Assembly: GCA_030431975.1 (NCBI GenBank)
Contig: JAUIHP010000007.1
Location: 1 to 64,000, forward strand
DNA length: 64,000 nucleotides
Source of the DNA: a bacterium
GTDB lineage: Bacteria; Eisenbacteria; RBG-16-71-46; CAIMUX01
Reading direction: 5' to 3'
Part shown: piece after piece, positions 1-64,000 of the stretch
Position numbering within the stretch: position 1 is the first letter of the stretch
How the letters are laid out: the number at the start of each line of letters is the position of its first letter
The notes under the pieces: model-generated
Databases searched by the model: none
Seen by the model: only the letters and a program-made list of their open reading frames with translations
Told to the model about the DNA's origin: nothing
Program-made: the position numbers and the translations under genes

Positions 1-72
1 ACCCGTTCTCCTCGGCCATCTTGACGAGCGGGACTATCGGATCCACGATCATCTGGGAAGGGACAGACGGAA

Positions 73-116
73 AAAGTGTCACCCATGTCCCTAGTTCAAA
101 GTGTCACCTATGTCCC
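73..116. repeat. Tandem direct repeat, probable insertion-sequence end
   Basis: Two copies of a 19-bp motif (AAAGTGTCACCCATGTCCC at 73-91 and AAAGTGTCACCTATGTCCC at 98-116, 18 of 19 identical) lie 25 bp apart at the edge of the window. From memory, GTGTCACC(T/C)ATGTCC motifs recur at the ends of IS481/IS21-type elements; I could not run a search. The second copy supplies the stop codon and last residues of fadE, so the element appears to abut that gene. Bases 1-52 on the minus strand could encode the start of a transposase (MIVDPIVPLVKMAEENG) running out of the window, but no ribosome binding site supports it, so it is not called as a gene. Confidence 0.45.
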
Positions 117-2558
117 CGTTCGTTCAGGCTTGGCCTCGCTCAGCCGCTCCGCAGCCTTCCCCAGATGCTCGTCGACGGCGACAGCTTCCCGCCGGGCCTC
201 GACGGCGGCGGCAACCTGGCGTCCTTCCTCTTCGGTCAGAACTCCGGCGGCCACGGCCGCAGGTACGAGGTCTCCTCCGGGCGCGACCTTCACATCCCCG
301 GCGCGTAGGGCGAGCTTCAGTTTCCGCTCGGCGTCGCGCGCGGCGACGACCTTCTCCAAAGCATCGATCAGTCTGCCGAGCCCGATCTCTTCCCGGTCGG
401 GCTCATAGATCCCGGCGCTCAAGCTGTGATGGGCTTTGCGTCCGCCGAGGATACCGTGTGCGAGCTTCATCGACAGGCGGTCGCTCGGAGACTTCGCGTT
501 CCGGGATCCGATCGGGAAGATGGCGGCGCGCAGAAACTGCCGGGCGCCCCAGCTGGGTAGATTGGCGATGGCTCCGCGCAGAGCGGACTCGATCTCGGCG
601 ACCGACTGTTCCATGCACCAACGCGCGTAGGGGAGGTGCTCCTTGCGCTCTCCGTCGTCGGCATACTGCTTCGCCGTGCAGGATCCTATGTACATCCACG
701 AAAGTGCGTCGGCAAGTCGACCGGTCAGAGATTCTTTCCGCTTCAAGGCGGATCCGAGGGTTCCCATGGCCACGTCCGACACCAGCGCGAAGGCTGCGGA
801 GTAACGGGTCAACTGACCGACATGGTCCTCGAGGTCTTTGGGTCCGGCCCCGGTGCCGGATCCGTTCGTCCAACCGAGAACGACCGACCTCACAATGTTC
901 TGCATGACGAAACCGACGTGTCCCCAAAAGTGACGGTCGAAGGCGACAACATCCTTCTCCGCCGCTGCGCGCACCTCGTGCTGTGCGTGTGGGTGGCAGC
1001 GCAAGGCTCCCTGTCCGAAGATGATCATCGTCCGCGTCAGGATGTTCGCGCCTTCGACGGTGATTCCGATGGGCAGCGACGTGTACAACCTGGCGATGAT
1101 GTTCCGGGGCCCGAGAGAGATCCCGGCGCCGCCGACGATGTCCATGGAGTCGGTGACAACCTGGCGCATGGCCTCCGTTGTGTAGCACTTGGCGATCGCA
1201 GAGATGACCGAGGGCTTCTCGCCGAGGTCGACGGATCCGGCGGTGACTCTGCGGACGGCATCAACGTAGTAGGTCGTCCCGCTGATTCGGGCCAACACCT
1301 CGCCGACACCTTCGAAGCGACCGATGGGAAGCTTGAACTGCTCCCGCACGCTGGCGTAGGCACTGACGGCACGGGTGCAGAGCTTGGATGCGCCGGCGGA
1401 GAGGCTGGGCAACGACACTCCGCGTCCGGCGGACAGGCTCTGCATCAGCATCATCCAACCTTTGCCGGCGTTCTTCTGTCCTCCGATGATGAAGTCGATG
1501 GGAACGAAGACATCGTGTCCGCGGGTGGGTCCGTTCATGAACGGGACGCCGAGCGGATCGTGTCGTGCTCCGGTTTCGATTCCGGGCAGGTCGGTCGGGA
1601 TCAGAGCGCAGGTGATTCCGAGTTCCGTTGAGCCTGCGCCGAGCAGCCCATCTGGATCTTTGAGCTGGAAGGCGAGTCCCAACAGAGTCGCGACGGGGGC
1701 GAGCGTGATGTAGCGCTTGTCCCAGTTCAGTCGGATTCCCAGGACTTCGCGGCCTTCCCAAATGTCCTTACACACCACGCCGTAGCTGGTCATGGAACCG
1801 GCGTCGCTTCCGGCGCTGGGTTCGGTCAACGCGAAACAGGGAATCTCTTCGCCGTTGGCCAACCGCGGAAGGTAGTGCTTCTTCTGCGCGTCGGTTCCGT
1901 AGTGCAACAACAGCTCGGCGGGACCGAGTGAGTTGGGAACCATCACCGTCACGGCGAGCGCGGTACTGCGACTGGAGAGCTTGGCGACGACGGCGGAGTG
2001 CGCCTGCGCAGAAAAGCCGAGTCCGCCGTACTCCTCGGGGATGATCATCCCGAAGAAGCCGTGGTCTTTGGCGGCCTGCCACACCTCTGCGGGCAGGTCT
2101 TCGGTTTCCGTGGCGGTGTAGTCGTCGATCAGTGCGCAGAGTTCATTGACGGGTCCGTCGAGGAAGGTCTGCTCGCTCTCACTGAGCTCGGGGATCTTCG
2201 TCTCGAACCACTGATCCCAGTCGGGTCCGCCGGAGAAGAGTTCGGCGTCCCACCAGACGGTCCCGGCGTCCAACGCGATCTGCTCGGTCTCGCTCATCCG
2301 AGGGAGGATCTTCGACACGGCAGCCATCACCGGAGGAGTCACTGTCCGGGCTCGCACTGCGGGGATGCCGAGGAAGAGGACACACACTACATAAAAGATG
2401 GCTCCGGCCGTCCAAATCGGACCGGTTCCGAAGAACCAGGCGCAGAGGGGCAGGGTCAGCAGCCCGAAAAGGATCCATCCCTCCCGTGTCTTTCCCTGGT
2501 AGGCGAGGACGAGCGACAAGAGGGTCGCAATGGCAACGATCAGAAGGAGGCCAGCCAT
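108..2558 (-). CDS. fadE: Acyl-CoA dehydrogenase, FadE type, membrane-anchored
   Basis: Catalyses the first step of fatty-acid beta-oxidation, FAD-dependent desaturation of acyl-CoA to trans-2-enoyl-CoA. The length (816 aa) is that of FadE (E. coli about 814), about twice an ordinary acyl-CoA dehydrogenase. Three hydrophobic segments open the protein (about residues 3-20, 28-44 and 48-66). The dehydrogenase core follows, with CFALTEPSAGSDAGS near residue 241 and the general base expected at Glu502 in ITVEGANILTR. The C-terminal third matches the extra domain of FadE. The ATG has AGG seven bases upstream. The last residues (TGT-stop) and the stop codon fall inside the direct repeat at 98-116, so the natural 3' end may have been replaced by a mobile element; at most a few residues are affected. 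It is divergent from a TetR gene across a FadR-type operator, so fatty-acid-responsive repression is likely. Confidence 0.93.
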   Translation of the reverse strand: MAGLLLIVAIATLLSLVLAYQGKTREGWILFGLLTLPLCAWFFGTGPIWTAGAIFYVVCVLFLGIPAVRARTVTPPVMAAVSKILPRMSETEQIALDAGTVWWDAELFSGGPDWDQWFETKIPELSESEQTFLDGPVNELCALIDDYTATETEDLPAEVWQAAKDHGFFGMIIPEEYGGLGFSAQAHSAVVAKLSSRSTALAVTVMVPNSLGPAELLLHYGTDAQKKHYLPRLANGEEIPCFALTEPSAGSDAGSMTSYGVVCKDIWEGREVLGIRLNWDKRYITLAPVATLLGLAFQLKDPDGLLGAGSTELGITCALIPTDLPGIETGARHDPLGVPFMNGPTRGHDVFVPIDFIIGGQKNAGKGWMMLMQSLSAGRGVSLPSLSAGASKLCTRAVSAYASVREQFKLPIGRFEGVGEVLARISGTTYYVDAVRRVTAGSVDLGEKPSVISAIAKCYTTEAMRQVVTDSMDIVGGAGISLGPRNIIARLYTSLPIGITVEGANILTRTMIIFGQGALRCHPHAQHEVRAAAEKDVVAFDRHFWGHVGFVMQNIVRSVVLGWTNGSGTGAGPKDLEDHVGQLTRYSAAFALVSDVAMGTLGSALKRKESLTGRLADALSWMYIGSCTAKQYADDGERKEHLPYARWCMEQSVAEIESALRGAIANLPSWGARQFLRAAIFPIGSRNAKSPSDRLSMKLAHGILGGRKAHHSLSAGIYEPDREEIGLGRLIDALEKVVAARDAERKLKLALRAGDVKVAPGGDLVPAAVAAGVLTEEEGRQVAAAVEARREAVAVDEHLGKAAERLSEAKPERTGT

Positions 2559-2601
2559 AAGTCGCCTGCTTTCTTCAGTTTACACCGAACGATGACCTGC
2601 T

Positions 2602-2630
2602 CCCGATCGCCTTCTCCGGCGACGATCGGG
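2602..2630 (-). other. Stem-loop in the fadE leader
   Basis: CCCGATCG (2602-2609) and CGATCGGG (2623-2630) form an 8-bp inverted repeat with a 13-nt loop that contains a further small GCC/GGC pairing. It lies 45-75 bases upstream of the fadE start, so it would be in the mRNA leader if transcription starts at or near the operator at 2710. No function can be assigned. Confidence 0.3.
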
Positions 2631-2709
2631 GCGATTGACCGCAGGAACCGCATGTCCCACACCACCCTAGAAATGTCGGACGAAAACAGGGGTTCCCTTC
2701 GGTCTCAGA

Positions 2710-2729
2710 ATGAATGAATATTCATTCAT
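2710..2729. promoter_or_regulatory. FadR-type (TetR family) operator palindrome
   Basis: ATGAATGAATATTCATTCAT is a perfect 20-bp palindrome between the divergent fadE and tetR genes. Its inner 18 bases fit every position of the consensus reported for Bacillus subtilis FadR (YsiA), TGAATGAMTANTCATTCA, as I recall it. The position suits repression of fadE and autoregulation of the adjacent TetR gene. Confidence 0.8.
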
Positions 2730-2799
2730 CCGCAGGTTAGCACTTGGGCTGTCGGCGGCAAAGGAAGAACGAGCCATCAGAGCGGCAGGAACTCGAGAT

Positions 2800-3429
2800 T
2801 TGGAACTGAAAAGCGACGCGCCGAGGAACACTCGCGACAAAGCGCAGCTCATCCTGGACGCCGCGGCCCGAGTCTTCGGCCGGAACGGTTATCACGGAAG
2901 CACGGTCGCCGATATCGCCCGGGAAGCGGGGGTCGCGGCTGGAACGATCTATCTCTACTTCGAGCGCAAAGAGCAGACGCTGGGTGCACTCTTCCGTCGC
3001 CTGTTGGAACCTTACCTGGAAGCCAGCCGTCACGAGCTCGGCCAAATGGAATCTTCGTCCGACAAGCTGCGCCGCCTCGTCGAACTCCACTTCGGTTTCT
3101 TCGAACGCGATGCCGACCTGGCTCGCGTCTTCCAACTTCACCTGCGCGAAGTCACGCCTGCGATTCGGGACGAGATTCGTCCTGCCCTACGCCTCTACAT
3201 GCAGGTGATCGAAGGTCTGGTCGAAAGTGGTCTTGAGCGTGGAGAGTTCCGCCGGGGCACGGACATCCGCGCTGCCCGTCATGTCATCTTCGGAACCCTC
3301 GACGCGGCCGTCACGGCCTGGGTCCTCTCCCGACACGACTACTCCCTCTCCGACTCCGCCGAAAGCATCGCCGACCTCCTGGTCCGCGCCCTACAAGACC
3401 CGCAAACCGGCGTCCCTACAGCCCCGTAG
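2800..3429 (+). CDS. TetR family regulator, probable FadR-like repressor of fadE
   Basis: N-terminal TetR helix-turn-helix (ILDAAARVFGRNGYHGSTV ... AREAGVAAGTIYLYFERKEQ) followed by an all-helical ligand domain. The frame is open from an ATG at 2710, but that ATG lies inside the operator, has no ribosome binding site, and would add 30 unconserved residues. TTG at 2800 has AGGA nine bases upstream and gives a typical 209-aa protein with about ten residues before the first helix, so it is preferred. The family is related to B. subtilis and Thermus FadR, which release DNA on binding long-chain acyl-CoA. Together with the operator and divergent fadE, this protein probably represses fadE and itself. 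The ligand is inferred. A TTG start could keep its level low. Confidence 0.85.
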   Translation: MELKSDAPRNTRDKAQLILDAAARVFGRNGYHGSTVADIAREAGVAAGTIYLYFERKEQTLGALFRRLLEPYLEASRHELGQMESSSDKLRRLVELHFGFFERDADLARVFQLHLREVTPAIRDEIRPALRLYMQVIEGLVESGLERGEFRRGTDIRAARHVIFGTLDAAVTAWVLSRHDYSLSDSAESIADLLVRALQDPQTGVPTAP

Positions 3430-3819
3430 TCAAACGGACGTCCCAACCATCTTGCCCAAAGTGTGGCCCAAGGCGACGGCTCCGATTCCCACCACCAATT
3501 GCAGGGCGACGTACACCCATGGGAGCACCGCCGAACCGCCGCGGATCATGGCGTGCGTCTCGAGACCGAACGAAGAAAATGTCGTGAACCCGCCGAGCAG
3601 TCCGGCGAAGATGAAGGCCCGCGCTTCCATAGTCGGAATCCATCGGCCTTCGGCGAATGCGGCGAGCAGCCCGATGACGAAACAACCGACGATATTGGCG
3701 ATCAGCGTTCCAAGCGGTAGAACGGAGTCGGGAAAGCTTCGGCTCATCGCCACGGTCAGGCCGTAGCGCATCACCGCGCCGACCGACCCGCCGAGGGCGA
3801 CGAAGAGCACGAGCTTCAT
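3430..3819 (-). CDS. crcB: Fluoride exporter CrcB/Fluc
   Basis: A 129-aa protein with four membrane segments; it works as an antiparallel dimer forming a fluoride channel in the inner membrane. Family motifs are visible: GGSVGAVMRYG at the start, the polar TLIANIVGCFVIG helix, and GGFTTFSSFGLE in the third helix, which carries the phenylalanine and Na-site residues. The frame continues upstream to 4206, but the ATG at 3819 matches the family start and overlaps the stop of the upstream membrane protein by four bases (ATGA), so the two are probably translationally coupled. I see no fluoride riboswitch upstream. Confidence 0.93.
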   Translation of the reverse strand: MKLVLFVALGGSVGAVMRYGLTVAMSRSFPDSVLPLGTLIANIVGCFVIGLLAAFAEGRWIPTMEARAFIFAGLLGGFTTFSSFGLETHAMIRGGSAVLPWVYVALQLVVGIGAVALGHTLGKMVGTSV

Positions 3820-4376
3820 GCGATGTTTCTGACCTCCTGTCGGGCCCAGTTCTTGGCCGTGGTCACGGTCTTCCCGACCTGGGGATAGGAAAGCAGATTG
3901 AGGACCAAGGCAAGTCCGCAAAGTGGGACGGCCTGCACGGGGTCTTTCGACAGGAATGCATAGACCACGCCGAGCACGGAGATGGCGTCGTTCAGAGCGA
4001 AAACGATCAGGTGTCCGACGAAAGAGCGACGCGCGACCTGATCGACGCGCAGGGCCAGATGCTCCAGTTGCGGGTGCGGGTGGGACGCATCGGGCGCGTG
4101 CACCTGGACCGCGGATTTCTCCCACTCCTGCTGCACGTATCCATCGGAATCCATGCGTCGATGAATGAAGACGGACATCACAGTGATGGCAACCGCCACG
4201 GCCCAAATGAGGAAGCCGAGGTTCCCCGAAGACTGCATCGACTCGAGTGGATCCGCGGGCTCGGCAAGCGTAGCCACCATGCCGTGAAAGACGATGGACA
4301 CACAGATGGCGATCCAGATCAGCTGGGATGCGTGGGGCAGTGCTTCGGCGGCGCTGCGTGGACGTTGGGAAGGCAC
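3816..4376 (-). CDS. Hypothetical four-helix membrane protein
   Basis: A 186-aa protein that I do not recognise by family. Hydrophobic stretches lie at about residues 18-38, 52-70, 120-142 and 145-165, separated by a hydrophilic loop rich in His, Asp and Gln (about 70-115). It may have four membrane passes with a cytoplasmic loop. It starts 30 bp downstream of the acetyltransferase gene and its stop overlaps the crcB start by four bases, so it is co-transcribed with crcB. A role alongside the fluoride channel is possible, but nothing in the sequence shows it. Confidence 0.75.
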   Translation of the reverse strand: MPSQRPRSAAEALPHASQLIWIAICVSIVFHGMVATLAEPADPLESMQSSGNLGFLIWAVAVAITVMSVFIHRRMDSDGYVQQEWEKSAVQVHAPDASHPHPQLEHLALRVDQVARRSFVGHLIVFALNDAISVLGVVYAFLSKDPVQAVPLCGLALVLNLLSYPQVGKTVTTAKNWARQEVRNIA

Positions 4377-4406
4377 GTCGATCCCTCCTCCGTCAGAATG
4401 GGGAGT

Positions 4407-4988
4407 CTAGGCTTGGGTTCTCTGGGCCGCCTCCTTCCGAATCGTTTTCCACTCCTCGGCAAGAAGAGCCCAGCGCTCATGGTCTCTCCATCGACCTCCA
4501 ATCTTGAGATATCGAGGAGAGAAGCCTTCAAGCCGGAACCCCAAGCGCTGCACCAGTCGGCGCGACGCTTCGTTCCCGGGTTGGATGTTGGCTTCGACCC
4601 GATGCAGACCGATTTCTGAGAAACCATGGTCGAGGGCCAGCCAGAGAGCTTCCTTCATCAGGCCCTGCCCGGCGTGGGCTGAGGCGCAGTGGTAGCCGAG
4701 GAAGGCGTTCCAAAAGCCGCCTCTGACGATCTCCGAGAGATTGGCGGCCCCGACCAGGGAGTCATCCTCGACCCGCCGGATCAGTCGGGGAGCTTGCCGC
4801 GGATTCCGAGCGCGGGCGGTGTAGGCCCGCGCACCGTCCAGGTCCTTGGGGCCGTAGTTCCACGGCTGGTGAAAGGCGCGGTTGGCCTCGCAGTAGGCAA
4901 GATATTCCGCGGCGTCGCGGGCCTCGGGTGGGTGCAGGTAGACCCGGAAATCACGCCTCCCAACCCGGTCTCGTCGAGCTCTTGTCAT
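4407..4988 (-). CDS. GNAT N-acetyltransferase, RimJ/RimL-like
   Basis: A 193-aa protein with the RimJ-type GNAT layout: VYLHPPEARDAAEYL at the start, a central beta strand (SLVGAANLSEIVRGG ... FLGYHC), the acetyl-CoA pyrophosphate loop (SAHAGQGLMKEAL), and HRVEANIQPGNEASRRLVQRLGF at the end. RimJ-like enzymes acetylate protein N-termini, notably ribosomal proteins; the substrate here is not known. It is the first gene of a minus-strand run continuing into the membrane protein and crcB, and is divergent from the DUF4912 gene across a 530-bp gap. Confidence 0.87.
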   Translation of the reverse strand: MTRARRDRVGRRDFRVYLHPPEARDAAEYLAYCEANRAFHQPWNYGPKDLDGARAYTARARNPRQAPRLIRRVEDDSLVGAANLSEIVRGGFWNAFLGYHCASAHAGQGLMKEALWLALDHGFSEIGLHRVEANIQPGNEASRRLVQRLGFRLEGFSPRYLKIGGRWRDHERWALLAEEWKTIRKEAAQRTQA

Positions 4989-5518
4989 CCGCAGTCCTCC
5001 CGACGCGAAAGAGTCATCGTCCCGGCGCGGGACACTAGCAGCCGGCGTGCCCTCCCTGGCGGAGAATCTGGACGGCTCCTGGAGTTGGTTGACGCATCTC
5101 GCCGCCTATGGTTAGCTCTTTCTGTCGTCGGCGCACGAAAGGGTGAGCGGGCGACGCTTCCGACCCGATGTTTTCAGAGAGGGCGGGTCGAAGGGGGCGC
5201 GAGGTGTTTTCCGCGCTCCAACCACGTTGCGCCGTTACGACCAGCACGACACCACTTCGTCCATTACGCAAGGGTGACGGGGCAGCGATCAGCTCATAAG
5301 GAACCGAGTTGTCGAAGACGGCCAGGGATGGGCCGAATGCGCGTACCTGCGTCGCTCGTCGCCTGATACTAGCTGGCTGTTTCGACGAAAACTCGATTAG
5401 GTTGAACCGCCGAACTTGAACCGATCCGATTATCGATCCGAGACGTCTTTGGCGTCTCGTCCACCCGTCGATGCCTGCATCGACAATCGCCCTACGTGTA
5501 GGGGGGAATCGCACTTTC
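4989..5518. other. Long intergenic region before the DUF4912 gene
   Basis: A 530-bp gap between divergent genes. Frames that cross it on either strand are compositional shadows with no recognisable domain. A TTGACG hexamer occurs near 5088 but lacks a good partner -10. The last 80 bases hold three successive inverted repeats, described separately. The rest shows no feature I can support. Confidence 0.5.
5439..5503 (+). promoter_or_regulatory. Three stem-loops in the leader, the last covering the ribosome binding site
   Basis: Three inverted repeats follow each other: CGAGACG/CGTCTCG (5439-5459, 7-nt loop), GTCGATGC/GCATCGAC (5467-5484) and CCCTAC/GTAGGG (5490-5503). The Shine-Dalgarno tract AGGGGGGAA (about 5500-5508), which serves the ATG at 5519, begins inside the right arm of the third. 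Folding of that hairpin would partly hide it. This looks like a translational control leader; what it would sense is unknown. Confidence 0.45.
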
Positions 5519-7729
5519 ATGCGTAGAGCCGAACTCGAAGCGATGACCAAGAAGGACCTCTTGGATCTGGCCCGGGACAAGGACATCTCCGGACGCAGCC
5601 GGATGGACAAGGACGAACTCGTCGAGGCGCTGGGGCCGAAGCGCCGTGCCCGAAAACCGGCCGCGTCGAGCGAGGGACAAGGTGCGACAGGCGGTCAAGG
5701 TACCGCGCGGGGACGAGCTTCGACAGGCGGGCGGGCTTCCACACGGGGACAAGGTTCGGCGAACGGACAGGCGTCATCACGTGCGCAGGGTTCGGCAAAC
5801 GGGCGGCCGTCATCACGTGCGCAAGGTTCGGGAAACGAACAGGAGTCGTCACGCGGCGCTGCGGCGACGGCAGCCGCGGCGGATGCGGTGAAATCAGCCC
5901 CGTCCTCCGACCGTGGAGTATCCGTCTCTGACCGCGACCTATCCGCCGATGGCGCCTCGGACGCCAGAACTTCGGACGCCCGAACTTCGGAAGGACAATC
6001 CCGCCACTCAAACGATCGCGGAGAGCGTGGGGATCGAAACGGCCGAGACCGCGGAAGCCGACGCGGGCGGCGCCGGGGACGTCGGGACGACGCCTCTGTC
6101 GAGGTCGATCCCTGGAATCGCGTCGACGCCGAGGACCCGAACTATGGTCGGTTCCTGGCTCCCCAAAAGAACAACGGTCGCCGCGGACCCCAACGGGGGA
6201 ACGGCCCACAGCGGAACGGCCAGGCAAGGAACGGTCAGCAGCGCAACGGACAACAGACCGCTCGCGGTGAATCTTTGGCGGACCGGTCCGAGAGGGGACG
6301 GGGGCGCGCCCTCGACAGATCCCAGAACGCCCGCGATTCCGTGCGGCGATCCGGTGAAGCTCGCGGCGGCGTTGCCTACACCCCGGTCCACAACCGTTCC
6401 GAGTCCAGGAACGAGGACGAGGGTCGCAACGGGCGTTCCCGTCGCCGTCGTCGCGACGATCGTGGGAAACGCCGAAACCGGGATACGCGGGCTCAGGACA
6501 ATGGAACGCGCGATCGGAACCCACGGCCGAGTGGCCCTTCCAACGAGACCTCCGTTCCGCGCGTCTGGAAAGAGGACACGGATCGCCGGCAGGGCCACCA
6601 TCGCCTTCGCCAGGAAAAGCGGGGGCCGGAAACCGACCGAAGGGGTCGTCAGGGGGATCCTCGCAACGCGGGTGCCGAGTCCGGACCGGGAGCGACTCCG
6701 CGGGAACTGGACGCGCTCGGCGTCATCGGACCGGTGGATCCGAGTGAGATCGCAAAGGAACTCGAAGCGATCGATTCCGCGGGTCGGTCGGATCGAAACA
6801 CCAACCGTTGCCGCATCATGGCCCGGGATCCCTACTGGATTCATGCCTACTGGGAGCTGTACGAAGACCGCGTGGCCGAGGCCCGTTCGGAGCTGGGAAT
6901 CCAGAGCGACGGCCGTTGGGTGCTGCGGGTGCACAGCCTGCCTTCGCAGAGCCGCTCCGGTCGCGGAGGCCAACAGCCGCCGGGCTTCTTCGACATCGAT
7001 GTCGACGCCTCACAGAACAACGCCTACGTCCACGTCGGCATCGCCGAGCGTGACTACCGCGTCGACTTGGGAGTCGTTTCGGCCCAGGGATTGTTCTTCC
7101 CCCTCGCCTCCAGCAACCGCGTAACGACACCGCCGGATGACGGTGGTCAACCGGTGGGCGACAAGGAATCGTTCTACGAGAAGTCCGGTGGAGCGCCGAC
7201 CGCGCGAATCGACAACCCGGATCCGACTCCGATGCATCGCGACATGGATGCACCGAAGCAGCGGGTTCGCGCTCGCGGGCGAGGCCGCCGGTCTGGAAAC
7301 GATGACCCGGTGGCGCAAGCCGCGTCGACGTCGGGAAGCGGCGGGGTTTCCGTTCTTTCGAGTCCGGTCCTCGAGCCGGAACCGGGACTGCGCGCGACCT
7401 CGCCGACGCACTGGGCAGACGGCCCGAAGTTGGTTTCGGCGCCGGGACCGACGCTTTCGTTGGGAACATCTGAGGGAGAGTTCGATCTGGTCGTCCAGAC
7501 GGAACTCATCGTTTCAGGGGCCACGGATCCGAACGCCCAGGTGACCATACAGGGAATCCCTGTGGAGCTTCGGGAGGACGGATCGTTTACGGTTCGCTTC
7601 GAGCTCAACGAGGGGGGCCAAACGGTTCCTGTGGTTGCCGTTTCTGAGGACGAATCGGTCCGCAAGACGATCACGCCCAAGGTCACGATCAAGACGACGA
7701 TGAAGACCGAGGACATAGCGGACGATTGA
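5519..7729 (+). CDS. Rho-N/SAP-like plus DUF4912 protein with an RG-rich disordered linker
   Basis: A 736-aa protein. Residues 3-40 resemble the Rho termination factor N-terminal motif (LEAMTKKDLLDLARDKD ... KDELVEAL). Residues about 45-420 are low complexity, first Gly/Ser/Gln/Arg and then Arg/Gly/Asn rich with many RG and RNG steps, typical of nucleic-acid-binding disordered regions. DUF4912 follows (RIMARDPYWIHAYWELYED to FFPLASSNRVTTPP, about 430-545). The C-terminus (about 650-720, VSGATDPNAQVTIQGIPVEL) looks like a small Ig-like or glucodextranase-type beta domain. The ATG at 5519 follows AGGGGGGAA; the frame is open from 5471. DUF4912 genes often neighbour GH57/DUF1957 genes, as here (80 bp apart), suggesting a shared role in glucan metabolism or its control. 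The function of DUF4912 is not established. Confidence 0.85.
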   Translation: MRRAELEAMTKKDLLDLARDKDISGRSRMDKDELVEALGPKRRARKPAASSEGQGATGGQGTARGRASTGGRASTRGQGSANGQASSRAQGSANGRPSSRAQGSGNEQESSRGAAATAAAADAVKSAPSSDRGVSVSDRDLSADGASDARTSDARTSEGQSRHSNDRGERGDRNGRDRGSRRGRRRGRRDDASVEVDPWNRVDAEDPNYGRFLAPQKNNGRRGPQRGNGPQRNGQARNGQQRNGQQTARGESLADRSERGRGRALDRSQNARDSVRRSGEARGGVAYTPVHNRSESRNEDEGRNGRSRRRRRDDRGKRRNRDTRAQDNGTRDRNPRPSGPSNETSVPRVWKEDTDRRQGHHRLRQEKRGPETDRRGRQGDPRNAGAESGPGATPRELDALGVIGPVDPSEIAKELEAIDSAGRSDRNTNRCRIMARDPYWIHAYWELYEDRVAEARSELGIQSDGRWVLRVHSLPSQSRSGRGGQQPPGFFDIDVDASQNNAYVHVGIAERDYRVDLGVVSAQGLFFPLASSNRVTTPPDDGGQPVGDKESFYEKSGGAPTARIDNPDPTPMHRDMDAPKQRVRARGRGRRSGNDDPVAQAASTSGSGGVSVLSSPVLEPEPGLRATSPTHWADGPKLVSAPGPTLSLGTSEGEFDLVVQTELIVSGATDPNAQVTIQGIPVELREDGSFTVRFELNEGGQTVPVVAVSEDESVRKTITPKVTIKTTMKTEDIADD

Positions 7730-7809
7730 CCTTGTAGTAGGCTCGGAGAGCGTCCCCAGCTGCCGAGTTTGTCGATCGTCAAGTCTCACAACTGTCAGGG
7801 AGGACGGGA

Positions 7810-9597
7810 GTGAAAGGTTATCTCCTCATCGTCCTTCATGCGCACCTTCCCTTCGTGCGCCATCCTGATCACGACCGGTGGTTGGAAGAAGACTGGCTAT
7901 TCGAAGCGATCATCGAGACCTACATCCCGCTCCTGCGTTCCTTCGAGAACCTGGAGCGCGCAGGGGTACCGTTCAGGGTCACCCTCTCCATGTCTCCGAC
8001 TCTGACGGCGATGCTCGAAGACGAGGTTCTGCAGCAGCGATTCCTTCGTCATCTCGATCGCCTCATCGAGTTCTCCCGAAAAGAGATCAAACGCACCCGC
8101 TGGATGCCGGAGTATCTGCCCCTGGCCGAGCGCTACTACAAGCTCTACATCGAGACGCGCCGATTCTTCCGGGATCGATTGGGTTGCCGATTGGTGCCCG
8201 CTTTCGCCCGTCACGAAGAGGCGGGGTCTCTGGAAATCATGACCTGCGGCGCGACCCATGGCTTTCTCCCTCTGATGTTGGGAGACCGTTCCCTTTGGCG
8301 CGGTCAAATTCACACGGCGGTGCGGGACCACGAACGCGTCTTCGGTCGCAAGCCGAAGGGAATGTGGCTGCCCGAGTGCGGCTACACGGAAGGGGTCGAT
8401 GAGATTCTGGCTGAGGCCGGGATCGAGTACGTCTACCTAGATACGCACGCCATTCTCCACGCGCAGCCGACTCCTCCCTACGGCGTCTACACTCCGGTTC
8501 GAATGCCCTCGGGTCCTTGCGCGTTTGGACGGGATCAGCAGTCGTCGACGCAGGTTTGGGCTGCGGAAGTCGGCTACCCGGGCGACCCGGTCTATCGCGA
8601 GTTCTACCGGGACGTTGGTTATGACCTCGACTACGAGTATGTGAAGCCGTACCTGCACGACGACGGTCATCGCACCAATCTCGGCGTCAAGTACTACCGG
8701 GTGACGGGCGATGGCGATGAGAAGAAGCCGTACGACTTTGCCAACGCCAAGGAAAAGGCGGCGCGCCACGCCGAGGATTTCCTGAAGCGGCGCGCGAAAC
8801 AGATCCAAACGCTCGCTCCGGACATGGACCGTCCTCCGGTCATTGTCGCGCCGTACGATGCGGAGCTCTTCGGACACTGGTGGTTCGAAGGCCCGCAGTT
8901 CCTCGAGTTCCTGTTCATGAAGGCTCACTTCGATCAGGGTGATGTCGAGTTGACTACCGGCAGCGACTACCTGGCCAAAAGTCCGGAGCCTCCGTCAGCC
9001 GCGCCGTCCCTCAGCTCATGGGGACACAACGGGTACTGTGAATACTGGTTGGATCCCAGCAACGACTGGATGTATCCGCAACTTCACCGCGCCGGAGATG
9101 AGCTGATCGCAATTGCGGAAGCTGCGGACAGCCCCGCTACGGAACGTTCAGCTGCGGAGAGTGCAGCTACGGACAGCCCGACTACCGAGAGTTCAACCAT
9201 AGAGGGCGCTGACGGAGACGGATCGGGGAATCGTTTCACCATTGTCACGCCGGAACTACGGGAGCGAATCGTTCGGCAGCTGGCTCGCGAGTTCCTGCTC
9301 GCTCAGGGGTCGGACTGGGCCTTCATTCTCAAGACAGGGACGATGACCGAGTACGCCAAATGGCGTTTCGAAGATCACCTGGAAAACTTCGGAGAGCTTC
9401 GCGACAGTTTCTGGACGGGACGTGTCGACCTTTCCCGGTTGGAGTATCTGGAAGGCAAACACAACATCTTCCCCGACATCGACGTTTCGGTCTGGAGACG
9501 GGACTGGCCGTCCCGGGCCGTCGAAGCCGCTCAGTCCCTGGCGCGCCCGCAAAACGAGGCGAGCACGTCTCCCTCCGCATCTTCTCCCTCTTCGTAG
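7810..9597 (+). CDS. GH57 family 1,4-alpha-glucan branching enzyme (DUF1957 type)
   Basis: A 595-aa protein of the GH57 branching-enzyme group (like Thermococcus TK1436), which makes alpha-1,6 branches in glycogen-like glucans. It starts with the GH57 signature YLLIVLHAHLPFVRHP. The predicted nucleophile is Glu189 in GMWLPECGYTEG and the acid/base is Asp350 in APYDAELFGHWWFEG. The helical domain carrying the branching-enzyme Trp residues follows (SSWGHNGYCEYWLDPSNDW). The start is GTG, with AGGGAGGA six bases upstream. An Ala/Ser/Thr/Glu-rich insertion at about 437-475 is made of imperfect repeats. The 3' end overlaps the convergent rhodanese-methyltransferase by 67 bp. It is probably co-transcribed with the DUF4912 gene. 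Confidence 0.92.
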   Translation: MKGYLLIVLHAHLPFVRHPDHDRWLEEDWLFEAIIETYIPLLRSFENLERAGVPFRVTLSMSPTLTAMLEDEVLQQRFLRHLDRLIEFSRKEIKRTRWMPEYLPLAERYYKLYIETRRFFRDRLGCRLVPAFARHEEAGSLEIMTCGATHGFLPLMLGDRSLWRGQIHTAVRDHERVFGRKPKGMWLPECGYTEGVDEILAEAGIEYVYLDTHAILHAQPTPPYGVYTPVRMPSGPCAFGRDQQSSTQVWAAEVGYPGDPVYREFYRDVGYDLDYEYVKPYLHDDGHRTNLGVKYYRVTGDGDEKKPYDFANAKEKAARHAEDFLKRRAKQIQTLAPDMDRPPVIVAPYDAELFGHWWFEGPQFLEFLFMKAHFDQGDVELTTGSDYLAKSPEPPSAAPSLSSWGHNGYCEYWLDPSNDWMYPQLHRAGDELIAIAEAADSPATERSAAESAATDSPTTESSTIEGADGDGSGNRFTIVTPELRERIVRQLAREFLLAQGSDWAFILKTGTMTEYAKWRFEDHLENFGELRDSFWTGRVDLSRLEYLEGKHNIFPDIDVSVWRRDWPSRAVEAAQSLARPQNEASTSPSASSPSS

Positions 9598-10673
9598 GCG
9601 ACACACTCCAGATCGGCAAGAGCGTCCTTGAGTTCTCCCGGTTTCAACAGAAAGCGCGGGTTCTTCGGCCGTCCACGCTTCTCGCGTTGCGCTTCGAGGA
9701 AGGTCTGGTAGATCAGCCAACCTCCGGGCTGCACGGACTTCGCGATCTGGGGCAACAGGTCCCGATCGAGAAAGCGAAAACAGGTCACGACGGAATAGGT
9801 TGACGGCGGAAGCCAGCGACGGATGACTGCCGCCTGACGCAGATCGGCTTGATGGAATCTTGGGAAACCGGACCGGCTCTCGGATGGACGGGTTCGCTGT
9901 TCCAGCGCGCGAAGTCGGCGGGCTTTCTCCAGCGCTTCTGGGAGGATGTCGACCCCGAAGACTCTTCGCGCTGCGCGACGAGCGAGAAAGATGGTGTTCC
10001 TTCCGGTCCCGCAAGCGAGATCCAGGAAGTTCCCGGAATGCGGAAGCTCGGGCTCCCACTCGGCGAGAAACGGAGCCGGTTCCCATGCCGGTCGCCTTGC
10101 CGGTCCGGTCTCGTGACACAGGGCTTCCAATACACGCCGGTCTGTCCCGGACGACTTCCTCGGGATGTGCCAGTAGAAGACGGGGCCGGAGCGTTTGCTC
10201 GCGAGTTGAGCGGCGGTATCGATCAGGGGCTCCAATTGAGTTCCGCAAAGGAGCAACGGACGGGACACCGGAGGCAGGAGGTGTGAACCCTCAGACAGGG
10301 CGGTCAACGGGAGGGAAGCAGCGCCGGGAAGGTGTCCGCGAAGGAACGAGGGGACCGTTCGAAGGTCAAGAACGGTCAGTTCGAATGATGCGGAACGGTC
10401 GGTTGAAGTGGCAGGCGAGCCGGGGTCAGCTGCGTTGATTCGATCCGGGCCCGAGAGCCCGATTGTCGCGCCGGGAGTCGCCGGATCAACTGGGGCAGAT
10501 GTACCTGTTCGCTCGGTCCGAAACACATCGGGGCCCGCCTTCAACTCGGGGCGAGAGGTGAAGACTTCAAGGGGGCGACCGGAAGACTCCCCGTTTCTGA
10601 ACGGAAGGCAGATTGGATCCGAGTCAGTTGCCGCGACCGTAACGGATTGCCTACCAACGAATAACTTCACCAC
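9531..10673 (-). CDS. Rhodanese-like plus SAM-dependent methyltransferase fusion
   Basis: A 380-aa protein with two domains. Residues about 97-175 resemble a rhodanese fold (ELTVLDLRTVPSFLRGHLPGA), with Cys143 in RPLLLCGTQ at the active-loop position. Residues about 198-375 form a class I methyltransferase with motif I FLDLACGTGRNTIFLA (about 216-231), VDILPEALEKA, FHQADLRQ and PGGWLIYQTF, closest in style to TehB/UbiE-like enzymes. The first 95 residues are low complexity with no domain. The frame opens with two adjacent GTG codons and no clear ribosome binding site, so the real start may be further in. Rhodanese-methyltransferase fusions suggest sulfur or metalloid chemistry, but the substrate is unknown. 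Its last 67 bp run antisense to the end of the GH57 gene. Confidence 0.82.
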   Translation of the reverse strand: MVKLFVGRQSVTVAATDSDPICLPFRNGESSGRPLEVFTSRPELKAGPDVFRTERTGTSAPVDPATPGATIGLSGPDRINAADPGSPATSTDRSASFELTVLDLRTVPSFLRGHLPGAASLPLTALSEGSHLLPPVSRPLLLCGTQLEPLIDTAAQLASKRSGPVFYWHIPRKSSGTDRRVLEALCHETGPARRPAWEPAPFLAEWEPELPHSGNFLDLACGTGRNTIFLARRAARRVFGVDILPEALEKARRLRALEQRTRPSESRSGFPRFHQADLRQAAVIRRWLPPSTYSVVTCFRFLDRDLLPQIAKSVQPGGWLIYQTFLEAQREKRGRPKNPRFLLKPGELKDALADLECVAYEEGEDAEGDVLASFCGRARD

Positions 10674-10806
10674 TCAGGGCCATCCCCTCCCTGGCCGATA
10701 CTCAGGTAGCCGCGTTGGCGTATCGGCACGGATTCGGACCCTTCCCCCTGCTTTGGGGTACGGGGCGTGGTAGAATCGATCCAGCACTCAACGCCGAAGG
10801 GACAAT

Positions 10807-12153
10807 ATGACGGCCTCTGTCCTTCAGGTTCATCCGTTTCTCGATCCCCACCTGTCCGAGAATCGTCCGGACATCGTTCGCTATCTCTACAGCCAATACC
10901 TCAGCGTCCAGCAGGGTGGCGAAGCCTACAACGAGTTTCTCAATCGCCTTCTCCATCCGGTTGGGGATGAGCGTCTGCTCGAGGCCAATCTGGCCACCTC
11001 TGCCTACTACATGAACGAGGCCATGCACTACGTGCACAGTCTCCTCGACATGATCGACCCGGAGGCGCGAGCGCCGGTAACCCCGCGGGATGAGGTCGTG
11101 GCCTGTTCCGATGCCGGCGAACTGCTCCACATGATCTTCAATGCCTCCGATCCGCGGACCGTGTTCGAGGCGCGCCGGAAGCTTTATCTGACCAAGCTCT
11201 TCTTCGATGTCGACTACTCGTGGGAAGTGCAGCGCGGCCCCCAACACAAAGAGTTCTACGAATCCATCCTCCGCGACGAGATCTTCCGTCACGTCAACGA
11301 GCACCGCACGGTCGAGATGTGTTACGCGCTCGGACCGGACGGACGCGTCATCGACTACGGGGAGGGCGAGCCGGGGCCGGGCCAGGAGTGTTGGACCTTC
11401 GATGTCCAGCAGGTCGAGATGCTTCGCGAAGGCCGGCCCATTCGGTTGAACATCTACTACTACGTCTGCCGCTTCAAACGCGAAGTTCGACCGTATCAGT
11501 ACCGAAGCGGTCAGGATCGTTACCAGTTCGGCCTTTCCGAGATGTTCCCCGGCATGCAGAAGCGACGGGGCGCTTCCATCGTCAGCAAGATGATTCGTAA
11601 GGGAGAGGCCGATCCTCGCGCGATCCAGGATCTCATCGGCGCCATGTTCATCGTCGAGAACCAGAGTGAGCTCGAAGACCTCAAAGAGATTCTCTTCGAC
11701 CGGTTCGGAGGATACTTCCGGGTCAAGAACGTGGTCGACACAGCGACCAACCCGCACGATCACGAGCGCCTCAATCCCCATGCGAGCACGGACTACCGGG
11801 TCTACAAGGCCGAGATGGACGTGCTTTACAATCCGCCGAACGATCCGCAGCCGATGCCGTACTTCTTCACCGTCGAGGTGCAGCTCTACACGCTCGAGAA
11901 CTATCTGCGAACGCTTCACAGCTCGAGCTATGCGAATCATCAGTCCTTGAAGCGCCGGCAGTTTCTCGACGGTTTGGTTCCCTACCTGTTCCCGTCGGCG
12001 ATCTACGGCGAGGATGTCGTGCGCCGTCTCGTCGAGTCATCGGATCCGGTTCATGATCGTTCGACCATCGCGACGGCGAAGGCCCGTGGAACTCTGGCCG
12101 GACCGGCCATGATGGGTGCCCCGGTCAAGCCAGGGGCGGGATGGGTCAAGTGA
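10807..12153 (+). CDS. RelA/SpoT-like nucleotidyltransferase-fold protein (divergent)
   Basis: A 448-aa protein. The C-terminal half (about 255-400) has the order of motifs of a RelA/SpoT synthetase-type domain: KRRGASIVSKMIRKG, then DLIGAMFIVENQSEL (about 275), STDYRVYKAEM, and FTVEVQLYTLENYLRT (about 354) followed by a His/Lys helix (SYANHQSLKRR). The first 200 residues are mostly helical and unlike the HD hydrolase of long RSH enzymes. Whether it makes (p)ppGpp is uncertain because key G-loop residues are not obvious. It starts at ATG with GAAGGGA upstream; TAGAAT at 10771 could be the -10. Its 3' end overlaps an unknown gene, so the two probably act together. Confidence 0.55.
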   Translation: MTASVLQVHPFLDPHLSENRPDIVRYLYSQYLSVQQGGEAYNEFLNRLLHPVGDERLLEANLATSAYYMNEAMHYVHSLLDMIDPEARAPVTPRDEVVACSDAGELLHMIFNASDPRTVFEARRKLYLTKLFFDVDYSWEVQRGPQHKEFYESILRDEIFRHVNEHRTVEMCYALGPDGRVIDYGEGEPGPGQECWTFDVQQVEMLREGRPIRLNIYYYVCRFKREVRPYQYRSGQDRYQFGLSEMFPGMQKRRGASIVSKMIRKGEADPRAIQDLIGAMFIVENQSELEDLKEILFDRFGGYFRVKNVVDTATNPHDHERLNPHASTDYRVYKAEMDVLYNPPNDPQPMPYFFTVEVQLYTLENYLRTLHSSSYANHQSLKRRQFLDGLVPYLFPSAIYGEDVVRRLVESSDPVHDRSTIATAKARGTLAGPAMMGAPVKPGAGWVK

Positions 12154-12794
12154 ACGACCCGGTGCCCTTCGATCTCACCCCGCGTGAGCCGTTTTCCAGT
12201 GACGAACTTCGATTCCTCGGAGACCCGCGCCCGTTCCAGGTGCGGGACAAGGTCATGGAGAACCTGCAACACGCGTTCGATCGATTGCGGAACCGCTTGA
12301 GCGGCCATCTTCAGGTCGGGCACTACCTGGCGCCGACCGGTGTGGACTTCTCCCAGGGAAAGATGGGGAAGGGTGAGCATCTCGACGGCTTGCCCTACTC
12401 TTTCGTCGACCTGCCGAGGTTCATTCAGGAAGACCAGTGTTTTACCTACCGTGCGTTGTTCTGGTGGGGGGACGGGGTTTCCTTTTCGCTGGTTCTGGGC
12501 GGACGTCATCTCGACGACTACCGGCGTCGCCTCCTCGAGAATCTGGAGATTCTCGACGCACTCGATGTCTACGTGGCGACGTCGGAGAATCCTTGGGAGT
12601 GGCAGCGCGGGCGAGGTCACACCCTGCGTGTCGAGCAGGGGACCGAGTCGAAGCTGGCCCGGCTCTTCCGGGCGCAGAGCTTCCTCAAGGTGTCGCGCTA
12701 TCTCGAGTTCGATGATCCGGAGTTCGTTGAGAACCGCGTCGATGAAGCCGGGCTCTATACCTTCCGTGCGCTGGAACCGCTCGTTCTCGCTTGA
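12141..12794 (+). CDS. Unknown protein paired with the RelA/SpoT-like gene
   Basis: A 217-aa soluble protein that I do not recognise. It is rich in aromatic and acidic residues, with no signal peptide or membrane segment. Notable stretches are HYLAPTGVDFSQGKMGKGEH, the aromatic YRALFWWGDGVSFSLVLGGRH and a helical DDYRRRLLENLEILDALDVY. It overlaps the upstream gene by 13 bp if ATG at 12141 is used, or by 4 bp (GTGA) if GTG at 12150 is used; neither has a strong ribosome binding site, and GTGA junctions are common in this window. The overlap makes co-translation and a shared function with the RelA/SpoT-like protein likely, for example as partner or regulator. Confidence 0.7.
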   Translation: MGQVNDPVPFDLTPREPFSSDELRFLGDPRPFQVRDKVMENLQHAFDRLRNRLSGHLQVGHYLAPTGVDFSQGKMGKGEHLDGLPYSFVDLPRFIQEDQCFTYRALFWWGDGVSFSLVLGGRHLDDYRRRLLENLEILDALDVYVATSENPWEWQRGRGHTLRVEQGTESKLARLFRAQSFLKVSRYLEFDDPEFVENRVDEAGLYTFRALEPLVLA

Positions 12795-12927
12795 TTCGTC
12801 CACCGCGTCGATCCGGAGCCGCAAAGTCAGTGATCGGGCTACTTCGTCCCGGCGATGAAGGTGGCTCTTGGGTCGACCTGAACTCTCCGCTACATTCGAC
12901 GAACTGTGAGCTGCCGCCTGGCCACCC

Positions 12928-12982
12928 AGTTGCAATCCAGTAGCAATTAAGTAGCAATTAAGTAGCAATCTAGTAGCAACGT
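12928..12982 (+). repeat. Five 11-bp tandem repeats upstream of addB
   Basis: Five consecutive 11-bp units (AGTTGCAATCC, AGTAGCAATTA twice, AGTAGCAATCT, AGTAGCAACGT) end at a TATACT box. The unit length is close to one helical turn, so each copy faces the same side of the DNA, as expected of a regulator-binding array. It is the most AT-rich stretch in the neighbourhood. Confidence 0.8.
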
Positions 12983-12987
12983 ATACT
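12982..12987 (+). promoter_or_regulatory. Candidate -10 box of the addBA operon
   Basis: TATACT (5 of 6 to consensus) lies directly after the 11-bp array. No convincing -35 hexamer is found at 16-18 bp; the array occupies that place, which would suit an activator-dependent promoter. Transcription would start near 12994, leaving a very short leader if translation begins at 13003. Confidence 0.4.
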
Positions 12988-13002
12988 ACGGCCCACCTTT
13001 CA

Positions 13003-16000
13003 ATGGTGGTCGCCGTGGCGGGATGGAACCCCTTGAGTCTCCGCTTTGTCATCGGACCGGCAGGATCCGGAAAGACCCACCACTGCCTCGCGCGTCTTCG
13101 TGAGCGGGAGCGTTCCGGCCGCGCCGGCATCTATCTCGTGCCGGAGCAGTTCACCTACTCGGCGGATCGCGAACTCCTCGCTGCAGACGACATGTTGGGA
13201 TTGCGGCACGTGCGTGTCTTCTCCTTTACGCGTTTGGTTTGGTGGCTGCAGGAGCGGGCCGGCGTCACTCCGCCGGAGTCGATCGATCCGGCGGTTCGTC
13301 CGATGTACCTGCGAGCTGTGCTCGAGCAGATGGGGCCGGAGAGTCTTGGGCCGTTGGCTTCACTGCGACGTCGACAAGGCATGTTGGGGCAACTGGGTCG
13401 GTTTGTCGGAGAAGTCCGCAACCACGGGACGGTCGAGTTTCTGACTCGGATCCAGGAACTGTCGGCCGATCGCGAGATTCCCGGGGCCGTTCGCGACAAA
13501 CTGTCCGTGCTCGGTCGGGTCGTGGGCGAGTACTCGCGACTCTTGAAGGACCGGGGCCGGATGGATCCGGAAGAGCACCTGTTTGGAGCGGCTCCGCTCC
13601 TGGAACGCGAGTCGGGTTTCCTCGCCGGATGTGCGGTCTACGTTGACGGTTTCCTTTCCTGGACTGCACGGGAGCGGGAGATCCTTCTGGGCTTGGCTCG
13701 TCACGCGGAAAGTGTCGAGATTGCGTTCTGTTGCGACGACCCGAAGGCAAACGGGAATGCGAACGCGAATGCGAACGCGAACGCGAATACGAACGCGAAC
13801 GCGAATACGAACGCGAACGCGAACGCGAACGCGAATGCGAATGCGAACGTGGACGTGAACGTGAACGCGGGGTCGGATGCGGAGTCGGCTCGGCTTCCGT
13901 TCCGACCGGTTCACAGAAGTCTGAAGACTCTCGAGACGGAGGTCCTTCGGGCGGGACTTCCGTTGCCGGATCGTATCGTGCTTCCCAACAGCAATCCCAT
14001 CCGTTTCCAGACGGGCTCGCTGAGCTTTCTGGAACGGGGGATCTACGCATTCGGTGCACGGCCCAGAGGTGAGGTGCTCGAGAGTGCGGCGTCAAGCCAT
14101 GCCTTGCCTGGGAATGCGACGCCAGGCAACCCAACCCCAGGCAACCCAATGCCAGGCATTGCCGGGACGGGAGGGGCGGCCCCTAGCGGTGTGACCCCAG
14201 CCAAGAGCGAATCGCCCGGTGTGACAGCGAACCTCAATGCAGGGTTGTCGGATCTTCCGCTCTTTTCACAGGCGGCGGAGGTCGCTGCTGCTCCTTCAAG
14301 CGTTTCGGGTTCTTCGCCGCGTGCAGCCGGATCGCAGCCGCCCGTGCCGATGCAGGAGTCTGCGGGCTCAGGCGGAACCACGTCCTCCGTTGCCAGCGAA
14401 CGCGATGGTGCAATCACCCTGCGTGCCGCGCGCGATCCGGAACACGAAGTGCGCGCCTGGGCTCGAACGATCGACCGATGGATTCGTTTGGATCCGGACG
14501 GGTTCCGGCCAGAGGAAGTCGCCGTCGTTGTTCGCGACATCGCACCTTATCGGGACTCCGTTTCCCGAATCTTCCCGCAGTACGGGATTCCGTTCTTCCT
14601 CGATGAACGTCGGTCCGTCCTGGCTCACCCTCGCGTGCGGCTGCTCCTGGGGGCCCTCGATGTTCTGCAGTCGCGTTGGCGTCGCGACTCTGTAGTCTCG
14701 GTTCTTCGAAACCCGCTTCTGCGGATCGCGCTCTCGTCCATCGACCTTCTCGAAAACACGTCACTCGAATCGGGCCGCAACTTCGAACGTTGGTACGATG
14801 AGATGCCCTGGGAACCACTGGGACATCTTCAGCGCAGTCGCTTCACCGGCACTTCAGGCGAAGTTATCTTTGATCCGGAACTCTACGATCCGGAAGCCGA
14901 CTTGTCGGACAGTTCGACGGTGGAGGAGGGGCCGGACGATGAGGATCTCCTGACCACTCGAACGACTCATGATCCGCAGGCGCCACACCCGGACGAGATT
15001 CGGCGAAAGTACCTGCTTCCTCTTCGTCAACTCGAAGTGTCGTGGGCGGAGGATGGTTGGACGGGAGGTGAGGTCGCTACGGGACTGGCGCGTCTCATGG
15101 ATGAGTGGGCGGGTCGGCAGATGCCGTCGAACTCGGAATGGGATCGTCGGGTTGCGGTTGCATTGACCGACCTGTTGAGCGAGTTGGCTCATCTTTGGGC
15201 GGACATTCCGGTCGAAGCGGACGAGGTGTCGCGCGCACTGCGAGAAGGTCTACTTACCCTGCGGCTGGGGGTGACTCCGGTTCGCCCGGGGCAGGTTGTC
15301 GTTGCGGACATTCAGCGCTCCCGCCTTCACGGGATTCGCGGTCTCATCGTTGGCGGAGTCAACGAAGGACGTTTCCCTCGCACCATCGTCGAGGATGGCG
15401 TGCTTGGCGACGCCGATCGCGCGGCCCTGGATCGACTGGGTCTATCTCTGGGACCGTCTGCAACCGAGCGGCAGGAAGAGGAGGCATACCTCTTCTATAT
15501 CGCACTGACGCGTGCTTCCGAGCGGATCGAGCTGACCTGGACGGGATCGGACGCCGACGGTAGTGAGTCGCAGCCCAGTGTTCTGCTCCGTGAGATCACG
15601 CGTCTGTTGCCGCAGACGGAAACCTGCATCGAGCCGTGGCGCGAAACCGAGTTGCCGTGGGACGAAGTTCAACGTGGTGCGGAGTTGAGCGCGGCGGTAC
15701 TGGGTCGGCTGTCCTCATGGTTGAAGGGGCCCACCGAGGATGCGGAACTCATGGCGTTTTGGCGCGAGATGCGCACCACGTCGCATAAGACTATCCACCG
15801 ATCGATGGAGCCGGCTGAAGATCTGTTCGTGCGTGGGGTTCGTGGACTCTTCTGGACTCCCGAGGACTTTCTTCCCGCGGAGCTGGCCGCGTTCGCGTTC
15901 CCCGATCCGATGGTCTCGAGCGTCTCTCGCCTTCAAGAGTTCGCTGTTTGCCCGTTTCAGAGTTTCGCCAAGAGTCTTCTCGAACTGAATCCACGTCCTG

Positions 16001-16995
16001 AGGCGCGCATCACTCCGCTCGAGACGGGAACGTTGGCTCATGATGTTCTGGATCGTTTCTTCTCGGATCCCGACGGATACGAAGCCGTGGTTGGAGCCGA
16101 GGTCGGAGCCGTGACTGGGGCGGGGGCCGGAGGCGTCGACATTGCGGCGATCGACCGGAAGCTGGGGAGCATCTTCGTAGACTTGGCGGACCTCCCGGAG
16201 TACCGGGCGTTTTCCATCGATAGGTCGAGTCGTTATCGCTGGGAGTCGACGCGGCGCTCTCTCGTCCGGTTCCTTCGCGTCGAGTTGGCCCGACTCGAAG
16301 CCTCTCCGTTCCGGGTGGACGGCACGGAAGTCTCGTTCGGCTTCCAGGGAGTGGCGCCGCTCGAGTTGCCGCTTGCGGATGGAGCGACGCTTCGCATTCG
16401 CGGAAGGATCGACCGTGTCGACATCCGCGAGAGCGACGGCACTCCGAAGGCGGTTGTCATCGACTACAAACGAAGCGGTCGGACGGGACTTCCGGGTCGG
16501 CTCGAGCGGGGGCTCGATCTTCAGCTAGGAACGTATCTTCTCTACGCAAGAAACCAGCTTGGATTCGATCCCGTGGCGGGACTCTACATTCCGGTGCTTC
16601 CGTCACCACCGCGTGACGAGAAGAGCAAGCCGGATACGAAGAACGAACTCGGACTAAAGGCCCACGGTCTCTTCCTCAAGGACGAGACAAAGAACATCGA
16701 CGGCCACACGGAGCTGTTGGCGACGAGGAGCCCCGACCAACGCCTCGATGGGCCGGATGAGATGAACACTCTTCTCGATACGACGGCGCACTATCTGCAG
16801 ACCTATGCGGAGAATCAGCGACGCGGCCGGATCAGTGCTCTGCCGCTTCAAAGCGAGCCGGCACGCCTACCGTGCGATCGTTGCGACTACCACGCCGTCT
16901 GCCGGTTTCCCAAGGACACCGGGCCGAGGCGGCGTCGGTCTGTGGAGGGAATGCAGGTGAGTTCGGGTGGTGAGACCGAGGGGGCGCGGACGTGA
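13003..16995 (+). CDS. addB: Helicase-nuclease AddB subunit
   Basis: Subunit of the AddAB double-strand-break processing complex, which resects DNA ends to a Chi-type site for RecA loading. It has a Walker A motif (IGPAGSGKT, about 17-25), helicase-like motifs (PAVRPMYLRAVL; ALTRASERIELTW) and a C-terminal PD-(D/E)XK nuclease (GRIDRVDIRESDG, VIDYKRSG, LDLQLGTYLLYAR). The four iron-sulfur cysteines are present: one in FAVCPFQSF and three in LPCDRCDYHAVCRF. At 1330 aa it is longer than usual because of insertions, mainly an Asn-Ala repeat (residues about 249-290) and a Pro/Gly/Asn-rich stretch (about 365-400). The ATG lacks a ribosome binding site; TTG at 13033 (LSLRFVIGPAGSGKT) matches the family start better. 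It overlaps addA by four bases (GTGA). Confidence 0.9.
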   Translation: MVVAVAGWNPLSLRFVIGPAGSGKTHHCLARLRERERSGRAGIYLVPEQFTYSADRELLAADDMLGLRHVRVFSFTRLVWWLQERAGVTPPESIDPAVRPMYLRAVLEQMGPESLGPLASLRRRQGMLGQLGRFVGEVRNHGTVEFLTRIQELSADREIPGAVRDKLSVLGRVVGEYSRLLKDRGRMDPEEHLFGAAPLLERESGFLAGCAVYVDGFLSWTAREREILLGLARHAESVEIAFCCDDPKANGNANANANANANTNANANTNANANANANANANVDVNVNAGSDAESARLPFRPVHRSLKTLETEVLRAGLPLPDRIVLPNSNPIRFQTGSLSFLERGIYAFGARPRGEVLESAASSHALPGNATPGNPTPGNPMPGIAGTGGAAPSGVTPAKSESPGVTANLNAGLSDLPLFSQAAEVAAAPSSVSGSSPRAAGSQPPVPMQESAGSGGTTSSVASERDGAITLRAARDPEHEVRAWARTIDRWIRLDPDGFRPEEVAVVVRDIAPYRDSVSRIFPQYGIPFFLDERRSVLAHPRVRLLLGALDVLQSRWRRDSVVSVLRNPLLRIALSSIDLLENTSLESGRNFERWYDEMPWEPLGHLQRSRFTGTSGEVIFDPELYDPEADLSDSSTVEEGPDDEDLLTTRTTHDPQAPHPDEIRRKYLLPLRQLEVSWAEDGWTGGEVATGLARLMDEWAGRQMPSNSEWDRRVAVALTDLLSELAHLWADIPVEADEVSRALREGLLTLRLGVTPVRPGQVVVADIQRSRLHGIRGLIVGGVNEGRFPRTIVEDGVLGDADRAALDRLGLSLGPSATERQEEEAYLFYIALTRASERIELTWTGSDADGSESQPSVLLREITRLLPQTETCIEPWRETELPWDEVQRGAELSAAVLGRLSSWLKGPTEDAELMAFWREMRTTSHKTIHRSMEPAEDLFVRGVRGLFWTPEDFLPAELAAFAFPDPMVSSVSRLQEFAVCPFQSFAKSLLELNPRPEARITPLETGTLAHDVLDRFFSDPDGYEAVVGAEVGAVTGAGAGGVDIAAIDRKLGSIFVDLADLPEYRAFSIDRSSRYRWESTRRSLVRFLRVELARLEASPFRVDGTEVSFGFQGVAPLELPLADGATLRIRGRIDRVDIRESDGTPKAVVIDYKRSGRTGLPGRLERGLDLQLGTYLLYARNQLGFDPVAGLYIPVLPSPPRDEKSKPDTKNELGLKAHGLFLKDETKNIDGHTELLATRSPDQRLDGPDEMNTLLDTTAHYLQTYAENQRRGRISALPLQSEPARLPCDRCDYHAVCRFPKDTGPRRRRSVEGMQVSSGGETEGART
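13747..13869 (+). repeat. In-frame GCGAAC/GCGAAT hexamer tract in addB
   Basis: About 20 hexamers, mostly GCGAAC with GCGAAT and ACGAAC variants, encode an Asn-Ala (Asn-Thr, Asn-Val) dipeptide run at AddB residues about 249-290. It interrupts the protein between helicase segments. Frames open in all readings across it, which creates several spurious Arg-Val and Arg-Glu ORFs. Unit length keeps the frame on gain or loss. Confidence 0.95.
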
Positions 16996-19900
16996 GCCTG
17001 AGTTCAAAGACAAGCCCGACCCCGGCATCGAGTCCAAGCCCGAGCCGGGTGTTCGAGTGGTCGGTTCCTCAGCGAGAGGCGATCGAGACCGAGGGGCAGG
17101 ATGTCCTCGTCGCGGCGGGTGCGGGCGCGGGGAAGACAACCGTCCTGGTCGAACGAATACTCCGCAAACTTCGCGACGGGACGATCGGCTCTCTCGACGA
17201 ACTCCTTGTTGTGACCTTCACCGAGAAGGCTGCGCGTCAGATGCGTACACGCATCTACGAAGCTTTGACCCAGGACGAGGAACTTCGCTTTCATCTGCCG
17301 GATCTTCCTCGTGCGCGGATCGCGACGATTCATGCGTACTGCGCGCGCCTCTTGCGTGAACACTTTCTTCTCGCGGACGTTGAGCCTGCCTTTCGTGTGC
17401 TCGATGAACACGGCAGCATGGAAGCGACGGAAGAGTCCCTGCAGGAGACCTTTCATCGTTGGTACGGAAAGACCGACGAAGCCGGACAGGAGTTCGAGCG
17501 TCTCATTGAGTTGGCCGGGTTCGACGAGAAGGGGGAGAGCCTTAAGCTAATCGTTCGTCGGCTCTATGAGTACGCGCGGACGACACCGGATTCTGACAGC
17601 TATCTGAGGGAACTGCTCGCGCAGGACGCGCCGGTGTCCGTTGACGACATCCCATGGTTCGAAGCCTTCGAGAGCCGCGTGGAGTGGGAGTGTCGTACCG
17701 GTACCCAACTCTATGAGGATGCGCTGGATCTTCTCGATGCGGCGGGGATGAAGGTTGGTCCACATCGCGCTGCAATGGACACGATCGAGCGATGCGGAGC
17801 GGTGCCCCGCGAGTTTCACCGGCGTCTGGCTTCCGAGGGATTGCTGAGTGATGGGCGCGTCTCCTGGACGCGTGCTCCCAACGGTTCGGGGAAGGTGCCC
17901 GGATTCAAGATCACGCATGACACGGCAAAGGCACACATCGGTCACGCTGTGCAGATGTCTTCCATCGCAGATGCCGTGCTGCTCTCCGAAGAGTCTCGTC
18001 GCCGTGGCTCCCTCGCCGTGCTCATCGAGTTGGTGCAGGACATGCGTCAGCGCTATGAGTCGTACAAGTCCCGACACGGGTTCCTGGACTTCTCAGATCT
18101 GGAAACGCGAACGGCCTATTTGCTTCGGCGGGCTCGAGAGACCGGTGTTTCCATCGTTCGGTTTCAGGAGGTACTCGTCGATGAGTACCAGGATGTGAAC
18201 GGACTGCAGGCGGAGATTCTGAATGCGCTGGCTACCGGCGGCTGCCGCTTTCGAGTCGGTGACGTAAAACAGTCGATCTACGGGTTCCGTCTTGCCGACC
18301 CCACCATCTTCCTGCGAGAGATGGAAGATCCCCAGTCCAAAACCATCTTCATGAACGAGAACCACCGCAGTCGGCCGGAGATCCTCGGGTTCGTCAACGA
18401 TGTGTTCTCGAAAGTCTTCGATCCGTCCACCATCGGCTCGGAGTACCAACAGCAGAAGTTGATTGCATCGAAGTCCGCCTCGGCTTCGGAAACTCCGGTC
18501 GAGATTCACTTCATCGACGGAGGCTCGAAGAAAGAGTGTCTGGCGTTGTCGGACCATTGGATGGATCCGACGGAGATCCAGCCTCGGTGGGTCGCGCAAC
18601 GCGTGGCGGCGCTGGCTTCAGAGTCGGAGTTGCAGGATGAGGAGGGGCTGTGCGACTGGAGTCGGGTCGCCATTCTCCTCCGGAGTTCGACCCGGGCAGA
18701 AACGTACGCCCGGGAACTTCACCGTCTCGGCGTTCCGGCGCACTTCGCGTCAACACGGTCGTTGCTGGAGGAGGATGCGGTTCGCGACCTCTACTCCGCC
18801 CTGCGCGTCATCGACAATCCGCGGGACGACATTGCCCTTGCCGCGACTTTGCGTTCTCCGGCGTTCGGGTTCGGGGCGGCCGACCTGCTCGTCGTTCGGA
18901 CTGCGTTTCCTGGAGCGAAGACCTTCCTGGATGCTTTGGTCGGCGTCGCGGTTGGAGAGGACGTCACGTCAGCCAAAGGCTGGGATGCCCTGACACCACC
19001 GCATCCTCCGAAGGGCCTGGTTGTGTCGGGGGATGTTCTTGTTGATGACGATGCAAACGGCATGGATCCCTTCGCCGCGTGGTCAGGGCCACCGCGGGAG
19101 GACTGGGAGTCTTGGGTCACGGCACCTCTACAGGAACGTGCCCGCGCCTTCTTGTCCGCGCTACGTCGATGGCGTCAGCAAGAGGGGTTCGATGAACTGC
19201 GACTTTTCATCATGCGTCTTTCGGACGAGCTGGGTCTCGTGCCGATGGCCTTCGGCGCGGGCGACGGCGCTCGACAACGGCGGTGCCTCAGTTACTTGTT
19301 TGATCTGGCCGCCGACTACGAGAGTGAGCGAGGACATTCTTTACGGGGTTTCCTGTCGAGGCTGCGAAGTCTGGACGATGCCGATGCTCTGCAATCGCCG
19401 GAGGATGAGAGCGCGGAGAAGGCCGTGCAGATTCTCACCGTCCACAAGTCGAAGGGACTGGAGTTTCCCGTCGTCGTAGTGCCCCAGATCGAATGGCGCC
19501 TGTCGACCAAGGATCGATTGGCCAGTCGCATCCGTATCGATCGCGACTGGGTCGGTGTCCGTTGGTTCGATCCCGAGTCTTACACGCGACGGGAGAGTCA
19601 GGCTCGGCAGCTTCTGGAGTGGCGTCAGGAAGCGAAGCTCCGGGAAGAGGAGGCGCGCGTTTTCTACGTGGCTCTAACGCGCGCCGAGGAACGGCTCATT
19701 CTCTTCGGTTCACTCAATCTGAGTGAGCGAAAGCACTTCACAGGTGAGGACGATGCGCCGCCGGCTCCGTCTTCGCGCATGTGGGTTCTGCGGCGTCGCA
19801 ACGCAACGAGCGTGCAAGGCTGGCTCCTGGATTCGTTCGACTGGGAGCAGGCGCAGAGTGTGGAACACGACCTGGTTTCTACACTCGACTTGGAAGGTGA

Positions 19901-21263
19901 GGAGGGTCTCACCTACGGAGAGCTTGCGCTCTCGAACGGAGTCGAGCCCCGTTTGATCTCGGAGAAGATCGAACACGAGCCGCTGCCGACGAGCCGAGAG
20001 TTTGTCCTCGGCCGGGTCCGCATCACGGTCGTGGCGAAGGCGTGGCTTGGGACTCGATTCAAAGATGTGGCACGACCCCTGGAGGTCACCGCACCCGATG
20101 CGCGGGCTCGGCTCGAGGAGGAGGCTGGCGGACGACCCGGAGACCGAGCCGGAGACCGAGCCGGAGACCGAGCCGGAGACCGAGCTGGAGACCGAGCTGG
20201 AGACCGAGCTGGAGACCGGAACCACTCAGAGCTAGGGGAGTCGGTTGGCGATCGCAGCGGCACCGAGTCGCAGGCACGATCTGAAGACCTTGATGACGCG
20301 GAGGCGGGAGCACGAACCGAAAGTCGTAGCGATGCGGAGGCTACGGTCGATGAAGTGTTCGAACGTGTGGCCCGGAAGCGGGATGGGCTCCGTCTTGCCG
20401 ACATTCCGTCCTTGCGTGGCAAGTACTGGGTCACCGAGTTCAAGTCGGTGGAAGACTTTCGCCGGCATCGCGAGCTCGAGGATGAAGGAACTCAGCTGTG
20501 GATCGAGCCGAGGGGAGAGTCGCTGACGTACGAGTCCAGGATGGACGAGTCAAGCACGGACGCGTCACCAACGAACGAGTCGACAACGACGGCGTCGAGC
20601 ACAAAGACGTCGAGCACGGACGAGTCGGTCACTGACGAATCGACGACGGACGCGTCGATCACGAGAGGTGTGGAACCGCAGAGGGATCGCGGGGGGAGCC
20701 GCCGCGGGGTCATGTATCACTCGCTGTTGTCGCGCGTCGACTTCCGGCAACTTCGAGACAATGGAATGGACTCGCTCGTTCCATCCTTCCAGAACCAGGC
20801 GTGGTGGACTGAAGAGGATCGCGACTACGGTATCGAGACAGGAATCGACGCGTTCTTTCGGTCGGATCTCGGGCAACGTCTGGTGGAAGGATCGGTCCTT
20901 GAAAGAGAGGTCGCGTTCTCGTTGAAGTGGAGCCTTTCGGAGTTGGCCAATCACGTTCCCGAGTTGGCTGCGGAGCTACGTGCTGCCCAGTCTTCAGCCG
21001 AATCGGAATTGAGATCCACGGACGATCTTTGGGTTCTCCTGCAAGGCCGCCTCGACTGTGTCTTCAAGGACGGCGACCGATGGGTCGTCCTCGACTGGAA
21101 AACGGATCGGGTGACCGCGGAACAGGTCGACGCACGCGCTCGCATCTACGAGTCGCAAATGGCGCTTTACCGAGACGCTGTCGGCCGACTGTGGGGGCAC
21201 CCGGTGATCTCCGTGCTCGCATTTCTCCAATCGGGAGAGGTCCGGACCCACGAAGACTTGTAG
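16992..21263 (+). CDS. addA: Helicase-nuclease AddA subunit
   Basis: UvrD-like 3'-5' helicase with a C-terminal nuclease, partner of AddB. Walker A is at 42-50 (AGAGAGKTT), with TFTEKAARQM (motif Ia), VDEYQDVNGLQ (motif II), GDVKQSIYGFR (motif III), LTVHKSKGLEFPVV (motif V) and VALTRAEERL (motif VI). The nuclease reads GRLDCVFKDGDRWVVLDWKTDRV ending with YESQMALYRDAV. At 1423 aa it is larger than typical AddA (about 1200), partly because of two low-complexity insertions: Gly-Asp-Arg-Ala repeats (about 1050-1077) and a Ser/Thr/Asp/Glu-rich segment (about 1178-1218). GTG start in a GTGA overlap with addB. Confidence 0.95.
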   Translation: MSLSSKTSPTPASSPSPSRVFEWSVPQREAIETEGQDVLVAAGAGAGKTTVLVERILRKLRDGTIGSLDELLVVTFTEKAARQMRTRIYEALTQDEELRFHLPDLPRARIATIHAYCARLLREHFLLADVEPAFRVLDEHGSMEATEESLQETFHRWYGKTDEAGQEFERLIELAGFDEKGESLKLIVRRLYEYARTTPDSDSYLRELLAQDAPVSVDDIPWFEAFESRVEWECRTGTQLYEDALDLLDAAGMKVGPHRAAMDTIERCGAVPREFHRRLASEGLLSDGRVSWTRAPNGSGKVPGFKITHDTAKAHIGHAVQMSSIADAVLLSEESRRRGSLAVLIELVQDMRQRYESYKSRHGFLDFSDLETRTAYLLRRARETGVSIVRFQEVLVDEYQDVNGLQAEILNALATGGCRFRVGDVKQSIYGFRLADPTIFLREMEDPQSKTIFMNENHRSRPEILGFVNDVFSKVFDPSTIGSEYQQQKLIASKSASASETPVEIHFIDGGSKKECLALSDHWMDPTEIQPRWVAQRVAALASESELQDEEGLCDWSRVAILLRSSTRAETYARELHRLGVPAHFASTRSLLEEDAVRDLYSALRVIDNPRDDIALAATLRSPAFGFGAADLLVVRTAFPGAKTFLDALVGVAVGEDVTSAKGWDALTPPHPPKGLVVSGDVLVDDDANGMDPFAAWSGPPREDWESWVTAPLQERARAFLSALRRWRQQEGFDELRLFIMRLSDELGLVPMAFGAGDGARQRRCLSYLFDLAADYESERGHSLRGFLSRLRSLDDADALQSPEDESAEKAVQILTVHKSKGLEFPVVVVPQIEWRLSTKDRLASRIRIDRDWVGVRWFDPESYTRRESQARQLLEWRQEAKLREEEARVFYVALTRAEERLILFGSLNLSERKHFTGEDDAPPAPSSRMWVLRRRNATSVQGWLLDSFDWEQAQSVEHDLVSTLDLEGEEGLTYGELALSNGVEPRLISEKIEHEPLPTSREFVLGRVRITVVAKAWLGTRFKDVARPLEVTAPDARARLEEEAGGRPGDRAGDRAGDRAGDRAGDRAGDRAGDRNHSELGESVGDRSGTESQARSEDLDDAEAGARTESRSDAEATVDEVFERVARKRDGLRLADIPSLRGKYWVTEFKSVEDFRRHRELEDEGTQLWIEPRGESLTYESRMDESSTDASPTNESTTTASSTKTSSTDESVTDESTTDASITRGVEPQRDRGGSRRGVMYHSLLSRVDFRQLRDNGMDSLVPSFQNQAWWTEEDRDYGIETGIDAFFRSDLGQRLVEGSVLEREVAFSLKWSLSELANHVPELAAELRAAQSSAESELRSTDDLWVLLQGRLDCVFKDGDRWVVLDWKTDRVTAEQVDARARIYESQMALYRDAVGRLWGHPVISVLAFLQSGEVRTHEDL
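20139..20220 (+). repeat. In-frame 12-bp repeats in addA
   Basis: Seven units of GGAGACCGAGC(C/T), the last partial, encode (Gly-Asp-Arg-Ala)n ahead of the nuclease domain. The first units end in GCC and the later ones in GCT, which suggests block expansion from one end. The unit is itself two related hexamers. Confidence 0.95.
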
Positions 21264-21290
21264 CCCGGGATCTACCGTGGGGCTGCCTCG

Positions 21291-21385
21291 GAGAGTCGTG
21301 AGTGGTTCGGTGCTGAGTCGGGAGTGACTCGGAACTGAGTCGGGGGTGACTCGGTGCTGAGTCCTGAGTGAGTCGGACTGAGTCG
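21291..21385. repeat. Degenerate GAGTCGG repeats between convergent genes
   Basis: The gap between addA and the convergent DUF697 gene is filled with TGAGTCGG/TGACTCGG motifs in both orientations. Two give GAGTC/GACTC hairpins (21315-21330 and 21337-21352, six-base loops). No T-tract follows, so it is not a standard intrinsic terminator, although it could help end transcription. Related GAGTCGG motifs occur near 44550 and 49540. Confidence 0.7.
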
Positions 21386-21409
21386 GAGCCGACCTGTGAT
21401 TGCCCTCGA

Positions 21410-22627
21410 CTATGGGTTGAAGACGGTCGCGACGCGTTCCCAAAAGCGAGCTGTGTCTTCGAGTACAAGGTCTTCCTGCCTCGTCGGTGCGTTGGGCTCG
21501 GCTTCATCGATCTCCGGTGACTTCAGCTCGGCGGCGGTTCGTGGCGCCGGTTCGCCCGTCACTCCCCGTACCGCATCCCGCGACAGACTCCACGCCTTGC
21601 TTCCAACACGGCCCGCGGCGCGGGCAATCCCGCTGACGACGGTCGTTCCCGCATCGGCAACGCTCCGCGCTGCGGTCTGTGGGCCCTGAACCGTCGAAGT
21701 CACGACAAGACGTCGTGTCGCTGACGCGATCCGCTTTGCTCCATCCGACACAACTTCCGACAGGAGCCGCGCAGCTTCGGCGGATGCGCTTCGGAACGCA
21801 GCCGGCCTCGATTCGACCGGCTCCACACCGCAGTACTTCCGGGCGAGAACCCCGATGCGCAGCGTCAGTAAAGCATTGGCAGAACCATCGAGGAGGCTGT
21901 TCACTAGTAGAGAAATGAGAGGCGCCGTTCCACTCACCGGGACGAAGCCCGAGAGAGCCGCAGACACCGGTGCACCGAGGACAGCAAGCACTTCACTGTC
22001 CTGAATCTCTCCGGCGAGGAATGCCGTTCCGCCGACGTTGGAGTAGATCGACCAAAGCTCCCGCGGGCCGGGACGCTGGTAGTAGATCTCCGCGATCTCG
22101 CGAATCATTCGCAGCTGTGTGGAGAGAACGATGCCGATGTCGAGGCGCCCGCTCTGCGACGCTCCCGTCGCGACGAAGACCGCGGCCGCATGTCGGCGAA
22201 TGACCTGATCGGACACACGGTCGAGAACGCGGGCTGCGCCGTCCAGAGCGGACTCAAGCGGGGTCGTTTGGTCGGGTGACCCCTCCATCGAACGAGCGGC
22301 CAAAAGTGCATCCCGTTCTGGCCCGTCTTCCAAACGAGGATTCTCGAGCATCCGGTCCGCATAGTCGCGGAGGTAGCGGTTCCAACGATCCGTATCCGCA
22401 CGGTCCGGTCGATGAAGCGGACGAGGAAGACGCATGATCTGAAGCATCGGCTGAAGAATGAGCAGAAAGAGGGCCACAAAGAGAACGCCTGCCACCAGCC
22501 AACCCAAAGCCGGATGAATCTCCGAAGCTTCCCGAAAGAGGAAGAGCGTGGAGCCGAGGACCCCAAGCAGGGCGAGAAGGCCAAGCCCGATACCTACGGG
22601 AATGAGTAACTTTTTGTAGAAGTCCAT
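21410..22627 (-). CDS. DUF697 (YcjF-like) membrane protein
   Basis: A 405-aa protein. Two membrane segments open it (about 8-30 and 40-63), as in YcjF/UPF0283 proteins. The central part (about 145-270) matches the DUF697 pattern: GRLDIGIVLSTQLRMIREIAEIY followed by LWSIYSNVGGTAFLAG and a Gly/Ser-rich hydrophobic segment (SGFVPVSGTAPLISLLVNSL). The C-terminal 110 residues are hydrophilic and helical. In other bacteria DUF697 proteins pair with YcjX-like GTPases and stress responses; no such GTPase is in this window. The ATG follows GGGGGA. Confidence 0.65.
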   Translation of the reverse strand: MDFYKKLLIPVGIGLGLLALLGVLGSTLFLFREASEIHPALGWLVAGVLFVALFLLILQPMLQIMRLPRPLHRPDRADTDRWNRYLRDYADRMLENPRLEDGPERDALLAARSMEGSPDQTTPLESALDGAARVLDRVSDQVIRRHAAAVFVATGASQSGRLDIGIVLSTQLRMIREIAEIYYQRPGPRELWSIYSNVGGTAFLAGEIQDSEVLAVLGAPVSAALSGFVPVSGTAPLISLLVNSLLDGSANALLTLRIGVLARKYCGVEPVESRPAAFRSASAEAARLLSEVVSDGAKRIASATRRLVVTSTVQGPQTAARSVADAGTTVVSGIARAAGRVGSKAWSLSRDAVRGVTGEPAPRTAAELKSPEIDEAEPNAPTRQEDLVLEDTARFWERVATVFNP

Positions 22628-22845
22628 GGTCCCCCGACCTCAATTCTCGATCTCACCGTCGTTTGGGAGTGGCCTGACTCAGGTCATCTCCCCTTCTATT
22701 AGACCCCAACAAGGTCACTTCCGTCACAATCAATGCCTGTCGGGTCAGCTCGGCAAGGAGCCAGAACCCGTTGCTGATGCTGACGTCTCCGGTCCCCCAC
22801 CGGCGTCAACCCGTCAACCGAACCGCGAGTAAGCCCGGCTCCCCA

Positions 22846-22890
22846 GACCCGAACCCGGACCCGAACCCGGACCCGGACCCGGACCAGGAC
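22846..22890. repeat. Intergenic GACCCG/AACCCG hexamer tract
   Basis: About seven hexamers alternating GACCCG and AACCCG in non-coding DNA. It is similar in unit to the tract at 26309-26355. Confidence 0.9.
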
Positions 22891-23074
22891 CACGAAACAG
22901 AACTAGAGCCGGACGAGAGCAGGTCCCGGCGTGATCCATGAACTTGTTCCGAGGCGGACGGGACCTATGGCGGTGGTCGGGCGACGCAGAATCGCAGTAC
23001 AGAATCACAATTCATGGGACTGCCTGGGTCGAATGACGGCGCAAAGAAATAACGAACATTTGTGTGTATTTGTC

Positions 23075-23103
23075 TTGACTTCTCCAATTTGTACAACTAA
23101 AGT
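23075..23103 (+). promoter_or_regulatory. Sigma-70-type promoter of the HNH gene
   Basis: TTGACT (23075-23080), a 17-bp spacer and TAAAGT (23098-23103) lie in an AT-rich island. Transcription would start near 23110, which excludes the upstream ATG codons of the open frame (22931 onward) and supports translation from 23147. Confidence 0.6.
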
Positions 23104-23146
23104 CGATACTCACCCTGGTTTCAAAACTGATCCCGAAGAGGACTCC

Positions 23147-25333
23147 ATGAGAGTCGACGCCACAGCCACAGCCACAGCCACAGCCACAGCCACAGCCACA
23201 GGAATGACCTCGACCTCGACCGTCGAACGGAAGAGACTTGCGGTTGCCCCTGATTGGCCGAATGTCTCTCTTGCGCGCTCTGCTCGTACGCGTGAACAGC
23301 GCATCGACGAGCGGCTCCGCGACACGGAGTCCCAACTCGCCCTGACCAAGGTGGCTCGAATCGAACTCGCGGGTCGCATCGGGCGCGAGGTCGACCCTTT
23401 GGACCTCGGATATTCCCGCGCTGCCGTCTTTTCGATAGAAGAGCTGGGAGTCAGCCACCGTTCTTTTCAGGACTTGGTCCGCATCGCAGGCGAGTTCCGG
23501 TCCCGGCCTCTGCTGCGTCGCGCCATGGAGGCGGGGATAGTTTGCGAATCCAGGATTCTTGCGATTCTCCCGGCCCTCAACGACGACAACGAGGTCGAAT
23601 GGATCCGCCGTGCCTGTTCTCTCACGACGAAGGGCCTGAAAAAGCTCGTGCAGCAATACAAAGATCGTCAGGTTGCGGAGAAACCAGCAGCTTGTAGCGC
23701 ATCTCGCCTCGATGCACGTTCGCCTCGGGAGATGACTCACGTGGTCGATGTCGAGTGCCCGACGCGGTTCCGTTGGATGTTCGACGCTTTCGGGGAAGAC
23801 GTCGCGCGCCGAACCGGTCGTCCGGCGAGTTTCAGTCAGACCCTGGAGATTCTTCTGGCGGATTTCGAGATCTTGAGTGTTACCGATGCAGGCCTGGGTA
23901 CGAACGCGCCTCCGGAATCCCAGCGGAGAGCAATGTCGGTCACTCGAATCACTGACGGCGAGGAACGCGTTCTCGGTAAGTCTCGTATCTCGGATCTGGA
24001 AGCGCTGCTGGGAGCTGAGGTCGCGAACAATGCCTATGCCGAATTCCTCGTTCCTGGGACCTCAACAGCGGAAGCTCCGGCCCCAGACTTAGCAGATACG
24101 GATGACGCGGGCACGGATGACGCAGGCATGGGTGACGCAGGTACGGATGACGCGGACAAGGATGACCCAGATATCCAAGTCGAGAACCCGGACACAGATG
24201 CGGACCCAAATTTGGAGTTCGAACCGAACATCCGGAGCCATGCGGAAGGCTTGATTCGAGATTTTCGTGCGCTCGAGTCCAGGTTACGGACTCTCCGCAC
24301 TCACCAAGCGTCGCTGCTGCACGAAATCCGTTCCAACCGGGGATGGCACGGACTCGGCTTCAGCTGCTTTGGAGACTATGTCGAAGACCGTTTGGGCATC
24401 TCCGTCCGAACAGCCAATCAATGGATCCGCGCCTGGCAGATGCGCTCCCGCACTCTCCACGAAGCGCAGTCAACAGAGAAACTGAAAACGACTTCGTTTC
24501 TCGCGCTCAGTCGCATTGATCGGGCGGAGCCGGACGGTGAGTGCATGCGCCTTTGGCGGCAACGCGCAACAACGGTGACCGCCGCCGTTCTCGAACAGCA
24601 GGTCCGTTGGGCTCTGGCACACGATGACTTTCGGCGGCCGAAGACAACCGAGCCTGGCATTGAAAGCGACTCTCGCGCCGAAGCTTCGTTGCGTTTGGCT
24701 CCGCCGTCGGAAGAGGCCTGGCCGGCGATTGCCGCTCGGCTTCGTCAGACTCCGGAACTCATCTCATTACCCGCATTCCATGAGGCGGCCGCCGAATACG
24801 AAGCGGATCCAGCCGCTCCCGAACTGGCGACTGATCTCTTCGGGAAGATTTCTGCGCGCACCTGGGAAGAGATGATTCGAGTTCCGGATCCAACGGAGCA
24901 GTGTTCGACGATTATCCGCTTCAGCGCTGACTTGGACATGTTGTGCGCTCTCCAACGTACCTTTGCAGGCCTCCGCGTCGCCTACGGAGAGGACAAACCG
25001 GATTGGTGGTGTCTCGAAGTCATGGTTCTTCATGTCCGCAACAGCTGGGCGGCCGGTGACCGGGACTTTCGCCGCCGTACTTCCGAGTTCGAAATCCTCG
25101 CTCGCGACGGATTCCAGTGCACGTCCCCACGCTGTAACGCTCGAACGAACCTCAACGTGCATCACATCGTCTTTCGATCCCACGGCGGATCGGATGACCC
25201 ATCGAATCTCACGACGCTGTGCGCGGCGTGTCACTTGCAAGGGGTTCACGTCCGCGGAACAATCGCCGTGGGTGGATCGGCCCCCCACAACCTGGAATGG
25301 AGTTACGGTCCAAGGGCCAAGCTCGGTGACTAG
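23147..25333 (+). CDS. Large HNH-motif protein, DUF222-like architecture
   Basis: A 728-aa protein with a C-terminal HNH nuclease zinc finger: CTSPRCNARTNLNVHHIVF with a following SDDPSNLTTLCAACH (His-Asn-His pattern and two Cys pairs). The long N-terminal part is helical and has two related halves: ERLRDTESQLALTKVARIEL and a later DFRALESRLRTLRTHQASLL, each followed by a helix-turn-helix-like stretch (CFGDYVEDRLGISVRTANQ). Proteins like this occur in many copies in some actinobacteria and delta-like genomes and have been linked to mobile elements; their role is unclear. ATG at 23147 follows GAGGACTCC and lies below the promoter; the frame is open from 22931. Two tandem-repeat tracts sit inside (Ala-Thr at the N-terminus, Thr-Asp-Asp-Ala-Gly at about 318-342). 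Confidence 0.82.
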   Translation: MRVDATATATATATATATGMTSTSTVERKRLAVAPDWPNVSLARSARTREQRIDERLRDTESQLALTKVARIELAGRIGREVDPLDLGYSRAAVFSIEELGVSHRSFQDLVRIAGEFRSRPLLRRAMEAGIVCESRILAILPALNDDNEVEWIRRACSLTTKGLKKLVQQYKDRQVAEKPAACSASRLDARSPREMTHVVDVECPTRFRWMFDAFGEDVARRTGRPASFSQTLEILLADFEILSVTDAGLGTNAPPESQRRAMSVTRITDGEERVLGKSRISDLEALLGAEVANNAYAEFLVPGTSTAEAPAPDLADTDDAGTDDAGMGDAGTDDADKDDPDIQVENPDTDADPNLEFEPNIRSHAEGLIRDFRALESRLRTLRTHQASLLHEIRSNRGWHGLGFSCFGDYVEDRLGISVRTANQWIRAWQMRSRTLHEAQSTEKLKTTSFLALSRIDRAEPDGECMRLWRQRATTVTAAVLEQQVRWALAHDDFRRPKTTEPGIESDSRAEASLRLAPPSEEAWPAIAARLRQTPELISLPAFHEAAAEYEADPAAPELATDLFGKISARTWEEMIRVPDPTEQCSTIIRFSADLDMLCALQRTFAGLRVAYGEDKPDWWCLEVMVLHVRNSWAAGDRDFRRRTSEFEILARDGFQCTSPRCNARTNLNVHHIVFRSHGGSDDPSNLTTLCAACHLQGVHVRGTIAVGGSAPHNLEWSYGPRAKLGD
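23159..23200 (+). repeat. In-frame GCCACA hexamer tract
   Basis: Seven perfect GCCACA units encode (Ala-Thr)7 at residues 5-18 of the HNH protein. The repeats are perfect, so the tract is probably recent or unstable. Confidence 0.97.
24098..24172 (+). repeat. In-frame 15-bp repeats in the HNH gene
   Basis: Five imperfect 15-bp units (ACGGATGACGCGGGC type) encode Thr-Asp-Asp-Ala-Gly repeats that join the two halves of the HNH protein as an acidic linker. Confidence 0.9.
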
Positions 25334-25470
25334 AATGGTAACTGGGCCCTGCGGCCGGGCGCGGGCGCGGCGCCGAGCTCGTTGGCAGGGTTGCTGACTC
25401 AGTGGCAAGGTTGCTGAGTCCGCTTCGGCGGCATCTTTAGACACAGCCACCAAGGGAGATCACAAACAAC

Positions 25471-26289
25471 ATGTGGGCTTTGGAAAATCGAAAGGCGGTC
25501 GTCCTGGCCGCGAGTCAGGGACTTGGTCTTGGGATCGCGACCGAGATGGCGCTGGCTGGTGCGAAAGTCCTGCTCGTCAGTCGCAGCCTGGACAAGCTCG
25601 AGAAAGCCAAGAAAGAGATCGCGCAGACTCATCACCGTGAGGGCCTGTCTTTCGCTGGGACGTCGTTTCATGAGCCATTGGTCCACGCTGCGGACCTCTC
25701 GGACACGAACTCCCGGGCCGACCTCATTGCAACGGCCGCGCAGCACCTGGATGGTATCGACATCGTCGTCAACAACAACGGCGGGCCACCGCCGGGACGG
25801 TTCGAACAACTCGGCCCGGACCAGTGGCGAAACGCGTATGACCTTCTCATCCATGGGTACATGGAGATCTTCCAGTCGGCCCTACCGCATCTACGAAAGA
25901 GCAACGCGCCGCGCTTCCTGACCGTGACATCGATCTCGTCGAAGGAACCGATTCCCGGGCTCGTCCTCTCCAACGTTTTTCGCTCCGGGCTGGTCGGCCT
26001 GGCCAAGACGTTGGCGCAGGAATACGCCGCCGAAGGAATCCTCGTGAACAACATCGCTCCGGGAATGTTCGATACCGATCGCCTGCAGGAGCTCGACGAG
26101 TTCACGGCCAAGGAACAAGGGCGAAGCATCGAAGACGTCCGCAAGGAGCGAACGGCGAGAATTCCGATCGGACGTTACGGTGACCCTCGGGAGCTGGGAC
26201 GGGCCGCCGTCTTTCTGGCTTCCTCGGCCAACACGATGGTGACCGGCCAGACGCTCCTGGTCGACGGCGGGCTCTACCGGGGCTTGTGA
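25471..26289 (+). CDS. Short-chain dehydrogenase/reductase family protein lacking the catalytic Tyr and Lys
   Basis: A 272-aa Rossmann protein. The cofactor loop is AASQGLGLGIA (13-23), NNNGG (101-105) replaces the usual NNAG, TSISS carries the conserved Ser region (153-157), and the end matches SDR proteins (VNNIAPGMFDTDRL; GQTLLVDGG). At the Tyr-x3-Lys position the protein has Ser167-Asn-Val-Phe-Arg171, so both catalytic residues are changed. Relatives with this change exist among proteins annotated as 3-oxoacyl-ACP reductase-like; activity would be altered or lost. GGGAGAT precedes the ATG. The 137 bp upstream hold a short duplicated GGCA(G/A)GGTTGCTGA motif. Confidence 0.82.
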   Translation: MWALENRKAVVLAASQGLGLGIATEMALAGAKVLLVSRSLDKLEKAKKEIAQTHHREGLSFAGTSFHEPLVHAADLSDTNSRADLIATAAQHLDGIDIVVNNNGGPPPGRFEQLGPDQWRNAYDLLIHGYMEIFQSALPHLRKSNAPRFLTVTSISSKEPIPGLVLSNVFRSGLVGLAKTLAQEYAAEGILVNNIAPGMFDTDRLQELDEFTAKEQGRSIEDVRKERTARIPIGRYGDPRELGRAAVFLASSANTMVTGQTLLVDGGLYRGL

Positions 26290-26308
26290 CCCGGCCTGCC
26301 CCCGAGCT

Positions 26309-26355
26309 CGAACCCGAACCCGAACCCGAACCCGAACCCGAACCCGAACCCGAAC
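26309..26355. repeat. Intergenic CGAACC hexamer tract
   Basis: Seven perfect CGAACC units and a partial eighth follow the SDR stop codon by about 20 bases. Further downstream (26494-26531) are two 10-bp CGAGCCGACC-type units and four CAACC pentamers. None of this is coding. Confidence 0.95.
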
Positions 26356-26387
26356 TGCCACACACAGTCCGCCCCTCTACCACAGAT

Positions 26388-26417
26388 CTGACACAACCCC
26401 CGCGTATTTCCTATCAA
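26388..26417 (+). promoter_or_regulatory. Weak candidate promoter for macA
   Basis: CTGACA (26388-26393) and TATCAA (26412-26417) with an 18-bp spacer lie 140 bases upstream of macA, after the hexamer tract. The match is moderate and no other candidate in the gap is better. Confidence 0.3.
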
Positions 26418-26558
26418 CAAGAGTTGGGAGACCGACCTCCATGACTCGGCCGGCCATCGAGGTCGGCCGCAATGGACCGCCGAGCCAAGTCGAGCCGACC
26501 CGAGCCGACCCAACCCAACCCAACCCAACTTCATCCCCAACGAAGGGGGGAAACGCAC

Positions 26559-27833
26559 ATGAGACGCCTCATCCTTGTTCTGTCAGGTCTGGTCATCGTC
26601 GGCGCCGCCGCCTGGTTCGGATTCCGAAACCCGACAGAAGCTGCGCAGAGCTACCGCACGGTCACCGTCGAAGTCGGCTCCGTTCGCCGGACTATCTCCG
26701 CAACGGGAACCCTCGAGCCGAAGACCACCGTCGAGGTGGGGACCCAGGTGTCGGGCCAGATCGCAGAGATCCTCGTCGACTTCAACGATCCGGTCGAAGC
26801 CGGACAGGTCATCGCTCGCATCGACCCGCAGAACCTTGCCACCGCCGTGACCCAATCCGAGATCTCGCTCCGAAAAGCGAAAGCGGACTTGGCGGACAAG
26901 CAGCGGGAAGCGACCCGAATCGAAGGTCTCTATTCCCGCGACCTGGCCGCGGAAGTCGACCGCACAACGGCAGCCTATGGTCTGGAGATCGCGCAGGCGA
27001 ACTACGAGGCGGCCCAGATCGACCTCGATCGAGCGGAGCAAAACCTGCAGTACGCAACGATTCGCGCGCCGGTCTCGGGCGTCGTCATTGAAAGGTCGGT
27101 CGACGTGGGGCAGACGGTGGCGGCGAGTCTCTCGGCTCCCCAGCTTTTCGTCCTGGCCGCCGACCTTGGTGAAATGCAGATCCTGGCAACCGTCGACGAA
27201 AGCGATGTCGGCGAAGTCAAGCAGGGTCAGTTGGTGGAGTTCACCGTCCAGGCTTATCCGACCGAGACTTTCGCCGGGCAGGTTCGTCAGATTCGTCTGC
27301 AGCCGTCCCTGCAGGACAACGTGGTCAGCTACACCGTCGTCATTGCCGTCGACAACAGCCGGGAAGTGCTTCTTCCGGGTATGACGGCCACGGTCGACTT
27401 CGTCGTCGAAGAAGCCCAAGACGCTCTTACCGTGGCAAACGCCGCGCTGCGCTACCGGCCCTCGGAGTCGCTCCTCGCAGAGGCGATGGAAAACTCCAGG
27501 GACGCAAGCTCTGGTCAATCCTCACGTCAAAACGCTCCGCGTGAGATTGATCGGGAGTCGCGCGAGGCTGGTTCCCCCTACCGCTCCATGGTGATCTACC
27601 TGGGTGCGGACGGCCAGCCTCGCGTGGCTCCGATTCGTACGGGCATCTCTGACGGGTCGGTCACGACCGTCGAGAGTCCGGTCCTTGAAGAGGGCATGAC
27701 CGTTGTGACGGGCCAGTCTTCAGGAGGGGCATCGGACGCGTCATCGTCCTCGTCCTCCACGACGCGGAATCCGTTCGAGTCCAACGACAACAGCAATCGT
27801 CGTCGAGGCCCGGGCCGACCGGGTGGCTTCTGA
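26559..27833 (+). CDS. macA: MacA-like periplasmic adaptor of an ABC exporter
   Basis: A 424-aa membrane fusion protein. A single N-terminal anchor (about 4-22) is followed by the lipoyl half (VGSVRRTISATGTLEP ... GTQVSGQIAEILVDFNDPV), a coiled-coil hairpin (about 95-165), the second lipoyl half (YATIRAPVSGVVIERSVDVG) and beta-barrel domains (LVEFTVQAYPTETFAGQVRQI). It links the inner-membrane MacB to an outer-membrane TolC-type channel. ATG at 26559 follows GAAGGGGGG; the open frame begins at 26472. The C-terminus is Ser-rich and polar. Its stop is followed at once by the macB ATPase region, so the three genes form one operon. Confidence 0.88.
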   Translation: MRRLILVLSGLVIVGAAAWFGFRNPTEAAQSYRTVTVEVGSVRRTISATGTLEPKTTVEVGTQVSGQIAEILVDFNDPVEAGQVIARIDPQNLATAVTQSEISLRKAKADLADKQREATRIEGLYSRDLAAEVDRTTAAYGLEIAQANYEAAQIDLDRAEQNLQYATIRAPVSGVVIERSVDVGQTVAASLSAPQLFVLAADLGEMQILATVDESDVGEVKQGQLVEFTVQAYPTETFAGQVRQIRLQPSLQDNVVSYTVVIAVDNSREVLLPGMTATVDFVVEEAQDALTVANAALRYRPSESLLAEAMENSRDASSGQSSRQNAPREIDRESREAGSPYRSMVIYLGADGQPRVAPIRTGISDGSVTTVESPVLEEGMTVVTGQSSGGASDASSSSSSTTRNPFESNDNSNRRRGPGRPGGF

Positions 27834-27883
27834 TGAGTCGAATAACAACGAAGACCTCCGAGTTTCAAGAAGAGGACTCAGTC

Positions 27884-28705
27884 ATGGACACACCGGTCGT
27901 ACAAACCAACGCGTTGACTCGCACCTACATCATGGGCCGAAACCGCGTCGATGCGCTTCGAGGCGTGGACCTCTGTGTACGTCGCGGAGAGATGGTCTCC
28001 ATCATGGGCGCATCGGGCTCAGGGAAATCGACGCTCATGAACCTGCTGGGTTGCCTGGATCGCCCGAGTACGGGGGCCTACAACCTTGATGGTGTCGAGG
28101 TCGCGAATCTCAGCAAGAACGAACTGGCCGAAGTCCGCAGTCGAAAGATCGGCTTCGTCTTTCAGGGCTTCCACCTTCTGCCCCGCACGAGCGCACTCGA
28201 AAACGTCGAGCTTCCGCTTCTCTACCGGCGTGACAGCCTGACCACCCCGCCTCGAGAAGCGGCGAAGGCCGCTCTGCAACGAGTGGGTTTGGGAGATCGC
28301 ATGGACCACGATCCGAGCGAACTTTCGGGCGGACAGCAACAGCGGGTCGCGATCGCCCGAGCGTTGGTCACGTCGCCGGCGCTGCTTCTCGCGGACGAAC
28401 CGACGGGAAACCTCGACTCACGGACCTCGGTCGAAATCATGGCGCTGTTCCAGGAGCTTCACGCAGCGGGACTGACCGTCATTCTGGTCACGCACGAACC
28501 GGAAATCGCGCGATACACGGAGCGTATCGTTGAACTGAGAGACGGCCTTATCGTGCGGGACGTCCCGGTCGAAGATCCGGCCCGTGCCACGCACGACCTG
28601 AAGGAAGCGGCTCACGCCACCCAAGACCCGAACAATCCGACCCACGCCACCCGAGACCTGGATCATCCGCCCTCGCTCGTTCTCGCGGCCGGAGGTGAAT
28701 CATGA
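27884..28705 (+). CDS. MacB-type ABC transporter ATPase (LolD/MacB family)
   Basis: A 273-aa ATPase with Walker [11 protein letters not shown]-loop [10 protein letters not shown], signature LSGGQQQRV and Walker [13 protein letters not shown], all of the MacB/LolD type. E. coli MacB fuses this domain to its permease; here the permease is separate. The frame is open from an ATG at 27833 that overlaps the macA stop by one base, but the ATG at 27884 has AAGAGGA seven bases upstream and gives the usual start ([11 protein letters not shown]). The last 35 residues repeat an AlaThrHisAsp/AlaThrGlnAsp/AlaThrArgAsp pattern. The stop TGA overlaps an ATG that begins a 24-codon ORF. Confidence 0.9.
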
Positions 28706-28776
28706 GTGGGTACCCGTTTGACCGCAGGCCCTCCGCACGCGCCAGACGAGTGCCAGTAGCCGGAGGTGAATCATGA
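28702..28776 (+). CDS. 24-codon ORF with duplicated gene junction, probable deletion remnant
   Basis: The 18-bp string GCCGGAGGTGAATCATGA ends the ATPase gene (28688-28705) and recurs 71 bp later (28759-28776), where it starts the permease. Between the copies is an intact frame of 24 codons that begins at the first ATG and, like the ATPase, ends in Ala-Gly-Gly-Glu-Ser, with its own TGA overlapping the permease ATG. This looks like either a tandem duplication of the junction or the two ends of a deleted gene. It may still serve in translational coupling; a functional peptide is unlikely. Confidence 0.5.
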   Translation: MSGYPFDRRPSARARRVPVAGGES

Positions 28777-29993
28777 CCTGGCATCGCCTACTCGGAATGG
28801 CCCTGCGCAGCCTCATCCGAAACCGACTTCGTGCGGCCCTGACGACCTTGGGTGTCGTCATCGGCGTCGGCGCGGTCATCGTCATGGTGGCGATCGGCGA
28901 AGGCGCGCAGCGAGTCATCGAACAACAGATCGAAAACCTGGGAACCAACCTCATCGTCGTGACGCCGGGATCGACGACGGTGGGTGGTGCACGTCAAGGG
29001 GCGGGAAGCGCATCACGACTGACAACGGAGGACGCGGAATTCCTCCAACGGGAGACTCAGCTTCTCGCCCACGTTTCGCCGGTCATCGCGACCTTCTCAC
29101 AGATTGTGGGCGGCGACGGCAACTGGCGCGCCCCGATCTCGGGAGTTGATGTGGACTACTTCGAGATCCGCGATTGGGAAATCGCAGAAGGAAGAGCCTT
29201 CGACGCCTCCGACCTTCAGGGAAAACGCAAGGTCGCGATTCTTGGCAGCACCGTTGCGAGTCAGCTCTTCGGCGACGACTCGGATCCGGTCGGAGCGAGT
29301 GTACGCATTCGCAACGTTCCGTTCGAAGTCATCGGAGTCCTTGCCGAGAAGGGACAAACGGCTGACGGAGGAGACCAGGATGACGTGGTTTTGGCACCTT
29401 ACACAACTGTCCAGACGAGACTGAGCGGGCGCCAGTTCGTCGCCCAGATTCTGGGTAGCGCCTACTCTGCAGAAGAGGTCGGGGAGGCGCAGGAAGAAGT
29501 GGCCCTGCTGCTCCGCGAGTCCCGCCAACTTGGCAGCTGGGAAGAAGACGACTTCACCGTTCGCAACCAAACGCAGATCGCCGAAGCCGCGGCGGGCACG
29601 ACCGAGACCATGACCGTCCTCCTGGCTTCCATCGCGGGAATCTCGCTGGTCGTCGGCGGAATCGGAATCATGAACATCATGCTCGTTTCCGTCACGGAGC
29701 GGACGCGGGAGATCGGGCTCCGCATGGCATTGGGTGCAAGGGGATCCGACGTCTTGTCCCAGTTCCTCATCGAGAGCCTCGTTCTCTCTGCGGCGGGAGG
29801 GCTGCTTGGGCTGCTCCTGGGTGCGGGAAGCGCGTTCGTGCTGTCTCTCAGCACGGGCTGGGCGGTATCGCTGTCCGTTTCCACAATACTCGTAGCGATG
29901 GGATTCGCTGCCGTCGTCGGAGTCGTCTTCGGGTTTTACCCGGCGAGACGCGCCGCGAGTCTCGATCCTATTGCCGCGCTCAGGTTCAGTTGA
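28773..29993 (+). CDS. MacB-type ABC transporter permease (FtsX/MacB PCD)
   Basis: A 406-aa permease with the MacB layout: an N-terminal membrane helix (about 18-45, RAALTTLGVVIGVGAVIVMVA), a large periplasmic core (EQQIENLGTNLIVVTPG to the SARGS-like middle), and three C-terminal helices (SIAGISLVVGGIGIMNIMLVS; SLVLSAAGGLLGLLL; LVAMGFAAVVGVVFGFYP). The last residues (ARRAASLDPIAALR) are the family signature. It has a GGAGGTGAATC ribosome binding site. It works with the preceding ATPase and MacA to drive export through a TolC-like channel. No TolC gene is adjacent; an outer-membrane factor is encoded at 35946. Confidence 0.92.
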   Translation: MTWHRLLGMALRSLIRNRLRAALTTLGVVIGVGAVIVMVAIGEGAQRVIEQQIENLGTNLIVVTPGSTTVGGARQGAGSASRLTTEDAEFLQRETQLLAHVSPVIATFSQIVGGDGNWRAPISGVDVDYFEIRDWEIAEGRAFDASDLQGKRKVAILGSTVASQLFGDDSDPVGASVRIRNVPFEVIGVLAEKGQTADGGDQDDVVLAPYTTVQTRLSGRQFVAQILGSAYSAEEVGEAQEEVALLLRESRQLGSWEEDDFTVRNQTQIAEAAAGTTETMTVLLASIAGISLVVGGIGIMNIMLVSVTERTREIGLRMALGARGSDVLSQFLIESLVLSAAGGLLGLLLGAGSAFVLSLSTGWAVSLSVSTILVAMGFAAVVGVVFGFYPARRAASLDPIAALRFS

Positions 29994-30027
29994 TGTTCGA
30001 AAACCCAAAAGGGGGGAGGCACGACCG

Positions 30028-31035
30028 ATGAAAAGACGGAACGCACTGAAGCGGCTGGGAGCACTGGGAATCGCGGGAATGGCCGCACCGGCAGCGCAAA
30101 GTCATGCTGCAGAGCTACTGAGTCAAAAGCAGACGGGCTCCTGGGACTCGAGTCGCCGCGGTTGCTGGCTCACGCCTTCGGAAACCGAGGGACCGTACTA
30201 CTTCAACGCGAACCTCATTCGTGAGGACATCCGGACCGATGTCGACACGGGGGAGTTCCACGACGGAATACCGCTCCGGATGCACATCACCGTCATCGGT
30301 GAGGACTGCACGCCGTTGCCGAACCTGCTGGTCGATGTTTGGCATGCGGACAAGGATGGTGTCTATTCGGGTTACGTTCAGCCGGGTGGGAACACCGTCG
30401 GGGAAGACTTCATGCGCGGGATCCAGATCACCGACGGAAGCGGCCAGTGCACGTTCCTGACCAGCTACCCGGGTTGGTATCCGGGTCGCGCGACGCACAT
30501 CCACTTCAAGATCCGAATCGACACGACCACCTACGTCACGTCCCAGTGGGCGTTCCTCGATGAGGTCAACGATCTGATCTACGAAACTCCTCTCTACTCG
30601 GACCGTGGTTCCAATCCGACCACGAACGGTCAGGACGGAATCTTCGGCTCCGACGAGCCGCAGTACCAAGTCATGGACGTGGTCTACAACGAGGACACGG
30701 GCGAGTACGACGGCTTCTACACGATCGGCGTCGACGCTCCGACGACCAGCGTCGATGATGGTTTCCCGCAGGAGACGGCCGGGATTCTTCAGAATCGTCC
30801 GAACCCGTTCAAGACGTCGACCACCATTGCCTATCAGCTGCCGGAAAGCGGCCCGGTTCGGCTTACGGTCTACGACGTGATGGGGCGGCGCGTCGCGACG
30901 TTGGCAGAGGGCCAGCGCTCAGCCGGTATTCACGAAGTCCAGTTTGATGCCGGAGACTTGGAGAACGGGTACTACCTGGCCAAGTTGGTTGCGGCCGGAC
31001 AGACCTCGACTCGGGAAGTTCTGCTCCTTCGGTAA
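30028..31035 (+). CDS. Secreted intradiol ring-cleavage dioxygenase with C-terminal sorting domain
   Basis: A 335-aa protein. A Tat-like signal (RRNALKRLGALGIAGMAAPA) leads into an intradiol dioxygenase fold (CWLTPSETEGPYYFNANLIR; DVWHADKDGVYSGY; GWYPGRATHIHFKI). The Fe(III) ligands expected from the family are visible as Tyr113 (or 116), Tyr151, His157 and His159. Residues about 255-335 form a FlgD/Ig-like C-terminal domain (NRPNPFKTSTTIAYQLPE ... VYDVMGRRVATLAEG ... GYYLAKLVAAG), as used for T9SS-type sorting in FCB bacteria. ATG at 30028 follows GGGGGGAGG. The likely substrate is a catechol-type aromatic outside the cytoplasm. Confidence 0.86.
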   Translation: MKRRNALKRLGALGIAGMAAPAAQSHAAELLSQKQTGSWDSSRRGCWLTPSETEGPYYFNANLIREDIRTDVDTGEFHDGIPLRMHITVIGEDCTPLPNLLVDVWHADKDGVYSGYVQPGGNTVGEDFMRGIQITDGSGQCTFLTSYPGWYPGRATHIHFKIRIDTTTYVTSQWAFLDEVNDLIYETPLYSDRGSNPTTNGQDGIFGSDEPQYQVMDVVYNEDTGEYDGFYTIGVDAPTTSVDDGFPQETAGILQNRPNPFKTSTTIAYQLPESGPVRLTVYDVMGRRVATLAEGQRSAGIHEVQFDAGDLENGYYLAKLVAAGQTSTREVLLLR

Positions 31036-31044
31036 CAGCTGGAA

Positions 31045-31072
31045 GGCGCGTCCGGTAGAAGCCGGGCGCGCC
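31045..31072. terminator. Strong stem-loop between convergent genes
   Basis: GGCGCGTCCGG (31045-31055) pairs with CCGGGCGCGCC (31062-31072) through an 11-bp stem with one G-U pair and a TAGAAG loop. It lies 10 bases after the dioxygenase stop and 12 before the end of the convergent gene. There is no U-tract, so it may act with Rho or as a 3' barrier in both directions. Confidence 0.55.
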
Positions 31073-31084
31073 CTCTCGAACTGG

Positions 31085-33019
31085 TCAGAACTGAAAGACC
31101 GTAAACGCCCCGATCTCAACCTCCGAGACGGGGTTCAGCGCGCGTAGATTCTCGCAGTAGTTGTCGTACAAACCATTTCCAAGTTCCAACGGCGAGAAGA
31201 TGTCGCCGACCGCCCAAGCCTGTGTCTCCACCGCCATTGGAACCACGATCCAACGAATCGAGTGACGCTGCAGAAACAGAGTCGTTTCAACCCGCACCTG
31301 TTCCCGCGCAGACGACGAGAGACGAGCCAAGGTTCGATCGCGCCCGAGGGTCTCGACCAGGCTTCGGTACGCAGGATCGAGTGAGACGTTGTTGCTGCCG
31401 CGAAAGCCGCGCGAGGCGTGTCCGACGTTTTCGGCGACCTTCTGTCCGTGAACTGTTTGGTACAGAAGGCTGGCCCTTGGGAACATTCCCGGAAGGTGAA
31501 GCAACCCGGCGGGCTGGAGGCCGGCGTTGCGACTGATGCGGGCGACATGGCGGTAGGCGTCCGGAATGGGTTCTTCGCTCAGGCGAAACGGCGCCGCCAA
31601 CGTAAACAAAAGCAGAGCGACCGTGATGAGGCCGGCTCCCCGACCTTGCAGCCGTGCTCGGGCATGAGTCCAGCCGATGGCCACGCTCACCGACAAAGCG
31701 AGCCACGCGGACGCCATCCACGTTGTCGGTGAACCGATCTCCGCAAACCACGGAAAGATCGCAAGCAGCCCCTGGAAGGGCATCGGAATCGAAGTTGTCT
31801 CGCCACCGAGCTGCAAGACAGGACCGAGTGCGAAAGCCAAACAAAGGAGCGTCGTAGAGACCCAGCGAACACCGCTCCGACGCCGAAGAATCCAGAACGT
31901 AGCCAACACGAACAGCACCCCTGCGAGGGGACCGAGAGAGTGCCCGAACCGGTCGTCGCCGAAGTGGAGTGACTCGACCCAGGATGCCGCAGAGCCGCCC
32001 CACAACGGATGGTTCGAACTCGGAAGGAAGAACTCCGAAAGGTCGGCGGAGGACTCCTCCGCCCAGCCGGTTCCGGCCGACTGCGCCCACCGCAGCCGGC
32101 CAAGCGCGCGAACAGCCCAGGGGTACGACCCAACCACGGCCAGGAGTAGTGCAAAGCAGGACGCGACCCCCCAGCCAAGCGAACCTAACGGCGCCTTGCT
32201 GCGGAAGTGCGCGACTGGCGGGACTCTTCGCCCGTGGTGCGCGTCTCGCCCCAACGTGAGTTCTTCCCTACGGGCGCGAAACGCACGACCTGTCACCAGA
32301 TCGAAGAACGTCCAGATTCCAATGACGATGCCGGCTTGAACCGTGTAGTCCCGCGAAGAATGAAGCAACAGCAGCGCGCTGACCGCAAGTCCGACGAGTT
32401 TGAGCGGACGAGGTCGCCGCAGGAATGAAATCCAGCTCCAGACGAACAGGACCAACCACTCGGTCGCCAGAACATCGAGTCGCACCAGGTTCGCAAAGCG
32501 AAAGTCGGCAAAGGCAAAAACGATTGCCGCCAGAATCGCGGCCGACCGGCTTTGCGTCAAAAGAAACGCGAGCCGGAACATGAAGTACGCCGCGAGCCAA
32601 AAGGACCCGATGACCAACAACGTGTAGACCCCGAAGAGCTGCGGTGGCCCGTGCTCTCCGAACGCAACTTGGAAGGGTGCGCTCAGAACTCCGTAGGTAA
32701 CGGATGTCCGGTGCAAGGAGAGATCTGCACCGCCAGGGAGGAAGATACCTTCCGCAACGTACGGCGAGACGCCTGATGCGAGAGCATGGTGTGTGTTCCA
32801 AAGGTTCCAAACCGATAGAAATACGTCCGTGCCGTCACGGGAGTCGAGAGGCAACGCTTCCGGAGCGATCGCCATCGGGCTTGTCATTCCGACGACGAGG
32901 AACAGAAAACCGAGCGCGGTCGACCCGGGAAAGCGGCGTCCTCCTCCGATCCAGGTCGGACGAAACAGAAGGGCCCAGCCGATTGCGCAACCGAAGATGA
33001 GAAGGGCCCAGGAAGTCAA
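31085..33019 (-). CDS. Polytopic membrane protein, GT-C glycosyltransferase-like
   Basis: A 644-aa protein with about 11-12 hydrophobic segments and a C-terminal soluble domain (about 460-644). Near the N-terminus is an acidic extracytoplasmic loop (LPLDSRDGTDVFLSVWNLWN), the position of the catalytic Asp in GT-C enzymes, followed by a second loop (GIFLPGGADLSLHRTS). This order resembles lipid-linked sugar transferases of the GT-C class, but no named family is certain. It converges with the dioxygenase gene and lies upstream of nothing obvious for glycan synthesis. Confidence 0.6.
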   Translation of the reverse strand: MTSWALLIFGCAIGWALLFRPTWIGGGRRFPGSTALGFLFLVVGMTSPMAIAPEALPLDSRDGTDVFLSVWNLWNTHHALASGVSPYVAEGIFLPGGADLSLHRTSVTYGVLSAPFQVAFGEHGPPQLFGVYTLLVIGSFWLAAYFMFRLAFLLTQSRSAAILAAIVFAFADFRFANLVRLDVLATEWLVLFVWSWISFLRRPRPLKLVGLAVSALLLLHSSRDYTVQAGIVIGIWTFFDLVTGRAFRARREELTLGRDAHHGRRVPPVAHFRSKAPLGSLGWGVASCFALLLAVVGSYPWAVRALGRLRWAQSAGTGWAEESSADLSEFFLPSSNHPLWGGSAASWVESLHFGDDRFGHSLGPLAGVLFVLATFWILRRRSGVRWVSTTLLCLAFALGPVLQLGGETTSIPMPFQGLLAIFPWFAEIGSPTTWMASAWLALSVSVAIGWTHARARLQGRGAGLITVALLLFTLAAPFRLSEEPIPDAYRHVARISRNAGLQPAGLLHLPGMFPRASLLYQTVHGQKVAENVGHASRGFRGSNNVSLDPAYRSLVETLGRDRTLARLSSSAREQVRVETTLFLQRHSIRWIVVPMAVETQAWAVGDIFSPLELGNGLYDNYCENLRALNPVSEVEIGAFTVFQF

Positions 33020-33105
33020 AGTGGTCTCGCCGTTCTATGCCCCGAGGTTTTGGACGTGACCGCCGCGCGGACATTGGCTGCGGTTCCGTCCCGGACCAAG
33101 CCCTA

Positions 33106-34884
33106 CTAGATGCCGAGCGCGACTCCTTCACCGCGTGGATCTGTCGCTCCGACGAAAACGAAGTCTTCGTCCATCGAGACCGTTGCCAACAACTGCGCAA
33201 GCCCGCTGCCTCCCCAGGGGCCGAGTCGCACGACGTCGTGTCCCCGGTCTCCAAGGGCTTTCCGAATGGCTGCGGGCATTCGTGACTCGATGCGCACCGT
33301 GGCTCCATCGGCGTCGACTCTCCAGCGCGGGGATTCCAAGGCCACGGCCAGCGCTTCGTACTCGGACGGACGGTCACGCAGCATCCGCGACTTCCGCTGC
33401 TGCGTCCAGTTGCCGCGGTTTTGCGGCATGGGTCCGGACCAGAGATCGAGTCCGGCATACAGATGACGAAGTATCTGCAGGTTCGTTTGGACCTGGTTGT
33501 CCCCGCCGGGCGTCCCGCCGACCAGCCACACGCCGGCGTCGCGAGCGACCATGTAGGAGTTCAGCGTGTGCAGGCTGCGCTTGCCGGGTTCGAGCGTATT
33601 GATGTGCTTCGGATCGAGAGAGAATCCGCAGGCGCGATTGTTGAGCAGAATCCCCGTGTTGGGTTCCTGGAACCCGGAGCCGTATGGATGAAAGACGGAC
33701 TGAATGAGACCGACCCGGTTACCGGCGGCGTCCGCTGCGCAGAGATAGGTTGTGTCCGTCGCCCCGCTGCCGGATCGCGGCGGGCTGGTCGGATTGAAGC
33801 CGGCCGATTCGTAAGCGGCGACCAGTTCCCTCCCCGCCGGAGCGCCGCGCAATGCATCGATCGTTGCGGCGGCTACAGACTGGGGCGGCGTGGCCTGGCC
33901 GTCCAACAAGCGGCGTAGTCGGCGATGGACTTCCTCGTCGAGAAGCGCGGCCGTAAGTTGCTCCTCGGGGACCGGGAGGTGATTGGGGTCGGTCAGAAAC
34001 GCATCTTTCAGCGCAAAGGCAATCTTCTTGGCTTCGCACTGACGATGGAGTTCATCGGCAGGCCGCTCGATGGCGTCCTCGAACGGTCCATTGTTCAAGC
34101 CAAGCAGGATCTGCAGAAGAATGCCCTGACTGGGGAGGGGTTGCTCGTAGATCGTCCACGATCCGTACGCCGAGGTGTAAGGATTCGTAAATACGGTCTG
34201 ATGCGCGGCAAGATCTTCGAGAGCGAGAAAGCCTCCCCGCTTGCGGCACCCGTCGGCGAGATCGCGCCCGAGTTCTCCGCCGTACAAAGCCGCGGCGCCG
34301 CCTTCCACGAGTGCGGCGAGCGTTCGCGCCTGCGTCATGGGACGGCAGTACTCTCCGGTTGTGAGCGGGCGGTCATTGCGAACGTAGGCTTCGCGCAGTC
34401 CGGTGTCCGCAAGGAGCACCTGATCCATGGCGCGGTTGACCCGACCCATTTTCCAGGAGATGGGAAAGCCGGACTCCGCCAGCGCCAAGGCCGGGGTCAG
34501 GACTTCAGCCCACTCGAGTCGCCCCCATCGTTTCCACGAGTCGTACCACGCGGCAACGCAGCCAGGGACGGTACATGAGGCGGCACTTCGGAGCGGCACG
34601 GAGTCGGCTCCGGCGAAGCGCTCCCGTCGAAGATCGGCCGGCGCCGCGCCGCTTCCGTTGACGGCAACGACCTCGTTCTGGGTCCGATCATCGACGAGTA
34701 CGAAGGCGTCCCCACCAAGGCCGCTGGCGGAAGGTTCGACCACCGCGAGGACAGCGCCCATGGCCACCGCGGCTTCCACGGCGTGGCCCCCCTGGCGAAG
34801 AATGGTCGTCCCAGCCTCCGCGGCGAGCGGATGGGAGCAGACGATCATGCCCGATCGAGCAATAGATGGGGGGCGGCGAAGCAT
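33106..34884 (-). CDS. Gamma-glutamyltransferase family protein
   Basis: A 592-aa Ntn-hydrolase. It begins as the family does (SIARSGMIVCSHPLAAEAGTTILRQGGHAVEAAVAM) and has GDAFVLV and PLPSQGILLQILL. The self-cleavage and nucleophile Thr is expected at Thr378 in GATDTTYLCAAD. The substrate loop (NNRACGFSLDPKH) and WLVGGTPGGDNQVQTNLQIL are conserved. The enzyme transfers or hydrolyses gamma-glutamyl groups of glutathione-like peptides. The open frame starts at 35055, but the ATG at 34884 matches the family and I see no signal peptide from either start, so this may be a cytoplasmic member (YwrD-like). It is divergent from the TetR-RND operon. Confidence 0.88.
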   Translation of the reverse strand: MLRRPPSIARSGMIVCSHPLAAEAGTTILRQGGHAVEAAVAMGAVLAVVEPSASGLGGDAFVLVDDRTQNEVVAVNGSGAAPADLRRERFAGADSVPLRSAASCTVPGCVAAWYDSWKRWGRLEWAEVLTPALALAESGFPISWKMGRVNRAMDQVLLADTGLREAYVRNDRPLTTGEYCRPMTQARTLAALVEGGAAALYGGELGRDLADGCRKRGGFLALEDLAAHQTVFTNPYTSAYGSWTIYEQPLPSQGILLQILLGLNNGPFEDAIERPADELHRQCEAKKIAFALKDAFLTDPNHLPVPEEQLTAALLDEEVHRRLRRLLDGQATPPQSVAAATIDALRGAPAGRELVAAYESAGFNPTSPPRSGSGATDTTYLCAADAAGNRVGLIQSVFHPYGSGFQEPNTGILLNNRACGFSLDPKHINTLEPGKRSLHTLNSYMVARDAGVWLVGGTPGGDNQVQTNLQILRHLYAGLDLWSGPMPQNRGNWTQQRKSRMLRDRPSEYEALAVALESPRWRVDADGATVRIESRMPAAIRKALGDRGHDVVRLGPWGGSGLAQLLATVSMDEDFVFVGATDPRGEGVALGI

Positions 34885-35169
34885 CGTTGAATGAAAGCAA
34901 ATCCGGCCGCCGGTGCACAGGTCGCGATGCTTAATCTCTGAATACCAACAGGTTGAGGTAGGCAACAAAAAAATACCAGCACTAGAGGCGTGAAGTAATG
35001 CCTCGTTGGTGCCGTCTACGGAGTCCCGCCTGGGAACTTCCGCCGAAGCGCACACCTACCGCCTCTCCGACGCGCGACGTGCATCCAAGGGCGCATCTCA
35101 TACGACCGTTTCAAACGATTGTTTGAAAAAGCGCTTCGTGGGTCAGCCGGCCTGGCGTAGCCTCGCGGG
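34885..35169. other. Divergent intergenic region, ggt-like gene to tetR-RND operon
   Basis: 285 bp with an AT-richer centre (CAACAAAAAAATACC near 34961) that probably holds promoters for both directions, and a palindromic operator at 35109-35128. No promoter hexamer pair stands out. Confidence 0.4.
35109..35128. promoter_or_regulatory. Palindromic operator for the adjacent TetR regulator
   Basis: TTTCAAACGATTGTTTGAAA has 8-bp arms and a GATT centre and lies 41 bp before the TetR start. Size, symmetry and position suit autoregulation of the tetR-RND operon. Confidence 0.65.
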
Positions 35170-35949
35170 ATGACCGACTCCGAAAAACCTACCGCCCGGA
35201 CCCGGACTCGTATCCTCGATGCGGCCGAGCGGCTTTTCGGTGAGCACGGTGTCAAAGCCACCTCGTTGCGCTCCATCACATCCGAAGCCGAGGTCAACCT
35301 TGCGGCGATCAACTACCACTTCGGTTCGAAGGAGGGGTTGGTCCACGAGGTCTTGAATCGCCTGGTCGGCCCGGTCAACGAAGAGCGTCTGCGACGTCTC
35401 GACGTCCTGCTGGATGCCAATCCGAAGCCGGAACTCGAGGAGATTCTCGAAGCTTTTGTCTATCCGCCGCTGGAGGCGAAGATTTCGAAGGGAGTCTCCG
35501 GAATGCGCATGCTGGCGCGCGTTCACATCGATGGTGATCCGGAATTCGAGGAAGCCTTCCTTCGCCAGTTCGGCGCCGTTGGAACTCGTTTCTTCACGGC
35601 GCTGCGTCAGGTTCTGCCCCAGCTCGACCATGAGACCCTCTTCTTTCGGTTCCATTTCTGCGTCGGAGCTCTCGTCCACAGTTTGATGTTCCACCAACGG
35701 TTGCAGAGAGTCGCGAGTGCGCTCGGCGTGTCCTCGGAATGGAAAGCGGAGAAGGTCGGCCGACACCTGATTTGCTACATGAGTGCTGCGCTTCGGGGAG
35801 AGGCTCCCGCGGGACCGGATACCTCGCCGAACACGGACCGGGGCTCGAGCCCGACCGAGAATTCAGTCCCAAACCCGCTTCCGAAACCGGACAAGAACTC
35901 CTCTGCGGATTCCACAGCGGCACCGACTCAAAAAAGGAGAGGGGAATGA
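35170..35949 (+). CDS. TetR family regulator of the RND operon
   Basis: A 259-aa protein with a TetR helix-turn-helix at about 12-55 (ILDAAERLFGEHGVKATSLRS; VNLAAINYHFGSKEGL). A helical ligand domain follows (to about 215), with a Pro/Ser/Asn-rich tail that lacks structure. It is the first gene of an efflux operon and overlaps the outer-membrane factor by four bases (ATGA). It probably represses the operon through the 20-bp palindrome upstream and responds to a pump substrate. Confidence 0.9.
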   Translation: MTDSEKPTARTRTRILDAAERLFGEHGVKATSLRSITSEAEVNLAAINYHFGSKEGLVHEVLNRLVGPVNEERLRRLDVLLDANPKPELEEILEAFVYPPLEAKISKGVSGMRMLARVHIDGDPEFEEAFLRQFGAVGTRFFTALRQVLPQLDHETLFFRFHFCVGALVHSLMFHQRLQRVASALGVSSEWKAEKVGRHLICYMSAALRGEAPAGPDTSPNTDRGSSPTENSVPNPLPKPDKNSSADSTAAPTQKRRGE

Positions 35950-37418
35950 TCCGATTGCCGAAAGGCAAATCGACTTTGGCCGTGGTCAGCAACCCGGGAG
36001 CGCGTCTTGCCGTCGTGCTGGGCATCGTGGTCCTGTCCGGCTGCGCGACACCACCTCCGCCGGGGGAACTGAAGAGCCCGGTCGAGGCTCCTGCAGACTA
36101 TGCGACCGAGGTCGAACGGGAACCGGGGCTTTCCGCCGATCCGGCGGGACGCATCGAAGTCTGGAACGACGATCCGCAACTACGATCGATTCTTGGCGAG
36201 GCCTTCGAGCAGAGCCCGACCTTGGCCGCCGCTGCGGCTCGCTTGCAGGCGGCGGACGCCCAGGCCACGATTGCGGGAGCGGAACGCTATCCGACGCTGA
36301 ATGCGGATCTGACTCGCACGCGACAGAAACAGAACTTCGTTGGTCTTCCCATCGGCGATGCGGGCTCGGGGCCGATCACGTCGACCTCGACGAGTTGGCG
36401 GGCGGCGCTCTCCTCCAGTTGGGAAGTCGACTTGTGGGGGCGCGTTCGGAACGGCGCTACCGCGGGCAACGCGGACTTCGAGGCGGCGCGCGCGGACTAT
36501 GCCGCCGCCGAGCTTTCACTGGCCGCCCAGGTGGCGAAGGCTTGGTACCGACTGACCGGTGCTCGGCTTCAGGTCGAGCTGGCCGAAGAAACCGTGGAGA
36601 CATTTCGTGAGTCGGCAGAGCAGGTGGAGAGCCGTTTCGAGCGAGGGATCCGCTCGTCGCTGGACGTGCGTTCCTCGCTTGCGCAATTGGCCGGCGCGGA
36701 AGCCCTGCTCGAACAACGCCGAATGGCCTACGCCTCGGCGGCTCGTCAACTCGAGGCTCTCCTGGGCCGCTACCCGAAGGGCGAACTGGAGGGCGCGAGC
36801 GTGCTTTCCAGTCCGTCGCTGGCGGTCCCCGACGGCTTGCCCGCCGAACTTCTGCTGCGACGGCCTGACCTGGTCGCGGCGGAGCGGCGCTACGTCGCGG
36901 CCTCGCACCGGGCCAAGCAGGCGCGGCGCGAACTGTTCCCCCGAATCAGCCTGACCGCGTCCGGTGGTCGCAGCTCGGCGGAACTGGAAGACCTTCTCGA
37001 CGGAGACTTCACGGTCTGGAGTTTCGTCAGCAATCTGCTCCAGCCCATCTTTCAGGGCGGACGTCTTCGCGCCAACGTCCGCTTGAACGACGCACTGACC
37101 GATCAGGCGGCCGCGGCCTTTGCCGGGTCCGTGCTTTCTGCCTTTGCAGAGGTCGAGACATTGTTGGACGCCGATGTGCGGCTGGCCGACCAGGAGACCT
37201 ATCTGGGCGAGGCTGCAGCGCAATCGACGGCGGCGCGCGAACTGGCCGAGTCCCGCTACCGGTCCGGCCTGATCGACTACGTCTCGGTTCTGGATGCACA
37301 GCGCTCGGAGCTCGATCGCCGCAGCTCCCTCATCGATTTGCAAACGGTTCGACTGGAAAGCCGCGTCGATCTCTACGTCGCCTTGGGCGGCGGCTTCTCG
37401 GCGACGGAAACGGAGTGA
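35946..37418 (+). CDS. RND efflux outer-membrane lipoprotein (NodT/OprM family)
   Basis: A 490-aa TolC-like channel subunit. A signal peptide with lipobox LSGC places the lipidated Cys at 33. The two OEP repeats are visible: LGEAFEQSPTLAAAAARLQAADAQ ... SWEVDLWGRVRNG with long helices, then VAASHRAKQARRELFPRIS ... LLQPIFQGGRLRANVRL. ATG at 35946 sits behind GGAGAGGGGA and in an ATGA overlap; the frame is open from 35739 inside tetR. It provides the outer-membrane exit for the RND pump downstream and could also serve MacAB. Confidence 0.93.
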   Translation: MIRLPKGKSTLAVVSNPGARLAVVLGIVVLSGCATPPPPGELKSPVEAPADYATEVEREPGLSADPAGRIEVWNDDPQLRSILGEAFEQSPTLAAAAARLQAADAQATIAGAERYPTLNADLTRTRQKQNFVGLPIGDAGSGPITSTSTSWRAALSSSWEVDLWGRVRNGATAGNADFEAARADYAAAELSLAAQVAKAWYRLTGARLQVELAEETVETFRESAEQVESRFERGIRSSLDVRSSLAQLAGAEALLEQRRMAYASAARQLEALLGRYPKGELEGASVLSSPSLAVPDGLPAELLLRRPDLVAAERRYVAASHRAKQARRELFPRISLTASGGRSSAELEDLLDGDFTVWSFVSNLLQPIFQGGRLRANVRLNDALTDQAAAAFAGSVLSAFAEVETLLDADVRLADQETYLGEAAAQSTAARELAESRYRSGLIDYVSVLDAQRSELDRRSSLIDLQTVRLESRVDLYVALGGGFSATETE

Positions 37419-37422
37419 CCTG

Positions 37423-38598
37423 ATGAAAGACATCATGAAAGTGATTCTTCCCTTTGCCATTCTCGCGATCGGCGCTGTCGGTGCGATCGTTCTCGTCAAG
37501 TCGCGGCCCGATGTCGAGCGACAGTCTCCGCCCAGCCCCGCACCGCTGGTTCGCGCCATGCCGGCTCGGCCTCAGGACGTTCAGGTCATCATCGATTCAC
37601 AGGGAACCGTCTCGCCGCGAACGGAGACCTCGCTCATCGCCGAAGTGGCGGGCCGCGTCATTCGGGTCGCTCCCACTTTCGAGAGCGGAGTCTTCTTCAG
37701 GAAGGGAGACCTCCTTCTTCAGATCGATCCGACCGACTATGAGTTGGCCGTCGTGCAGGCCAAGAGCGAGGTCGCGCAAGCCGAGCTGGCATTGGCCCAA
37801 CAGGAGGCGGAAGCGGTGGTCGCGCGTGACGAGTGGGCGGACCTTGACGGTGGGGAAGCGTCCCCCTTGGCGAGCCGCGATCTCCACGTGCAGCAGGCGC
37901 GCGCCATGTTCGAGGCGGCCCAGGCACGACAGCGGCAAGCGGAACGTAACCTCGACCGAGCACGCATTCGTGCGCCCTATGTCGGGCGGGTTCGGCAGCG
38001 GTCCGCAGACCTCGGTCAGTATGTGACGCCCGGCACGCCCCTGGGTGCGGTCTATGCCACCGATTACGCAGAAGTTCGACTTCCGATTCCCGACTCCGAC
38101 CTGGCGTTCGTCGAACTTCCCGAAGGGGACGAAGGGCCGTCTCCAATCGTGACGCTTATCGGACGCTACGCCGGGGAAACGCGCACCTGGGACGCGCGGG
38201 TTGTTCGCGTCGAAGGAGAGATCGATCCGTTGACGCGGATGATCAACGTCATCGCACGCGTGGAGGACCCCTTCGGCAGCAAGCGACATGACGCTCCGCT
38301 CTCCCCGGGACTGTTCGTCGAAGCCGAGATCGGGGGGCGCGTCGTCGATGAGGTTCTGGTCGTGCCGCGAAGCATCCTACGTTCCGGTGACAAGCTTATC
38401 GTGGTCGACGCAGAGACGAAGTTGCGGGAGCGGCCGGCCCAGGTCTTACGGGTCTCGGGTGAGAAAGCCTTCGTTCGTGTGGAGACGAGTGCGGATGAAA
38501 TGATCTGCCTGACCGACTTGGAAGTCTTCATCGACGGGATGGATGTCCGGGTCAAGGAAGTGCAGCCCATCGATGTCGACGGAGGGCAATCCCTGTGA
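37423..38598 (+). CDS. RND efflux periplasmic adaptor
   Basis: A 391-aa membrane fusion protein. The N-terminal anchor (about 6-26) is followed by the first lipoyl half (VIIDSQGTVSPRTETSLIAEVAGRV), a short helical hairpin (about 108-175), the second lipoyl half (RIRAPYVGRVRQRSADLGQYV) and a beta-barrel with LPIPDSDLAFVELPEGDEG. The ATG is four bases after the upstream stop, so translation is coupled. The 3' end overlaps the pump gene by four bases (GTGA). Confidence 0.92.
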   Translation: MKDIMKVILPFAILAIGAVGAIVLVKSRPDVERQSPPSPAPLVRAMPARPQDVQVIIDSQGTVSPRTETSLIAEVAGRVIRVAPTFESGVFFRKGDLLLQIDPTDYELAVVQAKSEVAQAELALAQQEAEAVVARDEWADLDGGEASPLASRDLHVQQARAMFEAAQARQRQAERNLDRARIRAPYVGRVRQRSADLGQYVTPGTPLGAVYATDYAEVRLPIPDSDLAFVELPEGDEGPSPIVTLIGRYAGETRTWDARVVRVEGEIDPLTRMINVIARVEDPFGSKRHDAPLSPGLFVEAEIGGRVVDEVLVVPRSILRSGDKLIVVDAETKLRERPAQVLRVSGEKAFVRVETSADEMICLTDLEVFIDGMDVRVKEVQPIDVDGGQSL

Positions 38599-41500
38599 AC
38601 AACATGATTGCGTGGTTCGCCAAGAACTCCGTCGCCGCGAATCTTCTCATGTTCGTGATCATGGCCGCGGGACTGGTGGCCATCCTTACCGTCAAGCAGG
38701 AGGTCTTTCCGGAGTTCTCCCTCGACCTCATTACGGTCACCGTGCCCTATCCGGGGGCGGCGCCGGAAGAAGTCGAGGAAGCGGTTTGCATCCGGATCGA
38801 GGAGGAGATCGACGGGATCGACGGCATCAAAGAGATCTCCTCGACTGCCTCGGAGAACATCGGCGTCATCTCGATCGAGATCGAGCCGGGTACGGACACG
38901 CGCGACCTTCTCGATGACGTCAAGTCCGCCGTCGACGCCATCGACACCTTTCCCGACGAGGTCGAAGAACCGGTCATCGAAGAACTCTCCAATCGTCGTC
39001 AGGTCATCTCCATTTCGGTTTTCGGCAACACGGATGAAGCGTCCCTGAAAGAGCTGGGAGAGCGGGTCCGTGACGAGGTGACGGCGCTGGACGAAGTGAC
39101 TTTGGCCGAGTTGACCAACATTCGACCCTATGAAATCTCCATTGAGGTGTCCGAGGAGTCGATGCGCCGCTACGGACTGATGCTTTCCGACGTCTCGGCC
39201 GCGGTGCGCCGATCGTCTCTCGATCTACCGGGCGGATCGATCAAGACGCGGGGCGGAGAGATTCTGCTTCGCTCTGAAGGACAGGCCTATACGGGGGCTG
39301 ATTTCGAGGACATCGTCATTCGGTCCCGTCCGGATGGATCCCGACTTACGGTGGGGCATGTCGCGACGGTTGTCGACGGTTTCGCCGACACGGACCAACA
39401 GTCTTCGTTCGACGGCCAACCGTCCGTCCTTGTTCAGGTCTATCGGGTTGGGCAGCAAAGCGCCATCGGCGTTGCGGACGCCGTCAACGAGTATGTTGAA
39501 GAGGCTCAGGCGCGACTGCCCGAAGGGATCCACATCACGACCTGGTCGGACAACTCGCGCGTGCTTCGCAGCCGCATGAGCGTCCTGCTTCGCAACGGCG
39601 CGGGCGGCTTCCTTCTCGTCTTCACGTCGCTCGCGCTTTTCCTTCGGTTCCGCCTGGCCTTTTGGGTCAGTTTGGGAATCCCGATCTCGTTCCTGGGAGC
39701 GGCGCTCATGATGCCGTGGTTGGACGTTTCGGTGAACCTGATCTCCCTCTTCGCCTTCATCGTCGTGCTCGGCATCGTTGTCGACGACGCGATTGTCGTC
39801 GGAGAGAACATCTTCAGCCATCAACGAAGACACGGTAGAGGGCTCAAAGGGGCGATCGAGGGCGCACAGGAAGTGGGGACACCGGTTGTCTTCGCAGTGC
39901 TGACAACCATCGCGGCGTTCTCGCCACTGCTCAATGTGCAGGGCTCGACTGGAAAGATCATGGCGGTGATTCCCATGATCGTCATTCCCACGCTGGTCTT
40001 CTCGCTCGTTGAGTCCCTTTGCATCCTGCCCGCCCACCTGGCGCACGAAGCGCCGAAGAAGGATGAGAATCCGGGACTGTGGCACCGTTTCCAGGACCGG
40101 TTCGCTCACGGCTTGGAGCGCTTTGTGGATCGCGCCTATCGACCGAGTCTTCGTTTCGCCGTACGACATCGTTATGCAACGTTCGCCTGGGGAATGGCGA
40201 CGCTGCTTTTGTCGATCGGACTGGTCGCAGGTGGCTGGATTCGTTTCACGTTCTTCCCTCCGGTCGAAGCGGACTACGTGACAGCGTCCCTGACCATGCC
40301 TCAGGGAACGCCTGCCGCTGTGACCGCGGAAGGGATCTCCTATCTCGAGGGCACCGCTCTTCAGCTGCGTGAAGAACTCGGCGAAGAGTTTGAAGGGGAG
40401 CATCCGTTTCGACACGTCTCCGCCGTGGTTGGTTCGACTCCGTTCGGTTCGAGACGCCAAGGCCCGGGCGGCGGTCGTGGTGCGACAGGTGGTGGAGGTC
40501 AGGCACATGTCGGAGAGGTCACGATCGAGTTGGCGGCGGCAGAGAACCGGTCCGCCACCAGTCAGGAGATTCTGACCCGATGGCGGCAAATGACCGGTCC
40601 GATCGCCGATGCGGTCCAGCTCAGCTTCAACTCGTCTCTCTTTTCACCAGGAGACCCGATCAACATCCAGCTTTCCGGCCTCGATCTTGACGAGCTGACG
40701 GCCGCAGCCGAGGCGGTCAAGACGGAGCTGGCCAAGTATCCGGGAATCTCGGACATTTCGGATTCATTCCGTGAGGGAAAGCGACAGATCGAACTTCAGA
40801 TCCGGCCCGAGGCTGAACAGTTGGGCCTGACGCTTTCGGACATCGCGCTGCAGGTTCGTCAAGGTTTCTACGGAGACGAGATCCAGAACATCCAGCGCGG
40901 TCGCGACGAGGTCAAAGTCTTCGTTCGCTACCCGGAGTCCGGCCGCGAATCGCTTGGTGATCTGGAAAACATGCGTATTCGCACGCCTTCCGGATTGGAA
41001 GTGCCGCTCAACACGGTGGCCGAGGCGTCCCTCGGTCGCGGCTTTGCCTCCATCCGAAGAGTCGACCGTATGCGCTCGGTCAATGTCACTGCGGACATCG
41101 ATGAGGACCAGGCCACGGCCAACGAAGTATTGGGCGAAATGGCGGCCGGAGTGCTCCCAAGAATCAGTGCTGACCACGGAGGGATCTTCTTCAGTTTCGA
41201 AGGACAGCAGGCGGAGCAGCGGGAAACGCTGGGAGGGCTGGCCAAAGGATTCGCCGTGGCTTTGCTCGTCATCTACGCGCTCATGGCCGTGCCCTTCAAG
41301 TCCTACGTTCAGCCGCTCATCGTCATGACCGCGATTCCGTTCGGCTTGGTGGGAGCGATCTGGGGACACGCCCTACTCGGGATGAACCTGACGATCCTCT
41401 CCATGTTCGGAATCGTCGCTTTGACCGGAGTGGTGGTGAACGACAGCCTTGTCATGGTCGACCGCGTGAACAACTTGAGGCGTCAGGGCATGAAGCTGCA

Positions 41501-41810
41501 CGAGGCGGTCATGGAGTCGGGTGTGTCCCGCTTCCGTCCGATCGTACTCACGTCGATGACGACCTTTCTGGGACTGACTCCGCTGCTGCTGGAAAAGAGC
41601 ATGCAGGCCCGGTTCCTGATTCCGATGGCGGTCTCGCTGGCGTTCGGCGTGATCTTTGCGACGTTCATTACTCTGGTCATCGTGCCCGCGAGCTACATGA
41701 TCCTGGAGGATCTGCGGAAGCTTCTGGGGAGCGGGGAGGTGCCTCAGGCCGAGACGGTGGGAGGGGTCGAGCCGCCGACGGGAGATGTGATACCGTCCGG
41801 CAATGCTTAA
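38595..41810 (+). CDS. RND efflux pump permease (AcrB-like superfamily)
   Basis: A 1071-aa proton-driven pump with 12 membrane segments and two large periplasmic loops. The TM4 relay carries two aspartates (VLGIVVDDAIVVGENIF), as in AcrB. The second half repeats the fold (IVALTGVVVNDSLVMVDRVN). A Gly/Arg-rich insertion (SRRQGPGGGRGATGGGG) lies in the second periplasmic loop at about 618-635. It starts at GTG in a GTGA overlap, with ATG nine bases later as an alternative. It works with the adaptor and channel encoded upstream. Confidence 0.93.
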   Translation: MNNMIAWFAKNSVAANLLMFVIMAAGLVAILTVKQEVFPEFSLDLITVTVPYPGAAPEEVEEAVCIRIEEEIDGIDGIKEISSTASENIGVISIEIEPGTDTRDLLDDVKSAVDAIDTFPDEVEEPVIEELSNRRQVISISVFGNTDEASLKELGERVRDEVTALDEVTLAELTNIRPYEISIEVSEESMRRYGLMLSDVSAAVRRSSLDLPGGSIKTRGGEILLRSEGQAYTGADFEDIVIRSRPDGSRLTVGHVATVVDGFADTDQQSSFDGQPSVLVQVYRVGQQSAIGVADAVNEYVEEAQARLPEGIHITTWSDNSRVLRSRMSVLLRNGAGGFLLVFTSLALFLRFRLAFWVSLGIPISFLGAALMMPWLDVSVNLISLFAFIVVLGIVVDDAIVVGENIFSHQRRHGRGLKGAIEGAQEVGTPVVFAVLTTIAAFSPLLNVQGSTGKIMAVIPMIVIPTLVFSLVESLCILPAHLAHEAPKKDENPGLWHRFQDRFAHGLERFVDRAYRPSLRFAVRHRYATFAWGMATLLLSIGLVAGGWIRFTFFPPVEADYVTASLTMPQGTPAAVTAEGISYLEGTALQLREELGEEFEGEHPFRHVSAVVGSTPFGSRRQGPGGGRGATGGGGQAHVGEVTIELAAAENRSATSQEILTRWRQMTGPIADAVQLSFNSSLFSPGDPINIQLSGLDLDELTAAAEAVKTELAKYPGISDISDSFREGKRQIELQIRPEAEQLGLTLSDIALQVRQGFYGDEIQNIQRGRDEVKVFVRYPESGRESLGDLENMRIRTPSGLEVPLNTVAEASLGRGFASIRRVDRMRSVNVTADIDEDQATANEVLGEMAAGVLPRISADHGGIFFSFEGQQAEQRETLGGLAKGFAVALLVIYALMAVPFKSYVQPLIVMTAIPFGLVGAIWGHALLGMNLTILSMFGIVALTGVVVNDSLVMVDRVNNLRRQGMKLHEAVMESGVSRFRPIVLTSMTTFLGLTPLLLEKSMQARFLIPMAVSLAFGVIFATFITLVIVPASYMILEDLRKLLGSGEVPQAETVGGVEPPTGDVIPSGNA

Positions 41811-44451
41811 TCAAAACGCGTTCCGTCCGTCCCTCTGCCGGCCTTTGTGTCTGTCTCGGGACTTGCTTCCGAGTCTGTCTCTGACTTTGCCTCGGCTCCT
41901 GTTTCTGGTGCTGGCCGTAGCGATCCTCTCTTCGGTCGCGGGATCCGGCTTCGCCGCACCTCTCGACTACTACCTGCCGGCGGGGCAGAACTACGACTCC
42001 GCTGTCCCGGACCCGGAGTCCATTCTTGGCTATGAGGTCGGAGAGTGGCATGCGCGTCCGGACCAACTTGTCGAGTACTGCCGAGTGGTCGAGGGAGCAA
42101 GCGACCGGGTCGTGGTCGACCAAATCGGCCGCACTCACGAAAGCCGACCGGTCGTGGTCGCCTATATCTCGTCTGCCGACAACATCGCCCGTCTCGACGA
42201 GATCCGGCAACGGCACGCGTCCCTCAGCGAATCGGGTGGTCCGTCTCCTGGAGGCGACGACCCAGTCGTTGTCTATCTCGGGTACTCGATCCACGGAAAC
42301 GAGTCGAGCGGTAGCAACGCAGGGTTGTTGGCTCTCTATCACTATGCAGCTTCGCGTTCCGACGAGGTTCAAGAGCTGCTCGAGAACACGGTCATCATTC
42401 TCGATCCGTGCATGAACCCGGACGGACTGGGTCGCTTTGCGCATTGGGCAAACTCGAATCGCAGTCTACATCCCAACCCGAATCCGATCGATCGCGAGCA
42501 CAACGAAGCCTGGCCCGGCGGCCGCACCAATCACTACACCTTCGATCTCAACCGGGACTGGTTGTTGGCGGTTCATCCGGAGTCACGGGCTCGGCTGGGT
42601 GTCTTTCAGGCATGGCGCCCGAACGTGCTTTCCGACTTTCACGAGATGGGATCGGATGCGACGTACTTCTTCCAGCCCGGGGTTCCGAGTCGCAAGAACC
42701 CTCTGACCCCGGAAGAGAATGTTCGCTTCACCGAGCGAATGGCGACCTTTCACCGGAAAGCACTCGACGAGATCGGTTCGCTCTATTACAGCGAAGAACG
42801 ATTCGACGACTTCTACTACGGGAAGGGGTCGACCTACCCGGACGTCCAGGGATGTATCGGCATCCTCTTCGAACAGGCGAGTTCACGAGGGCACAACCGG
42901 GACTCGATCAACGGCACCTTTGACTTCGCGTTTACCGTCCGCAATCAGTTCCTGACCTCGCTTTCGACGGTGGAGGGCGCCCACGCCATGCGGTCAGAAC
43001 TGCTCGAGTATCAGCACCGTTTCTATCGCGATGCCATGAACGAAGCGAAGAAAAGTAGCATCCGTGGCTGGATCTTCGGTGACGCCTTCGACCCGGCGCG
43101 CACCGACCGAATGCTGGACCTTGTTCTTCAGCACGGCGTCGAGGTTTTCGAACTGGATCGCGCCACCGATCAGGGAGGACAGCGCTTCGAGCCAGGATCT
43201 GCCTATGTCATTCCCATGGAGCAGCGACAGTCCCGATTGCTCCGCGGAATGATGGACCGAAGCACCAGTTTTTCCGACAGCATCTTCTATGATGTCTCGG
43301 CGTGGACGATTCCTTTGGCGATGGGGCTTCCCTACTCCGAGACGACGAGTGTGTCCGGGCTCTTGGGCGACCGGGTCACCGAAGTTCCCTCCCGCGCGAA
43401 GACCTTCGACGCCACGACGGCGGCCTACGCCTATGCCTTCACATGGGACAGCTACTGGGCGCCGCGGGCCCTCGGTCGTTTGCTGCAGAGTGGAGTTCGG
43501 GCTCGCGTCGCGACCTCTCCCTTTACGGGCGTGACCACGAGCGGCGAGCGGGCCCTTGGTCGTGGAACCATCGTCATCCCGACCTCCATCCAGGACGTCG
43601 ATTCGGCCGAGTTGCGACGACACCTGGAAGAGATCGCCCGCGAGGATGGGATCGAGATTCTGTCTCTGACGACCGGAGGGACTCCCGTCGGAATCGACTT
43701 GGGGAGTCCGAGCCTGCGTCACCTGCCCGAGCCGAAGGTCCTGCTCGCCGTCGACAGTGGGACCTCGTCCTACGAAGCGGGAGCGATCTGGCATCTGCTC
43801 GACCATCGGCACGGCTTGCGCGTCACTCGCGTTTCGCAGGAAAGCCTTCCGGATCGGGACCTGCACGAGTACACCCACATCATTTTGCCCAGCGGCGGCT
43901 ACGGCTCCTGGAGCGAAGAACAGATCGAGAAGCTCTCGAGTTGGGTCGGCGACGGGGGAACGTTCATTGCAGTTCGAAACGCGGTCAACTGGGTGTTGTC
44001 CCAGGAATGGGTGAAGTCGGAACGACGTGACCGCAGAGACCTGGGTCCCGAGAACAAAGAGTATGCGGACGCGGCGGCCCGCAGCGATGCGCGCCGACTG
44101 AGCGGAGCCATCTTCGAAGGTGAGATCGACGAGACACACCCGTTGGCCTATGGCTACCGCCGTCCGACGCTGCCCGTCTTTCGCAATCACCGAAACTTCA
44201 TCGATCCAAGCGGCAACCCTTACGCCAACGTCGTTCAGCTCCGCGGCAACCCGCTGCTGGCCGGATACCTGCACAAGAGCCAACGCACAGCAGTCGCCGG
44301 GTCGGCCTCGCTCATCGCAGAGCGAAAAGGAAGCGGGCTCGTCGTGCTCATGGTTGACGACCCAACCTTCCGCGGCTTCTGGTACGGAACCAACAAACTG
44401 CTGCTGAACTCGATCTTCTTCTCACGAGTCGTTGACCGCACCGGCGGCTGA
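41803..44451 (+). CDS. M14 family zinc metallocarboxypeptidase, secreted
   Basis: An 882-aa protein. The N-terminus is a long hydrophobic leader (about 20-50) that should direct export. The M14 core has zinc ligands His164 and Glu167 (YSIHGNESSG) and His280 (LSDFHEMG), NPDG (205-208), the substrate Arg in FDLNRDW (247-253), and catalytic Glu357 (GILFEQAS). The C-terminal 300 residues look like a glutamine-amidotransferase-like flavodoxin fold (HIILPSGGYGSWSEEQIEKL), as in several large M14 proteins. It overlaps the pump gene by eight bases, so it belongs to the RND operon; a link between a peptidase and the pump is unusual. Confidence 0.9.
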   Translation: MLNQNAFRPSLCRPLCLSRDLLPSLSLTLPRLLFLVLAVAILSSVAGSGFAAPLDYYLPAGQNYDSAVPDPESILGYEVGEWHARPDQLVEYCRVVEGASDRVVVDQIGRTHESRPVVVAYISSADNIARLDEIRQRHASLSESGGPSPGGDDPVVVYLGYSIHGNESSGSNAGLLALYHYAASRSDEVQELLENTVIILDPCMNPDGLGRFAHWANSNRSLHPNPNPIDREHNEAWPGGRTNHYTFDLNRDWLLAVHPESRARLGVFQAWRPNVLSDFHEMGSDATYFFQPGVPSRKNPLTPEENVRFTERMATFHRKALDEIGSLYYSEERFDDFYYGKGSTYPDVQGCIGILFEQASSRGHNRDSINGTFDFAFTVRNQFLTSLSTVEGAHAMRSELLEYQHRFYRDAMNEAKKSSIRGWIFGDAFDPARTDRMLDLVLQHGVEVFELDRATDQGGQRFEPGSAYVIPMEQRQSRLLRGMMDRSTSFSDSIFYDVSAWTIPLAMGLPYSETTSVSGLLGDRVTEVPSRAKTFDATTAAYAYAFTWDSYWAPRALGRLLQSGVRARVATSPFTGVTTSGERALGRGTIVIPTSIQDVDSAELRRHLEEIAREDGIEILSLTTGGTPVGIDLGSPSLRHLPEPKVLLAVDSGTSSYEAGAIWHLLDHRHGLRVTRVSQESLPDRDLHEYTHIILPSGGYGSWSEEQIEKLSSWVGDGGTFIAVRNAVNWVLSQEWVKSERRDRRDLGPENKEYADAAARSDARRLSGAIFEGEIDETHPLAYGYRRPTLPVFRNHRNFIDPSGNPYANVVQLRGNPLLAGYLHKSQRTAVAGSASLIAERKGSGLVVLMVDDPTFRGFWYGTNKLLLNSIFFSRVVDRTGG

Positions 44452-44482
44452 GCTCGCGTGCGAGTAAGGTGGCTACGTCCTG

Positions 44483-44592
44483 CTCGTTGGGAGGCGTATG
44501 TGGGTGAGCCGGCGACGGACTGCTGGTTGAGGCCCGTGTGTGGATGAGTCGGCTGAGTTCGGCTCGTTGTGAGTCGTATGTGAGTGAGCCGG
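44483..44592. repeat. 80-bp-period direct repeat upstream of the lipoprotein gene
   Basis: A 30-bp segment at 44483-44512 recurs at 44563-44592 with 27 of 30 bases identical. A third, more diverged copy lies between them (44521-44551). The common core is CGTATGTG(G/A)GTGAGCCGG. It fills the gap before the lipoprotein gene; no ORF or terminator explains it. Confidence 0.8.
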
Positions 44593-44641
44593 GTACGTTT
44601 CTGTGGGGTCGCCGCTCACGGTTTCACTTTGGAGTGACAAG

Positions 44642-45889
44642 ATGCTCAATCGTTTCGCTCGGATTCGTCTCTTGCTGGTCTGTTGCCTTCCACTTCTTGC
44701 AGGTTGCGGTGGGGATTCGGACTCACCGAGCAGCCCGAGCGGGCCGGACGACTCCACAGATCCGTCCGTCCGGGTTTCGTCCGCCGTGGCTGAAGTGCAA
44801 GTCGGTGAGACGGTCCAGTTCGTCGTCGAAACCATGAACCTCTCGGATACGAGTGTCGTCTGGTCGGTCGAAGGAGGAGAGGGTCGGGGAACGATTTCGG
44901 GGTCCGGAGTCTTCACCGCACCCGCCCTGGTTCCGGATCCCCCACAAGTCACGGTTCGGGCGACGTCCGTGTCGGATCCAGGCGTTTCCGGTGCGGCCGC
45001 CGTCACGATTACTCCCGATCCATCGGAACCTGCGGGACCCTTGGCCCATCTTTCGGTCGCACTACGCGGGGGTTCGGCGGCGACCGTAGCCTTGGAAGAG
45101 GGATTCGAAGCCGCGCTCACCGGCATCTACGAGGTTTCCGTCGAGGCGGACGCTCTGGTGAACACGGGAACGTTCACCTTCAACGGTCAAACTTGGGCCT
45201 ATGACCCGAATCCCAATGATCAGCTGGTCGTGGTCGCTCCCGGTGCACCGACAACCACCATCACCTGGACCCGGTTTTTCTTCGCCGAGGACGTGGCATC
45301 GGCAGAGGATCTACTCGAGGCCCACGACGTTGCCGGTCATGTCATCGTCGATGGATTGGTCGATCTCACCTTCGCTTCCGCCGTCGATACGCGTTGCTGC
45401 GGAACCGGGGGATACCTCTACACCTACTCCGGGACCATCCAACATGATGGCAGCACCTGGAGTGTCAGCGAGAGAGGCGAGGCCGAAACCTTCTTCGAGC
45501 CGTCCGGCGGAGTCGAGTACCGAAGTGAAGAAGGGCTGGTCGCCGACTACGTTTCCGGAGATCGCGCCATCCACATCGAGTACTACCGGGACTACGACAG
45601 TATCTTCGTCGACAACTTCGTCACCGATTCGAAGGAGTCGATCGCCAGCCGGTATACGGAAGGCGGGGTGACCTACAGCTACGTAGGCGCCGCCCCCAAC
45701 GAACCGGCTTTCGTCCGCTCGCTGACCTTCAACGGAGAGCCCAGTGAACTCGAGCTTTGGGAAGCGACCGGCGGGGTTCTTCGGAACGGTGAAGTCTACG
45801 GACGCCTGGTGTGGGAAGGGCAGCTGGACGGAACCTACCGGCTTCTGTTGAAGAGTGCCGACGGATCGGAGACCCTGATCGAGTACTAA
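44642..45889 (+). CDS. Lipoprotein with Ig-like domain, function unknown
   Basis: A 415-aa protein with a lipobox (LLAGC, Cys22) and a Ser/Pro/Asp linker, so it is anchored in a membrane. Residues about 40-125 match a bacterial Ig-like repeat (VQVGETVQFVVET ... GTISGSGVFTAPALVPDPPQVTV). The remaining 290 residues are beta-rich and unrecognised, with a paired Cys motif (DTRCCGTGGYLYTY). ATG at 44642 has GGAG upstream; the frame is open from 44603. It may be a surface-exposed binding protein. It is a single gene between the repeats and a convergent E1 gene. Confidence 0.78.
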   Translation: MLNRFARIRLLLVCCLPLLAGCGGDSDSPSSPSGPDDSTDPSVRVSSAVAEVQVGETVQFVVETMNLSDTSVVWSVEGGEGRGTISGSGVFTAPALVPDPPQVTVRATSVSDPGVSGAAAVTITPDPSEPAGPLAHLSVALRGGSAATVALEEGFEAALTGIYEVSVEADALVNTGTFTFNGQTWAYDPNPNDQLVVVAPGAPTTTITWTRFFFAEDVASAEDLLEAHDVAGHVIVDGLVDLTFASAVDTRCCGTGGYLYTYSGTIQHDGSTWSVSERGEAETFFEPSGGVEYRSEEGLVADYVSGDRAIHIEYYRDYDSIFVDNFVTDSKESIASRYTEGGVTYSYVGAAPNEPAFVRSLTFNGEPSELELWEATGGVLRNGEVYGRLVWEGQLDGTYRLLLKSADGSETLIEY

Positions 45890-46003
45890 GCCCGAGTCGG
45901 AGTCGCGAGCCGAAGGCGGTTTGCGCCGACGAGTTTTGCCCAATCAAGGTTACGTCCAGCGGGCTCTTGCCGTCCGGTGCGTTCCGTGGGGTTCGCCCGT
46001 CCC

Positions 46004-48286
46004 TTACCGGCCCGCGACTTCTTTCGCCGCGGTGAGAATCTGCTCTTCCGACGGTAATACCAAGTTCGCCGCAGGTCCGAGCGGAATGTAGGTGTCATTC
46101 CCCACGACCCGCTTCATCGGCAGATGACCGAGCCCATTCTCGACCAGCGCGGTCATCATCGGTTCACTGACGCCGCCGCTCTTCCGACCTTCATCGACGA
46201 TCAGGACTTTTCCGCAGTCCCGCGCGTGGCGGCACATCCCCTCGACATCCATCGGTGCAATCCAGCGCAGATCAAAAACGCGGGCTCGAATCCCGTGCTC
46301 CTGTTCCAGGACGCGGGCCACTCGAAGCGACATCCAGACACCGTTTCCGTAGGTCAGGATGGCGAGGTCCTGACGGTCTTCGTGATAGACCCGCCCGACG
46401 CCGGGCTCGACGTACTCGCTGAGGGCCGGAACCGGGAAGGCCCACTCGCCGTCCTTTTCCTCGTGCAGGTCTTTCGTCATGTAGAGCGCGATGGGTTCGA
46501 GAAACGCGACGACCCGACCATCGACCTGGGCGAGCGCGGCACAGGTGCGGAGCATGGCCGCGGCGTCATCACCGCGAGAGGGACACGCGATGACGAGGCC
46601 GGGGATGTCCCGAAGCGCCGTGATGCTGTTGTCGTTGTGGAAGTGTCCGCCGAATCCCTTCTGATACCCGAGGGATGCGATGCGAACGATCATGGGATTG
46701 GCGAACTGTCGGTTCGAAAAGAACTGCAACGAGCAGGCTTCGCCGCGAATCTGGTCGCAGGCGTTGTGAAAATAGGCGAGGTACTGAATCTCCGGGATGG
46801 GCAGGAGTCCCATGTACCCGGCCCCCTGAGCGAGACCCAGAATCGATGACTCGTCCAAAAGACTGTTGAAAACCCGCCCGGCCGCGAATGTTTTTTCCAT
46901 TCCGGTCGTGACGTTGTAGACGCCGCCTTTGCGAGCGACATCCTCTCCGAAGATCAGTCCCTGGGAGTACTTGGCCATCACCTCGAAGAGCCCGGCGTTG
47001 ATCTGTGCCGCCAAGTGTTTCGGACCACGTCGCTCCGGCAGGTTCTCTTCCGACTCGAACACCTCGAGCCGTGTTGCGCCGTAATCGCTTCGTGTCGCCT
47101 CTGCTTTGACCGCATCGGGAGTGTAGGGCGCGAGTGGTTCGATGATCTCCGCTGCGCTCGACAGCCGGGGTCGCTTCCGAGCGGATTCTCCCAACGTTCG
47201 ACACCGCTTACGGATGTTTTCGTAGCGACCGAGCAGGTCCTCGGATGAGATCAGTCCGGCTTCCAGACACAGCCGCGCCGTCGTACGCACAGGGTCTTGG
47301 GCTTCGGTCTCCTCGACTTCCTCCATCGAGCGGTACTCGAGCTCGAAGTCGCTTCCGGCATGTCCCAGCAGTCGCACGACTTTGAGGTGAAGAAAGACAG
47401 GAACCCGGCGCTCGCGACAGTACTCTACGGCTTCGGAGACATCCCGGTGTGCTTCCCGAACGTCGAGTCCGTTGGCGCGGAAGTACTTGATCCCCGGCTG
47501 GCTGAGAAAAGCCCGCTCGATGTATCCCTTCGGACTGCGGACCGAGATGCCGATCCCGTTGTCTTCACAAACGAAGAGGATGGGAACGGGAAGGTTCTGA
47601 TACGCAGTCCAGGCCGCCATGTTGAATGCGCCGAGCGCGGTGCTGTGGTTGGAACTGGCGTCTCCCAGACTGCAAACGACGATGGAGTCGCGCGGGACAG
47701 GAAGCTCTGCTCCGATGCGCTTGGCCCGGCGAATGGCGATGGCGCAGCCGACGGCTTTCGGCAGGTGACTGGCGATCGTGCTCGTTTGCGGCAGGATCCA
47801 GAGCTTCTTGTTTCCCCAAACCTTGTGGCGCCCGCCCGACATCGGATCGTCTGCGCTCGCGACCTGGGAAAGAATCGTGTCGTGGATGGGATCGACGTCC
47901 GGGTCCTGCCGGCTTCGGTGAACGACGAAACCACCGCTTCGGTAGTGCAAAAAAGCCGGATCCGTCGGGCGGGTGAAGTGCGCGACCAGAGCGTTGCCTT
48001 CATGACCGGAACTACCGATCGTATAGAAGGACGCGTTGTCTTTGCGCAACTCGCGCGCGATGAGGTCGAGGTGCCGCGAAATCATCTGAGACTCGAGAAC
48101 GTCGAGCATCTCGTGTCCCGTGATGTCGTAGGACGAGTAGACAGGAGCGTTCAGATCCCGGACCGGTTTCTTCGCTCCGGCCCAATTACGGACGAAGGAG
48201 ACGAAGCTCTCGTCGATGACGGCTGCGCGGTTGAACTTACTCAAGGGTTTCGTCTCCGCGGAATCAGAACGCGTTGACGCCGTCAC
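46004..48286 (-). CDS. Fused alpha-beta E1 component of a 2-oxoacid dehydrogenase
   Basis: A 760-aa thiamine-diphosphate enzyme. The alpha half carries FYTIGSSGHEGNALVAHF and the TPP motif GDASSN ... EDNGIGIS (208-247). The beta half begins near 415 (INAGLFEVMAKYSQGLIFGEDVA) and contains FGGHFHNDNS and LDESSILGLAQGAGY, ending with LIVDEGRKSGGVSE. The fused arrangement is of the branched-chain/pyruvate type, decarboxylating a 2-oxoacid for transfer to an E2 lipoyl group; E2 and E3 are not in the window. It follows a glutaryl-CoA-dehydrogenase-like gene with a 23-bp overlap, suggesting co-expression in amino-acid catabolism. The substrate is not determined by sequence. Confidence 0.9.
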   Translation of the reverse strand: MTASTRSDSAETKPLSKFNRAAVIDESFVSFVRNWAGAKKPVRDLNAPVYSSYDITGHEMLDVLESQMISRHLDLIARELRKDNASFYTIGSSGHEGNALVAHFTRPTDPAFLHYRSGGFVVHRSRQDPDVDPIHDTILSQVASADDPMSGGRHKVWGNKKLWILPQTSTIASHLPKAVGCAIAIRRAKRIGAELPVPRDSIVVCSLGDASSNHSTALGAFNMAAWTAYQNLPVPILFVCEDNGIGISVRSPKGYIERAFLSQPGIKYFRANGLDVREAHRDVSEAVEYCRERRVPVFLHLKVVRLLGHAGSDFELEYRSMEEVEETEAQDPVRTTARLCLEAGLISSEDLLGRYENIRKRCRTLGESARKRPRLSSAAEIIEPLAPYTPDAVKAEATRSDYGATRLEVFESEENLPERRGPKHLAAQINAGLFEVMAKYSQGLIFGEDVARKGGVYNVTTGMEKTFAAGRVFNSLLDESSILGLAQGAGYMGLLPIPEIQYLAYFHNACDQIRGEACSLQFFSNRQFANPMIVRIASLGYQKGFGGHFHNDNSITALRDIPGLVIACPSRGDDAAAMLRTCAALAQVDGRVVAFLEPIALYMTKDLHEEKDGEWAFPVPALSEYVEPGVGRVYHEDRQDLAILTYGNGVWMSLRVARVLEQEHGIRARVFDLRWIAPMDVEGMCRHARDCGKVLIVDEGRKSGGVSEPMMTALVENGLGHLPMKRVVGNDTYIPLGPAANLVLPSEEQILTAAKEVAGR

Positions 48287-49430
48287 AAATCTGTCGGCCT
48301 ACCGACAGTTCGTGAATCGTTTCCGTTCCTTCGTACGTGATCACGCTTTCCAGATTCAGCATGTGCCGAATCGGGCTGTACTCGACGCTGATTCCACCGG
48401 CGCCGAGAATGTCGCGCGCGTCCCGTGCGATGTCGAGACCCATCCGCACGTTGTTCCACTTGGCCAGCGAAACCTGCGTCGGGTGCATCTCGCCCTTGTC
48501 CTTGAGCCGGCCAAGCTGCAGCGACAGGAGCTGCGCCGTCGTGATGCGACGCGTCATGTCGGCGAAGCGCCGTTGGATGGTCTGCGTGTGAGTGAGCGGG
48601 CGGCCGAAGAGAATGCGTTCCTTGGCAAAGCCGAGGGCTTCCTCCATCGATCCGATGGCGGCGCCGATGGCTCCCCATGTGATTCCGAACCGGGCCTGGG
48701 TCAAACAGGTCAGCGGAGACTTCAGTCCGTTTGCTTCGGGAAGACGGTTGGACTCCGGAACGCGGACATGATCGAAGAAGAGTTCGGAGGTGATCGACGC
48801 GCGCAGGGAGTACTTCTTCAGCGTATCCCGCGTCGTGAAGCCTTCCATTCCCTTGTCGACGAGGAAGCCTCGGACTCCGTCCTCGGTCTGTGCCCAAACG
48901 ATCGCGACGTCGGCGATACCGCCATTCGTGATCCACATCTTGGCGCCGTTGAGGATCCAATCGTCCCCGTCCCGCTTGGCGTGCGTCTTCATCGTACCCG
49001 GGTCGGATCCACCGTCCGGTTCGGTCAGACCGAAGCATCCGATGATCGAACCGTCGGCCATCCCCGGCAGGTACTTCTGCTTCTGCTCTTCGCTGCCCCA
49101 GGTGTGGATCGGGAACATGCAAAGGCTGCCCTGTACGGAAACGAAACTGCGCAGGCCGCTGTCGCCGCGCTCGAGTTCCTGACAGATCAGACCGTAGGTG
49201 ACGTTGTTGAGTCCGGCGCAGCCGTACCCTTCCAGGTTGCAGCCGAGAAGTCCCATCTCCGCCATCTCCGGAATCATCTCGGAGGGAAACCGGTGCTCGT
49301 CGAAGGCGTCGGCGATGACCGGCTGCACCTTCTCGTCGACCCAGCGACGAACCAATTGCTGGACCTGGCGCTCCTCTTCGCTGAGGAGAGACTTCATATC
49401 GAAGAAATCGTAAGGAGTCGGATTGCTCAT
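48264..49430 (-). CDS. Acyl-CoA dehydrogenase, glutaryl-CoA dehydrogenase-like
   Basis: A 388-aa flavoprotein. It fits the glutaryl-CoA dehydrogenase subgroup: GDSGLRSFVSVQGSLCMFPI contains the Arg that binds the glutaryl carboxylate, GCFGLTEPDGGSDPGTMKT is conserved, and the general base is Glu367 in TYEGTETIHELSVGRQI. GCDH oxidises and decarboxylates glutaryl-CoA to crotonyl-CoA in lysine and tryptophan breakdown. The start is ATG at 49430. It is first in an operon with the fused E1; a TATAAT box is 137 bp upstream. Other short-chain acyl-CoA substrates remain possible. Confidence 0.87.
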   Translation of the reverse strand: MSNPTPYDFFDMKSLLSEEERQVQQLVRRWVDEKVQPVIADAFDEHRFPSEMIPEMAEMGLLGCNLEGYGCAGLNNVTYGLICQELERGDSGLRSFVSVQGSLCMFPIHTWGSEEQKQKYLPGMADGSIIGCFGLTEPDGGSDPGTMKTHAKRDGDDWILNGAKMWITNGGIADVAIVWAQTEDGVRGFLVDKGMEGFTTRDTLKKYSLRASITSELFFDHVRVPESNRLPEANGLKSPLTCLTQARFGITWGAIGAAIGSMEEALGFAKERILFGRPLTHTQTIQRRFADMTRRITTAQLLSLQLGRLKDKGEMHPTQVSLAKWNNVRMGLDIARDARDILGAGGISVEYSPIRHMLNLESVITYEGTETIHELSVGRQICDGVNAF

Positions 49431-49724
49431 GATCGTTCCTTGCGGAGGGACATTTCGTTTCTGGTACGGGGCTCACGGTCGGGTGCCGAGTCGGGGCCGG
49501 TTCGTTGCGAACCCGCCGGGTCGGCCATTCCGAACTGAGTCGGCCATCCGTCGCCGTGAAGCGGCCATTATAAGGATAGGGAGGGGGCCGGAGGCCAGAG
49601 AATTATCAGTATTGTTTATCGAAGAGTGGAAAAAGAATCAGTCAGGCGAATAGGTGGCGCCGAGCCGGCGAGCGGGCCAATGGACTGGTTCACCAAGTTC
49701 CGCCGAAACCAAAGTTCCGGGATT
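49431..49724. other. Intergenic region upstream of the gcdH-like gene
   Basis: 294 bp. It holds three CGGCCAT motifs and GAGTCGG-type repeats (about 49530-49568), a TATAAT box at 49567-49572 and an AT-rich patch (49600-49640). No gene is visible on either strand. Confidence 0.5.
49567..49572 (-). promoter_or_regulatory. Candidate -10 box for the gcdH-like operon
   Basis: A perfect TATAAT reads on the minus strand 137 bp before the start codon. No clear -35 lies at 16-18 bp, where the sequence is G-rich, so the call is tentative. Confidence 0.35.
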
Positions 49725-50105
49725 TCAGCCCGCTCGTCTGCCCTGAACTCCTGCGGCGACGATTCCGCCCCATCCGGCCAGGAGAAGCAGTCCACCGAAC
49801 GGCGTCACGGCGCCCCAACGACCGACGTCGGTCAGGCACAGGATGTAGAGGCTGCCGGCGAAGACGACGATCCCGCCGACCAGGGTCCCCCCGATGAACC
49901 GGACCAGCCCGGGCCGGATGCGTTCGGAGTGAAGCGCAATGACTGCCAGAAGGACGGCGTGGATGAGGTGGTACCGGGTCGCCATCTGGTAGGTCTCCAT
50001 GCGCTCAGCGGACATGGAGTCGGAAAGAGCGTGAGCGCCGAAAGCTCCGGCGGCGACCGCCGTGAAGCCGAGGATTCCGGCCAAAGAAAGAAGGGTGGAG
50101 TTCAT
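49725..50105 (-). CDS. DUF423 family membrane protein (YgdD-like)
   Basis: A 126-aa protein with four predicted membrane segments and the DUF423 signature: GILGFTAVAAGAFGAHAL at the start, MATRYHLIHAVLLAVIAL in the second segment and TPFGGLLLLAGWGGIV at the end. The function of this family is unknown. The open frame begins with TTG at 50123; the ATG at 50105 matches the family start. It lies 73 bp downstream of the M56 gene on the same strand and may share its transcript. Confidence 0.88.
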   Translation of the reverse strand: MNSTLLSLAGILGFTAVAAGAFGAHALSDSMSAERMETYQMATRYHLIHAVLLAVIALHSERIRPGLVRFIGGTLVGGIVVFAGSLYILCLTDVGRWGAVTPFGGLLLLAGWGGIVAAGVQGRRAG

Positions 50106-50178
50106 CTCCGCAGCATAGCGCAAGCGAACGACGAACCCACCCTTTGCTCAGAACACCGTCCGCGTTGGAGCGGACCGG

Positions 50179-52967
<2,789 letters not shown>

Positions 52968-52971
<4 letters not shown>

Positions 52972-53363
52972 GACCGATCCTCCAGCTCTCGCTCTTTGAG
53001 AAGAACGAGCTCTTTGACTCGGGCCAGCTCTTCGGGGTCGACGTCGTCGCCCCCCAGGAGATGACCGACAACCGCGGACAGCTCTCCGCCGAACACTCGG
53101 TCAGAAAGGTCCTGGACTAGGGTCTTCCGGACTTCGCGCTGCGAAATGGCGGCGCGATAAACGTACTGCCGGCCTTCCTTTCGGTGGTCCACGAGGCCCC
53201 TTCGCCGAAGTCGGGTCAGGAGAGTGGCTACCGTGGTCAGGGCCAGTTCGCGGTCCGGGCTCAAGTTCAGTTCCGCCTGAACCTGGGCCACCGTGGCTTC
53301 CTCCCGGTCCCAGAGGACAGAGAGGATCTCATGCTGTAAGTCGCTGATCTGTAGTTCGTTCAT
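52968..53363 (-). CDS. BlaI/MecI/CopY family repressor
   Basis: A 131-aa winged-helix repressor (ISDLQHEILSVLWDREEATV; LALTTVATLLTRLRRRGLVDH; REGRQYVYRA-type wing) with a helical dimerisation end (LLGGDDVDPEELARVKELV). Members bind TACA/TGTA operators as dimers and are cleaved by their M56 partner. AGGAGA precedes the ATG. It is first of an operon with the M56 gene (ATGA overlap) and two operator-like repeats lie 28-55 bp upstream. Confidence 0.93.
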
Positions 53364-53390
53364 AGGTTTCTCCTGCGTTCGGGAGCGTTG

Positions 53391-53418
53391 ACTACAGGCG
53401 TAATACTACAGATGTAAT
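53391..53418 (-). promoter_or_regulatory. Tandem BlaI-type operators
   Basis: Two adjacent 14-bp units, ACTACAGGCGTAAT (53391-53404) and ACTACAGATGTAAT (53405-53418), each contain TACA-NN-(T/C)GTA. The second is a perfect TACANNTGTA palindrome. A TAGTAT hexamer on the minus strand spans their junction and could be the -10, so bound repressor would block transcription. Confidence 0.72.
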
Positions 53419-53487
53419 CGGAAGGTTGCGAGATTTCTTCCGTTTTTGTTCGTCTCTCGATGAATCTGCCCTCGAGCCCGGTGGCTG

Positions 53488-56400
53488 TTAGACAGCTTCC
53501 GCAGGCGGCCCGGACGGCATCACCGGCTCATCCGGGTCGGACTTCCTGTGCCCCCGCTTTTGCAGCAGGACAGCCAGGATGAACGTCATCGCGACACCGC
53601 AAAGGAAGAGAAGGATCGTCTCCGGAACGATCAGTTTCGTCAGGGCCTCGCGGGCCGCCACCTGCTCGAGCAACGTCTTGGAACGTTCGGCCAGTGCCGT
53701 GATCTGTTCTTCCGAGAAGAAGTTCATGGCGACCTTGGTCACCAGAAGATGGGCCACGGCAGCCGTCGCTGAATAGAAGGTCCCGACGACCAGTCCATCA
53801 CGGAAGCCCATTTTGGACGAGACGATGCGATAGACAGCCAGCGCCAGGATGAGTCCGATGACGAACGCGAATGGCGCGAGCTCGGTCATCCACTCCGGAA
53901 GCGGTACATCGAACCCCAGATCCCGCGGCAGCTGTAGGCTCCACTCGCCCGGAAAGGGATCCCGCCACTTCCGCCAAATCTCAAAGCCGCCGATGGCCAC
54001 GCCGAACGCCATCGCGCTGCGAATCCCGATCATGATGCGTCGGTCCCAGCCCATCCGAACGGCAACGAAGTAGAGCATCGGAAGGACGAGCAGAATCAGA
54101 ACGAGCGATGAGGCCAGCCCGCCGATCGAGGCCATGGCCAGGTTGACCCAGATGTCCTTGCCTTCGGTCTCGTCCTGGAACAGCAACAGGGGCAGCAGTC
54201 CGATCAGGGTCGTTCCGGTTGTCAAAAGGATGGACCGCAGTTTGATCCGGGTGCCCCGGGCGACGGCCCGACGAAGCAGCGTGACGCGCTCCTCGGCTGG
54301 TAACTGACCAAGGTCGCTGCCGCCGATCTGCTTCCGCAATCCTGGAATCAGAGACGTCCGCGCTGCCGGATCGCCGCCGAGCTTCACTTTGAGAATGGCC
54401 TCCGCTTCCTTCCGGAACCGGCTGACCAAAAGGATGGCGTTGTTGACGACGATTCCGAAAAGCAGGACCAACCCGATTCGGGCGGAGGAGTCGAAGTCGG
54501 AGTCGGTGACCCAGAAGAGCATGACGACTCCGACCAAAGCCATGGGCAGCGAGGTCATGACCAGGAACGGCAACGATGCGCTCTCGAAGAGCGCGGCCAG
54601 GACCATGAAGATGAACGCAGCGGCCAGGATCACCATCAGGGTCAGGTCTTCCTCTTCCTCCTGCGTGAAGAACTGCCGTTGCCCCTCCTCGGCGGTGTAG
54701 CCGTAGGGGAGGTCGATGGAACCGAGGATGTCCTTCAGGTAGGAACTCCGCATTTTCTCCGTCCCGACGTACTCCCAGTTGACCTGCATCGAGTAGCGCT
54801 GGTTCTCGCGGGTAATGTTCCCGGGCGACTGCTCGATGCGAATGTCGATGAGATCCCCGATCCGAACCTTCTCACCGGATGGCGACAGGATGACCCGGTC
54901 GGCGAGGTCGCCGTACTGCACGTCCTCCGAGTCCTCATAGATCATCTGGATCTCTTCCTGCTCGCCGTCGACGAACATCCTCCACGGCGTGTCGACTCCA
55001 AGCAGGCGGCGCACGTGTCCGACAACGGTGGCCAGTCCGAGGTTGTGTTCAGCCAGACGGGAGCGGCGCACGCGAATGACAGCTTCTTCCTGACTCGACG
55101 ACCGCCAACCGGAGGAGGTCGTTACCTGAGGGTTGCGGACGCGCCGGTTGCGATCGACCTTGCTGAGTGTCTCGTCGGCGATTTCGCGCAAGGTTTTGGA
55201 GTTGTAACCGGTCAGTTTGATAAGGGAATTGAAGCTGTTCCCGCCGAACGAGCCCTTCATGTAGGGCTGCTGGTCGAAGCCGCGAATGAAAATGGAGGCG
55301 CCGCCGGTCTTGTCCGCCTGCTCGGAGAGCAGTTCGCGGAAGTACATCGGATAGTGCGTGGAGAGCAGCTCCTCCTCGAACTCGACGCGGAGGAAGCCGC
55401 CGTTGCCGAAGGTTCGGGAGAACATGCGGGCGCCTTCAGGAATGGGCTCGAGCGGTTCCTCGAACAGTTTCAGCGTCTCGGAGACGACCTCGACATCGGT
55501 GCCGTCGGCAAGCTCCATCCACATGAAGAGTTCTTCCTGCGCGGGCATGCGCCAGAAGCCGCCCTTGATGATCTTCTTGTCGTAGACGTAACCGCTGTAG
55601 GCGAAGAGTCCCAGAAGTAGTGGGACGAAGATCGGCCACGTCTTCTGCAGCTTGAAGAGGAACCCTTCGGTCCCACGCGGGGGAGCGGAGAGATCGGGAA
55701 GGGACTCGGTCAGCCCTTCGAGTTCATCGGGGCGGACTTCGCGATCGCCGTCCCGGGTCGTGCGTGCTACGGAGCGTGCCCAACGTTGGTTGAGAACGAC
55801 GGGAAGCCATCCAAAGGCAACGAAGAGAGAGGCCAGCATGGCCATGGCGACGGAAACGGCCAACGGAACGTAGTAGAGCGAGAGGCGGCCCGAAAGAAAG
55901 ATGAACGATGCGAAGGCCACGACCGTGGTCTGTGTCGTGGCCATGATCGGGAAGGTGACCTCGCGCGTTCCACCGACGACGGCGTGCATCGCGATCTGGA
56001 TCTTGGACGCGCGACTCAGCCCCTCGACGCGTGATTTCTGCCACGTCTCGACGCGACGGTGAATCGCATCGAGGACCAGGATCGAGTTGTCGAGGATGAG
56101 CCCGAAGCTGACCGTGAGACCGCTGATCGTGATGAAGTTGACGGAGATGTCGAAGAAGTAGAACAGACTCAGGGAGATGACGATGGCGAAAGCGATGGAA
56201 GCCACGACCATCACGGTCAGCCGCATCTGTCGAAGCGAGACGAGAATGAGCCCGACAACGACGAAGGCAGCCAGGATGAGAGTCAGACTTGGTGCGGCCT
56301 CCGTAGTGCGCCGGAGCAGCTCCCAGACACCGAGGCCGATTGCCGAGGACCCCAGAATGGTCGTCGCGAGCAGCCACTCCTTCAGCGACAAGGCCAGCAA

Positions 56401-57435
56401 CAGCAGCAACAAACCCAGAATGGCCAGAGAGCGTGTGACCAGCTCGTTGAGCTTGCCTTCCAGTTCCTCGCCTTCATCCGCTTCTATATAAAAGGAGACA
56501 TCGAACGGAAGGTCGGCCTCGATCTCGGGAAGCGTGGACCGCAAAGTCCGGCTCACTTCCACGGAGTTGGCCCCGCTCCGTTTCTCGACCGCGATCTGAA
56601 CGACGTTCTTCCCGTTGGCACGAACGAAGTAGAGTGGATCCTGGAAGGACTGTTCGATCGTTCCCAATTCATCAAGCTCGAAGGCCCGGCCACCGGAGTA
56701 GGCGACGATCGCGTTTTCGAGCCGGCGGACACTGAGCGGATCCCGCAACGAAACGGTCAGCTCGAGTCCGCTTCGCTGAACCACTCCGGCTCCCGCCAGG
56801 TCATCCAGCTCGTTGATCCGGTTGAAGACCGTTTGTGGCTCGATCCGGTAGAGGTCCAACAGCCGGCGGTCGAGAAGGATCTTGATGATCGGGAGAGCAC
56901 CGCCCTGCACCGAGGCGTCGGCGACTCCTTCCAGCGAAAGGATCTGGGGTAAGACCCAGGTTTCCGCCCGCTCCCTCAGTTCGTTCGTCGAGAGCGAGGA
57001 CTCGAGATTGACGGTGAAGAAGTCCTCGGTCTGGAACTCCTCCGGAACGAAAGCCTGCACCTGCGGTTGGGATGCACCTTGCGGAAGGTCGCGACGAACG
57101 GCGCCCAACTGCTCGCTCATCTCGAGCCGCGCGAAATCCATGTCGACATTGCGACGGAACTCGACTTCGACGATCGACCGGCCCGACTGGCTGCGCGAAA
57201 CGACCGACTCGACCCCATGAAGCTGTCGAGCTGCCGCTTCGACGGGAAGCGTGATCGATCGCTGCACAGCTTCCGGGGAGGCGCCGTTCCAGCCGGTCAC
57301 GACCGTCAGCTTCGGAAGCGCCACTTCGGGAATGGCTTCGATGTTGAGGCGGGGAACAGAGTAGAGCCCCAAGACGATGAAGGCCGTGAAGATCATCCAG
57401 GTGGCCACCGGATGCCGCACAAAAAAACCGGTCAT
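53488..57435 (-). CDS. RND superfamily efflux permease with extra membrane segments
   Basis: A 1315-aa pump, about 250 residues longer than AcrB-type proteins. The standard first half starts with FFVRHPVATWMIFTAFIVLGL and the TM4 relay reads GLILDNSILVLDAI (Asp-Asn rather than Asp-Asp). Two additional hydrophobic segments appear before the usual TM3 (WLLATTILGSSAIGLGVWEL; LTLILAAFVVVGLILVSL). After the last canonical helix there is a C-terminal extension of about 200 residues with roughly four more helices. It lies 142 bp downstream of the second pump gene and is probably in the same operon; the pair may form a hetero-trimer. Confidence 0.88.
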   Translation of the reverse strand: MTGFFVRHPVATWMIFTAFIVLGLYSVPRLNIEAIPEVALPKLTVVTGWNGASPEAVQRSITLPVEAAARQLHGVESVVSRSQSGRSIVEVEFRRNVDMDFARLEMSEQLGAVRRDLPQGASQPQVQAFVPEEFQTEDFFTVNLESSLSTNELRERAETWVLPQILSLEGVADASVQGGALPIIKILLDRRLLDLYRIEPQTVFNRINELDDLAGAGVVQRSGLELTVSLRDPLSVRRLENAIVAYSGGRAFELDELGTIEQSFQDPLYFVRANGKNVVQIAVEKRSGANSVEVSRTLRSTLPEIEADLPFDVSFYIEADEGEELEGKLNELVTRSLAILGLLLLLLALSLKEWLLATTILGSSAIGLGVWELLRRTTEAAPSLTLILAAFVVVGLILVSLRQMRLTVMVVASIAFAIVISLSLFYFFDISVNFITISGLTVSFGLILDNSILVLDAIHRRVETWQKSRVEGLSRASKIQIAMHAVVGGTREVTFPIMATTQTTVVAFASFIFLSGRLSLYYVPLAVSVAMAMLASLFVAFGWLPVVLNQRWARSVARTTRDGDREVRPDELEGLTESLPDLSAPPRGTEGFLFKLQKTWPIFVPLLLGLFAYSGYVYDKKIIKGGFWRMPAQEELFMWMELADGTDVEVVSETLKLFEEPLEPIPEGARMFSRTFGNGGFLRVEFEEELLSTHYPMYFRELLSEQADKTGGASIFIRGFDQQPYMKGSFGGNSFNSLIKLTGYNSKTLREIADETLSKVDRNRRVRNPQVTTSSGWRSSSQEEAVIRVRRSRLAEHNLGLATVVGHVRRLLGVDTPWRMFVDGEQEEIQMIYEDSEDVQYGDLADRVILSPSGEKVRIGDLIDIRIEQSPGNITRENQRYSMQVNWEYVGTEKMRSSYLKDILGSIDLPYGYTAEEGQRQFFTQEEEEDLTLMVILAAAFIFMVLAALFESASLPFLVMTSLPMALVGVVMLFWVTDSDFDSSARIGLVLLFGIVVNNAILLVSRFRKEAEAILKVKLGGDPAARTSLIPGLRKQIGGSDLGQLPAEERVTLLRRAVARGTRIKLRSILLTTGTTLIGLLPLLLFQDETEGKDIWVNLAMASIGGLASSLVLILLVLPMLYFVAVRMGWDRRIMIGIRSAMAFGVAIGGFEIWRKWRDPFPGEWSLQLPRDLGFDVPLPEWMTELAPFAFVIGLILALAVYRIVSSKMGFRDGLVVGTFYSATAAVAHLLVTKVAMNFFSEEQITALAERSKTLLEQVAAREALTKLIVPETILLFLCGVAMTFILAVLLQKRGHRKSDPDEPVMPSGPPAEAV

Positions 57436-57533
57436 GGTCGAACCCTCGATTCAGTGGGTTGCGTCGTCATGTTCGAACGTTTCATCTCAGCCGACCGGTC
57501 CGGCACCCGATCGCCGAATCACACACTCTTCGG

Positions 57534-57583
57534 ACTCGAACCTGCGGACTCGTGCCCGCGGACTCACACCCGCGGACTCACAC
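57534..57583. repeat. 14-bp tandem repeats at the junction of two RND genes
   Basis: Three and a half 14-bp units (ACTCGAACCTGCGG, ACTCGTGCCCGCGG, ACTCACACCCGCGG, ACTCACACG) run into the stop codon of the upstream pump gene. Confidence 0.85.
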
Positions 57584-60500
57584 GCCGTCAGAGACAGGCC
57601 GCTGCAGATTCGGCTGCGCCGGCCCCTCGGAGTCCTTCGATTCATCGCCCTGCGTCCGCTCACCTGTCGGACGAATGCGGTGGGCGATTTCGTAGAGCAA
57701 AGGCGTGTACAGAAGCGTCAAAGCGGTCGTCACCGTGAGGCCACCAATGATGGTGATGGCCAGAGGGCGCTGCAGTTGCTCTCCGCTTCCGAGCCCGAGT
57801 CCCATTGGGATCATGGCCAGTACCGTCGTCAGGGTCGTCATGATGATGGGACGAACGCGGAGGCGACTGGCCTCGAGAATGGCGTCCCGTCCGGGCATGC
57901 CGTCCGCACGAAGGCGGCGAATGGTGTCGATCTTGACGATGGCGTCATTGACCGCGATCCCTAACAACGCGATGAGGCCGATCAGCGACATGATGTTGAT
58001 CGAACTTCCGGTTACAACCAGAGCGAGACAGGACCCGGCGAGCCCGATCGGAATGACTGCGGCCACGAGGAGCGGATCGAGAAACGATTCGAACTGCGCG
58101 GCCAGAATCATATAGACGAGGACCCCGGCCAGTGCGAAGGCCCAGGCCAGATCCCGGAAGCTCTTCCGCATCTCGACGTCTTCGCCGCTGCGAACGGTCG
58201 TCACATCCGGGGGAAGCGAAGTCTCGGCGATGACGGCGTCGACGTCTTCCCAGATCTTGCTCAGCGAACGGCCGGACGTGTTTCCGGAGATCGTCACCAT
58301 GCGCCGTTGGTTGTCACGCAAGAGTTCGCGAACCGGTTGCTCCTCCCGGATCTCCAGGAAGTTTCGTAGCGGCACCGTGCGGCCGCCTCCGAGATCGACA
58401 GGCGAGGCGAGGGCGGTCGGTAGGTCGCGCCGAACATCTTCCGGAAGACGAACCGCAATGTCGATGCGCTGTTCGACTTCGTTGAAGGTCGTGGCTTCGA
58501 CACCGGCGATGCGTCCGCGCAGTTCGCGGGACAGTGCCTCGGGATCGAGCCCGCTGCGCAGGATTTCGTCCCGATTGAGCCGGACGACGACGTTGGGTGT
58601 TCCGAGCACCCGGTCCACCTGAAGGTCGGTCAGTCCATCGATGTCGGCGAGTTCGTCGGCCAGTTGGTTTGCGCTTTCCAATGCGAGCGTCGGGTCTTCC
58701 GCAAGTACACCGAGAGAGAAGGCTGCGCCGCCCGTCGAGAGAATCTCCGAGAGCCCGATCCCCTCTTCGCGGAACGCCACCTTGGCTTCGGGGATTTCTC
58801 CGATTCGCTCAGAGAGAAGATCACGCAGGCGTTGTCCGTCCTCGTAGGCTTTCCGTCCCGGCTCGAGATAGACGCGGATCTTGGCGGTGTGCGGCCCGGT
58901 GTAGTCGCGCATCGCGGCCAGTGTTCGTTCCGTCCGTCCGACCTGGCTGAAGATCCGGCGGACACTGGAGTCGTCTTCGATCCAACCGGCGATTCGTGAG
59001 ACCACGGCGCGGGTTTCGGTGAGCGGCGTGCCGGCGGGAAGCTCCAGCTCGACTTTGAAGTCGCCCGAAGTGCGCTCGGGCATGAAGCTGCGCGTCAGCA
59101 CGTTTCCGAGAAGAGCCGCGCCGCCCAGTCCGACGACCAGAAACAGGATCATCAAGGCACGATGGGCCAGGGTGAAGAGGAGCACCCGGTGATAGAACGA
59201 CCGGAATCGGTCGAATCCCCATTGAAAGGCGTCCAGCGGCCCCTTGAATGCGCGGTTGATCCAGACCAGGATTCCTCCCGGCCGGAGGACGCGCGCGGTG
59301 AGAACCGGTTGCAGAAGCAACGCCGTCGAGATCGAAATGAGTAGGGAGAAGGTGACCGTCAATGCCTGATCGCGGAAGAACGCGCCCGCGATTCCTGGAA
59401 CGTAGACAACGGGGAAGAAGACGGCGACGGTGGTCAGGGTTGCGGCAATGACGGCGCGGGCGACTTCTTCGGTTCCCTGAGCCGAGCGGAGCGCCACGGT
59501 TTGCTCTCCGGCGAAGCCGTCCGGAAGAGGTCCATCCGGAATGCGTCCATCCGCGTCTCCATCCCCTTTGACGTGTCGGGTGATGTTTTCCAGCACGACG
59601 ATCGCGTTGTCGACGAGCATTCCGATGGCGAGGGACAGACCACCCAGGGACATGAGATTCAGTTTGACGTCGGCAAAGTAGAGCAAGGCAAACGTAACGA
59701 GCACCGAAATGGGAATCGACAGACCGACGACCAACGTGCTGCGAATGTCCCGCAAGAAAAAGAAAAGCACGAGGAAGGCCAGTACGGCTCCGTACAGAAG
59801 CGAGTCCCGCAGTCCCGAGAACGAGGCTTGAACGAACTCCGCATCGCGGTAAACGAAGTCGTAGGCAAACTCCCCGTAGTCGTCCCCGAGAACGCCGAGA
59901 GCCACGTCGATCTCTTTCGAAACGGCGATCGTGTTTGCCTCGGGTTCCTTGTAGAGCAGGATCGAAACGACCGACTCGTCCCCGAGGACGGTGATGCCCT
60001 CCAGCTCCTTCGTCGAGTCGATGACCTCGGCGACGTCTCCGACCCGGATCGAGGTCGTACCCTCACGTTGAATCTCGGTCTGCGCGATCTGGTCGAGGGT
60101 TTCGAACTCTCCGTTGATGCGAAGGGAAAGCTGAAGCGGCCCCTGCTTGATCTGTCCGCCCGGGAACGAGATGTTGCTGCTGGCGACGGCCGCACGAATC
60201 TCTTCGATCGAAACGCCGAAGACGGACATCTTCTGCAGATCAGGTTGAACGAGAATCTCCCGCTCCGCTCCGCCGACGACTTCGGCCTGGCTGACACCGT
60301 CGACCTGTTCCAGAGCCGGCTTGACTACTTCGGTGGCGAACTCCGTCAGCTCGGCGATGTCACCGTCGCCTTCCAGGACGAGGATGCTGATCGGTCGCGA
60401 CGTCGGATCCCAACGGAGAATGAGAGGACGTTCCGCGTCTTCGGGAAAGTCGTCCCGAAAGGCCACGCGGTCGATGGCTTCGCGCAGATGGAGATTGGCG

Positions 60501-60802
60501 AAGTCCATCTGCGTACCCCATTCGTACTCGACCGTGACGACGGAAGTGCTCTCGCGGGTGCGCGAGTTGACACTGCGTACGCCGCTGAGCGCAGTCGAGA
60601 CCTCTTCGATGGGCTGCGTGACCATTCGTTCCAGATCCTCGGCGGGGATGTCGTCATAGGTTGTGACGATGGTCAGGCGGGGATAGACGATCGAGGGAAG
60701 CAGGTCGACGGGCAGCTTGGAGTAACTGATCCCGCCGATGAGGACGAGAGCGGTGAAGAGCATGGAGACGGCGATCGGCCGCTGGATCGCGCCTCGAAGC
60801 AT
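57578..60802 (-). CDS. RND efflux permease, partner of the lipoprotein adaptor
   Basis: A 1074-aa pump with normal length for the family. It starts LRGAIQRPIAVSMLFTALVL; TM4 has IGMLVDNAIVVLENITR (Asp-Asn), and the second half has LLGIAVNDAIVKIDTIRRL. A short acidic insertion (GDGDADGRIPDGPLPDG) follows TM4. The open frame begins at 60829, but ATG at 60802 overlaps the adaptor stop in TAATG, which decides the start. It works with the adaptor encoded upstream; the outer-membrane channel must come from elsewhere. Confidence 0.92.
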   Translation of the reverse strand: MLRGAIQRPIAVSMLFTALVLIGGISYSKLPVDLLPSIVYPRLTIVTTYDDIPAEDLERMVTQPIEEVSTALSGVRSVNSRTRESTSVVTVEYEWGTQMDFANLHLREAIDRVAFRDDFPEDAERPLILRWDPTSRPISILVLEGDGDIAELTEFATEVVKPALEQVDGVSQAEVVGGAEREILVQPDLQKMSVFGVSIEEIRAAVASSNISFPGGQIKQGPLQLSLRINGEFETLDQIAQTEIQREGTTSIRVGDVAEVIDSTKELEGITVLGDESVVSILLYKEPEANTIAVSKEIDVALGVLGDDYGEFAYDFVYRDAEFVQASFSGLRDSLLYGAVLAFLVLFFFLRDIRSTLVVGLSIPISVLVTFALLYFADVKLNLMSLGGLSLAIGMLVDNAIVVLENITRHVKGDGDADGRIPDGPLPDGFAGEQTVALRSAQGTEEVARAVIAATLTTVAVFFPVVYVPGIAGAFFRDQALTVTFSLLISISTALLLQPVLTARVLRPGGILVWINRAFKGPLDAFQWGFDRFRSFYHRVLLFTLAHRALMILFLVVGLGGAALLGNVLTRSFMPERTSGDFKVELELPAGTPLTETRAVVSRIAGWIEDDSSVRRIFSQVGRTERTLAAMRDYTGPHTAKIRVYLEPGRKAYEDGQRLRDLLSERIGEIPEAKVAFREEGIGLSEILSTGGAAFSLGVLAEDPTLALESANQLADELADIDGLTDLQVDRVLGTPNVVVRLNRDEILRSGLDPEALSRELRGRIAGVEATTFNEVEQRIDIAVRLPEDVRRDLPTALASPVDLGGGRTVPLRNFLEIREEQPVRELLRDNQRRMVTISGNTSGRSLSKIWEDVDAVIAETSLPPDVTTVRSGEDVEMRKSFRDLAWAFALAGVLVYMILAAQFESFLDPLLVAAVIPIGLAGSCLALVVTGSSINIMSLIGLIALLGIAVNDAIVKIDTIRRLRADGMPGRDAILEASRLRVRPIIMTTLTTVLAMIPMGLGLGSGEQLQRPLAITIIGGLTVTTALTLLYTPLLYEIAHRIRPTGERTQGDESKDSEGPAQPNLQRPVSDGV

Positions 60803-62238
60803 TAGGATTCCTCTCCGGTCTTGGCCCACGGATCCTGAATCGGGTGGGTCTTCTTGATCTTGACCTTGGCGTCGTCGGTCAGCGTCAGGTGGTCACTGAC
60901 CACGACCTTGGTGCCCGCGTCGACCGGTCCTCCCTGAAGAACGCGTTTGATCTCGACGACGTAGTCGTTCTGTTCTCCGAGCGTTACATAGACCCACTTG
61001 GCGCGGTCCCCGTCGATGCGGAAGAGCAGTGGGCGCCCGTCGCGGTAGAGGATCGCTTCTCGGGGCACGAGGAGTTTCTCGGGATGCGTCTCTCCGGCGA
61101 TGGAGGCGCGTACGAACATTCCCGGTCGGACCCGTCCGTCGTCACTCTTGTAACGAATGAGCACTTCGCATGTGCGTGTGTCGGGGTCGATACGGGGGCT
61201 GATGACGTCGACCTGGGCCATGAGGGTCTCGGCCAGCGCCGGTACGATGAGAAGGGCCGGCTTTCCGACCTCCAGGCCGCGAAGGTCCGACTCCAAGACG
61301 CCGACTTCTGCTTCCACGTCGACGTTGTCGATGATGGAGCAGACGATGTCGCCGGCGCTGACCCGTTCCCCGGCGACGACTTCGAGTCCGGTCACGACGC
61401 CCGAGAACGGTGCGCGGATCTCCGTCCGTTCCAGGTTCAGGCGAGAGCGCTCTTCGTCGGCCTTGGCCGTGGACAGTCCGGTGCGCGCTTCGACCAGGTC
61501 GCGGCGATAGGCGCCTTCGCGGAGCGCAGCCATTTCGATTTCACGCTGGGCTTCCAGCCGTTCTTCGCGGGTGATCTTGCCGTAGCGTTCGTCGTTGCGG
61601 AGTTTTTCCAGTTGCTCGTCGACGGTTGCGGTCGGGCTTTGTCCTTCGACTTTTTCTTCTTCGATGATGAGTTGCCCGAGAGCCTTGAGATAGCGGGAGC
61701 GTGCCTCGTCGATGGCGACCTCGTACTCCCGTCCGTCCAGGCGGGCGATGAGAGCACCGCGGCGGACGGCATCTCCCTCTTTGACGTAGACGCGGTCGAG
61801 ACGCCCACTGATTTCGGCTCGCATTTCTGCTTCGCGACGAGCGCGGACCCGGCCCTCCGCCACGACGGGGACGACGAGATCTCCGCGGACGGCGACGGAA
61901 GCGCCGATGGAAGTCGTCTTCTCTTTCTTGGGCTTTTTCTCTTTCTCGTCGCCGGAATCAGAGGCGGAATCGGAGTCTTCGTCGGAGTCCTCTGCATCGT
62001 CGGAGTTCTCCGCATCGCCCGAGGTGGAAGCATTCGCTTCGTTGTCGGAATCCGCGTTCGCCACCGCCGTAGTGTCGGAACCCGAACCAGCCGAGCTGTT
62101 TCCATCGCTGCACCCTGAGAGCTGGCTTCCGAGGACGAGCAACAAGGCCAGTCCCAAGGGAAGAAGGAGCGTCGCGAGTCGAGATGGATTTCTCTTGGAG
62201 GGGGTGGGGGACGAGGGGGGCGTGCTTCCTCTACGCAT
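60802..62238 (-). CDS. RND efflux adaptor, lipoprotein with acidic linker
   Basis: A 478-aa membrane fusion protein. A lipobox (QLSGC, Cys43) follows a hydrophobic stretch (about 21-40). Residues about 50-108 are a highly acidic Ser/Asp/Asn/Glu linker ending in a Lys/Glu cluster. The adaptor core follows: VVAEGRVRARREAEMRAEISG, a helical hairpin (about 160-245), TEIRAPFSGVVTGLEVVAGERV, and barrel domains. ATG at 62238 has AGGAG seven bases upstream; the open frame starts at 62412. The linker may span the periplasm from a membrane-anchored lipid. Confidence 0.9.
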   Translation of the reverse strand: MRRGSTPPSSPTPSKRNPSRLATLLLPLGLALLLVLGSQLSGCSDGNSSAGSGSDTTAVANADSDNEANASTSGDAENSDDAEDSDEDSDSASDSGDEKEKKPKKEKTTSIGASVAVRGDLVVPVVAEGRVRARREAEMRAEISGRLDRVYVKEGDAVRRGALIARLDGREYEVAIDEARSRYLKALGQLIIEEEKVEGQSPTATVDEQLEKLRNDERYGKITREERLEAQREIEMAALREGAYRRDLVEARTGLSTAKADEERSRLNLERTEIRAPFSGVVTGLEVVAGERVSAGDIVCSIIDNVDVEAEVGVLESDLRGLEVGKPALLIVPALAETLMAQVDVISPRIDPDTRTCEVLIRYKSDDGRVRPGMFVRASIAGETHPEKLLVPREAILYRDGRPLLFRIDGDRAKWVYVTLGEQNDYVVEIKRVLQGGPVDAGTKVVVSDHLTLTDDAKVKIKKTHPIQDPWAKTGEES

Positions 62239-62386
62239 GGAGGTCTCCTGAAGGACTCTGGCCGCCCGTGTCCGGGTTTCATCGGGGGGCGTAGGTTCGA
62301 AGCACGGCTCGGGAGCGGCAAGCGGAGGGCCGGGAGGGCCGCACCGTGATCCTACCGAGTGGGCCGCGCGTAATGTCATTGCGGTC

Positions 62387-62410
62387 GGGACGGGAGCTGG
62401 CCCCCGTCCC
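62387..62410 (-). terminator. Stem-loop after the beta-propeller gene
   Basis: GGGACGGG (62387-62394) and CCCGTCCC (62403-62410) form an 8-bp GC stem with an 8-nt loop, 15 bases beyond the propeller stop codon. No U-tract follows on the minus strand. It probably separates that gene from the RND operon. Confidence 0.45.
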
Positions 62411-62424
62411 ACGGTCCATGCAAA

Positions 62425-63702
62425 CTAGTTCATCGCCAACTTGTCGACGTCCAGCTGGTAGCAGATGACGGCCATCGGCTCTGCATCTTCTGCTTCTTCA
62501 TCACCCGACATTCCGCCCTGCATCGCAACCAGCGCGTTGAGGAAGTCGGTCACGACATACAGCCGGTCCTGGACGAAGAAGAAGAAGTCGTCGCGGGGAT
62601 CTCCGTCACCCTTGAACGAAACCTGCTTCACGAAACGACCCTGCGGATCATACACGTCGAACGTTCCCATGACGCCGGCTTCGGTCGGACGAGCGCCCTT
62701 GCTGTTCATGACCCAGAGGGAGCCGTCGTCGCGCGTGAAGATGGAAGCGATCGACTTGTCGTAGTCCTGCATCTTGAGCGTCGAGTTCGGGGCCTGTCGC
62801 GTGAAGACTTCCCAGACCGATTTGACCCGGTTCATCTCGTCCTCGGTCCGCTTGTGCGGGGAGTGCTCGGTCGTGATGACCTTGGCCAGGCTTCCGTCCG
62901 GGTTCCACAAGTGGATCTCGTACTCGCTGTGCTTGGGGCAACCCCAGACCTTGCCGTCCGGGCTGACCGCCCAGCGGTTCTGGATCGTGTCCCACTTCAT
63001 CTCGTCGATGACCGGGTTTGCGAACTCCCAAAGACGGGGCTCGGAGTAATAGGTAGCGACGATGTCGCCCTTGGTGTTGGCGCCGCGAAGCATCACGGTC
63101 TGGGTGAAGGTGCCGGCTTCCTGGTTGAAGTTGTTGGCCTGTGCCATGCAGACGAGCTGGTCGCCAGCCAGGCGGGCGCCGCTCATGGAGACGAAGCCTT
63201 CGCCTTCGATCTTGGGGGTGGGCATCTCGCCGGCAGGCTCTCCGTCCTTGGTCAGGAGAACAATCTTGGCCGGTGCCGTCTGCAGCACTCCGACTTCACC
63301 CGTCGGGACGAAGAAGACGCTGGATGGGAAACGGAACTCGCCCGGACCTTCGCCTTCGCGGCCGATCGTTCGTACGAAGGCGCCGTCCTTGTCGAAGATC
63401 TTCACTTCGTTGAGCTGGGAGTCGAGAAGGTAGACGTTGCCGTCATCGTCGTTGGTGACCTGCGTGATGACGCCGAAGAACTCGTCCTCGTCGTCGGTGT
63501 CTCCGCCGATCCGCCAGAGCTCTTCCAATTCCATGGTGACCTTGCCGATCATCGGCTCGGCCGGGTTCTTCATGTGGACGACGCCGTCCACGGTCGCTTC
63601 CGTGCCTTTCCAATCGGCGGCCGATGCGGGTGCGACCAAAGCGAGAGAGACGGTCGCGAGTAGAGTGAGTGAAGCGATTTCCTGCTTCGCCGACTTCGAC
63701 AT
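62425..63702 (-). CDS. Exported 6-bladed beta-propeller protein
   Basis: A 425-aa protein. A signal peptide (about 1-28, cleavage after ASA) is followed by NHL/6-bladed propeller repeats: GVITQVTNDDDGNVYLLDSQLNEVKIFDKDGAFVRTIG with GEGPGEFRFPSSV is the classic blade, and later blades read WAVSPDGKVWGC and IFTRDDGSLWVM. The C-terminus (GGMSGDEEAEDAEP) is acidic. AAAGGAGG precedes the ATG at 63702; the open frame starts at 63819. Relatives are common in FCB-type genomes; ligand unknown. Confidence 0.85.
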   Translation of the reverse strand: MSKSAKQEIASLTLLATVSLALVAPASAADWKGTEATVDGVVHMKNPAEPMIGKVTMELEELWRIGGDTDDEDEFFGVITQVTNDDDGNVYLLDSQLNEVKIFDKDGAFVRTIGREGEGPGEFRFPSSVFFVPTGEVGVLQTAPAKIVLLTKDGEPAGEMPTPKIEGEGFVSMSGARLAGDQLVCMAQANNFNQEAGTFTQTVMLRGANTKGDIVATYYSEPRLWEFANPVIDEMKWDTIQNRWAVSPDGKVWGCPKHSEYEIHLWNPDGSLAKVITTEHSPHKRTEDEMNRVKSVWEVFTRQAPNSTLKMQDYDKSIASIFTRDDGSLWVMNSKGARPTEAGVMGTFDVYDPQGRFVKQVSFKGDGDPRDDFFFFVQDRLYVVTDFLNALVAMQGGMSGDEEAEDAEPMAVICYQLDVDKLAMN

Positions 63703-63809
63703 GGATCCTCCTTTGAAGGGACGCCCGGACAACCCGGAGCGGCCAGCTACGTTTACCGTCTTCCTCCCCATCCATTCACCCCCGACGGAGCGATGAACCC
63801 GGAGACGGC

Positions 63810-63880
63810 AAAAAATCACCGGTCCAAAGGCCCGACGGCTGGGGAGAGGGGACTAGCCGATGGGTCCGATGGACCGGTGA
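63810..63880 (-). terminator. Intrinsic terminator of an upstream minus-strand gene
   Basis: Read on the minus strand, TCACCGGTCCA (63880-63870) pairs with TGGACCGGTGA (63826-63816), an 11-bp perfect stem, directly followed by TTTTTT (63815-63810). The 43-nt loop contains an inner CGGCT/AGCCG stem. It would end a transcript coming from beyond the right edge, 110 bp before the propeller gene. The rest of 63703-64000 shows nothing else. Confidence 0.6.
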
Positions 63881-64000
63881 ATCATACGCGCAGGATTCTC
63901 GCCCGCACGGTTTCTTTCCGCATGACCGCCCGGCGGTGGTGCGCCGGGTGGTTCCCTTCCACGACGTAGGACGGCAGCGGGGCCGGTCCTGTTCGATGAC

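Follow-up and report, generated by a model that had tools for sequence, protein, structure and literature searches.

Background

RelA-like enzymes make alarmones other than ppGpp and also modify tRNA, as described in the sections of PMC11782079 drawn on here. The same sections describe the active site of FaRel2, a toxSAS: the triphosphate is held by R64, K66, S70, K74 and R77, D90 binds Mg2+, adenine is contacted by R64, R95, Q147 and G93, E145 confers specificity for adenosine, and the acceptor base is held by Y128 (PMC11782079). The RSH superfamily was surveyed in 2011 from PF04607 seeds, and the portion of that survey used here makes no mention of the branch described below (PMC3153485). 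In the accessible portion of a Bdellovibrio evolution study, the one open-licence paper found for TIGR04552, the family is a mere gene name in a mutation table (PMC9888234), and a search of the open-licence literature found no paper on TIGR04562.

The locus analysed here lies in a 64,000-nucleotide stretch of DNA (the window; positions 1 to 64,000 of contig JAUIHP010000007.1) from an assembly of 6.19 Mb. An earlier note on this DNA had drawn attention to an overlapping pair of open reading frames, the first coding for a divergent RelA/SpoT-like protein (P1) and the second for a protein of no recognisable family (P2), and had proposed that the two could form a nucleotide-signalling or toxin-partner module. 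Other genomes and loci are cited below by our own G and L numbers.

Results and discussion

The gene pair

Both reading frames are present at 10807-12794 on the + strand. P1 (10807..12153, +) is a predicted divergent RelA/SpoT-like (RSH-like) nucleotidyltransferase of 448 amino acids, and P2 (12141..12794, +) is a protein of 217 amino acids from an unnamed family with conserved G-E-N/H..G-F/L-P and R.LFWWG blocks. Counted from the P2 ATG at 12141, the overlap is 13 nt. An in-frame GTG at 12150 would shorten it to a 4-nt GTGA (12150..12153, +) composed of a possible GTG start of P2 and the TGA stop of P1. The P2 start at 12150 is more likely because the same GTGA junction occurs in G002, the sole other genome found with both P1 and P2. 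Both look like genuine genes: when the window is compared with G002 (NG86), P1 has a dN/dS of 0.319/1.073 and P2 one of 0.352/1.487. A scan of 10500-13100 found no promoters or terminators.

The surrounding DNA contains several short repeats. An array of an 11-bp unit (AGTAGCAATCA, 4.7 copies, 87% matches) is located at 12928-12979, between P2 and an AddB-like gene. In-frame repeats occur within the AddB-like gene (13742-13869, 6 bp x 21.3) and within an AddA-like gene (20133-20218, 12 bp x 7.2), where they encode Asn/Ala-rich and Asp-Arg-Ala-Gly stretches.

Relationship of P1 to RelA/SpoT proteins

P1 falls short of the cut-offs of the families that it resembles. The match to Pfam PF04607 (RelA_SpoT) has an E-value of 0.012 and 16.3 bits, the curated cut-off being 27, and the matches to NCBIfam TIGR04562 (E 0.0045) and TIGR04552 (E 0.0049) have 16.2 bits, with cut-offs of 140 and 125. 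Among the 11 P1 family members of the window's phylum (alignment A1), TIGR04562 matches eight (best E 5.9e-7), TIGR04552 seven (best E 4.9e-7), and PF04607 four at E <= 0.1 (best 0.012). RelA_SpoT is matched by one of four relatives found outside the phylum with the P1 profile (E 0.25) and by none of the other three. Three TIGR04552 proteins likewise match RelA_SpoT below the cut-off (E 0.0015, 0.19 and 3.3e-5). The TIGR04552 profile, searched against 385 genomes, matches a single member of the P1 family, that of G006 (E 1.1e-5, 25.6 bits), as well as the canonical Rel genes of G003 (E 3.1e-4) and G005 (E 4.9e-4), all below its cut-off. No match to the HD hydrolase, TGS or ACT domains was found in P1 (Pfam, E <= 1), and PDB sequence searches with P1 returned nothing convincing. 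A PAS_5 match in one of the 11 members (E 0.015) was set aside as weak.

Profile-profile comparisons connect P1 with Rel by way of TIGR04552. The P1 family (14 sequences) aligns by hhalign with 11 TIGR04552 proteins, all above the family cut-off and gathered from the 385 genomes, with a probability of 96.4% (P 1.1e-9) over 267 columns. The TIGR04552 proteins in turn align with 19 canonical Rel synthetase domains, selected by a motif rule from 30 Rel loci of the window's phylum, with a probability of 96.6% (P 6.7e-10) over 113 columns that run through the synthetase motifs. The direct comparison of P1 with Rel is weak (24-25%; for the 14 sequences, 24.0% and P 8.4e-4) and covers 44 columns at SIxxKMxR...DLIG. 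The set of 14 leaves out L078 (from G201; weak and in three pieces), which is part of the 15-sequence set of an earlier direct P1-Rel comparison. The observed scores are 78.6 for P1-TIGR04552, 72.7 for TIGR04552-Rel and 33.2 for P1-Rel. The corresponding maxima among 40 column shuffles each are 23.6, 20.3 and 23.2, and reversed alignments score 16.6, 18.2 and 12.6. The P2 alignment, used as a further control against the P1, TIGR04552 and Rel alignments, scores 13.9-16.2.

These comparisons support the classification of P1 as a divergent RelA/SpoT-like nucleotidyltransferase related to the TIGR04552/TIGR04562 branch, with its homology to Rel traced through TIGR04552. The RelA/SpoT-like character proposed in the earlier note is thus borne out by profile-profile comparison with controls and by the kept donor and metal residues, and the motifs quoted there, including DLIGAMFIV, are present and fall at conserved columns (D275, G278, E357 and Q359, each in 14 of 14 sequences). 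The note had further described the N-terminus as unlike that of known RSH enzymes. It does differ from Rel; however, part of it is common to TIGR04552 proteins, as the hhalign alignment takes in part of the N-terminal region from P1 residue 37 on. An AlphaFold2 model of P1 built from two sequences has a mean pLDDT of 39.7, too low for a fold search to be meaningful, with the N-terminal half helical at low confidence.

The predicted active site of P1

Much of the donor site known from FaRel2 has counterparts in P1. The basic donor helix SIxxKMxR (S257..K261..R264; 11575..11598, +) corresponds to S70, K74 and R77 of FaRel2, with the Lys and the Arg present in all 14 sequences and the Ser in 12 of them. 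In the next block (D275..G278.M280; 11629..11646, +), the catalytic, Mg-binding Asp and the Gly, counterparts of FaRel2 D90 and G93, are kept in 14/14. The Rel E(I/V)Q strand, with E145 and Q147 in FaRel2, is represented by E357-x-Q359 (11875..11883, +), again in 14/14. Other positions differ. Met occupies the place of FaRel2 R95 in every member of the P1 family, while the TIGR04552 relatives keep the Arg in 11/11. By ungapped extension, the FaRel2 R64 place (P1 residue 251) is variable and the K66 place (residue 253) is Arg in 12/14. P1 thus shows neither the R-x-K that precedes the donor helix in FaRel2 (R64, K66) nor the Arg that follows the Asp strand there (R95). R222-x-K224 (11470..11478, +), both residues of which are identical in 14/14, might be the R-x-K donor motif displaced by an insertion, with 35 residues separating it from S257 compared with an equivalent spacing of 6 in FaRel2.

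The acceptor side is more strongly altered. At the place of the Rel YQSLH, P1 has Y330-x-V-x-K334 (11794..11808, +), where the aromatic residue, the counterpart of FaRel2 Y128, is Tyr in 11 and Phe in 3 of the 14 sequences and the His is replaced by Lys in all of them. The K-x-N that precedes YQSLH in Rel is absent from the P1 family, leaving the aromatic residue as the only kept part of the guanosine acceptor motif K-x-N-x-Y-Q-S-L-H. From the mapping of residues across the P1, TIGR04552 and Rel alignments, the donor site appears to be largely retained in P1, unlike the site for the guanosine acceptor. Of the nucleotide-binding residues that the earlier note had singled out for inspection, those for ATP, together with the metal ligand, have largely recognisable counterparts in the alignment, and those for GDP, apart from the aromatic residue, are replaced.

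Two alternative readings of P1 bear directly on these residues. Activity could have been lost in P1, because Met stands throughout at the place of the adenine-stacking Arg and the FaRel2 R64 place is variable; with the further change of the YQSLH His to Lys, P1 could be a catalytically dead protein that serves as a nucleotide-binding sensor or scaffold. The complete identity of the metal Asp, the E-x-Q strand, K261 and R264 argues against such a loss, as does the Arg kept by the TIGR04552 relatives, which speaks for the activity of the wider group only, and we consider a dead enzyme unlikely. It is less probable still that P1 makes (p)ppGpp by means of an acceptor loop that has been rewritten. 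Such an enzyme would fit the kept donor site, the aromatic residue at the base-stacking place and the homology of P1 to the synthetase domain of Rel, whereas the missing acceptor motif and the canonical Rel already encoded in the same genome speak against it. We therefore give little weight to (p)ppGpp as the product of P1.

Distribution and genomic context of P1

P1 was found in 10 of the 11 genomes of its order, the exception being a genome that is 69% complete. It occurs in 11 of 59 relatives overall and in 11 of the 47 genomes of the phylum, and is missing from the other 36. In the wider sample P1 was detected in 15 of 385 genomes, with at most four candidates scored per genome; four of these genomes are outside the phylum, one of them with a weak match. 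In another phylum, that of G221, P1 is present in 7/7 genomes. Each strong carrier genome has one P1 match, and the window's own genome has one canonical Rel. Searches of 72,556 plasmid records and 50,697 phage records gave no match to P1 at E 0.01, and scans of viral contigs with the P1 and P2 alignments found no relative. P1 is apparently a stable, inherited chromosomal gene of some lineages, unlike a mobile toxin.

The association with P2 is much narrower. Of the 59 relatives, P2 was found in three: G051, which is unrelated, G002 and the genome of the window itself. In the last two, which are 2 of the 11 in-phylum P1 carriers, it adjoins P1. The other nine in-phylum carriers have no P2 match near P1 or anywhere else in the genome, and no P2 lies beside P1 at any of the seven loci of G221's phylum (flanks of 1.5 kb or less). 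Eight of the 10 in-phylum relatives have a convergent gene next after P1, and five such neighbours carry Pfam domains (L019, L022, L023, L024 and L026); neighbouring frames were called mechanically, their directions were taken from length, codon-position GC and, for these five, the Pfam matches, and several contigs end near the P1 gene. The two remaining cases are G002, where P2 follows, and G008, with a same-strand frame of 863 amino acids that matches no Pfam family at E 0.001. On the upstream side, six of the 10 in-phylum loci have, on the strand opposite to P1, a gene related to the rhodanese/methyltransferase gene of the window, although one of the six is a 46-residue match and another is 2.5 kb away. 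Given the convergent downstream genes and the lack of P2 near most P1 loci, P1 usually stands alone.

On this evidence P1 and P2 are not a general two-gene system; their adjacency is an ordinary local arrangement. The signalling or toxin-partner module envisaged in the earlier note is not supported by these counts or by the different context of P2 elsewhere: the pair is not conserved together, the very outcome that the note itself had named as speaking against its proposal. The claim that P1 and P2 form a general module can be dropped.

The same data bear on the possibility of a toxin-antitoxin or defence module, in which P1 would act as a toxin of the toxSAS kind, with P2 as antitoxin or sensor. 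The overlap of the two genes is compatible with such a module, and the altered acceptor motif might suit a tRNA-targeting toxSAS (targets as described in the sections of PMC11782079 used here). P1 also has a weak PADLOC match to the candidate defence model PDC-S33 (E 0.026) over residues 253-298, the donor-helix region. We nevertheless regard this possibility as very remote in view of the 9/11 in-phylum carriers with P1 and no P2, the 7/7 loci of G221's phylum with no P2 beside P1, the convergent neighbours in place of a conserved adjacent antitoxin gene, the single copy of P1 in 10/11 genomes of the order, and the plasmid and phage records without a match.

Neighbourhoods shared between P1 and TIGR04552 genes were compared at 22 loci. 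The largest cluster of neighbours is methyltransferase-containing and joins five loci of the window's order. Other clusters join two or three loci; they include a receiver-domain-like cluster at three and clusters at pairs of loci that share a genus (G352, G215) or a phylum (G358, G221). A TIGR04552 gene is located beside GH57-like and glgC-like genes (named by eye) at L142 and L143, in G352 and G215 of the same genus, an arrangement reminiscent of the window, where a GH57 gene also lies near P1. The gene at 5471-7729 of the window has a Rho_N-like start (just below the cut-off), an Arg/Gly-rich middle, a DUF4912 domain and a Glucodextran_B match near its end, and the gene after it codes for a GH57 branching enzyme. 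G001 and G008 likewise have a DUF4912-GH57 pair near P1.

The P2 family

P2 itself has no match in Pfam, NCBIfam, PADLOC or PHROGs, in agreement with the earlier description of a protein without a recognisable family. Its alignment of 29 members gives stray weak Pfam matches (AfaD in two members, AAA-ATPase_like in one at E 0.0083, DUF4303 in one) and two unconvincing matches to PDB sequences (E 0.51 and 0.69). A single-sequence structure model has a mean pLDDT of 33.0, again too low for a meaningful fold search.

In G051's phylum, searches with a three-row profile found relatives of P2 in 48 of the 77 genomes. Loci were retrieved for 30 of the 48 hits, and 27 of these entered the alignment (A3; 29 rows with the window and G002), L044, L055 and L058 being left out. 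These relatives are 22-29% identical to P2 and have invariant residues in common with it, concentrated in the GEN..GFP and R.LFWWG blocks. Upstream of them, one cluster of same-strand genes occurs at 25/30 loci and a second at 24/30; of the two examples tested, one from each cluster, one proved to be a PilZ protein (E 1.1e-6) and the other a MotB_plug/OmpA protein. At L039-L068 the recurring same-strand order is MotB-like, PilZ and P2 relative, often followed by a Mur-ligase-domain gene (FolC-like by eye). A link of the P2 family to c-di-GMP and motility in G051's phylum is possible. TIGR04552 as a partner of P2 in that phylum was found in 0/77 genomes, a count to be read beside control genomes that also gave no match. 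In the wider sample, where at most seven candidates were scored per genome, P2 was detected in 8 of 385 genomes. Three of the eight belong to additional lineages (G220, G195 and G324), and no P1 occurs within the 13-19 kb around P2 in these three.

Proposed function

These results lead us to favour, with moderate confidence, the reading of P1 as a transferase that uses ATP, has neither GDP nor GTP as its acceptor and is regulated by its N-terminal half. P1 probably binds ATP and Mg2+ at the usual donor site (S257, K261, R264, D275, E357 and Q359) and would then pass a pyrophosphate or nucleotidyl group to its acceptor. A non-GDP/GTP acceptor is proposed because the guanosine-acceptor loop is replaced and a canonical Rel is already present in the genome. 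The N-terminal half probably has a sensing or regulatory role. P2 is probably an unrelated protein that is translationally coupled to P1 in the window's bacterial family only; our guess is that in this family P2 may adjust P1 or make use of the P1 product, and it is dispensable for the retention of P1.

More speculatively, the P1 relatives could constitute an undescribed RelA-like branch of pyrophosphotransferases, fixed in at least two lineages and acting on a new acceptor (a nucleotide, RNA or protein), with P2 recruited in one family; we offer this larger picture tentatively and consider it doubtful as a whole. If it is true, bacteria with P1 would possess a second pathway, of alarmone or modification type, in addition to canonical Rel, with which P1 coexists in the window's genome. 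With a donor site that seems mostly kept, an acceptor site that seems rewritten and a regular presence in some lineages, the P1 branch is a good place to hunt for new acceptors. For the uncharacterised TIGR04552 family, a homology can now be proposed, together with an active site that is open to testing.

Comparison with known systems

Canonical Rel/RelA/SpoT synthetases (PF04607) have the same order of blocks as P1, namely SIxxKM, D..G, an aromatic residue, E-x-Q and H...K, as traced via TIGR04552. P1 differs from them in that no HD, TGS or ACT domain was found, the GDP/GTP loop is missing and the match stays below the Pfam cut-off. P1 has counterparts of S70, K74, R77, D90, G93, E145 and Q147 of the toxSAS FaRel2, and departs from it by the Met at the R95 place, by the lack of a conserved antitoxin gene and by the searches of plasmid and phage records, which gave no match. 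The P2 relatives of G051's phylum differ from P2 in their partners, which are PilZ and MotB-like genes there and P1 here.

The closest likeness is to the uncharacterised families TIGR04552 and TIGR04562. P1 is far below both cut-offs and has Met at the place of the Arg in D....R. In the hhalign alignment, the stretch of P1 from residue 116 to residue 275 is about 70 residues longer than that of the TIGR04552 protein at L108, and the P1 family, unlike TIGR04552, has a conserved FEAxRKLYLxKLFFDVDH-like block. At the same time, the alignment at 96.4% over 267 columns joins the two groups, which have the signature S...K, D, E-x-Q and H...K..Q in common.
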